Assembly (NCBI GenBank): GCA_017414535.1
Contig: JAFQMA010000034.1
Location: 1 to 33,393, forward strand
DNA length: 33,393 nucleotides
Direction: 5' to 3'
Origin: Clostridia bacterium
GTDB lineage: Bacteria > Bacillota > Clostridia > Oscillospirales > SIG627
Below the pieces are notes generated by a model. That model saw only the letters and a program-made list of their open reading frames with translations. It had not been told where the DNA came from and made no database searches. The position numbers and the translations under genes were made by a program. Shown here piece after piece: positions 1 to 33,393 of the stretch (position 1 is its first letter; each line of letters starts with the position of its first letter).

Positions 1-41
1 ATTATATCAAGATATTATGATATCAAAATGGGGGTGGTATT

Positions 42-224
42 GTGAACAAAACGAATATCCCGACATACGAGAAAATAATGATCCCTCTGCGCTTGCCACC
101 GGAGATTTATAGCCGAATGATGGACGAGGTACAAAAGAAGAAAAAGGACGAACGCGGTTATAGCGTCAATCAGTATTTGACCGATATACTGACAAAAGAC
201 TTGGAGGGAAAAGAAAATGGCTAA
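42..224 (+). CDS. Small ribbon-helix-helix-like (CopG/Arc-type) protein
   Basis: A 60-residue protein starting at GTG 42 behind a G-rich ribosome site (about 30-37). A short strand-like segment (IPLRLPPEIYSRM, residues 14-26) followed by charged helices and an NQYLTDILTKDLE end resembles the ribbon-helix-helix fold of CopG/Arc/MetJ DNA-binding proteins. Its last 8 bases overlap the start of the nuclease-methyltransferase gene, so the two are co-transcribed and probably translationally coupled. A small DNA-binding protein directly ahead of a restriction gene suggests a controller role. Known R-M controller (C) proteins are usually helix-turn-helix, however, so this is inference. ATG 78 is a possible alternative start, but it would cut off residues before the predicted strand. 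The gene shares the AT-rich composition of the R-M genes. Confidence 0.6.
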   Translation: MNKTNIPTYEKIMIPLRLPPEIYSRMMDEVQKKKKDERGYSVNQYLTDILTKDLEGKENG

Positions 225-2013
225 AAATGTGACATATAGAACAGAGGATGAGGTTCGCGATAGTGCCAAAATTATTCTCGGATTTGACAAATCAGAGCCG
301 AAGGTAAAGCAAGGAACGGGGCAAATAACAACATTTAACCAATTAGGTTTCAAGGGTGTTATTGATAAGCCTGATGGATGGTATCTTCCGGATGATAACG
401 GATCGCCTGCTATAATTTTGGAAACCAAATCTGAGTCCGAAGATATTTCTCTAAAAAAATGGGAAAAAGAAGTAGTCAAGAATTGCAAAATCGCATTAAC
501 AAAATATAAACACGTTGTTGGCATTTTATATAATGGAAATGATGTAAGGGTATTTCTCGATAACATCGAAGCGGAAACCACTGCTCCCACTCTACAAGAT
601 AAGTCGTATTACCTCTCTTTGTTCACTAAAAACACAATTGATAAGCAACAGATATATGCGCTTACAAAACGTATAAACGATTGCCTGCATATTGATTTTG
701 GAATTAAAAACTTATATCATCGAATGATTTTTACGGCCTGTGCTTTAGTCGGTAAACGCTATGGCGCTTTGCTGGTCAAAGGAATGAACTTCACATTGAT
801 GAAGAATTCGATTTTGAGCACTCTTTCAAAATCTTTGGAAGAAAGTAGAAAACAAAACCTTAAACTTGATTTATTAATTGAGGTTTATTCTGAAATCAAA
901 ATGAACAACACCACCAATCAGGATGCCATTGATAACTTTATTGCTTGGATTTCGGAGATTTCCGATTGCGTAAATTCTGATTATTGGAATGGTGAAGATG
1001 TGATGGGTATCTTCTTTAATGAATTCAATCGCTATAAGAAGAAATCAGAGAGCGGACAAGTTTTCACTCCCGATCACATTACTTCTTTTATGTATCGTCT
1101 AATTGATGTCGATAAGGATGATAGAGTTTTGGATGCAGCTTGCGGCTCGGGTGCCTTTCTTGTAAAGGCGATGTGTAATATGATTAAAGAAGCAGGTGGC
1201 GTAAAAACTAAGAAAGCAACTACTATCAAAGACATTCAACTTTACGGAATTGAATTTGATCGTGAAATTTTTGCATTAGCATGTGCAAATATGCTAATAC
1301 ACAAAGATGGCAAAACAAATTTGGACCAGTTAGACAGTAGAACGCAAGAAGCTTGTGATTGGATAAAATCAAAAAACATTACGAAGGTGTTGATGAATCC
1401 TCCTTTTGAGTCTAAGTATGGATGTTTGACTATCGTTGACAATGTTTTAAAAAATGTGCCAAAAGGAACGGCTTGTGCTTTCATTTTGCCTGATAAAAAA
1501 TTAGAAAAAGATAGCCGTGGTCCTAAACTTCTTAAGCATAGCACACTTAAAAAGATTATCAAGTTGCCAGAAAAAGTGTTTTCTGAAGGTGTGACTACAT
1601 CTATCTTCATATTCCAAGCCGGTGTACCGCATGGAATAAAAGATATTTTTGCTTGCTATATCGAGGACGATGGTCTTGAAACTGTAAAAAATCAAGGCAG
1701 GCAAGATATACGCGACAGATGGCAAGCTATTGAGGACGAGTGGGTTGAGCTTATTCGCAAACAATCCGGGCATGATACAATTCAGTGGATAAAACCATCC
1801 GAACATCTAAGTTACCAAATGCCGGAAAAGGAATTTGAAATTTATGAAGAAGATTTTACCAAAACAATGATGGATTACTTGATGTTCCAACAGCAAATAG
1901 ACGTTAAAGAGTTTAGTGAAAAACTTGTTACAAAGGTGATGTACAACAGCGCAGTTTCTTCTTCTGAAAACAATGTAATTATTACATTGGAAGGAGCATC
2001 CGAGGATGAATAA
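217..2013 (+). CDS. BcgI-like fused restriction endonuclease / N6-adenine DNA methyltransferase subunit
   Basis: A 598-residue protein with two parts. The N-terminal about 120 residues carry a PD-(D/E)XK-like nuclease pattern: D50 in GVID and E69-T-K71 in ILETKS. Residues about 160-470 are an N6-adenine methyltransferase of the HsdM kind: SGQVFTP (279-285, motif X region), VLDAACGSGAF (304-314, motif I, S-adenosylmethionine binding) and NPPF (394-397, motif IV, catalytic). A nuclease fused to a gamma-type methyltransferase, next to a separate specificity subunit of about 340 residues, is the architecture of type IIB enzymes such as BcgI (A subunit about 640, B subunit about 340 residues). There is no separate HsdR helicase-nuclease in view. 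It should both cut and methylate DNA as a complex with the downstream protein. It overlaps its neighbours by 8 bases on both sides. A solitary type I-like methyltransferase with a decayed nuclease domain is the alternative. Confidence 0.85.
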   Translation: MAKNVTYRTEDEVRDSAKIILGFDKSEPKVKQGTGQITTFNQLGFKGVIDKPDGWYLPDDNGSPAIILETKSESEDISLKKWEKEVVKNCKIALTKYKHVVGILYNGNDVRVFLDNIEAETTAPTLQDKSYYLSLFTKNTIDKQQIYALTKRINDCLHIDFGIKNLYHRMIFTACALVGKRYGALLVKGMNFTLMKNSILSTLSKSLEESRKQNLKLDLLIEVYSEIKMNNTTNQDAIDNFIAWISEISDCVNSDYWNGEDVMGIFFNEFNRYKKKSESGQVFTPDHITSFMYRLIDVDKDDRVLDAACGSGAFLVKAMCNMIKEAGGVKTKKATTIKDIQLYGIEFDREIFALACANMLIHKDGKTNLDQLDSRTQEACDWIKSKNITKVLMNPPFESKYGCLTIVDNVLKNVPKGTACAFILPDKKLEKDSRGPKLLKHSTLKKIIKLPEKVFSEGVTTSIFIFQAGVPHGIKDIFACYIEDDGLETVKNQGRQDIRDRWQAIEDEWVELIRKQSGHDTIQWIKPSEHLSYQMPEKEFEIYEEDFTKTMMDYLMFQQQIDVKEFSEKLVTKVMYNSAVSSSENNVIITLEGASEDE

Positions 2014-3034
2014 AATTGATATTTCGCAATGGAAACCATTTGCCATAGAAAAATTATTTATGGTTGTAAAAGGTACAAGATTGACAAAAGCAAATATGCG
2101 AGATGGTGAAATTCGATTCATTGGTGCAAGTGCGATCAATAATGGTGTTACTGCTCAAATTGCCAACAAGGAAAAATTACACCCTGCAAATACAATCACT
2201 ATCACCTATAACGGTTCTGTTGGTGAAGCATTTTATCAAGACGAGGAGTTTTGGGCTTCAGATGATGTAAATGTTTTGTATCCGAAATTTGAAATGAATC
2301 AATATACGGCACTTTTCATCATACCGTTGCTGAAATCTGCAGGAAAAAAATATGCTTTCATCGACAAATGGAAGAAAGAAACAATGGAGAAGGATTCCAT
2401 AATGTTGCCTGTTGATAAAACTGGCAACCCAGATTTCGCATATATGGAATCATATATGCGAAATCTGGAATCTGCAGTCAGTTCTTCGCTGACTGTGTTG
2501 CGTTCAGCAAAGAACTCAAAAATTTGCAATTTAGCAAATACTCCTAAATGGAATGTATTTACTGTTGGACAAATTTTTCCCAAAATTGTTAAACCACAAG
2601 TTTATCATACAAGAGAAGTTAAACAAGAGAATAACGGTATTCCATATGTGGTACGTAGCAAGTTTAATAATGGAATAAAATATTTAGTAGCTAAGCCAAA
2701 CGGTACAATTAACCCTGCAAAAGTTATTTCTTTTGGTGCTGAAAATGCAACATTTTTCTATCAAGAAAAAGAATGGATCTCTGGCCGTGATATGTACTAT
2801 ATAGATACAACTCAAATAGATAAATATGCTTGTCTTTTTATTACAGCATGTTTGCAACCAATAGCCGTAAAATATACCTACAATTTTGGACTGTTTCCTG
2901 ATTTGTTAAGGACGGAAAAAATAAAGTTGCCAGTCGATAAGAATGGCAATGTTGATTATTCGTATATGTCTGCGTATATGAAAGCAGTGGAAACAAGTTC
3001 TGAAACCAAAGTAAAGCAATTAAACTTTGCGTAA
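2006..3034 (+). CDS. DNA specificity subunit (HsdS / BcgI B-like)
   Basis: A 342-residue protein built from two similar halves, as in type I HsdS and BcgI B proteins where each half recognises one part of a bipartite site. The repeated element is visible: LPVDKTGNPDFAYMESYM near residues 134-151 and LPVDKNGNVDYSYMSAYM near 308-325, about 174 residues apart. Each half opens with a similar segment (WKPFAIEKLF near 10-19; WNVFTVGQIF about 175 residues later). It forms the DNA-recognition part of the complex with the upstream nuclease-methyltransferase, whose end it overlaps by 8 bases. The recognition sequence cannot be read from the gene. A perfect 18-base inverted repeat lies inside the coding sequence at the boundary of the two halves (separate entry). 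Composition is AT-rich like the upstream genes. A bidirectional terminator follows. Confidence 0.85.
   Translation: MNKIDISQWKPFAIEKLFMVVKGTRLTKANMRDGEIRFIGASAINNGVTAQIANKEKLHPANTITITYNGSVGEAFYQDEEFWASDDVNVLYPKFEMNQYTALFIIPLLKSAGKKYAFIDKWKKETMEKDSIMLPVDKTGNPDFAYMESYMRNLESAVSSSLTVLRSAKNSKICNLANTPKWNVFTVGQIFPKIVKPQVYHTREVKQENNGIPYVVRSKFNNGIKYLVAKPNGTINPAKVISFGAENATFFYQEKEWISGRDMYYIDTTQIDKYACLFITACLQPIAVKYTYNFGLFPDLLRTEKIKLPVDKNGNVDYSYMSAYMKAVETSSETKVKQLNFA
2429..2468. repeat. Perfect 18-bp inverted repeat inside the specificity gene
   Basis: Bases 2429-2446 and 2451-2468 are exact reverse complements (ccagatttcgcatatatg and its complement) separated by gaat. The repeat lies at the end of the first half of the specificity gene. 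Two further short inverted repeats follow: 2475-2481/2489-2495 (cagtcag / ctgactg) and 2522-2527/2534-2539 (atttgc / gcaaat). Part of the symmetry comes from the YMxxYM codons, but the outer ten bases are not forced by that. Confidence 0.85.
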
Positions 3035-3091
3035 AAATGAGAGTTCGAATTCATACGCAAAAATATCTTTTTTGTAGCCCATAGACAAAAC

Positions 3092-3120
3092 AAAAAGGCA
3101 CTGCATAGCAGTGCCTTTTT
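3092..3120. terminator. Bidirectional rho-independent terminator
   Basis: A perfect 13-bp stem (3092-3104 with 3108-3120) with loop ata, flanked by A5 on the left and T5 on the right, so it can act on both strands. It ends the restriction-modification operon and may also stop minus-strand transcripts from the CHAP gene. Confidence 0.93.
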
Positions 3121-3380
3121 TATTTTATTTGCAGAAGAGCACCTTACCTTGGGACATCCGTTGTCCCGACAAGGCGCTCTCGCCGCGTTTGGGATGCAGA
3201 AAGCGAGAAAAAGCCATGTTATGGCTTTTACGAAGCTTTTTGACCGCAGAAACCCGCTTTTGAACGACCGAATGGGAGGCACAAAAGCCCGGTTTCAAGG
3301 GGTGGCCGCAAGTGGGGGTGTCGCATTGAGCAAAGCAAAACAGCGTTTGCGAAAAGCATACATTTTCGGCGGTAAGTTTC
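3121..3380. other. Structured non-coding interval
   Basis: I see no convincing gene between the terminator at 3120 and the end of the CHAP gene at 3381; open frames here lack a ribosome site and family motifs. The interval holds inverted repeats. One is a nested imperfect stem at 3136-3180 (agagc/gctct outside, cctt/aagg, then gggac/gtccc with a 7-base loop). The other is a perfect 9-bp hairpin at 3209-3217/3221-3229 with loop gtt. It may be the 3' untranslated region of the minus-strand gene, a degenerate repeat element or an RNA gene. Confidence 0.45.
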
Positions 3381-4520
3381 TCAGCTTTCATAGTATGGAG
3401 CGACGATATAGCACACAAGTCCGGTTTTGCTTAACAGCTGTCCCGACCGAGCACTTACCTCATATTCACGCACCTGCACTTGATTGTTGCTGTTTCCATC
3501 AATGGTCTTAAGTAAAACCTTCCCGTTTTCCAGCGGTGTTATTTCCCATAAAATTGAGGTATGGCTTAAATTCTCGTCTGCTTTGTGCATCTTGCCGTCC
3601 CACGACCACAAAAGGAGATCTCCCTTTTTAGGCAGGTAGCTTCCGCCACCGAAGGTTGTTGCGTCCCAAGAGTAAAAGGCGGCAGAAGTATTTGCGGTAA
3701 AGGTCGTGGCGTTGGCTGCACGACTGTTGGCTATGATGGAGGAGGGAACATTGGCGTTGCGAATACACCAGCTTGCAAATTCAGAGCACCAAGCCGAGCC
3801 GTTACTTTCAAGGCTTCTTCCGTATTCCGTGCAGTCGCCTGAGCCGCTGACACTGCCCGCCAGTTCTTTTTCGCTGTTTCCTTCCTTATAACCGACCTGA
3901 GACAAAGCGATATTGATCATATCGTTGCGATAGTTTCCCGTGAGCTGAACGTTGCGCAGGGCGGTATAATACTCGCTTTTGGTATAAGCATCCGAGGGGG
4001 CACCGTGGATTTCCCATTCCACGGGCGTAGAACGAAAGGCACCGGTTTCCAGTTCGATCGGGTGCATGAGCTCCACGTCGCTCAGCTTGTAGCAATTTTG
4101 AAAGGCCCATTCACCGATGGAGGTTACGCCTTTGCCGATCACGGCGCGTTTAAGATCGCGGAAGCTCTGAAAGGCACGGTCGCCGATGCGGGTGATCCCG
4201 TCTTCTATCACCAAAGCGGTAACCGTCTCCTGATGCTTGATCCAAGGCTGATTTCTTGCACCCTTTTCATAATCGGGAACAGCCCCGCTGCCGGTAACGA
4301 ACAGGGTCCCGCTGCTGTCCACCTTCCAGGAAACGGTTTCTGTCCAAGAGCCGCCGGCAATCAGAATCACTTCGGGGGTGCTTGCCGTTTCCCGCCCGGC
4401 TGCAGTAGTATTGCCATCCGCAGATTCGACGGAAGGATCATTCGAAATATTCTTTCCTATAATCCCTGCCACGGCACAAAAAATGACGAAAACAATAAAG
4501 ATGGGCAACACTTTTTTCAT
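3381..4520 (-). CDS. Secreted LRR_5 (BspA-like) protein with C-terminal CHAP peptidase/amidase domain
   Basis: A 379-residue exported protein. An uncleaved or weakly cleaved N-terminal signal/anchor helix spans residues 4-22. A short linker leads to leucine-rich repeats of the BspA/LRR_5 type (about 100-170, with IGDRAFQSF and IGEWAFQNC units). The C-terminal region (about 200-375) looks like a CHAP amidase/endopeptidase: C245 in AWCSEFASWC, H320 in LSHTSIL and N343 in DGNSNN fit the Cys-His-Asn arrangement. CHAP enzymes cleave peptidoglycan peptide or amide bonds, so a surface-attached wall hydrolase is likely, with the LRR part binding a partner. It is monocistronic with a good promoter (4570-4598) and a ribosome site (ggaaagga) upstream. 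The exact substrate is unknown. Confidence 0.8.
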   Translation of the reverse strand: MKKVLPIFIVFVIFCAVAGIIGKNISNDPSVESADGNTTAAGRETASTPEVILIAGGSWTETVSWKVDSSGTLFVTGSGAVPDYEKGARNQPWIKHQETVTALVIEDGITRIGDRAFQSFRDLKRAVIGKGVTSIGEWAFQNCYKLSDVELMHPIELETGAFRSTPVEWEIHGAPSDAYTKSEYYTALRNVQLTGNYRNDMINIALSQVGYKEGNSEKELAGSVSGSGDCTEYGRSLESNGSAWCSEFASWCIRNANVPSSIIANSRAANATTFTANTSAAFYSWDATTFGGGSYLPKKGDLLLWSWDGKMHKADENLSHTSILWEITPLENGKVLLKTIDGNSNNQVQVREYEVSARSGQLLSKTGLVCYIVAPYYES

Positions 4521-4569
4521 TGAACGAGACAGTCCTTTCCAAAGTTTATCGGAAACTCTTTACACAACC

Positions 4570-4598
4570 ATTATATCATCGGATGAAAATATTTTCAA
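4570..4598 (-). promoter_or_regulatory. Sigma-A promoter for the LRR/CHAP gene
   Basis: On the minus strand TTGAAA (4598-4593), a 17-base spacer and a perfect TATAAT (4575-4570) lie 50-78 bases ahead of the start codon. Confidence 0.85.
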
Positions 4599-4765
4599 TA
4601 CAGATGTTCTTTTGGCATTTGTTGCCCTTTCAAAAAATCGCCCGAATTTTGAAGCCCGTGCCGTTTTTTTGTTTTGCTTTTTTCGCAGAGAGGATGGTGT
4701 GGGGCGGCGGAAGCTTTGCAGGAGCGGGAAGAGTGAAAAAAAGATGCGTTTTTTGGTCAAAGGGC
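4599..4765. other. Intergenic stretch between divergent promoters, nothing recognised
   Basis: The 314-base gap between the divergent LRR/CHAP and NSS genes contains one promoter at each end. The middle is partly T-rich and shows no gene, repeat or operator that I can support. Confidence 0.5.
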
Positions 4766-4794
4766 TTGCGTTTTTGGGAAAAATGTGTGATAAT
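4766..4794 (+). promoter_or_regulatory. Extended -10 promoter for the NSS transporter
   Basis: TTGCGT at 4766-4771, a 17-base spacer, then TGT-GATAAT (-10 at 4789-4794 with the extended TG at 4786-4787). A ribosome site ggag (4824-4827) sits 7 bases before ATG 4835. Confidence 0.7.
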
Positions 4795-4834
4795 AGGGCA
4801 TTAAGATTAGAAAAATTGACATTGGAGTGAAACT

Positions 4835-6190
4835 ATGGAACAGAAAAGAAGCGGTTTCTCGGGCAAGCTGGGATTCGTTTTGGCGGCGGCAGGCTCTGCC
4901 GTAGGCTTGGGAAATATTTGGCGTTTCCCTTATTTGGCTGCACAGCATGGCGGCGGTCTTTTTATCTTGATCTATATTATTCTGGCCTTTACCTTCGGCT
5001 ATGCGCTGATGGTGGGCGAGATCGCCATTGGCCGTAAGACGGGGCTCAGCGCCGTATCCGCATACGGCAGGCTGGACAAGCGATTTGGCTTTTTGGGAAT
5101 TTTGGCATCCATCGTGCCTATGATCATTTTACCTTATTATTCCGTGATCGGCGGTTGGGTCACAAAGTACTTGGTGGATTTTGTCGCAGGAAAAAGCGCC
5201 GCGGTAGCTACAGACGGCTATTTTGAAGGCTTTATCGGCTCAAACGCTTCTCCCGTGCTGTTTTTTGCCATCTTTATCGGGCTGACGGCTCTGATCGTTA
5301 TGCTGGGGGTGGAAAAGGGCATTGAAAAGGTCAGCAAGGTCATGATGCCCGTACTGGTTGTACTGACGGTGGCGATCGCCATTTATTCCGTATTTCTACC
5401 CGGTGCCTGGGAGGGCGTGAAGTATTACTTTACCCCCGATTTCTCCCACTTCTCCGTGAAAACGGTGCTGGCGGCCATGGGTCAGCTGTTCTATTCCATG
5501 AGCCTTGCCATGGGTATTATGATCACCTACGGCTCTTATATGAAGAAGGACGTGAGCATCGAATCCGCCGCCCGTCAGATCGGTCTGTTCGACACGGGCG
5601 TTGCCTTCTTTGCGGGACTCATGGTGGTGCCTGCGGTATTTGCCTTCTCCGGCGGAGATCCTGCCGCGCTGGGCAAGGGCCCCGGCCTGATGTTCGTTAC
5701 TCTCCCCAAGGTGTTCGAGAGCATGCCCGCGGGACAGTTTGTCGGCATCGTATTCTTCGTTTTGGTACTGCTGGCGGCGCTGACCTCCTCCATCTCCCTG
5801 ATGGAGACGGTGGTATCCATCTTTATGGATAAGTTCCGCTGGAAGAGGATCCCCACCTGTATCGGTGTACTGATCGGAAGTGTGGCTTTGGGTCTTGTGT
5901 CTATCTTCGGCTACGGTATTTGGGCTGAGGTGAAGGTCATCGGTATGCAGTTCCTGGATTTCTTCGATTTCATCAGCAACAGTGTGATCATGCCCATCGT
6001 TGCGCTGATCACCTGCATCTTCATCGGCTACGTGATCAAGACGAAGGCTGTGGAGGAGGAGGTGGAGCTGAGCGCTTCCTTCAAGACCCGCGGACTGTTC
6101 CGCGTGATGACCAAGTACATTGCTCCCATTTTCATTGTTTTGATCCTCGTTTCCTCTGTACTGGAAGCTTTCGGCATCTTCAAGTTTTGA
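4835..6190 (+). CDS. Sodium-dependent amino-acid transporter, NSS (neurotransmitter:sodium symporter) family
   Basis: A 451-residue integral membrane protein with about 11 hydrophobic helices. The NSS hallmark GSAVGLGNIWRFPY occupies residues 20-33 in the first helix, which in LeuT and MhsT is unwound and helps bind the amino acid and sodium. A second family region, SMSLAMGIMITYGSYM, lies in the sixth-helix area. The protein should import an amino acid together with sodium across the cytoplasmic membrane; tryptophan, tyrosine, leucine and other hydrophobic amino acids are typical for bacterial members, but the substrate cannot be decided here. The length is normal for bacterial 11-helix members. 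It is transcribed alone from its own promoter and ends at a strong terminator. Confidence 0.93.
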   Translation: MEQKRSGFSGKLGFVLAAAGSAVGLGNIWRFPYLAAQHGGGLFILIYIILAFTFGYALMVGEIAIGRKTGLSAVSAYGRLDKRFGFLGILASIVPMIILPYYSVIGGWVTKYLVDFVAGKSAAVATDGYFEGFIGSNASPVLFFAIFIGLTALIVMLGVEKGIEKVSKVMMPVLVVLTVAIAIYSVFLPGAWEGVKYYFTPDFSHFSVKTVLAAMGQLFYSMSLAMGIMITYGSYMKKDVSIESAARQIGLFDTGVAFFAGLMVVPAVFAFSGGDPAALGKGPGLMFVTLPKVFESMPAGQFVGIVFFVLVLLAALTSSISLMETVVSIFMDKFRWKRIPTCIGVLIGSVALGLVSIFGYGIWAEVKVIGMQFLDFFDFISNSVIMPIVALITCIFIGYVIKTKAVEEEVELSASFKTRGLFRVMTKYIAPIFIVLILVSSVLEAFGIFKF

Positions 6191-6200
6191 TTTTTAAAGA

Positions 6201-6230
6201 AAAAAGCACCGCAATGTTGCGGTGCTTTTT
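6201..6230. terminator. Rho-independent terminator after the NSS transporter
   Basis: A 13-bp stem (6201-6213 with 6218-6230), loop atgt, with A5 before and T-rich sequence after. It begins 11 bases after the stop codon. Confidence 0.93.
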
Positions 6231-6309
6231 TTGTTTTGGGGGAGATTTTCCGAGAAAAGCCCTTTTCTTGGGAGGAGCTTTTTTACGGGTAACCCTTTTT
6301 AATGATGTC

Positions 6310-6376
6310 GGGCTTCGCCCTAATGAGAAATGATGTCGGCCTGCGGCCTAATGATATATTTTCCCTGGCGGAAAAA
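6310..6376. repeat. Array of short hairpins with aatgat linkers
   Basis: Consecutive small inverted repeats: gggc-ttc-gccc (6310-6320), ggcc-tgc-ggcc (6338-6348), and an imperfect tttcc/ggaaa stem around 6359-6376. They are separated by near-identical linkers containing aatgat/aatgag. The style matches the array at 33227-33330. No gene is present. The remainder of 6231-6470 is otherwise featureless apart from the terminator-like hairpin at 6387-6419. Confidence 0.65.
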
Positions 6377-6386
6377 TATGAAGGAA

Positions 6387-6419
6387 GCCTTTCCGAACTT
6401 CGGAAAGGCCTCTTTTTTT
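6387..6419 (+). terminator. Terminator-like hairpin
   Basis: Perfect 10-bp stem (6387-6396 with 6400-6409) and loop act, followed by ctct and T7 on the plus strand. It is oriented for plus-strand transcripts, although it also lies just past the end of the minus-strand membrane-protein gene. Confidence 0.75.
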
Positions 6420-6470
6420 ATAAAAATATAAAAAACGAAAAGTTTTTGGGAAAGGTTTTCTAAGAAAAAA

Positions 6471-7748
6471 CTACTCCTCCATAGCGGGGATTGTCTCCCT
6501 TTTGAGGAAAAGAGCCAGGGAGAGGGCGAAAAGGGCAAGGTAGAGGGCCAGTGTGAAGAGGGGCAGAGGAGAGGCGGGGCTCGCCTCGGGAAAGGCGGGC
6601 AGGAGCGCGTGGGAGAGATCGGGCAGAAGGAGATAGAGGGTGCTGCTCTCCTCGGCAAGGAGGGGAAGCAGGGCGGAAAAGGCCGCACCCGCCACGAACA
6701 GAAGAAGGGCGAGGGCGGGAAAGATCAGGCGGCGCCCCGTTCGGCGGGCAAGTCCGTCCGCTGCCAAGGCCAGCGTCAGAGGGGGCAGGGCATCAAGCAC
6801 AAGGCGCAGCAGCAGGGCGGGGGAAAAGGGCAGGGCGCCAAGGCTTGTAAGATAAGGGGCGAGGCTCTCGGGAGAGACGATGGCAAGGACCACGGTAAGG
6901 GTCAGAGCGGACAGGAGAAGATAGGCTATGGTGAAAAGCAGAAGGGAAACGAGCCTTACCGCAGGGGCGGCATCGGTGTTCTTGGCGCAGGCGATGAGCA
7001 AAAGGAAGAACAAGAGGGTGATAGCACAGCCTTCTCCGAAGGCAAGGGTCTCTGCATTGGCAGGAACGGGGGCAACGCGTTCTTTTTCCAGCAGGGTGGA
7101 GAGGGCCTCGGCCAGGGCGGTGAAGCGAGCGGTCTCCCTTTCCGTTAAGGGGGAGCCCTCCCGATAGGGACGGCAGAGGTCACGTCTCTCAGCAAGACTC
7201 AGCCGCACGAGGCGCACAAGGCGCAGGGCATAGCTTTCGCCGGGGGTGAGATCCTGCCCGTCGGCCGTCAAGATCAGGCGCAGGCGTGTCTCTTCATAGT
7301 CTCGCTCTGCCTCTTCGGGGGAGAGGGCGGGGTTTTGCTCCAAGGCGGAGCGGATGAGGGAAAGATACAGGTCGAGATCCTTCTCCCGCAGGACGCGGCG
7401 CAGGGTCTCGGCACGGGTGGGATCGCTTTCCGTTATAAGGTCGCAGGCCGCGTCAAAGAGATAGGGCGCGGTGAGGGCGGTCTGCTCCTCCAGGGCAAGG
7501 CGGTAGAGGGAGGCGCGGATCTGCTCCTCCTCGGTGAGGGCCTCCTTGGTCTCCAGCTGAGAAAGCTCCGTTGCCATGCGGTGCAATTCCGCCTCCTCGG
7601 TGGGAAGGGTAGCCTCGGCAGGGGTGGGGGTCAGAAGAAAGCCCGTGGCTACGGGGATGGCTAAAAGCAGGGCCAGAAGGATCGGCGAGGCGGGGTGAGA
7701 AAGAGCCCGCCGTAGGAGGGCGAGCCCCTCGGTCAGGGTGCGCTTCAT
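6471..7748 (-). CDS. Multi-pass membrane protein of unknown function
   Basis: A 425-residue protein that I do not recognise. One membrane helix at about 22-40 is followed by a roughly 200-residue charged, Glu/Arg/Leu-rich segment predicted to lie outside the bilayer. Five or six very hydrophobic helices then run from about residue 239 to the end. This helix - large loop - helix-bundle topology recalls ABC-2 type permeases, but no ATPase gene is adjacent, so I make no functional claim. The ATG at 7748 is chosen because it overlaps the stop of the exonuclease gene by one base (TAATG), implying translational coupling; a TTG at 7775 in the same frame would give a 434-residue version. The gene is probably co-transcribed with exonuclease III. 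Confidence 0.65.
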   Translation of the reverse strand: MKRTLTEGLALLRRALSHPASPILLALLLAIPVATGFLLTPTPAEATLPTEEAELHRMATELSQLETKEALTEEEQIRASLYRLALEEQTALTAPYLFDAACDLITESDPTRAETLRRVLREKDLDLYLSLIRSALEQNPALSPEEAERDYEETRLRLILTADGQDLTPGESYALRLVRLVRLSLAERRDLCRPYREGSPLTERETARFTALAEALSTLLEKERVAPVPANAETLAFGEGCAITLLFFLLLIACAKNTDAAPAVRLVSLLLFTIAYLLLSALTLTVVLAIVSPESLAPYLTSLGALPFSPALLLRLVLDALPPLTLALAADGLARRTGRRLIFPALALLLFVAGAAFSALLPLLAEESSTLYLLLPDLSHALLPAFPEASPASPLPLFTLALYLALFALSLALFLKRETIPAMEE

Positions 7749-8497
7749 TATTTCAGAACAAGGCTCACGGGGCAATGGTCACTGCCCAAGACGTGGCTGT
7801 GGATGGCGGCATCCTCGATGCGCTCCTCCAGATCGCGGCTGACCACGAAATAGTCGATGCGCCAGCCTACGTTCCTTTCGCGGGCGCGCATGCGGTAGCT
7901 CCACCAGGAATAGGCATCGGTACGGTCGGGGTAGAGATAGCGGAAGGAATCGGTAAAGCCCTCGGCCAGCAGGGCGGAGAAGGCACCGCGCTCCTCATCG
8001 GAGAAGCCGGGATTGCCCACGTTGGTCTTGGGGTTTTTCAAGTCGATCTCCCGATGGGCCACATTCAGGTCGCCGCAGAGGATGACGCCCTTTTTCTCAT
8101 TGAGCTTTTTTAAATGATGTCGCAGGGCCTCCTCGTAGGCCAGACGGTAGGAAATACGCTTGAGACCGTCCTGCGCGTTGGGAGAATAGGAATTGACAAG
8201 ATAAAAATCGGGGGTCTCCAGGGTGATGAGGCGACCCTCGTCCTGCCATGCCCCGTCTATGCCGTAGGTGACGGACAGGGGCTCGGTCTTGGAGAAGATC
8301 ACCGTGCCGGAATAGCCCTTTTTCTCGGCACTGCACCAGAACTGGTGGTAGCCGTCGGTCTCCACGGCGGCCTGCTCCCGCTGCATTTTGCTTTCCTGCA
8401 CGCAGAAGAAATCCGCATCCGTCAGGCGGAAATAATCCATAAAGCCCTTGCTAAGACAGGCGCGCAGGCCGTTTACGTTCCAAGAGATCAGTTTCAT
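7748..8497 (-). CDS. xth: Exodeoxyribonuclease III (AP endonuclease family)
   Basis: A 249-residue protein of the exonuclease III/AP endonuclease family, which cuts DNA at abasic sites and removes 3' blocking groups during base-excision repair. Visible family motifs are MKLISWNVNGLRA at the start, QESK (metal-binding Glu), GDLNVAH (catalytic Asp/Asn), WRIDYF and GSDHCPV (catalytic Asp-His) near the end. The length matches the family. A GGAGG sits 7 bases ahead of ATG 8497, whereas the upstream TTG at 8503 is only a base or so from it, so the ATG is the start. A near-perfect promoter precedes it. The downstream membrane protein overlaps its stop by one base. Confidence 0.93.
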   Translation of the reverse strand: MKLISWNVNGLRACLSKGFMDYFRLTDADFFCVQESKMQREQAAVETDGYHQFWCSAEKKGYSGTVIFSKTEPLSVTYGIDGAWQDEGRLITLETPDFYLVNSYSPNAQDGLKRISYRLAYEEALRHHLKKLNEKKGVILCGDLNVAHREIDLKNPKTNVGNPGFSDEERGAFSALLAEGFTDSFRYLYPDRTDAYSWWSYRMRARERNVGWRIDYFVVSRDLEERIEDAAIHSHVLGSDHCPVSLVLK

Positions 8498-8520
8498 AAT
8501 CAATCCTCCGTATTTTCTCC

Positions 8521-8549
8521 ATTATACCGAGGCTGTGAAAAAAAGTCAA
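8521..8549 (-). promoter_or_regulatory. Sigma-A promoter for xth
   Basis: On the minus strand TTGACT (8549-8544), a 17-base spacer and a perfect TATAAT (8526-8521), 24 bases from the start codon. Confidence 0.85.
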
Positions 8550-8625
8550 ACCTGCGACGGGATGCGACAGGATTTTTTTTGCCGGGGGGCTATGCTCATT
8601 TTACCGACGAGAAAGGATTGGGACT

Positions 8626-8946
8626 ATGAAACACCACATGGAAGAAGAAAAGGGCGTTCTCACTGTGCACATCACGGGGGACGTGGATCATCACAGCGCG
8701 GCACAGCTTCGACAGAGCATCGACGCCAGACTGACGGAAAGCGACACGGTACACACCCTGCGGCTGGCGCTGGGGGAGACGGATTTTATGGATTCCTCGG
8801 GGCTGGGGCTGATCCTGGGACGGCTTCGGCTTGCACGGGAGAGGGGCGTGCGCTTGGTTCTGGCTCAGCCCACTCCTGCCATCAGGAAGATCCTGCGCTT
8901 GGCGGGAGTGGAAAAGGATATTGAAACGGAGGGTGAGGCGGTATGA
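8626..8946 (+). CDS. spoIIAA: Anti-sigma F factor antagonist (STAS domain)
   Basis: A 106-residue STAS-domain protein. The phosphorylation site is in the motif MDSSGLG, with S58 in the position phosphorylated by SpoIIAB in Bacillus subtilis. In its unphosphorylated form SpoIIAA binds SpoIIAB and releases sigma-F in the forespore. It is the first gene of the classic spoIIAA-spoIIAB-sigF order, and its stop overlaps the next start by 4 bases. AAAGGA lies 8 bases before ATG 8626. An AGGATTT at 8569-8575 could be the -35 element of a sigma-H promoter, as used for this operon in Bacillus, but I see no matching -10, so the promoter is undetermined. The gene shows the organism has at least the early sporulation switch. 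Confidence 0.93.
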   Translation: MKHHMEEEKGVLTVHITGDVDHHSAAQLRQSIDARLTESDTVHTLRLALGETDFMDSSGLGLILGRLRLARERGVRLVLAQPTPAIRKILRLAGVEKDIETEGEAV

Positions 8947-9377
8947 GAGAGATCAGAAACGCGGCGCGGGTGAAATTCTGCGCCATCAGCGAAAACGAGG
9001 CCTTTGCCCGCGTGGTGACGGCAGGCTTTTTAATGAAGATGAACGTGACGGCGGAGGAGCTGGCAGACCTGAAGACCATGGTCAGCGAGGCGGTGACCAA
9101 CGCCATCGTTCACGGCTACCGCGGGCGGGACGGAGCAAAATGCATCGTTACGCTGGAATTAAAGTATTATTCCGACGGGCTTTTGCAGGTGACCGTGGCC
9201 GATCGCGGCTGCGGTATCCCCGACGTTGAGGCGGCCATGACGCCCTTTTTTACCACCGATAAGGAGGGAGAGCGGAGCGGCATGGGCCTGCCCATCATGC
9301 AGGCCTTTTCCGACAGCCTGCGCATTGCCACCTCCCCCCGCGGTACGCGGGTGGTCATGAAGAAAAAGCTTTCGTGA
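8943..9377 (+). CDS. spoIIAB: Anti-sigma F factor / serine kinase
   Basis: A 144-residue GHKL-fold kinase. The N box (E49 to N53 in SEAVTNAIVHGY), the G1 box (DRGCGIPD, from D87) and the G2 box (GMGLPI, from G113) are intact, so ATP binding should be functional. SpoIIAB holds sigma-F inactive and phosphorylates SpoIIAA. It overlaps spoIIAA by 4 bases and shares a GTGA overlap with sigF, an arrangement that keeps the three proteins in balance. Confidence 0.94.
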   Translation: MREIRNAARVKFCAISENEAFARVVTAGFLMKMNVTAEELADLKTMVSEAVTNAIVHGYRGRDGAKCIVTLELKYYSDGLLQVTVADRGCGIPDVEAAMTPFFTTDKEGERSGMGLPIMQAFSDSLRIATSPRGTRVVMKKKLS

Positions 9378-10087
9378 CGAAGCACATCTGTGATACGGAC
9401 ACCCTGCGGCGCGCCGCCCTCGGTGAGGAATGGGCAAGGCAGGCAGTGGTGGAGACGAATCTGGGCCTTGTGAAGAGTGTTGCCCGCCGCTTTCTGGGAC
9501 GCGGGGTGGAATGGGAGGATCTGGTGCAGATCGGCACCGTTGGGATGCTCCGCGCCATCGCGGGCTTCGACCCTGACAGAGCCTGCCGCTTCACCACCTA
9601 CGCCGTTCCTATGATCGCAGGGGAGATCAAGCGCTTTCTGCGAGACGACGGCCCCGTGAAGATCAGCCGCGAGATCAAGGAGAACGGTATGCGTATTTTT
9701 CGCTTTGTGGGGGAATACGAGCGAAAAACGGGGCTTTCTCCCACGGTAGATCAGATCGCACGGGAGACGGCGCTGTCGGAGGAAAAGGTCGCCGTGGCAT
9801 TGGCGGCGGCAAGACCCATTCTGTCTCTGCAGGCGGAGGACGAGGAAACGGGCTTCTCTCCCGAGGATCTGGTGGGGGAGGACAGCATGGAGGGCGCGGT
9901 GGAGCGGCTCTGCCTGCGGGAGGTGGTAGCAAAGCTTCCCGATTGGGATCGCAGACTGATCCTTTGTCGCTATTTTAAAAACCTGACCCAACAGCAGACC
10001 GCCCGCCTTCTGGGGGTAACGCAGGTGAAGGTGAGCCGTGAGGAAAAGAGAATCCTGAAGACCCTGCGGGAGAGCTGGGGCGCCTGA
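9374..10087 (+). CDS. sigF: RNA polymerase sigma-F factor
   Basis: A 237-residue sigma-70 family factor. Region 2 includes EDLVQIGTVGMLRAI (residues 48-62) and the FDPDRACRFTTYAVPMI segment (65-81); region 3 spans about 100-150; the region 4 helix-turn-helix lies at about 183-235 (QQQTARLLGVTQVKVSR). Sigma-F is the first forespore-specific sigma factor. The start is GTG 9374, overlapping the spoIIAB stop. Its stop codon lies in the loop of the operon terminator. Order and sizes match spoIIAC exactly, which separates it from sigma-G. Confidence 0.93.
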   Translation: MTKHICDTDTLRRAALGEEWARQAVVETNLGLVKSVARRFLGRGVEWEDLVQIGTVGMLRAIAGFDPDRACRFTTYAVPMIAGEIKRFLRDDGPVKISREIKENGMRIFRFVGEYERKTGLSPTVDQIARETALSEEKVAVALAAARPILSLQAEDEETGFSPEDLVGEDSMEGAVERLCLREVVAKLPDWDRRLILCRYFKNLTQQQTARLLGVTQVKVSREEKRILKTLRESWGA

Positions 10088-10108
10088 TGGCGCCGCGGCT
10101 CTTTTTTT
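10071..10108 (+). terminator. Terminator of the spoIIA operon
   Basis: A 14-position stem with two imperfect pairs (10071-10084 with 10089-10102) and loop tgat, followed by T7. The sigF stop codon sits in the loop, so the 5' arm is coding sequence. It separates sporulation transcription from the aro operon. Confidence 0.88.
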
Positions 10109-10161
10109 GTGAACAAGGGGCGAAAAGGGGAGGAAAAATGAGGAAAAATGCGCCTCAAGCC

Positions 10162-10190
10162 TTGACAAAAAAGCCGGGTGGGTCTATAAT
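10162..10190 (+). promoter_or_regulatory. Consensus sigma-A promoter of the aromatic amino acid operon
   Basis: TTGACA (10162-10167), a 17-base spacer and TATAAT (10185-10190): a perfect match to the sigma-A consensus. Transcription should begin near 10197, just ahead of the leader peptide. A promoter this strong implies that control is exerted later, by the attenuator. Confidence 0.93.
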
Positions 10191-10218
10191 AATGGAAAAT
10201 TCTGAAAGGAGAGGCGGT

Positions 10219-10287
10219 ATGGCTTTGTTTTACAGCGCACGATTTTATTACTTTACCGAAGCGGACTGCCTGCACTCCGGGAAATAA
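10219..10287 (+). CDS. Phe/Tyr-rich leader peptide of the aro operon
   Basis: A 22-codon open frame starting at ATG 10219, 8 bases after AAAGGAG and about 22 bases after the expected transcription start. Residues 3-12 read LFYSARFYYF: six of the nine residues 4-12 are Phe or Tyr, and none is Trp. The short size, the position between a strong promoter and a terminator, and the codon bias toward the end products of the operon are the hallmarks of an attenuation leader peptide such as those of pheA and pheS in enterobacteria. Its stop codon (10285-10287) falls in RNA that can pair with the terminator arm. The in-frame upstream extension to 10087 lies before the transcription start and is not part of the peptide. 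Confidence 0.87.
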   Translation: MALFYSARFYYFTEADCLHSGK

Positions 10288-10373
10288 GGAAAAAAGCCTT
10301 ATCCCCTCAGTTCAGATCGTCCGCATTTCCCACGTTCCCAGAAACGTGTGATCTGGCGGATTTTTTCTTTTTT
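10279..10373 (+). promoter_or_regulatory. Transcription attenuator with mutually exclusive RNA pairings
   Basis: The terminator hairpin pairs tccgc (10320-10324) with gcgga (10356-10360) around an inner cacgtt/aacgtg stem (10331-10336/10343-10348), and is followed by T6-C-T6. Its 5' arm can instead pair with the end of the leader reading frame: 10279-10290 with 10320-10331, ten of twelve positions, including the perfect gggaaat/atttccc. That same leader segment can also fold locally with 10297-10305 (ataagg/ccttat plus ggg/ccc). A second anti-terminator option pairs cagatc (10313-10318) with gatctg (10350-10355). A ribosome that finishes the leader would cover 10279-10290 and let the terminator form; a ribosome stalled on Phe or Tyr codons would leave it free. 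Pairings were found by eye; energies were not computed. Confidence 0.8.
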
Positions 10374-10387
10374 GGAGGTTTATAATT

Positions 10388-11575
10388 ATGGTTTCTCAGG
10401 ATATGCTTCGTTTAGGTCAGCAGAGCTCCGTCATTCGCGCCATTTCCGAATACGGTGCCGCCCGCCGCGCTCAGATCGGAGCGGAAAACGTTTTTGATTT
10501 TTCTCTGGGCAATCCCAGCATTCCCGCCCCCGAGGCACTGACGGAAAGGCTGATCCGTGCCCTGCAGGAGGAGCACCCCTGCAGAGTACACGGCTACACG
10601 TCCTCCGCCGGTGATATGGGCACCCGAGGCGCTGTTTGCGAGCACATCGAAAGGACCTTCGGCTTTGAAGCGGACCCGAAGCTGGTCTATATGACCTGCG
10701 GTGCCGCGGCCAGCCTGACCGTGGCCTTCCACGCGCTCCTTCTGGAAGGCGAAAAGGTGGTGGTTCCTGCGCCCTTCTTCCCCGAATACCGTGTGTTTGT
10801 GGAGAAGGCGGGCGGCGTGCTTTGTCCCGTGCCTTCCCTGGAGCCCAGCTTCCAGATCGATCTTGATGCCATGGCCGCGGCCATTGACGAAAAGACCAAG
10901 ATCGTTCTGCTCAATTCTCCCAACAATCCCACGGGTGCGGTCTATTCCCGCGAAACGCTGGAGAAGCTGTGCGCACTGCTGAGGGAGAAGGAGAAGGAAT
11001 ACGGCACCGAGATCTTCCTTCTGGCGGACGAGCCCTACCGCGAGCTGTGCTACGGCGGTGCAAGCCCCGCTTGGCTTCCCTCCCTGTATGACCGCACGCT
11101 GGTGGCCTATTCCTACAGCAAGTCTCTGTCTTTGCCCGGTGAGCGCATCGGCTATCTTTTGGTTTCTCCCCGCATGGAAAAGGCCGCGGAGGTCTTTGCG
11201 GCCGTATGCGGTGCAGGCAGAAGCCTGGGCTTCGTATGCGCGCCCTCTCTGTGGCAGCTGGTTTTGAAGGACTGCCAGGGCATGACCTCGGACGTGTCCG
11301 AATACGAAAGAAACCGCGATACCCTGTTTCATTCTCTGTCGGAGATGGGCTACACGGTGACCCCGCCGGACGGGGCCTTCTATCTCTTTGTGAAATCCTT
11401 GGAGGAGGATGCGGGTGCCTTCTGCGAGCGGGCGAAGAAATACGAGCTTTTGCTGGTGCCCTCCGATTCCTTCGGTGTGAAGGGCTACGTGCGCATTGCC
11501 TACTGCACCGATCCCGAGACCATTGAAAAGAGCCTGCCCGCCTTCCGCGCGCTGTACGAGGAGTATCGGAAATGA
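10388..11575 (+). CDS. PLP-dependent aminotransferase, class I/II (probable aromatic aminotransferase)
   Basis: A 395-residue fold-type I aminotransferase. NNPTGAVY (179-186), D214 in ADEPY (pairs with the pyridinium nitrogen) and K245 in YSYSKSLSLPGERIGY (Schiff-base lysine) are all present, so it should be active. As first gene of an operon making prephenate-derived amino acids, it most likely transaminates phenylpyruvate and 4-hydroxyphenylpyruvate to Phe and Tyr, with glutamate as donor; this specificity is inferred from context, since the family also contains aspartate and alanine aminotransferases. GGAGG lies 9 bases before ATG 10388, directly after the attenuator T-run. Its stop overlaps pheA by ATGA. 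Confidence 0.9.
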   Translation: MVSQDMLRLGQQSSVIRAISEYGAARRAQIGAENVFDFSLGNPSIPAPEALTERLIRALQEEHPCRVHGYTSSAGDMGTRGAVCEHIERTFGFEADPKLVYMTCGAAASLTVAFHALLLEGEKVVVPAPFFPEYRVFVEKAGGVLCPVPSLEPSFQIDLDAMAAAIDEKTKIVLLNSPNNPTGAVYSRETLEKLCALLREKEKEYGTEIFLLADEPYRELCYGGASPAWLPSLYDRTLVAYSYSKSLSLPGERIGYLLVSPRMEKAAEVFAAVCGAGRSLGFVCAPSLWQLVLKDCQGMTSDVSEYERNRDTLFHSLSEMGYTVTPPDGAFYLFVKSLEEDAGAFCERAKKYELLLVPSDSFGVKGYVRIAYCTDPETIEKSLPAFRALYEEYRK

Positions 11576-12663
11576 ACGATAAGCTGTTAAGGGAGGCAAG
11601 AGAGGAGATCAACGCCGTCGATGAAGAAATGGCGCGCCTCTTTTGCCGCCGCATGGCCGCCTGCCGCAAGGTGGCGCAATATAAAAAAGAAACGGGCATG
11701 CCCGTATTCGACCCTGCCCGCGAAGAGGCGGTGATCGCCCGCGGTGCCCCCCGTGTGGAGGAGAGCCTGCGAGGCTATTACATCCACTTTTTACACGCCA
11801 ATATGGAAATTGCCAAGGCCTATCAGTCCCGTTTGCTTGACGGCATGCACGCGGCCTTCGCCGGAAAGCCGGGTGCCTTTGCAGAGATCGCCGCACGGCG
11901 CATCCTTCCTGCGGCGACGCCCATTGCCTACGAGGATTTTGCCGCGGCTTACCGCGCCGTGGAGGAGGGAAGATGCGACGTGGCGGTGCTTCCTCTGGAG
12001 AACAGCACCAACGGCGACGTGGGCACGGTGATGGACCTTGCCTTTTTCGGTTCCCTGACCATCAACGGCGTTTATGACCTTACCATTGAACAGAACCTTT
12101 TGGCTCTGCCCGATGCCAAGATCTCCGATATCAAAACGGTGATCTCTCATCCCCAGGCGCTGGGACAGTGCTCGGCCTTCCTGAAGGAGGGCGGCTTTGA
12201 TACCCGTGAAAGCGCCACCACCGCCACGGCGGCAAAGCTGGTTGCGGAAAGCGGGGACAGGAGCCTTGCGGCCATCGGAAGCGCGGAGGCGGCAGAGCAG
12301 TTCGGTCTGCAGGTGCTGCGGGGACGCATTCACGATAAGGGCGGGAACACCACCCGCTTTGCGGTATTTTCTCAGACGGCGAAGGCGCCCTCTCCCTCCG
12401 ACGGGCAGTTCATTATGGGCTTTACCGTAAAGAACGAGGCGGGCGCTCTGGCAAAGGCCATCTCCGCCATCGGCGAGGGCGGCTTTAACCTGCGTGCCAT
12501 CAAGAGCCGACCCACGAAAAAGCTTTCCTGGGACTATTACTTCTTCTGTGAGGGCGACGGCAATATCCGTACCCCCGCGGGAGAGGCCATGCTGGAGCGT
12601 TTGAAGGAGGATTGCAACGATCTGAAGATCCTTGGATCCTTTGAAAAAGAAATGACGGTGTGA
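11572..12663 (+). CDS. pheA: Bifunctional chorismate mutase / prephenate dehydratase (P-protein)
   Basis: A 363-residue three-domain enzyme. Residues 1-90 are an AroQ-type chorismate mutase (REEINAVDEEMARLFCRRM and the following helices). Residues about 95-266 are prephenate dehydratase, with the catalytic-region signature NTTRF (259-263). Residues about 280-360 are an ACT regulatory domain with GALAKA (291-296) and KSRP (311-314). It converts chorismate to prephenate and then phenylpyruvate. The ACT domain is where Phe normally binds for feedback inhibition; the usual ESRP reads KSRP here, which might alter Phe sensitivity. It overlaps the aminotransferase by 4 bases and is followed after 12 bases by aroB. 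Confidence 0.95.
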   Translation: MNDKLLREAREEINAVDEEMARLFCRRMAACRKVAQYKKETGMPVFDPAREEAVIARGAPRVEESLRGYYIHFLHANMEIAKAYQSRLLDGMHAAFAGKPGAFAEIAARRILPAATPIAYEDFAAAYRAVEEGRCDVAVLPLENSTNGDVGTVMDLAFFGSLTINGVYDLTIEQNLLALPDAKISDIKTVISHPQALGQCSAFLKEGGFDTRESATTATAAKLVAESGDRSLAAIGSAEAAEQFGLQVLRGRIHDKGGNTTRFAVFSQTAKAPSPSDGQFIMGFTVKNEAGALAKAISAIGEGGFNLRAIKSRPTKKLSWDYYFFCEGDGNIRTPAGEAMLERLKEDCNDLKILGSFEKEMTV

Positions 12664-12675
12664 AAGGGAGAATAT

Positions 12676-13692
12676 ATGATTCTTTCCGTAAAAACAAGCA
12701 AAGGGGGATACCCCATTTATCTGGAACGGGGCGGTCTGGCTCGCATCGGCGAATATTTTAACCTAAAGCGCAGATGCATGATCGTGACCGATTCCAACAT
12801 TCCGAAGGAATATGTCGATACCGTGGCCGCAAGCTGCGGAGAAGCACACGTATTTACCATCGTTCCCTCGGAATTTTCCAAGACCCTCTCCTCTCTGGAG
12901 GCGGCCGTACGCGAAATGATCGCGAAGGACTTTACCCGCGGAGACTGCGTCATCGCCGTTGGCGGCGGTGTGGTAGGGGATCTGGCAGGCTTTATCGCCG
13001 CCTCCTATCTGCGGGGCGTGGATTTCTATAACGTTCCTACCACGGTGCTCTCTCAGGTGGATTCCTCCGTGGGAGGCAAGGTGGGCGTAAATTTCGACGG
13101 CTTGAAAAATATGGTGGGGGCCTTTTATCCCCCCTGCGGCGTGCTGTGTGATGCGGACACTCTCCGCTCCCTGCCCGCCAGACAGATCGCCAACGGTCTT
13201 GCGGAGGCGGTGAAAATGGCCGCCACCTGCGATGAGGCCCTGTTTGCCCTTCTGGAGAAGGGGAATGCCATGGAACACATCGAACAGATCGTGGAAAAAA
13301 GCTTGCGCATCAAGCAAAGGGTGGTGGAGCAGGATGAGAAGGAGACGGGGCTTCGCCGCGTTTTAAATTTCGGCCACACCCTGGCCCACGCTCTGGAAAA
13401 GGAAACGGCGGGCACCCGCACGGCGCTCTATCACGGAGAGTGCGTGGCCCTCGGCATGATCCCCATGACGGCGGAGAGCGAGCGGGCGAGACTGACGGCT
13501 TGTCTTGAGGCGCAGGGTCTTCCCACGAGCCTGCCCATAGAGCCGGAGGCCCTGGCGGAGGCCATGCTTCACGATAAAAAGAGGGACGGAGACGAGATCA
13601 CGCTGGTACGTTGTGACAGGATCGGCTCCTTCCGTCTGGAAAAGATTCCTGTTTCCCGCTTGACGGAAGAAATGAAGGGGTGGAAGAAATGA
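12676..13692 (+). CDS. aroB: 3-dehydroquinate synthase
   Basis: A 338-residue enzyme for step 2 of the shikimate pathway, converting DAHP to 3-dehydroquinate with NAD and a divalent metal. The nucleotide-binding GGGVVGD (96-102), PTTVLSQVDSSVGGK (121-135) and GLKNMVGAFYPP motifs are intact. Metal ligands are visible as E177 in GLAEAVK and the histidines of NFGHTLAHALE and YHGECVALGM. AAAGGGAG precedes ATG 12676. It ends in a 4-base overlap with aroC. Confidence 0.96.
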   Translation: MILSVKTSKGGYPIYLERGGLARIGEYFNLKRRCMIVTDSNIPKEYVDTVAASCGEAHVFTIVPSEFSKTLSSLEAAVREMIAKDFTRGDCVIAVGGGVVGDLAGFIAASYLRGVDFYNVPTTVLSQVDSSVGGKVGVNFDGLKNMVGAFYPPCGVLCDADTLRSLPARQIANGLAEAVKMAATCDEALFALLEKGNAMEHIEQIVEKSLRIKQRVVEQDEKETGLRRVLNFGHTLAHALEKETAGTRTALYHGECVALGMIPMTAESERARLTACLEAQGLPTSLPIEPEALAEAMLHDKKRDGDEITLVRCDRIGSFRLEKIPVSRLTEEMKGWKK

Positions 13693-14783
13693 TGAATACC
13701 TTGGGTCGTGCCGTGACGCTGACCCTGTTCGGCGAGAGCCACGGGGAGCAGATCGGCTGCGTGCTGGACGGGCTTTCCGCCGGCATTTTTGTCCGTGAGG
13801 AGACGGTGGCGAGAGCGCTCGCTCTGCGCCGTCCCGCGGGCAGTATCTCCACCGCCCGTCGAGAAGAGGACGAATTTTCCATTGTCAGCGGCGTTTACCG
13901 CGGCTATACTACGGGCGCACCTCTAACGGTTCTGATCCCCAACAAGGATACCAGAAGCAGCGATTACGACAGCATTCCCCTGCGTCCTGGTCACGCGGAT
14001 CTGACGGCTCTTATGAAATACAAGGGCTTTTCCGATCCCCGCGGCGGTGGACACTTTTCCGCCAGACTCACCGCCCCCATCGTGGCGGCGGGCGCCATCG
14101 TCAGAGAGGCACTGGAAAAGAAGGGCATCGTTATCGGCACGCACCTTTCCTCGGTGGGGAAGGTGTGCGATCGCGGCTTTGAGAATTTAGAGGAGGATCT
14201 TGCCTTCCTTGCCGACAAGGCCTTCCCCGTGCTGGACGGGTCTGCGGCAGAAAAAATGGAAGCGGAGATCCTGGCCGCCAGAGAGGACTGCGACAGTGTG
14301 GGCGGCGTGCTGGAAACGGCCGTGACGGGGCTTCCCGCAGGGCTTGGCGGAGGCACCTTCCGTTCGGTGGAGAGCGTGCTCTCCCACGCGCTGTTTTCCG
14401 TTCCCGCCGTGAAGGGTGTGGAATACGGCGGTGGCTTCGGTCTTTCCGCCATGAGAGGCAGTGAGGCCAACGATGCCATCGGCCTGGACGAACGGGGCGA
14501 ATATTATTTGAAGACCAACCGCTGCGGCGGAATTCTTGGCGGTATTACCTGCGGCGCACCTCTGCTGTTCCGCTGTGCCATGAAGCCTACGCCCACCATT
14601 GCCAAGCCGCAGGAGACGGTGCTTGCCTCCGAGGGCAGGGAAGTGATCCATTCCTTCCACGGACGACACGATCCCTGCGTGGCACATCGCGCGGCCGCCG
14701 TGGTGAACGCGGTGACGGCGCTGGTGCTGGCCGATCTTTTGGCGCAGCACTACGGCGAGGATTGGTTGGGGGAAGAAAAATGA
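13689..14783 (+). CDS. aroC: Chorismate synthase
   Basis: A 364-residue flavin-dependent enzyme for the last step of the shikimate pathway, EPSP to chorismate. The N-terminal signature FGESHG (14-19), the RPGHADLTALMKY segment and the C-terminal GRHDPC motif near residue 322 identify it. ATG 13689 is chosen because it forms an ATGA overlap with aroB and has AAGGGG upstream; GTG 13680 would add three residues without a better ribosome site. It overlaps aroE-aroK by ATGA. Confidence 0.95.
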   Translation: MMNTLGRAVTLTLFGESHGEQIGCVLDGLSAGIFVREETVARALALRRPAGSISTARREEDEFSIVSGVYRGYTTGAPLTVLIPNKDTRSSDYDSIPLRPGHADLTALMKYKGFSDPRGGGHFSARLTAPIVAAGAIVREALEKKGIVIGTHLSSVGKVCDRGFENLEEDLAFLADKAFPVLDGSAAEKMEAEILAAREDCDSVGGVLETAVTGLPAGLGGGTFRSVESVLSHALFSVPAVKGVEYGGGFGLSAMRGSEANDAIGLDERGEYYLKTNRCGGILGGITCGAPLLFRCAMKPTPTIAKPQETVLASEGREVIHSFHGRHDPCVAHRAAAVVNAVTALVLADLLAQHYGEDWLGEEK

Positions 14784-16012
14784 AGTGCGGCCTCATCGGT
14801 GAGAAGCTGGGACACAGCTTTTCCGCAGAGATCCACGCCCTTGCGGGGACATACAGCTACGAGCTTTGGCCCATGGCGCCCGAGGCGCTTGACGGCTTTT
14901 TAAAACGGAGAGATTTTAGCGGAATCAACGTGACCATTCCCTATAAGAAGAGCGTGATCCCGTATCTTTCCTATCTGTCCCCCGAGGCAGAGGCCTGCGG
15001 TGCCGTCAATACGGTGGTGAACCGTGAGGGAAAGCTTTACGGATACAATACGGATATTCTTGGCATGGGTGCCATGCTGTCCTTCGGGGGGATCTCCTTG
15101 GAAGGAAAAAAGGTACTGATCCTCGGCACGGGCGGCACGGCCGGTACTGCCAAGGCCCTGTGCCTTTCCCGCGGGGTGGCTTCGGTGAAGCAGGTCTCCC
15201 GCCGTCCCGAGGGGGATGCCGTCTCCTACGAGGAGGCCCTCTCCATGAAGGATACGGACGTGATCCTCAACACCACCCCCTGCGGCATGTTTCCTCACGG
15301 GGAGGAGAGTCCCATCGACCTTTCCGCCTTCCCCCGTCTTTCGGGCGTGGCGGACGTGATCTATAACCCTCTGCGCACCCGCCTGATCCTGCAGGCCGAG
15401 GAGCTGGGGATCCCCGCAGTAAGCGGCCTTTATATGCTGGTGGCGCAGGCGGTGTATGCGGCGGGCCTCTTTATGGACAAGCCCACCCGCGAGGAGGATA
15501 TCCTTCCCATTTACCGTCGCCTGTTGCAGACGAAGGAGAACATCGTTCTTACGGGTATGCCCGGTGCGGGAAAGAGCACTGTCGGAAAAGCCCTTGCCGC
15601 CGACCGCGGTGCGGAATTTTTCGATACGGACGAATGGATCGCAAAAACGCAGGGCAGGACCCCTGCCGAGATCATTTCCCAAGAGGGCGAGGCGGTCTTC
15701 CGTAACGTTGAAACGGAGGCGGTGCGCACCCTTTGCGAGAAGCGCGGTGCGGTGATCGCCACGGGCGGCGGAGCGGTGCTCCGCGAGGAAAACGTGCGCC
15801 TTATGCGGCAGAACGGACGGGTGATCTTTCTGGATGCACCCCTCGAGACGCTGACCGCTACCTCCGACAGACCTCTTTCCGCCACGCCGGAGGCTTTGGC
15901 TCGGCGGTATGAGGAGCGATACGGCATCTACTGCGGCACCTGTGACAAGCGCGTTGCCGTAACGAGAAATCTGGAAAAAAACATAAAAGCCTTGAAAGAG
16001 GTATTGGCATGA
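14780..16012 (+). CDS. aroE-aroK: Bifunctional shikimate dehydrogenase - shikimate kinase fusion
   Basis: A 410-residue fusion. Residues 1-250 are shikimate dehydrogenase (AroE): GEKLGHSFS (7-15) binds shikimate, K56 in VTIPYKK and D92 in YNTD are the expected catalytic pair, and GTGGTAGTAKAL (116-127) binds NADPH. Residues 253-410 are shikimate kinase (AroK): Walker A GMPGAGKST (259-267), DTDEW (282-286) and GGG (329-331) for shikimate binding, and the RPLS lid region. It performs two consecutive-use steps, 3-dehydroshikimate to shikimate to shikimate-3-phosphate, in one polypeptide. The start ATG 14780 overlaps the aroC stop and has GGGGGAAG 7-8 bases upstream; the in-frame TTG at 14762 is rejected. 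Both domains look intact. Confidence 0.94.
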   Translation: MKCGLIGEKLGHSFSAEIHALAGTYSYELWPMAPEALDGFLKRRDFSGINVTIPYKKSVIPYLSYLSPEAEACGAVNTVVNREGKLYGYNTDILGMGAMLSFGGISLEGKKVLILGTGGTAGTAKALCLSRGVASVKQVSRRPEGDAVSYEEALSMKDTDVILNTTPCGMFPHGEESPIDLSAFPRLSGVADVIYNPLRTRLILQAEELGIPAVSGLYMLVAQAVYAAGLFMDKPTREEDILPIYRRLLQTKENIVLTGMPGAGKSTVGKALAADRGAEFFDTDEWIAKTQGRTPAEIISQEGEAVFRNVETEAVRTLCEKRGAVIATGGGAVLREENVRLMRQNGRVIFLDAPLETLTATSDRPLSATPEALARRYEERYGIYCGTCDKRVAVTRNLEKNIKALKEVLA

Positions 16013-16449
16013 AGATCTTGGTTTTAAACGGACCGAATTTGAATTTTTTGGGCATTCGTGAGCCCGAGCATTACGGAAAAGAGACCTACGAGGACCTGTG
16101 CAGCATGATCCGCCGCCACGCCGAGGAGATCGGTGCGGAGGTGAGCATTTACCAGTCCAACCACGAGGGGGCATTGGTGGATGCCATTCAGGAGGCTTAC
16201 GGCAAGGTGGATGGCATAGTCATCAACCCCGCCGCCTACACCCATACCAGCGTGGCATTGCTGGATGCGCTGAAGAGCGTTTCCATCCCTGCGGTGGAGG
16301 TACATATCTCCCGCGTGGAGAGCCGCGAGGCGTTCCGTCAGGTCAGTTACGTACGCGGAGCCTGCATGGCCACCATCACGGGCAAGGGCTTTCAGGGGTA
16401 TCTGGAGGCCATGGACCTTTTGATGAAACAGGGGAGGCGTCAGGCGTGA
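16009..16449 (+). CDS. aroQ: 3-dehydroquinate dehydratase, type II
   Basis: A 146-residue type II dehydroquinase, catalysing step 3 of the shikimate pathway by trans-elimination. NGPNLNFLG (7-15), the catalytic-loop tyrosine Y22 in HYG, INPAAYTHTS (72-81) and VEVHISR (97-102 region) are all family signatures. Type II enzymes are dodecamers and unrelated to the AroD aldolase-type enzyme. It overlaps its neighbours by ATGA upstream and GTGA downstream. Confidence 0.96.
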   Translation: MKILVLNGPNLNFLGIREPEHYGKETYEDLCSMIRRHAEEIGAEVSIYQSNHEGALVDAIQEAYGKVDGIVINPAAYTHTSVALLDALKSVSIPAVEVHISRVESREAFRQVSYVRGACMATITGKGFQGYLEAMDLLMKQGRRQA

Positions 16450-17645
16450 GACTTTGCATCAGGCCCTCCGTGGCAAGGGGCAAGGTCATGGCGCCGCCCT
16501 CCAAGAGCATGGCGCACCGCGCCCTGATCGCCGCCGCGCTGGCACGCGGTGAGAGCCGCATTTTCCCGCTGGCGGCTTCGGAGGATATTCGCCGAACGGT
16601 GGAGTCTTTGGCGGCACTGGGTGCCGTCATCCGCTGGGAGGGAGACGAGGCCTGCGTTACGGGACGGGGCTTTCCCGTCCATACGGGAAGAGAGCTTTCC
16701 TGCGGTGAGAGCGGCAGTACCCTGCGCTTTTTTTTGCCGCTGTGTCTTTTGACGGGTGAGGAGGAGACCCTCCGTCTGGCGCCCCGCCTTGCGGAGCGAC
16801 CCCTTTCCGTTTACGAGGAGCTGTGCCGCGAAAAGGGCTTTCTCTTTCGTCGGGAGGGAGAACGGATCACCGTCAAGGGCAGACTGCAGGCGGGAGAATA
16901 CAGCGTGCCCGGAGACGTTTCCAGTCAGTTTGTTACGGGGCTTCTTTACGCGCTGTCTCTATTGTCCGAGCCCTCCGTTTTACGCGTGACGGGGCGGCAG
17001 GAAAGCGCCGCCTACGTGGAGATGACCCTGTCGGTGCTTTCGGACTTCGGCGTTACCGTGCGCCGTGAGGGCCATGATTTTTATATTCCCGCTTCCACTC
17101 TTGCTCCCCGTGATCACAGAGTGGAGGGCGATTGGTCCAACGCCGCCTTTTTGGAGGCCTTCTCCTACCTTGGAGGCAAGGTAGAGGTGGAGGGACTGAG
17201 GGAGGATTCCCTGCAGGGGGATCGGGTGTACCGCGAGACCTTTGCCCGTATGGCCCGGGGCTTTGCCACGGTGGAGATCAGCCAGTGTCCCGATCTGGGT
17301 CCCGTTTTTATGGCCTTTGCCGCCCTGCACCACGGAGTGCGTTTGACGGGTACCGCACGGCTTCGCATCAAGGAAAGCGACCGCGGGCAGGCCATGAAGC
17401 AGGTGCTGGAGGCGCTGGGAGGCGCCGTTACCGTGGAGGCAAACGAGATCCTGGTGGAAAAGAGGGCGCTTGTTTCGCCCAAGGAGCCCCTTTGCGGCCA
17501 TAACGATCACCGCATCGTCATGGCGGAGAGCCTACTTTTATCCCGCCTCGGGGGCGAGATCGAGGGAGCACAGGCGGTGGCCAAGAGCTACCCCGATTAT
17601 TTTGAAGTAATAAAGTCTTTAGGAATCGAAGTGATAGAGAAATGA
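16446..17645 (+). CDS. aroA: 3-phosphoshikimate 1-carboxyvinyltransferase (EPSP synthase)
   Basis: A 399-residue enzyme joining shikimate-3-phosphate and PEP. PPSKSMAHRALIAAALA (17-33), GESGSTLRFF (87-96), RIKESDR (from 307) and HNDHRIVMA (from 352) match the family. The start is GTG 16446: it overlaps the aroQ stop by four bases, has GGGGAGG 8 bases upstream, and the conserved sequence begins immediately after it. The same frame stays open upstream to 16098, but that part is out-of-frame aroQ. The protein is somewhat shorter than typical enzymes of about 430 residues, with all active-site blocks present. It overlaps tyrA by ATGA. Confidence 0.95.
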   Translation: MRLCIRPSVARGKVMAPPSKSMAHRALIAAALARGESRIFPLAASEDIRRTVESLAALGAVIRWEGDEACVTGRGFPVHTGRELSCGESGSTLRFFLPLCLLTGEEETLRLAPRLAERPLSVYEELCREKGFLFRREGERITVKGRLQAGEYSVPGDVSSQFVTGLLYALSLLSEPSVLRVTGRQESAAYVEMTLSVLSDFGVTVRREGHDFYIPASTLAPRDHRVEGDWSNAAFLEAFSYLGGKVEVEGLREDSLQGDRVYRETFARMARGFATVEISQCPDLGPVFMAFAALHHGVRLTGTARLRIKESDRGQAMKQVLEALGGAVTVEANEILVEKRALVSPKEPLCGHNDHRIVMAESLLLSRLGGEIEGAQAVAKSYPDYFEVIKSLGIEVIEK

Positions 17646-18517
17646 AACTGAATAAAAATGCAGAAACCGTGATCCTCATCGTGGGACTGGGCCTTTTGGG
17701 AGGCTCCTACGCCCGCGCCCTGAAGAAGAAGGGCTACACCGTGTGGGCCATTGAGAAAAAGCAGGAGTCCGTGCAGTACGCGCTGGACGAGGGGATCATC
17801 GACCGCGGTACCACCCGTGTGGAGAATAGCTTTTTGAAGGGAGCGAGCATTACTGTTTTTGCCCTGTATCCCCACGTATTTCTGGATTGGATCCGTGAGC
17901 ACGGCGAAAAATTTCCCGCCGGGGCCATCCTCACGGACGTGACGGGTGTCAAGAGTGCCGTGGTGCACCGTGTGCAGGAGATGCTGCCCGCGGGCGTGGA
18001 ATATATTGCCGCCCATCCCATGGCGGGCCGCGAGGTGGGCGGTGTGGAAAACAGTGACGATGCTATTTTCCGCGGTGCCAACTATATTGTGGTACCCACG
18101 GACAGAAATACCCATGAGGGCGTGGAATGCTGTAAGGAGCTGGGGAGGGAGCTGGGCTTTGCCGATGTGAGCGTTCTGACCCCTGAGAAGCACGACGAAA
18201 TGATCGCTTTTCTTTCCCAGCTGACCCATTGCATTGCCGTTTCCCTCATGTGTGCGGGGGACGACACGGGTCTGGTCCACTACACCGGTGATTCCTTTCG
18301 CGATCTGACCCGCATTGCCAAGATCCAGGAGGAGCTCTGGAGCGAGCTGTTTTTGATGAACAAAGAGGCGCTTCTCTCCCAAATGGAGCGTTTCCGCGAG
18401 GCCTTTGATGCACTGGAAAAGGCCGTCAGAACGGAGGATCGAGAGGGGATGAAGGAAATGATGAGACTGTCCACTGCCCGCAGAAGCCTGTTTGATCAAA
18501 AGGGAGGACAAGCATGA
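17642..18517 (+). CDS. tyrA: Prephenate dehydrogenase
   Basis: A 291-residue enzyme converting prephenate to 4-hydroxyphenylpyruvate, the Tyr branch. The N-terminal Rossmann motif GLGLLGGS (15-22), HPMAGREVGG (near 122) and the LTHCIAVS helix with the catalytic-region histidine are recognisable. It has no C-terminal ACT domain and no fused chorismate mutase, so Tyr feedback through an ACT domain is not expected. It overlaps aroA and the DAHP synthase gene by four bases each. Confidence 0.94.
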   Translation: MKLNKNAETVILIVGLGLLGGSYARALKKKGYTVWAIEKKQESVQYALDEGIIDRGTTRVENSFLKGASITVFALYPHVFLDWIREHGEKFPAGAILTDVTGVKSAVVHRVQEMLPAGVEYIAAHPMAGREVGGVENSDDAIFRGANYIVVPTDRNTHEGVECCKELGRELGFADVSVLTPEKHDEMIAFLSQLTHCIAVSLMCAGDDTGLVHYTGDSFRDLTRIAKIQEELWSELFLMNKEALLSQMERFREAFDALEKAVRTEDREGMKEMMRLSTARRSLFDQKGGQA

Positions 18518-19539
18518 ATTTCGTAAGAAAGCTGCCCATACCGAAGGATATCAAGGCACAGTTTCCCGTATCCCGCGAGGCGGCGGCAAAAAGGGAAGCG
18601 ATCCTCGGCGAGATCAAGGACGTTTTCGAGGGAAAAAGCAATAAGTTTCTTTTGGTGATCGGCCCCTGCAGTGCGGATAATCGCGATGCGGTGCTGGCTT
18701 ACCTTGAAAGGCTTGCAAAACTGCGGGAGAGGGTAGAGGAGAAGCTGCTGATCGTGCCCCGCATCTACACCAACAAGCCCCGTACCACGGGGGACGGCTA
18801 CAAGGGCATGCTCCACCAGCCCGATCCCAAGAGCCGCCCCGATCTTTTGGCAGGTATTATTGCCATCCGCGAGCTGCACCGTGCCGCTTTGGAGGAGTAC
18901 GGCTTTACCGCTGCAGACGAGATGCTCTATCCTGAAAATTACCGCTATCTGTCCGACCTTTTGGGGTACGTTGCCATCGGTGCACGCAGTGTGGAAAACC
19001 AGCAGCACCGCCTGACCGCCAGCGGCCTGGATATCCCTGTCGGTATGAAGAATCCTACGGGCGGCGATATGCATACCATGATCCATTCCATTCACGCGGC
19101 CCAGGGCGCCCATACCTTCCTATATCGCGGCTGGGAGGTCCATTCCGACGGAAATCCCTATGCACACGCCATCCTACGCGGTTTTCTGGACCATACGGGA
19201 CGCTGTGTTTCCAACTACCACTATGAGGACCTTCTGCAGCTTCTGGAGCTGTACGGCCAGACCCATCTGCACTTCCCCGCGGCGGTGGTGGACGTGAACC
19301 ATGCCAATTCCGGCAAGCGGTATCTGGAGCAGATCCGCATCGTGAAGGACGTGACCTACAGCTGTAACCACAACGAGGCCATTCGCAACTTAGTGAAGGG
19401 CGTTATGGTGGAGAGCTATCTGGCAGACGGCGCCCAGAGCGTGGGAGAGGATACCTTCGGCAAATCCATTACCGATCCCTGCCTCGGCTGGGAAAAGACG
19501 GAGAAGCTGGTGCTGGAGCTTTGCGATGAATTAAAATAA
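18514..19539 (+). CDS. aroF: 3-deoxy-7-phosphoheptulonate (DAHP) synthase, class I
   Basis: A 341-residue enzyme that condenses PEP and erythrose-4-phosphate, the first committed step of the shikimate pathway. IGPCSADN (49-56, metal-binding C52), RIYTNKPRTTGDGYKG (PEP and erythrose-4-phosphate binding, from about 83) and DVNHANSGK (metal/active site) mark it as an AroF/AroG/AroH-type class I enzyme. Such enzymes are commonly feedback-inhibited by one aromatic amino acid; which one cannot be read here, so aroF is only a label for the family. It is the first enzyme of the pathway but the last gene of the operon. GGAGG precedes ATG 18514. Confidence 0.94.
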   Translation: MNFVRKLPIPKDIKAQFPVSREAAAKREAILGEIKDVFEGKSNKFLLVIGPCSADNRDAVLAYLERLAKLRERVEEKLLIVPRIYTNKPRTTGDGYKGMLHQPDPKSRPDLLAGIIAIRELHRAALEEYGFTAADEMLYPENYRYLSDLLGYVAIGARSVENQQHRLTASGLDIPVGMKNPTGGDMHTMIHSIHAAQGAHTFLYRGWEVHSDGNPYAHAILRGFLDHTGRCVSNYHYEDLLQLLELYGQTHLHFPAAVVDVNHANSGKRYLEQIRIVKDVTYSCNHNEAIRNLVKGVMVESYLADGAQSVGEDTFGKSITDPCLGWEKTEKLVLELCDELK

Positions 19540-19545
19540 GGACGA

Positions 19546-19584
19546 CCCGAGGAGGCACTGCGTGTCTTTCTCGGGCTTCTTTTC
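19546..19584 (+). terminator. Terminator of the aromatic operon
   Basis: Stem cccgag (19546-19551) with ctcggg (19570-19575) plus imperfect inner pairs around ggcac/gtgtc, followed by cttctttt. It starts 6 bases after the DAHP synthase stop codon. Confidence 0.75.
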
Positions 19585-19648
19585 GTCGGAAAAGTGCGGA
19601 AATCAAGAGATATTTTTTTAAAATATGAATAAATTTTTAAAAAATGAA

Positions 19649-19677
19649 TTGACTGTTTCGACCTTTTCGGCTATAAT
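19649..19677 (+). promoter_or_regulatory. Sigma-A promoter for the zinc-ribbon membrane protein
   Basis: TTGACT (19649-19654), a 17-base spacer and TATAAT (19672-19677). The leader contains a small aaggtc/gacctt hairpin (about 19684-19701), followed by AAGGAGG ahead of ATG 19731. Confidence 0.88.
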
Positions 19678-19730
19678 GCAGGTAAGGTCTTTCCTGACCT
19701 TGGAAACACGACTTTTAAGGAGGAAACATT

Positions 19731-21392
19731 ATGCAAACCTGTTCCCAATGCAACAACGTGTTGGAAGATGGCGTGAAGTTCTGCGATAAGTGCGGCGCTT
19801 CTCTGCAGCAGGCTGCCCCCGCTCCTGCGGCTGAGCCCGTGGAAGAGCCCGCAGCTCCCGCTGAAAAGAAGGATATTGCCAGCGAGATCCAAAAGCAGCT
19901 TCCCGTGAAGCTCTCCAAGAACGCCTTGATCGGCGTTTTGGCAGGCGCCATCGTCGTTCTGATCATTCTGGCTGCTCTGATCTTCGGTGGCGGCGGAACG
20001 CCCAACTTTATTCTTTACACCTCTGACGGACACACCTTCTACGCCGAGGGCTCTTCCTACAAGCCCCAGCAGCTGGGTGACGAGCTGACCATGGTTCAGA
20101 TCAACGAGGATGCCGATAAGTACCTGATGAAGGACGAGGACGGCGATCTTTACTACTATGAGCTGGGCGACAAGGAAGCACTGAAGCTGGATTCCGAAGC
20201 CTACGACATTTACGTTAACGAGGATTTTGATCTTGTGACCTATCGCAAGGGTGACGTGATCTATCAGCACGATCTGGACGAGAAGGAAAAGATCGCTTCC
20301 GACGTGGACGATATCGTTGCCGTTTCCGAGGACGGTAAGATCATCTACTACTATGAGGAAGCACAGTCCTCCGAGTCCGAGGACGACGATGAGGACGAGC
20401 CTGCCCGCACCTTGTACGTGAAGAAAGGCAGCAAGGAGGCCGAAAAGATCGGCGAGATCGAGGATGTAGCCATGGTGACCGAGGATCTGGAGACCATCTA
20501 CTACAAGGACGACGATTCCCTCTTCCGTAAGACCATCGGTAAGGAAAAGGAAAAGCTGGCCTCCGGCATTCTTGAACTGTATAACGTGTCCGAGGAGGGC
20601 ACCGCTTACTACGCCAAGGGCGAGGAGGACGAGGAAAACGACGAGACCGAGGTGACCTTCTGCTACTTTGACGGTAAGAAGGAGATTGCCCTGGGCGAAA
20701 AGATGACCCTGGAGTACTACGGCGGCCTGTGCGCTCCCGAGCGTGACGTTGCCATCTTCCGCGGCATGGAGCCCGACGAGGAGGATCCCGTTTACTGGGT
20801 AGCCGTTGAGGATACGCTCACTGTGGTTGAGGAGGATCTGGACAGACTTGCCGCGATCGATGCCGAAGGCAGCAAGCTGTACTACTTCGTAGACGTGAAC
20901 GACGAGAATGAGGGTGACCTCTATTGCATTGAGATCGGCTCCAAGCCCGGTAAGGGTGAGAAGGTCGACTCTGAGGTCTCCACCTACGACGTTTCCATCC
21001 TCGGCGAGGATACGCTGGTCTACTTTAAGGACATCAGCGAGGAGCACGGTGAAATGTACGTGAACGGAAAGGCTGCAGACGTGGACGTGTTCGCAGAGAG
21101 CCTGATCTATCACGAGGATGAGGATCTGATCCTGTATTTCACCGATTACAATGAGGAGAAGAACCAGGGCACCCTGCGTATCTTCGACGGTAAGGCAGAG
21201 TCTATCATGGATGACGTTTACCGCGCATACTTTACGCCCGACGGAGACGTTGTTTTCTTGGTGGATTACAACACCGAGAAGGGCAGAGGCGAGCTCTACG
21301 TTTGGACCGGCAGCAAGCCCAAGAAGATCGCAGATGACGTAAACCGCATCTACAACACCTACTCCATCGCACAGAGCTTCGCAGAGAAATAA
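19731..21392 (+). CDS. Zinc-ribbon, single-pass membrane protein with large acidic extracytoplasmic domain
   Basis: A 553-residue protein. An N-terminal zinc ribbon has C4, C7, C18 and C21 in two CxxC pairs. A Pro/Ala/Glu linker (about 28-46) leads to one membrane helix (about 66-86), which leaves the ribbon in the cytoplasm and about 460 residues outside. The outer part is very acidic and built from short strand-rich repeats (units like LYYYELGDKE, IYYYEE, TIYYKDDDS), as in beta-propeller proteins of the DUF5050/TolB type. No enzyme motif is visible. The zinc ribbon-helix-outer-domain plan is common in Clostridia surface proteins; a sensing or wall-associated role would be a guess. It is monocistronic, with a strong promoter and its own terminator. 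Confidence 0.8.
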   Translation: MQTCSQCNNVLEDGVKFCDKCGASLQQAAPAPAAEPVEEPAAPAEKKDIASEIQKQLPVKLSKNALIGVLAGAIVVLIILAALIFGGGGTPNFILYTSDGHTFYAEGSSYKPQQLGDELTMVQINEDADKYLMKDEDGDLYYYELGDKEALKLDSEAYDIYVNEDFDLVTYRKGDVIYQHDLDEKEKIASDVDDIVAVSEDGKIIYYYEEAQSSESEDDDEDEPARTLYVKKGSKEAEKIGEIEDVAMVTEDLETIYYKDDDSLFRKTIGKEKEKLASGILELYNVSEEGTAYYAKGEEDEENDETEVTFCYFDGKKEIALGEKMTLEYYGGLCAPERDVAIFRGMEPDEEDPVYWVAVEDTLTVVEEDLDRLAAIDAEGSKLYYFVDVNDENEGDLYCIEIGSKPGKGEKVDSEVSTYDVSILGEDTLVYFKDISEEHGEMYVNGKAADVDVFAESLIYHEDEDLILYFTDYNEEKNQGTLRIFDGKAESIMDDVYRAYFTPDGDVVFLVDYNTEKGRGELYVWTGSKPKKIADDVNRIYNTYSIAQSFAEK

Positions 21393-21401
21393 GAGCATAA
21401 G

Positions 21402-21429
21402 AAAAGCGGCACCCTCGGGTGCCGCTTTT
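21402..21429. terminator. Rho-independent terminator
   Basis: Perfect 12-bp stem (21402-21413 with 21418-21429), loop ctcg, A4 before and T5 at the end. It begins ten bases after the stop of the zinc-ribbon gene. Confidence 0.93.
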
Positions 21430-21453
21430 TGTATGGAAATCCCTTGGCGGGGC

Positions 21454-21482
21454 TTGAAATGGGGCGGAATTTGTGGTATGCT
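21454..21482 (+). promoter_or_regulatory. Probable promoter for the AEC transporter operon
   Basis: TTGAAA (21454-21459), a 17-base spacer and TATGCT (21477-21482) with an upstream TG. AAAAGGAG precedes ATG 21511. Confidence 0.7.
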
Positions 21483-21510
21483 GACGGGGTAGAAAAAGGA
21501 GACGGAAGCT

Positions 21511-22455
21511 ATGACTTTATTTGTAACCACGCTGGGGCAGATGGGATATCTCTTCAGCTTTATGCTGATCGGCTTTCTGCTGGCAAAGCTGAAGGCCGTT
21601 CCCGACAATGCCGCCACGGTACTTTCCAAAATGGAGAGCAATTTTCTTATACCCGCGCTGGTTCTGGATACCTTTATCAAGAATTTCAACCGTCAGGTGC
21701 TGGCTTCTACGGGGGCGATCCTGCTCCTTTCGCTGGGGGTTCTTGTGGTGTGTATTCCTTTGACCATGCTCCTTTCCCGCCTTTGCACCCGCGACGGATA
21801 CCTGAGAAACGTTTATACCTTCGGTCTTTCCTTTTCCAATTTTGCCTTTATGGGCTACGCGGTGGTGCAGGCTGTGTTTCCGCAGATCTATTACGAATAC
21901 GTGATCTTCACTCTGTCCATTTGGTTCGTGGTGTATCTCTGGGGCATGCCTGAGCTGCTCATTGCCGATGCGGGAAAGAAAAGAGGGATCGGTCAGCGGT
22001 TGAAGGATCTGTGCAATCCCATGTTTATCTGTATGATCGTGGGTATGGTGCTGGGGTATCTTGAGATCCCTCTGCCGAGCTTTGCCGTGAAGGTGATCGA
22101 GACGGGCTCTGCCTGCATGTCCCCTTTGGCTATGGTGCTGACGGGCATGACGCTGGCCTATATCAGCCTGAAAAGGACCTTCGGAGATCCCAGAGTGTAT
22201 CTTATGAGCTTTTTCAAGCTCCTGCTTTTGCCCTTAGCCTTCCTGCTTCTTTGTAAGCTCCTGCCCGTGACGAGCCTTCCCATGGGGGAGACCTTCTTTC
22301 TTTGCACCCTGTGCAGCCTCGCCATGCCCTACGGACTCAACGCCATCGTGATCCTTGCCTCCTACGGAAAGGATACCTCCGTGCCGGCGGGGCTGGCCTT
22401 AGTTACCCATTTGTTTTCCTGTCTGACCATTCCCTTGGTATTTTTGTTGATCTGA
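21511..22455 (+). CDS. AEC (auxin efflux carrier) family transporter
   Basis: A 314-residue membrane protein with about ten helices. The N-terminal part (GYLFSFMLIGFLLAKL, then LSKMESNFLIPALVLDTF) and the C-terminal half (FFLCTLCSLAMPYGLNAIVIL) are typical of the AEC/BASS-like permease family, whose bacterial members export or exchange carboxylates such as malate. The substrate cannot be inferred. The downstream amidohydrolase begins 2 bases after its stop, so the two are co-expressed. Confidence 0.88.
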   Translation: MTLFVTTLGQMGYLFSFMLIGFLLAKLKAVPDNAATVLSKMESNFLIPALVLDTFIKNFNRQVLASTGAILLLSLGVLVVCIPLTMLLSRLCTRDGYLRNVYTFGLSFSNFAFMGYAVVQAVFPQIYYEYVIFTLSIWFVVYLWGMPELLIADAGKKRGIGQRLKDLCNPMFICMIVGMVLGYLEIPLPSFAVKVIETGSACMSPLAMVLTGMTLAYISLKRTFGDPRVYLMSFFKLLLLPLAFLLLCKLLPVTSLPMGETFFLCTLCSLAMPYGLNAIVILASYGKDTSVPAGLALVTHLFSCLTIPLVFLLI

Positions 22456-22456
22456 T

Positions 22457-23299
22457 ATGTTTATTGTAGATTTCCATACCCATACCTTCCCCGACCGTAT
22501 CGCGGAAAAAACGGTGGAAAAGCTTTCTCGGCTCAGCCGCACCCATTCCTTTACCGACGGAAGCCGAGCGGCTCTGCTGGATTCCATGAAAAAAGCGGGT
22601 ATTGCCTACGCCGTGACCCTGCCCGTAGCCACAAGGCCCGATTCCATCGGTCATATTAACGATACGGTGCTTGCCACCGACGGCAAGGACGGCATCGTGG
22701 CCTTCGGCGCCGTGCATCCCGATGCGCCCGACGCGCTTTCCGAGATCGACCGATTGGCAGCGGCAGGCGTGCGGGGGATCAAGCTACATCCCGTTTATCA
22801 GGGGGTGGATCTTGATGATAAGAGAAATCTTGCCATTCTCTACCGTGCAGGAGAGCGAGGCCTTTGCGTGACGGTGCATGCGGGAGACGACATCGGCTTT
22901 CCCGGAGTGGATCGTGCCTGCCCCGCCATGGCGCGAAGGGCGCTGGAGCAGGTAGGTCCCGTGAGGATGATCCTTGCTCACATGGGCGGCTGGAAAAGAT
23001 GGGACGAGGCGATGCAGCGGCTCTGCGATACCGCCTGCCTTCTGGACACCTCCTTTTCTCTCGGTGCCGTTGTGCCGCGGGCAGGAGAGGAGTGGACGGA
23101 GGAGGAGAAAAAGCTCCTTTCCGCAGAAAAATTTTGTGCCTTGGTGCGTGCCTTTGGTGCGGAGCGTATCCTTTTCGGTACGGATCTACCCTGGACGGGA
23201 CAGCGGGCCGGCGCGGAGGCGATCCTTTCTCTGCCCTTGACGGAGGAGGAAAAATTGCGTATTTTGGGTGAAAATGCCCGCGCGCTGTTGGGACTTTGA
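22457..23299 (+). CDS. Amidohydrolase-family metal-dependent hydrolase
   Basis: A 280-residue TIM-barrel hydrolase. DFHTHTFPD (5-13) carries the HxH metal ligands H7 and H9; H141 in VTVHAGD, H175 in ILAHMGGW and D243 in FGTDLPW complete the expected metal and catalytic set of amidohydrolase-2/TatD-like enzymes. Members hydrolyse or decarboxylate varied small molecules, so the substrate is open. It is co-transcribed with the AEC permease, which suggests a shared carboxylate or amide substrate (inference). No terminator is seen after it. Confidence 0.85.
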   Translation: MFIVDFHTHTFPDRIAEKTVEKLSRLSRTHSFTDGSRAALLDSMKKAGIAYAVTLPVATRPDSIGHINDTVLATDGKDGIVAFGAVHPDAPDALSEIDRLAAAGVRGIKLHPVYQGVDLDDKRNLAILYRAGERGLCVTVHAGDDIGFPGVDRACPAMARRALEQVGPVRMILAHMGGWKRWDEAMQRLCDTACLLDTSFSLGAVVPRAGEEWTEEEKKLLSAEKFCALVRAFGAERILFGTDLPWTGQRAGAEAILSLPLTEEEKLRILGENARALLGL

Positions 23300-23344
23300 A
23301 AAAAAGATATAACTCATATTTAGAAGTCGTATAGAAAAGCGGTT

Positions 23345-23373
23345 GATAATCGAAACGGGATGTAATATAATTG
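23345..23373 (+). promoter_or_regulatory. Sigma-A promoter for the ArsB/NhaD-type transporter
   Basis: TTGATA (23345-23350), a 17-base spacer and TATAAT (23368-23373), 32 bases before ATG 23405. The flanking DNA is locally AT-rich. Confidence 0.82.
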
Positions 23374-23404
23374 AAATAATCACAGAGTTCGACGAGGTGC
23401 ATAC

Positions 23405-24679
23405 ATGATTCCCGCTATTATCATTTTCGCAGTCAGCTACGTTTTGATGCTGGCCTTCAGTAAATACCGTCCTTATATAGCTCTTGGTACGGCGGCACTC
23501 TTTTTGGTTCTCGGGATGCTTCCTTGGGGAAGCGCGCTCGGCACCATCGATTACAACGTGATCCTGATGATCGCAGGTACCATGGGCCTGGTGGCTCTCT
23601 TTGTGGACAGCCGTATGCCTCAGCTTTTAGCGGATCTCATTATGGAAAAGGTATCCACGGTGCAGGCGGCGGCCGTTTGTATGGCGCTGTTTGCCGGCGT
23701 GATCTCCGCCTTTGTGGATAACGTTGCCACCGTCCTTATGGTGGCGCCCGTAGCCCTGGCTCTGTGCAAGAAATTCGGCACCAATCCCGTGCCCTTCATC
23801 ATTGCCATTGCCGTTTCCTCCAACCTGCAGGGTGCGGCTACGCTGGTGGGTGATACCACGGCCATCATGCTGGGCTCGGCGGTGGGCATGAGCTTTACCG
23901 ACTTCTTCTGGTATCTGGGCAGCCCCGGTATGTTTTTTGCGGTGGAGCTGGGTGCGGTGCTTTCCGCCTTGATCCTGATGTACCTGTTCCGCAAGGATAA
24001 GGCGAAGCTGCCCCGCGGCGGAGAAAGGACCAAGGTGACGGATTTTGTTCCCACCTTCCTTTTGGCAGGTGCCATTGTGCTTCTGATCCTGGCCTCCTTC
24101 CTGCCCGTAAAGCCCGATATTACCAACGGCCTTATCTGCTGTGCTCTGTTTGCAGTGGGCCTGATCTACCGCTTTATTCGGGAAAGAAGCCCTTCCCGCA
24201 TTCTCGCTCCCTTTAAGGAGATCGATTTTGAGACCATCGGTCTGCTTCTCGGCCTCTTTATTATGATCGGTGCCATTGAGCATCAGGGCGTGATCGATCT
24301 TTTGGCCTCCGGCCTCGTGAAGCTGGGCGGCTCCTCGCCCTTTTTGATGTATACCGTGTTGGTATGGGCCTCCGTTTTGATCTCTGCCTTTATCGATAAC
24401 ATTCCTTACGTTGCCACCATGATCCCCGTCATCGGCGCCATCGGCACTCAAATGGGTGTGGATCCCACCGTGTTCTATTTCGGTCTGCTTTCCGGTGCGA
24501 CCCTCGGCGGCAACTGCACTCCCGTCGGCGCCTCCGCCAATATCACTGGCATCGGCATCCTTCGCAAAGAGGGCTACACCGTAAGAAATTCCGATTTCTT
24601 CAAGATCGGTATTCCCTTCACCCTAGCCGCGGTCATCCCTGCATATATTTATCTCTGGCTCGCCTACGGCATCAATTAG
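23405..24679 (+). CDS. ArsB/NhaD (ion transporter superfamily) anion or Na+/H+ transporter
   Basis: A 424-residue membrane protein with two related halves. Each half has a re-entrant-type motif: SAFVDNVATVLMVAP (101-115, D105-N106) and SAFIDNIPYVATMIP (327-341, D331-N332). Each is followed by SSNLQGAATLVGD (138-150) or GGNCTPVGASAN (368-379). This duplication is typical of the ion transporter superfamily that includes ArsB, NhaD, CitM and the SLC13 carriers. Without arsenic genes nearby, arsenite export is unlikely; a di- or tricarboxylate or Na+/H+ role is possible. It is probably transcribed alone from its own promoter; the bidirectional terminator at 24947-24980 lies beyond the repeat region. 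Confidence 0.85.
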   Translation: MIPAIIIFAVSYVLMLAFSKYRPYIALGTAALFLVLGMLPWGSALGTIDYNVILMIAGTMGLVALFVDSRMPQLLADLIMEKVSTVQAAAVCMALFAGVISAFVDNVATVLMVAPVALALCKKFGTNPVPFIIAIAVSSNLQGAATLVGDTTAIMLGSAVGMSFTDFFWYLGSPGMFFAVELGAVLSALILMYLFRKDKAKLPRGGERTKVTDFVPTFLLAGAIVLLILASFLPVKPDITNGLICCALFAVGLIYRFIRERSPSRILAPFKEIDFETIGLLLGLFIMIGAIEHQGVIDLLASGLVKLGGSSPFLMYTVLVWASVLISAFIDNIPYVATMIPVIGAIGTQMGVDPTVFYFGLLSGATLGGNCTPVGASANITGIGILRKEGYTVRNSDFFKIGIPFTLAAVIPAYIYLWLAYGIN

Positions 24680-24931
24680 CTTTGAAAAATCGGCTGCAGC
24701 TTCGTTCCGCTGCGGCAAAACGCTCGGTCATTTGCATTTAGCAAACTCCCTCCCGTTTTCCTTGCGCGCCTTGCTTCGCTCGATTTTTCTTCGCCAATTT
24801 CTTGCTTTGAAAAACGGCGCACCACTTCGTTATCCTTCGGTAAATCCGTCGGTTATTTGCATTTAGCAAACGCCCTTCGGATTTCCTCGGATGCCTCGTG
24901 CTACATCCGTTTTTCTTCGCAAATGGCTTTT
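24680..24931. repeat. Diverged 125-bp tandem repeat, two units
   Basis: Unit 1 is 24680-24804 and unit 2 is 24805-about 24931. Both begin ctttgaaaaa and carry the identical core atttgcatttagcaaac (24730-24746 and 24855-24871), exactly 125 bases apart. Both end in a tttttcttcgc block. Other parts have diverged. No convincing gene is present in this 306-base gap. The core contains an inverted gc-rich/at-rich dyad (tttgc..gcaaa). Confidence 0.8.
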
Positions 24932-24946
24932 GATCCCGAGTGTAAT

Positions 24947-24980
24947 AAAAAAATCACATCCTTTCGGATGTGATTTTTTT
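24947..24980. terminator. Bidirectional rho-independent terminator
   Basis: Perfect 15-bp stem (24947-24961 with 24966-24980), loop tttc, with A7 and T7 arms. It ends the minus-strand nuclease operon and can also stop transcripts from the plus-strand transporter. Confidence 0.95.
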
Positions 24981-24985
24981 GCTTT

Positions 24986-25915
24986 TCAGAAGCAACAGCC
25001 TGCCTTTTCATAGCCCTCGCGGAGGAGGTCTGCGATGTTGCCTGTATGCTCGCGGCGGTTTTGATCTGCGATGCTTTTTGCGTAGGAGCAGGTGGGCTTA
25101 TGGATCTTTTTGGAATTGGTATTGAGGATAAAGGTGCCGTTCCGATCCTCACCGGAGGGGAGAGTGGTGGCGGCAAGGCGGCTTTCGCCCGTGGCGTAGT
25201 CGATGTCTACGTCGGGCTGGACGTTATAGCAATAGACGAAGAAGCAGATGCTCTCGCCCTCGTCCTCTACGCTCATGGCCTCTATGGCTACGCCGCGGCA
25301 GACCAGCTCGTCTCCGTAAAAGACGGGAGTGACGCGGTAGAGCACGTGCTCACCCGTTTCGCGGATGAAGTCAGCCACCATATTTTCAAAGGGAAGCATG
25401 CCCTCCACGTTCAGATAGCGGGTGCCTGTGACGAGGTTTTTTTCATTGGCGTTTTCGCCTGATAGCTGAAAGCCGATGAGGTGACAGCGGTTATAGAGGT
25501 ATTTTCCGTCTACGTGGTCGTATTTGACCGTTTGCCAGCCGCTGGGCTTGACGCTGCCGATGCTGCCCCGATCCTCGGTGGGCATCAGCTCGGGACCGAG
25601 CCTTGCTACGGCTTCGCCGCAACGGCCGAGCCCGTCCAGGTCGGCGTAGCTTTCGAAGGCATCGCCTGCCAGCTCCGTCTTGGCGAAGCGGGGCCTCCCT
25701 TCGTTTAAGACGATATAAGGAGCGCCCGTATATTCGGGAATGGCGGAGGGATCGACGGTGTCCGAGGGGAGCATGACGCCGCCGGCGGGGGGATCCTCCG
25801 CGGTGACGGTTTGTCCTGCGGGGGCGGCGGTCTTCGTTTCCGAGGGCGGGGTGCCGCAGGCGGTCAGCAGGAGAGAAAGGGCAAGAAGAAGGGACAAAAG
25901 AAGGGGATGCTTCAT
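24986..25915 (-). CDS. Secreted DNA/RNA non-specific endonuclease lipoprotein
   Basis: A 309-residue lipoprotein: hydrophobic signal peptide with lipobox LLTAC, C20 being the predicted lipidated cysteine. The middle domain is a beta-beta-alpha-metal nuclease of the EndA/streptodornase type: YNRCHLIGFQLSG (141-153) has H145 as the expected general base, and N160 in ANEKNLVTGTRYLN is the likely metal-binding asparagine. The usual DRGH reads NRCH. The C-terminus (about 262-309: FILNTNSKKIHKPTCSYAK, ending GCCF) resembles the short Cys-containing tail often found on secreted nucleases. It probably degrades extracellular DNA for nucleotides. It is the last gene of an operon with dut and overlaps the preceding gene by ATGA. 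Confidence 0.87.
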   Translation of the reverse strand: MKHPLLLSLLLALSLLLTACGTPPSETKTAAPAGQTVTAEDPPAGGVMLPSDTVDPSAIPEYTGAPYIVLNEGRPRFAKTELAGDAFESYADLDGLGRCGEAVARLGPELMPTEDRGSIGSVKPSGWQTVKYDHVDGKYLYNRCHLIGFQLSGENANEKNLVTGTRYLNVEGMLPFENMVADFIRETGEHVLYRVTPVFYGDELVCRGVAIEAMSVEDEGESICFFVYCYNVQPDVDIDYATGESRLAATTLPSGEDRNGTFILNTNSKKIHKPTCSYAKSIADQNRREHTGNIADLLREGYEKAGCCF

Positions 25916-26307
25916 GACAGTACCTCGTATTCTTCCAGCGTGATCTTTTCGTGGGAGGTACCTGAAAATTCCTCTTTGCTTAAAAGGCGCAGGGGAAAGG
26001 ACTCCAAGGGGAATTTCAGGTCGGAGGGATAGGCTCTGTTCCAGCGGAACAAAAGGATCCGCTCTACATCTCGGGTGGGGACGGGGATATTTTCCAAAAG
26101 GACAAAGTCGCCCTTTTTTGCCGTGCCTGCGGGATCCTCTGCATACAGGACGCCATCTCCCAAAAGGCGGGCACTGTAGGGGGTGGCAAGAAGCCTTTTT
26201 CCTGCTGTCAGAGCAAGGATGCGCTCTGTGACGGTGCTGTCACGGCTCACTCTTCTGCCGAGAAAGGCCATGCCCAAAGCGTCGTCCACACAAGAAATAA
26301 GGATCAT
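25912..26307 (-). CDS. Small conserved protein (often labelled ribonuclease Z in Clostridia)
   Basis: A 131-residue protein beginning MILISCVDDALGM. From memory it matches a small conserved Clostridia family frequently annotated as ribonuclease Z, but the HxHxDH metal motif of true RNase Z is absent, so I would not transfer that function. Recognisable conserved segments are FLGRRVSRD, LLENIP and LLFRWNRAYPSDLKFPL. ATG 26307 overlaps the dut stop by four bases (ATGA), which fixes the start; an in-frame extension to 26352 lies inside dut. It overlaps the nuclease lipoprotein by another ATGA. The arrangement links it to nucleotide or nucleic-acid metabolism, but its role is unknown. Confidence 0.75.
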   Translation of the reverse strand: MILISCVDDALGMAFLGRRVSRDSTVTERILALTAGKRLLATPYSARLLGDGVLYAEDPAGTAKKGDFVLLENIPVPTRDVERILLFRWNRAYPSDLKFPLESFPLRLLSKEEFSGTSHEKITLEEYEVLS

Positions 26308-26738
26308 TTGCCTGTAGAGCCGAAGCCGCCCGCGCCGCGGACGGAGTCGCAAAGCTCCTCGGCTTCCTCGAAGCTTGCCTTCAAAAAGGGTGCGATCACC
26401 AGCTGGGCAATGCGCTCGCCCTGTGCGATCTCTCTTTCCTCCGAGGAGTGGTTATGCAGGGCCACCATGATCTCCCCGCGGTAATCTGCATCAATGACGC
26501 CGACTTTGTTGGCGGGGGCAAGGCCCTTCTTGGTGGCAAGGCCGCTTCTGGCGTAGAGAAAGCCGCCGTAGCCCTCGGGGATCTCCATGGCGATGCCCGT
26601 ATGGACCAGTACGGTCTCACCGGGGGCAATGCGGATGGGCTCGGGGGAGAGGGCGTAGAGATCGGCACCGGCGGCAAAGTCGGAGCCGTAGGTGGGAAGG
26701 GTGGCTTCGGGATGGAGCTTTTTCACGGAGATCTTCAT
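26304..26738 (-). CDS. dut: dUTP diphosphatase (dUTPase)
   Basis: A 144-residue trimeric-type dUTPase that hydrolyses dUTP to dUMP, keeping uracil out of DNA and supplying thymidylate synthesis. All five motifs can be read: AGADLYA, RSGLATKKG, GVIDADYRGEI (uracil-binding hairpin with catalytic Asp), GERIAQLVIAP and GAGGFGSTGK (glycine-rich phosphate-binding tail). Length is standard. It is the first gene of the operon, has GAGG about 9 bases upstream and a good promoter. Confidence 0.96.
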   Translation of the reverse strand: MKISVKKLHPEATLPTYGSDFAAGADLYALSPEPIRIAPGETVLVHTGIAMEIPEGYGGFLYARSGLATKKGLAPANKVGVIDADYRGEIMVALHNHSSEEREIAQGERIAQLVIAPFLKASFEEAEELCDSVRGAGGFGSTGK

Positions 26739-26766
26739 GATTACCTCGCAAAAACTTTTTTTCTTT

Positions 26767-26795
26767 ATGATACCATTCCCGTTCCGTCAAGTCAA
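26767..26795 (-). promoter_or_regulatory. Promoter of the dut operon
   Basis: On the minus strand TTGACT (26795-26790), a 17-base spacer and TATCAT (26772-26767), with a TG just before the -10. Confidence 0.8.
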
Positions 26796-26959
26796 TCCCG
26801 CATCAAAAAAAGGCGGTGGGGCTGAGAAAAATAGGAAGCCGTGGAGGAGAAGGGCGTAGGTGCGAGAGAGGGAAAACGGGCATCTGCCGCAGATAAAGGG
26901 GAGGCTGCGGACAAGAGAAAAAAGATCGCATAAAAACGGGGGAAATAAGGGAAAAAGTA
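26796..26959. other. Purine-rich intergenic stretch, no gene recognised
   Basis: Between the divergent dut and marR promoters the plus strand is strongly A/G-rich. The only structure I see is a ccgcag/ctgcgg dyad around 26888-26912 with a 12-base loop. Short open frames here lack support. Confidence 0.5.
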
Positions 26960-27015
26960 TTGACATTGCCGGGAGGGTGGTATACAATAAATTCAGTGAT
27001 AGTTGCAATCGCAAC
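26960..27015 (+). promoter_or_regulatory. marR-ABC operon promoter with dyad operator
   Basis: TTGACA (26960-26965), a 17-base spacer and TACAAT (26983-26988). Just downstream, gttgc-aatc-gcaac (27002-27015) forms an inverted repeat covering the start of the transcript, the expected position for an auto-repressing MarR dimer. A strong AAAGGAGG precedes ATG 27048. Operator assignment is inference. Confidence 0.78.
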
Positions 27016-27047
27016 AATGTGAAAATCGAAGGAAAGGAGGATGATGT

Positions 27048-27473
27048 ATGTCGTTTTTAGGTTCTATGGGTGAGACCATGCGCTGTTATGCGCTTTATCG
27101 CAACGAGAAGCTTCGGGAATACGGACTGGTGGGACATCAGTATCTTTACGTAAAGCTGGTGTGCCGCGAGCCCGGACTGACGCAGGAGAAGGTGGCAAAG
27201 GAGCTTACCTTTGACAAATCCAGTGTGGCGAGACAGCTTGCTTCTCTTGAGGAGAAGGGCTACGTGCGCCGCGAGCGCAATCCCAAGGATAAGCGGGTGC
27301 ATTTTGTGTATCCTACGGAGAAGGCTATGGCGGTGATGCCGCGGCTGGAGGCGCTGACGGTGGAGTACATTGCTCTGATCGGGCAGGATCTGACCTCTGT
27401 GGAGAGAAAGCTTTTGGACGAACTGACGGAAAAGACCAATCGGCGTGCTAAGGAGGCCGTTCTCGAGTTATGA
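27048..27473 (+). CDS. MarR-family transcriptional regulator
   Basis: A 141-residue winged-helix protein. The DNA-binding region is about 43-92: GLTQEKVAKELTFDKSSVARQLASLEEKGYVRR is the helix-turn-helix, followed by the wing NPKDKRVHFVYPTEKA. N- and C-terminal helices would form the dimer interface. MarR proteins usually repress their own operon until a ligand binds; here the target is presumably the two ABC exporter genes that follow with a 4-base overlap, and the dyad at 27002-27015. The ligand is unknown. Confidence 0.92.
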   Translation: MSFLGSMGETMRCYALYRNEKLREYGLVGHQYLYVKLVCREPGLTQEKVAKELTFDKSSVARQLASLEEKGYVRRERNPKDKRVHFVYPTEKAMAVMPRLEALTVEYIALIGQDLTSVERKLLDELTEKTNRRAKEAVLEL

Positions 27474-29191
27474 AACGGATGATGACATATATCCGTCCCT
27501 ATTACGGATATATGGCTCTTACCATTGTGATAAAATTTATCGGTACGGTGATGGACCTTGTGATCCCGTATTTGATCTCTCATATGATTGACTACGTGGC
27601 ACCGAGCGTGACGCGGGAGCATCTTTCGCCCATTTTTTGGTGGGGCGGAGTTATGGTGCTGTGTGCTGCGGTTGCTCTGGTGTGCAACGTATCTGCCAAC
27701 TGGCGAACCAGCCGCTTTGCCTCCTTGGTGACGAGAAAGCTGCGGGGGGATCTGTTTGATAAGATCCTTTCCCTTTCCGCCGCCCAGACAGATCGGCTGA
27801 CGGTGCCCTCTCTGGTGGCTCGCATGACCAGCGATACCTATACGGTAAACGGAATGCTCGGTGTGATCTTCCGCTCGGGTCTTCGCGCACCGCTGTTACT
27901 CATCGGCGGTGTGGCTTTGACCTTATCCATTGAGCCCGTTTTGGCAATGACCATGATCGCGGTGCTTCCGCCGCTGGGCTTTTTCGTTACGGTGATCTCC
28001 CGCAAGGGTATCCGCTTGCATCGCCGTAAGCAGAAGAGGGTGGATACCATGGTGGAAAAGGTGCGCGACAGCTTTACGGGCATTCGTGTTATCAAGGCCC
28101 TGAGCAAGATCGACCGTGAGAAGGATGACTTCCGCGAGGTGAACGAGACCCTCTCCCGCAGTGAGGAGAAGGCGGGCATCGTCACGGGCCTTTCCAATCC
28201 CGTGTCCTCTCTGGTGCTGAATCTGGGCATGACGGCAGTGGTGGCACTGGGGGCATGGCGCGTGTTTACGGGACACACCATGCCGGGACAGATCATTGCC
28301 TTTCTATCCTATTTTTCCATTATTCTCAATTCCACCCTCGGTCTTTCCTTTGTTTTTAACCATCTGTCCCGCGGTGCGGCCAGCATCGGGCGGATTACCG
28401 AGGTTTTGGAGGAGAAGGAGGAAATGCTCCTCCTACCTTCCCGCGAGGCGGTGGAGGGGGCGCCCTTTTTGGAATTCAGAAACGTATCCTTTTCCTATGA
28501 TAAAAAAAGCACCGTTCTGCAGGATATCTCCTTTTCTTTGGAGAAGGGGCAGACCCTGGGGATTCTGGGCGGTACGGGCAGTGGCAAGAGCACGCTGATC
28601 GCGCTGATGCTTCGCTTTTACGATCCCGATCAGGGAGAGATCCTTTTTGAGGGAAGGCCCCTTGCCTCCTGCGATCCGCGCGAGGTGCGAGGGCGGCTTG
28701 GCGTGGTGTTCCAGAACGATTTTCTCATGGCGGATACCCTGGAGGAAAATATCCTTTTCACCCGCTCTCTTTCTCACCCTATGGTGGAAAAGGCTGCCTT
28801 GGCGGCGCAGGCCCTGCCCTTTATTGAAGAAAAGGAGGGCGGCTTCGACTACCGACTGACCACCAAGGGCAACAATCTTTCGGGCGGTCAGCGCCAGCGC
28901 GTGCTGTTGAGCCGCGCCATGGCCTCCTCCCCCGAGCTTCTCATTTTGGACGATGCGGCCTCGGCACTGGATTATAAAACGGATGCCGCTCTGCGCCGTG
29001 CCATTTCCGAGCATTACGCCTCGGCCGCCTGCGTGGTGGTGGCCCAGCGTGTTTCCTCCGTGAAGGGGGCAAACTGCATTCTGGTGCTGGAGGGCGGACG
29101 GACCGTGGGGCAGGGGACCCACGAGGAGCTGCTTTCCGAATGCGAGATCTATCGGGAGATCGCCCGCTCGCAGATGGGGGTGACGGAATGA
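27470..29191 (+). CDS. ABC exporter half-transporter with degenerate catalytic residues
   Basis: A 573-residue type IV (exporter) half-transporter: six membrane helices (about 1-310) fused to an ATPase domain (about 335-573). Walker A GGTGSGKST (367-375), Q-loop Q415 and the signature LSGGQ (470-474) are canonical. The Walker B runs LLILDDA, with D495 where the catalytic Glu should be, and the H-loop has Q526 in VVAQRVSS instead of His. This is the pattern of the non-catalytic partner in heterodimeric exporters such as TM287/288 or BmrCD. It supplies the good signature motif to the partner's active site. It probably exports drugs, lipids or peptides. The start overlaps marR and the end overlaps the second ABC gene by ATGA. 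Confidence 0.92.
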   Translation: MKRMMTYIRPYYGYMALTIVIKFIGTVMDLVIPYLISHMIDYVAPSVTREHLSPIFWWGGVMVLCAAVALVCNVSANWRTSRFASLVTRKLRGDLFDKILSLSAAQTDRLTVPSLVARMTSDTYTVNGMLGVIFRSGLRAPLLLIGGVALTLSIEPVLAMTMIAVLPPLGFFVTVISRKGIRLHRRKQKRVDTMVEKVRDSFTGIRVIKALSKIDREKDDFREVNETLSRSEEKAGIVTGLSNPVSSLVLNLGMTAVVALGAWRVFTGHTMPGQIIAFLSYFSIILNSTLGLSFVFNHLSRGAASIGRITEVLEEKEEMLLLPSREAVEGAPFLEFRNVSFSYDKKSTVLQDISFSLEKGQTLGILGGTGSGKSTLIALMLRFYDPDQGEILFEGRPLASCDPREVRGRLGVVFQNDFLMADTLEENILFTRSLSHPMVEKAALAAQALPFIEEKEGGFDYRLTTKGNNLSGGQRQRVLLSRAMASSPELLILDDAASALDYKTDAALRRAISEHYASAACVVVAQRVSSVKGANCILVLEGGRTVGQGTHEELLSECEIYREIARSQMGVTE

Positions 29192-30969
29192 AGAAAAAAG
29201 AAACCAACGCGACCGTCTACGAGGGCAGAAACGTTTTTTTGCGTTTGTTTGGGTATTTGGCCCGAGTGAAGGGAAGAGCCCTTCTGGCGCTGCTTCTGGT
29301 GATCACCTCCAACGGCTTTGCCCTGGTGGGACCTTACCTTTCGGGTAAGGCCATCGACGCCATCGGCTTCGACAGCGCCACAAAGACGGCAAACGTCGAT
29401 TTTCGGCAGGTATTTACCTTCTGTGCCCTGATGGCGCTGTTTTACGTCCTTTCCGCAGGACTTTCCTACGCACTGAACGTGACCATGATCAAATTGACGC
29501 AGAGCATCACGCGCAGGATCCGCGGGGAGGCCTATAACAAGCTGCTGGAGCTGCCCGTGGGGTATTTTGACAAGCTGCAGGCGGGCGACGTGATCAGCCG
29601 TCTTTCCTACGATATGGATACCATCAACGCTTCCTTTGCGGGAAATATACTGCAGATCGTCACCAGCACCATCGCAGTGTTCGGCTCCTTCTTCTGCATG
29701 CTGGCCATTTCTCCCGGTATGCTGGGGGTATTCCTTTTGACGGTGCCTCTTTCCGTGACCTATACTTTGTATAAGTCCAAAAAGGTGCGCCCGCTCTTTC
29801 GTCGGCGCAGTGCGGACTTAGGCGAGCTTTCCGGCTTTACCGAGGAGATGCTTTCCGGTGCCAAGACCATCCGCGCTTACGGCCGTGAGAAGGCCTTTTC
29901 CGAACGCTACGGCAAGCGCAATACCGAGGCCTCCGAATCGTTCTGTACCGCCGATCAAAGGGCCGGCGGCACGTTGGGTCCCAGCGTGAACTTTATCAAC
30001 AACGTATCCTTGAGCATGATCGGCTCGGTGGGCGCGGTGATGCTGGTGCTGGGGATCATGACGCCCGGTAATATCGCCTCCTTTATTCTGTACAGCAAGC
30101 GCTTTACCGGCCCCATTAACGAGTTTTCCAATATTTTGGCAGATCTGCAGAGCCTTCGCAGTGCCGCTGAGCGCGTATTCGGCATGATGGACGAGGCGCC
30201 CGAAACACCCGACGCACCCGATGCCAAGCCCTTGGGGCAGGTGAAGGGAGAGGTGGTGTTTGAACACGTACACTTCGGCTACGAGGAGGGCAAGGAGATC
30301 CTCCACGGTCTGGATCTGAAGGTGGAGGCGGGCAGTACCGTTGCCATCGTAGGGCCTACGGGCGGCGGCAAGACTACCATCGTGAACCTGCTGATGCGTT
30401 TTTATGATCCCACCTCCGGCCGCATTTTGCTGGACGGCGTTCCCATCGATTCCCTGCCTCGGCGCGATCTGCGACGTGCCTTTACCATGGTGCTTCAGGA
30501 GACCTGGCTCATGGGCGGTACGGTGGCGGAGAATATTGCCTACGGTCGCCAGGGAGCTACCCGCGAGGACGTGGAGCGTGCCGCCCGCGCGGCGGGCATT
30601 CACGATTTTATTCTGACCCTGCCCCGTGGGTACGATACTCGCATGGAGGACGGTGGACTGAACGTTTCCAAGGGGCAGAAGCAGCTTTTGACCATTGCCC
30701 GCAGTATGCTTTCCGACGCCTCCATGCTCATTCTGGACGAGGCCACCAGTAACGTGGATACCCGTACCGAGCAGAAGATCGAAAAGGCCATGCTTCGCCT
30801 GATGGAAGGAAAGACCTGCTTTGTTATTGCCCACCGTCTTTCCACGGTGCAAAATGCCGACTGCATTCTCGTGGTGCGGGACGGTGACGTGGTGGAGAAG
30901 GGCACCCACGAGGAGCTGATGAAAAAGGAAGGCTTTTACGCCTCTCTGTACCAATCTCAATTTTCCTGA
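29188..30969 (+). CDS. ABC exporter half-transporter, catalytic partner
   Basis: A 593-residue exporter half-transporter with six helices (about 20-310) and an ATPase domain (about 355-593). Walker A GPTGGGKTT (389-397), Q437, Walker B MLILDEA with catalytic E518, and H549 in IAHRLSTV are intact, but the signature reads VSKGQ (493-497) rather than LSGGQ. Together with the upstream protein this gives one degenerate and one consensus ATP site: this protein's Walker A/B and His work with the partner's LSGGQ. ATG 29188 is chosen from the ATGA overlap; the frame extends upstream to 29140 inside the first ABC gene. Confidence 0.92.
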   Translation: MKKKETNATVYEGRNVFLRLFGYLARVKGRALLALLLVITSNGFALVGPYLSGKAIDAIGFDSATKTANVDFRQVFTFCALMALFYVLSAGLSYALNVTMIKLTQSITRRIRGEAYNKLLELPVGYFDKLQAGDVISRLSYDMDTINASFAGNILQIVTSTIAVFGSFFCMLAISPGMLGVFLLTVPLSVTYTLYKSKKVRPLFRRRSADLGELSGFTEEMLSGAKTIRAYGREKAFSERYGKRNTEASESFCTADQRAGGTLGPSVNFINNVSLSMIGSVGAVMLVLGIMTPGNIASFILYSKRFTGPINEFSNILADLQSLRSAAERVFGMMDEAPETPDAPDAKPLGQVKGEVVFEHVHFGYEEGKEILHGLDLKVEAGSTVAIVGPTGGGKTTIVNLLMRFYDPTSGRILLDGVPIDSLPRRDLRRAFTMVLQETWLMGGTVAENIAYGRQGATREDVERAARAAGIHDFILTLPRGYDTRMEDGGLNVSKGQKQLLTIARSMLSDASMLILDEATSNVDTRTEQKIEKAMLRLMEGKTCFVIAHRLSTVQNADCILVVRDGDVVEKGTHEELMKKEGFYASLYQSQFS

Positions 30970-30983
30970 TGAAAGGATCTTTT

Positions 30984-31937
30984 ATGAAAAAACTGTGTTT
31001 TGCATTTCTCGCACTGCTTATGCTTTGCGCGCTTGTCTCCTGCGTGCAGGAGAGCCCCGAGCCCTTGGTGGATTTCGAGGCCTTAAAGGCGGGACCGCGC
31101 ACGCTTGTTTCCACGGAGGATCTGAATGGCTACGTCTTTGCCGTGTATTCCGACGATACGGCGGAGCTTGTGAGCATTGACGAGGAAAAATTTCCGAAGG
31201 CGCTGACTTTGCCGAGCTTTTACGAGGATTATCCCATCGTTGCTATTGGGAAGGAGGTCTTCAAGGACACGAATTTCACCTCGGTGATCTTGTCCTCGGG
31301 CATTGAGCGTATCGGCGACCGTGCCTTTCAGAACAGTGCGATTGAGAGCATCGTGATCCATGACGGCGTCAAGGAGCTGGGGACGGATCTGTTTGAAAAC
31401 TGTTTAAGGCTTCAGAAGGTCAGCTTCGGTGCGGGAGTGAAGAATCTTCCCACGGGCGTTTGCTTCTCTTGCCCCGTTCTTTCCGAGGTGACTTTTTCCG
31501 AGGGGCTGGAATCCATTGGAGAAGAGGCCTTCGGTGATTGCAGTGCTCTGAAGGAGCTTGCCCTTCCCTCCACCTTGAAGGAGATCGGCCCCTACGCCTT
31601 CTGGCGCGCAAGCCTTGAAAAGACGTCTGTGCCTGCGGGGGTGAGCTCCGTGGGGATCGGTGCCTTCCGCCAGACTCCGTGGCTGGAGGCGAAAACGGAG
31701 GAATGGGTGCTGGTGGGCGACGGTGTGCTTCTGGACTACAACGGTACGGAAAAGGACGTGACGCTGCCGGAGGAGGTAAAATATTTATCCGATGCCTTTC
31801 AGGGGAAGAGCCTTGACAGGCTGACTCTGCCCGACACACTTCTTGCCATTGCGCCCGAGGCGCTGGAGGAAACGGTGGTGGGGGATGTGATCTATAACGA
31901 AGAAAACGAAGCCATTTCAGCTTATTTTAAGAAATAA
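30984..31937 (+). CDS. LRR_5 (BspA-like) lipoprotein
   Basis: A 317-residue lipoprotein. The signal peptide ends in a lipobox with C20 (ALVSC) as the predicted lipidation site. From about residue 75 onward there are leucine-rich repeats of the LRR_5/BspA type, with units like IERIGDRAFQNSAIESIVI, VKELGTDLFENCLRLQKV and LESIGEEAFGDCSALKEL. Such repeats bind proteins or glycans on the cell surface. AAAGGA lies 7 bases before ATG 30984; an upstream in-frame ATG at 30969 overlaps the ABC stop but lacks a ribosome site. The gene follows the exporter by 14 bases, so it is probably co-transcribed. Its role with the exporter is unknown. Confidence 0.85.
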   Translation: MKKLCFAFLALLMLCALVSCVQESPEPLVDFEALKAGPRTLVSTEDLNGYVFAVYSDDTAELVSIDEEKFPKALTLPSFYEDYPIVAIGKEVFKDTNFTSVILSSGIERIGDRAFQNSAIESIVIHDGVKELGTDLFENCLRLQKVSFGAGVKNLPTGVCFSCPVLSEVTFSEGLESIGEEAFGDCSALKELALPSTLKEIGPYAFWRASLEKTSVPAGVSSVGIGAFRQTPWLEAKTEEWVLVGDGVLLDYNGTEKDVTLPEEVKYLSDAFQGKSLDRLTLPDTLLAIAPEALEETVVGDVIYNEENEAISAYFKK

Positions 31938-31950
31938 AGGAGAGAAAATT

Positions 31951-33192
31951 ATGAAGCTTCAAATTTCCGAGCCTCAGATCGTTGTGATGGGACCGCCCTG
32001 CCGCGAGGTGGGATGGGGACCTTATCAGTTTGCTTCCCTGTACCGCTTGACGGACGGCAGACTGCTGTATACCTTTAACCTCGGTCTTGACTCCATTACC
32101 AATTACGGCCACGTGCGCGGTGGCTACGTTTCCGATGACAACGGAAAGACCTGGACGGCGGGCTACGACGCAGACTATTTCCACTTGATGGGCGTGCCCG
32201 CAGGAAACGGCGAGACCATTCGTCTTGCGGCACAAAAGGCCTTGCCTTGGTCGGAGGAGCTGCAGCTCCTCGGAGAGGATGGGGAATATCACCCCGTGGA
32301 TCCCGATTTGACCAAAAAGCAATACCTTATTGTGGATGACGTCAAGCATCCCGATTTTAATCACGGCTGGATCTTTGAGCGTTATGGGGAGGGTGCTACG
32401 GTGCCTGTCGTGGAGGAATCCAAGATCCTGCCCGAGAGGCATTTGATGACCTTCTCCGGTGAGGGACTGCTTGCCCGTCCCTTCCCGTTGATCAATCATA
32501 TCCGCATCTCTCCCATAGACGGCTCGCTCTGGATCGCGGATTACGGCATTCGCAGAAATCCGGAAACGGGGGAGAGAGATCGCCATTTTTCAAATAACCT
32601 CTATCGCTCCGTGGATCACGGCCGTACCTGGGAGCTGATGCATTACCTGCCCTTTGATCCGAAGGCCCTGCCCGAAAACGATCCCGAGGCACACCGCCGC
32701 GAGGGCTGGAGCGAGAACGACGTGGGCTGGGCGCCCGACGGCACCATGTTCCGCATTATCCGCACCTGGGGCGCTTATTACAAGGCGGGGGAATGCCGCT
32801 GCCGCGCAAGCTATATTACCCATTCCACCGACGGCGGCAAGACCTGGGAGGCGCCGAGCGTATTCGATTTCTGCGGTGTGATGCCCTCTGTGCTTACGTT
32901 GAAATGCGGCGCTACTCTTGCCACCTACGGCAGACCCGGTCTGTTCCTGCGGGCAAGCTTTGACCCCTCCGCACGCCGTTGGGAGGAGCATATCGAGCTG
33001 ATCCATTGTGACGGTGCGCCCATTACCGACGTGAATGCGGTGGATCTGGTGGCTACCTGCGCTTATGCGGATCTTGTTGAGATCGACGATCACACCGCGG
33101 GCTTTGCCTATTCCGATTTTACCGTGAAGGACGAAAACGGCGTGCCCCACAAATGTCTCATGTACCGCACCGTGACGGTGGTTGAAGACTGA
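31951..33192 (+). CDS. Sialidase-fold (BNR/Asp-box) protein, probably cytoplasmic
   Basis: A 413-residue six-bladed propeller-type protein with three Asp-box repeats: SDDNGKTW (61-68), SVDHGRTW (220-227) and STDGGKTW (292-299). Asp boxes mark the sialidase/BNR superfamily, which includes exo-alpha-sialidases and other glycosidases or lyases. There is no signal peptide, so unlike a secreted sialidase it should act inside the cell, perhaps on imported glycans. The catalytic Arg triad and Tyr/Glu pair of true sialidases cannot be assigned with confidence by eye. AAAGGAG precedes ATG 31951, 13 bases after the lipoprotein stop, and a terminator follows directly. Confidence 0.8.
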   Translation: MKLQISEPQIVVMGPPCREVGWGPYQFASLYRLTDGRLLYTFNLGLDSITNYGHVRGGYVSDDNGKTWTAGYDADYFHLMGVPAGNGETIRLAAQKALPWSEELQLLGEDGEYHPVDPDLTKKQYLIVDDVKHPDFNHGWIFERYGEGATVPVVEESKILPERHLMTFSGEGLLARPFPLINHIRISPIDGSLWIADYGIRRNPETGERDRHFSNNLYRSVDHGRTWELMHYLPFDPKALPENDPEAHRREGWSENDVGWAPDGTMFRIIRTWGAYYKAGECRCRASYITHSTDGGKTWEAPSVFDFCGVMPSVLTLKCGATLATYGRPGLFLRASFDPSARRWEEHIELIHCDGAPITDVNAVDLVATCAYADLVEIDDHTAGFAYSDFTVKDENGVPHKCLMYRTVTVVED

Positions 33193-33193
33193 G

Positions 33194-33217
33194 AAAAAGT
33201 GCACAAGTGCCCTTTTT
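33194..33217. terminator. Rho-independent terminator
   Basis: An imperfect stem aaaaag-t-gca / tgc-c-cttttt (33194-33203 with 33208-33217, one internal mismatch) around loop caag, ending in T5. It begins two bases after the sialidase-fold gene. Confidence 0.8.
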
Positions 33218-33226
33218 CAATGAAAT

Positions 33227-33330
33227 CGCACAGCGTGCGGAGAAATCCGCTGCGCGGATGAAATATTGCCGTTCGGCAATATGAAATATTTGCTTCGCAA
33301 ATGTTGTGGTAGCCTTTTGCTTTGCAAAAG
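33227..33330. repeat. Array of five short perfect hairpins
   Basis: Five consecutive perfect inverted repeats with 3-4 base loops: cgcac/gtgcg (33227-33239), atccgc/gcggat (33245-33259), atattgcc/ggcaatat (33263-33282), atttgc/gcaaat (33288-33302) and cttttgc/gcaaaag (33314-33330). The first four are joined by linkers with gaa. Stems differ in sequence but share the same layout. No gene is present here to the end of the window (33393). Confidence 0.85.
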
Positions 33331-33393
33331 CCAAATTTAATAATAAGATTGAAAAAGTTTTTGAAGAGGGGGCGGGGAGGAAGCTTTTTTCAA

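Follow-up and report, generated by a model that had tools for sequence, protein, structure and literature searches.

We put at about 93% the probability that a ribosome-mediated transcription attenuator reading both phenylalanine (Phe) and tyrosine (Tyr) controls a nine-gene aromatic operon in a member of the Clostridia. The operon lies in the window, the whole 33,393-nucleotide stretch of contig JAFQMA010000034.1 (assembly GCA_017414535.1) that was analysed here. Every defining feature of an attenuator that sequence can test is present at this locus. Anatomy, conservation, covariation and switch energetics were obtained directly, and we infer translation, stalling, termination and the OR logic.

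Anatomy of the locus

The leader and its operon comprise the following features, with the gene identities, all from profile matches, checked against NCBIfam and Pfam.

10162 to 10190, + strand: sigma-A type promoter, TTGACA-17-TATAAT
Near 10197, + strand: predicted transcription start, as expected from the promoter
10206 to 10214, + strand: leader Shine-Dalgarno sequence, AAGGAGAGG
10209 to 10271, + strand: predicted 5′ hairpin, about 10209-10227 with 10257-10271 (fold of the whole leader)
10219 to 10287, + strand: leader ORF MALFYSARFYYFTEADCLHSGK, 22 codons, stop codon TAA at 10285-10287 (sequence; homologous leaders)
10228 to 10233, + strand: putative first sensor codons, Phe4-Tyr5 (folding with a ribosome stalled at Phe4, antiterminator P 0.85)
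10243 to 10254, + strand: aromatic run Phe9-Tyr10-Tyr11-Phe12, with the predicted switch point inside it (ribosome-position folding)
10261 to 10272, + strand: antiterminator 5′ arm GCGGACTGCCTG, within the leader ORF directly after the aromatic run (pair counts)
10313 to 10324, + strand: antiterminator 3′ arm CAGATCGTCCGC, overlapping the terminator 5′ arm (pair counts, ribosome-state folding)
10319 to 10361, + strand: intrinsic terminator hairpin, 10319-10324 with 10356-10361, inner stem about 10331-10349 (folding, covariation)
10361 to 10373, + strand: T6-C-T6 tract, predicted 3′ end of the short transcript (sequence)
10388 to 11575, + strand: PLP aminotransferase (NF005305/PRK06836)
11572 to 12663, + strand: pheA, chorismate mutase / prephenate dehydratase
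12676 to 13692, + strand: aroB, 3-dehydroquinate synthase
13680 to 14783, + strand: aroC, chorismate synthase
14762 to 16012, + strand: aroE-aroK fusion, shikimate dehydrogenase / shikimate kinase
16009 to 16449, + strand: aroQ, type II 3-dehydroquinate dehydratase
16446 to 17645, + strand: aroA, EPSP synthase
17642 to 18517, + strand: tyrA, prephenate dehydrogenase
18514 to 19539, + strand: aroF/G type DAHP synthase

An initial annotation, made from the letters of this DNA, had described a perfect promoter, a 22-codon frame with six Phe or Tyr among residues 4-12, a hairpin followed by T6-C-T6 and an operon for Phe and Tyr lacking the tryptophan (Trp) branch, and each of these descriptions holds. 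The -35 and -10 hexamers match consensus at 12 of 12 positions, compared with 0.3 promoter-like sites of any quality per 901 bases in shuffles, and the same promoter type precedes other leaders (L142 and L145, for example). The frame has a good ribosome site and carries F4, Y5, F9, Y10, Y11 and F12, with no Trp. The 76-nt terminator stretch has a folding energy of -19.2 kcal/mol, and that of its shuffles averages -12.3 (sd 2.6; z -2.7); a simple terminator scan missed the hairpin because of its internal loops. Together the nine genes lead from the first committed step of the pathway to both Phe and Tyr, and no Trp-branch gene is among them. The regulatory codons of the leader are thus cognate to the products of the operon, with pheA and tyrA downstream and no trp gene. 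Immediately before the promoter, in the same orientation, stands a gene for a SigF/SigG-like sporulation sigma factor (9374-10087).

Two mutually exclusive helices

The antiterminator and the terminator are mutually exclusive, and both covary. In the antiterminator, two-sided changes occur in 9 of 13 pairs and covariation is 0.239, compared with 0.159 in shuffled controls (0/500) and no more than 0.145 when the partners are displaced (33 sequences), values that are to be read in the light of alignment A5 having been fitted to the antiterminator structure, from sequences that are related rather than independent. The terminator has two-sided changes in 5 of 9 pairs and a covariation of 0.268 against 0.194 when shuffled (0/500). 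A smaller alignment, made on sequence only, gives a similar trend for both helices. Coordinated changes in the antiterminator are evident in individual leaders: CTTTCTG with CAGAAAG (L119), CTGTCTG with CAGACAG (L128), CTGCCCG with CGGACAG (L120) and CTGTCCG with CGGACAG (L031). One further leader, L033, fits the alignment poorly.

Four leaders (L129, L134, L136 and L140) carry the arm in a different reading frame from the other 29. In L129 and L134 the arm letters GGGCTGCCCG are unchanged, and the residues that they encode shift from KKGCP to KRAAR or SRAAR, so that what is conserved is the RNA arm and not the end of the peptide.

The helix established here is not the one first suggested. An earlier proposal had paired 10279-10290 with 10320-10331 as the alternative to the terminator. 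Complementary letters do exist there, but the pairing has a probability of 0.00-0.01 in every ribosome state folded, and it is not the helix shared with relatives. The conserved antiterminator, 10261-10272 with 10313-10324, replaces it.

Ribosome position and the predicted switch

In the proposed mechanism, RNA polymerase would start near 10197 and a ribosome would begin on the 22-codon leader. With charged tRNA-Phe and tRNA-Tyr plentiful, the ribosome would pass the aromatic run and cover 10261-10272, allowing the terminator at 10319-10361 to form and transcription to end at the T tract before the operon. When either charged tRNA is scarce, the ribosome would instead stall on one of the aromatic codons before it reaches the arm. 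Left free, the arm would pair with 10313-10324, sequestering the 5′ half of the terminator, and the nine-gene operon would be transcribed. If translation did not occur, the 5′ hairpin would capture the arm and the terminator would form.

Folding of the RNA free ahead of the ribosome, with the ribosome edge placed 13 nt from the A-site codon as assumed from E. coli, shows that the switch depends in silico on where the ribosome stops. In the window leader, the antiterminator has a probability of 0.85 with the ribosome stalled at Phe4 and of 0.86-0.90 at Phe9 or Tyr10. The terminator takes over at Tyr11 (P 0.92) and prevails with the ribosome at Phe12 or later (P 0.97), as it does with no ribosome at all (P 0.97), when the 5′ hairpin pairs the ribosome site and start region with the 5′ arm of the antiterminator.

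The same behaviour extends to relatives. In nascent transcripts lacking the 3′ half of the terminator, the antiterminator is available in 33/33 leaders with the ribosome in the run and gone in 33/33 with the ribosome at the stop codon, and in all 33 the codon at which the switch occurs is displaced by -1 to +2 codons relative to the last Phe or Tyr codon. Once the full transcript is allowed to equilibrate, the terminator is favoured in about half of the relatives at every ribosome position, and the switch in these must therefore be kinetic, as in classical attenuators. Most leaders form the terminator in the state with no ribosome, and the operon would accordingly be poorly expressed when the leader is not translated.

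Phe and Tyr codons alternate in the leader, and both Phe4 and Tyr5 precede the switch point, so that starvation for either amino acid should switch the operon on. We infer that the leader is an OR gate for shortage of Phe or Tyr. The suggestion that stalling at both kinds of codon makes the leader a joint sensor had been put forward from the window alone, and a survey of homologous upstream regions supports it, the aromatic codons being conserved and the alternative stems covarying.

Codon content of the leader

A stretch rich in Phe and Tyr is present in all 37 leaders read, in nearly equal measure (127 Phe, 130 Tyr), as in MKQFLYSTRFYYFTVADCLCSEK (L002) and MLQKFYYYYYYFNKDCLFSSKEQHA (L016). 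A single Trp occurs among these leaders, outside the aromatic run, and the leader of L145 has no Tyr. Many of the leaders in alignment A3 contain CGATTTTATTA, found in the window at 10240-10250. The Arg codon CGA stands directly before Phe-Tyr-Tyr in about ten leaders from several families; it might delay the ribosome, or it might simply have been inherited.

This recurrence bears on a different reading, in which the product of the leader is a genuine arrest peptide of the TnaC kind. It would respond to a ligand in the exit tunnel, whether free Phe, free Tyr or some other molecule, and not to uncharged tRNA. An Arg-Phe-Tyr-Tyr core (CGA-TTT-TAT-TAT/C) shared by some ten leaders, with Asp-Cys-Leu recurring after it, is what such a peptide might look like. 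However, Phe and Tyr interchange freely, with runs that range from RFYY to YYYYYYF, and in four leaders the frame changes right after the run, which indicates that it is the RNA arm that sets the residues at this point. Moreover, the run consists of cognate codons one after another, the arrangement that sensing through tRNA would call for. We therefore consider an arrest peptide very improbable.

It is less probable still that the ORF is decorative, its Phe and Tyr content a product of T-richness in front of a plain terminator or a leader regulated by an RNA-protein interaction. T-rich stretches do yield TTT and TAT codons by chance, and at equilibrium the terminator is the preferred fold of many leaders regardless of state. 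Yet 166 of 198 codons at the last six positions of the run are TTT, TTC, TAT or TAC and none is TGG, the Shine-Dalgarno sequence is kept among relatives, and the alternative helix, besides covarying, begins 2-11 nt after the last Phe or Tyr codon. Such density is also rare, taking the window and 1.34 Mb of related contigs as background. Among 143 ORFs of 10-45 codons in the window that are preceded by a Shine-Dalgarno sequence, only the leader has at least six Phe or Tyr in nine codons; in the 1.34 Mb of other Clostridia contigs, three of 4033 such ORFs do, and two of those three precede aro operons.

Distribution among relatives

The element is not a chance occurrence. A covariance model (R1), constructed from relatives, has matches in 35 of the 394 genomes sampled from the order. 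The carriers belong to families f1, f15, f16, f18, f19 and f23 and doubtfully to f25, and among the lowest-scoring matches one or two are uncertain. The weakest match in the order, in genome G045, is doubtful. A second model (R2) adds four carriers outside the order, from other families of the class (f34, f40 and f99), and its search of a phylum-wide sample gave no carrier outside the class. These frequencies are lower bounds, because the order and class samples are draws, mostly of metagenome bins, scored with strict filters. A separate R1 match, L141, looks spurious, having neither a Phe/Tyr leader nor an aro gene nearby.

Where the same aminotransferase heads an aro operon, a Phe/Tyr leader is present in 5/5 other genomes of the genus and in further genomes. 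The element always stands at the head of an aromatic operon, whose first gene may be the aminotransferase, pheA or aroF (an aroG-type DAHP synthase). In 14 carrier regions the same shikimate, pheA and tyrA set lies downstream, with aroF first or last; the exception is L155, which has only an aroF-tyrA pair. No leader was found upstream of stand-alone aminotransferase genes, and the leader thus belongs to the operon rather than to the aminotransferase gene.

Some relatives are arranged differently. Within genus g3, L014 and L016 have the leader (the aro operon is shown for L016), and in L010, L012 and L018 a promoter stands directly before the aminotransferase, with no leader; in L012 (the same locus as L059) no aro operon follows. 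In L040, an aro operon with this gene set and the aminotransferase first has no leader peptide, and a palindrome, ATCGGTTAACA-C-TGTTAACCGAT, lies right after the promoter (L040:9950-10000), perhaps an operator or a short hairpin control.

Tryptophan genes and T-boxes

The gene trpA is absent from the window's genome and from 21 of the 22 genomes of its family, the window's genome included. Across the order it occurs in 4/35 carriers and 137/359 non-carriers (Fisher p 0.001, with kinship uncorrected and genomes partly incomplete). In genus g26, all six carriers lack trpA, and two genomes (G196 and G390) have trpA and no leader match. Where there is no Trp branch to starve, a signal confined to Phe and Tyr may govern the common pathway, a suggestion that comes from correlation only.

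T-boxes are common in these genomes, and the window's genome has them before trpB, pheS, ileS, thrS and an acyl-CoA ligase gene. The T-box before the orphan trpB (L161:1501-3104; G000:C12:35715) has a specifier that is probably UGG, and a trpB without trpA possibly serves to salvage indole to tryptophan. Another (L160:1501-3217; G000:C49:51941), with specifier UAC (Tyr), precedes a gene for an acyl-CoA ligase of the AMP-dependent type (PRK06187), which one would hardly expect a Tyr T-box to control.

Common as T-boxes are here, including the genome's own trpB and pheS copies, a T-box or another tRNA- or metabolite-binding riboswitch before the operon is highly implausible, since the leader RNA is only about 170 nt long and has no T-box sequence, the T-box covariance model (RF00230) has no match in the whole window, and Rfam returns no match in 10150-10400 even at E 1 (RF00230, Phe_leader and other attenuator leaders included) or over the relatives' leaders. 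For the known riboswitch families, this reading is thereby refuted.

Relation to known attenuators

The enterobacterial pheA and pheST leader-peptide attenuators (pheL and pheM; Rfam Phe_leader) read mainly Phe. Like them, the element combines a short aromatic-rich leader, a terminator and an overlapping antiterminator, with the ribosome as sensor. Unlike them, it has Phe and Tyr at about 1:1 and stands before the whole shikimate and Phe/Tyr pathway rather than pheA or pheST alone.

Bacillota are taught as the phylum of T-box and TRAP control, and the initial annotation had taken this as the rule. Bacteria of this group do usually sense amino acids through T-box RNAs. A T-box (RF00230) likewise senses uncharged tRNA to release a terminator; it binds the tRNA directly, without translation, unlike this leader. 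The rule is too strict in that leader-peptide attenuators are already known in Bacillota, making this one new in detail, not in principle. Passages of the published accounts describe histidine leader peptides of hisZ and hisS in bacilli (PMC2965389), a leader-peptide attenuator reported before hisZ in C. difficile (PMC4833913) and a Leu-rich attenuator peptide of ilv in S. aureus (PMC5794164); those passages concern other amino acids and genes, with no aromatic example among them.

A further published motif, uORFC-13-1 before aroF, was defined computationally from 24 sequences, in Acholeplasma and unknown environmental sources only (PMC8632094). It shares a uORF with at least one Phe codon, an adjacent terminator and a DAHP synthase downstream, but its description sets it apart, with aroF as the only gene and one Phe codon stressed (PMC8632094). 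No description of a Phe/Tyr leader in Clostridia was found in searches of the open-access literature. From its sequence, then, the element appears to be a leader-peptide attenuator of the classical type, and the form it takes in Clostridia, with joint reading of Phe and Tyr, is very probably new.

A further leader was encountered in a Clostridia metagenome bin (SUG1085; JALFWW010000009.1, L091:2650-3000). Its Phe/Tyr-rich peptide, MIQNNFAATAYFYFYRVFRDSK, precedes an aro operon with a different DAHP synthase and a different gene order, and it is followed by a terminator and an alternative helix, GAATTTTACTG/CAGTGAAATTC. In the full transcript, this antiterminator persists only while the A site is occupied by codons 13-15 (Tyr-Phe-Tyr). 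The leader matches neither R1 nor R2. Given how unrelated it looks, the same logic probably arose more than once or diverged beyond recognition, and a separate or very distant origin is probable for this leader.

Implications

The element, which is absent from Rfam, would place two amino acids in one sensor and govern a complete nine-gene pathway. It travels with the 5′ end of the operon, whichever gene comes first. We regard it as an even bet that it represents an undescribed family in more than one order of Clostridia, an evenly mixed Phe/Tyr OR gate over the whole pathway that was adopted chiefly where Trp synthesis had been lost, so that the common pathway was handed to Phe and Tyr. Genomes that use T-boxes for trpB and pheS would run their Phe/Tyr pathway by a translated leader instead. 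With this finding, short ORFs of one class in gut Clostridia receive a concrete annotation, and a test becomes available of how a mixed-codon leader merges two signals.
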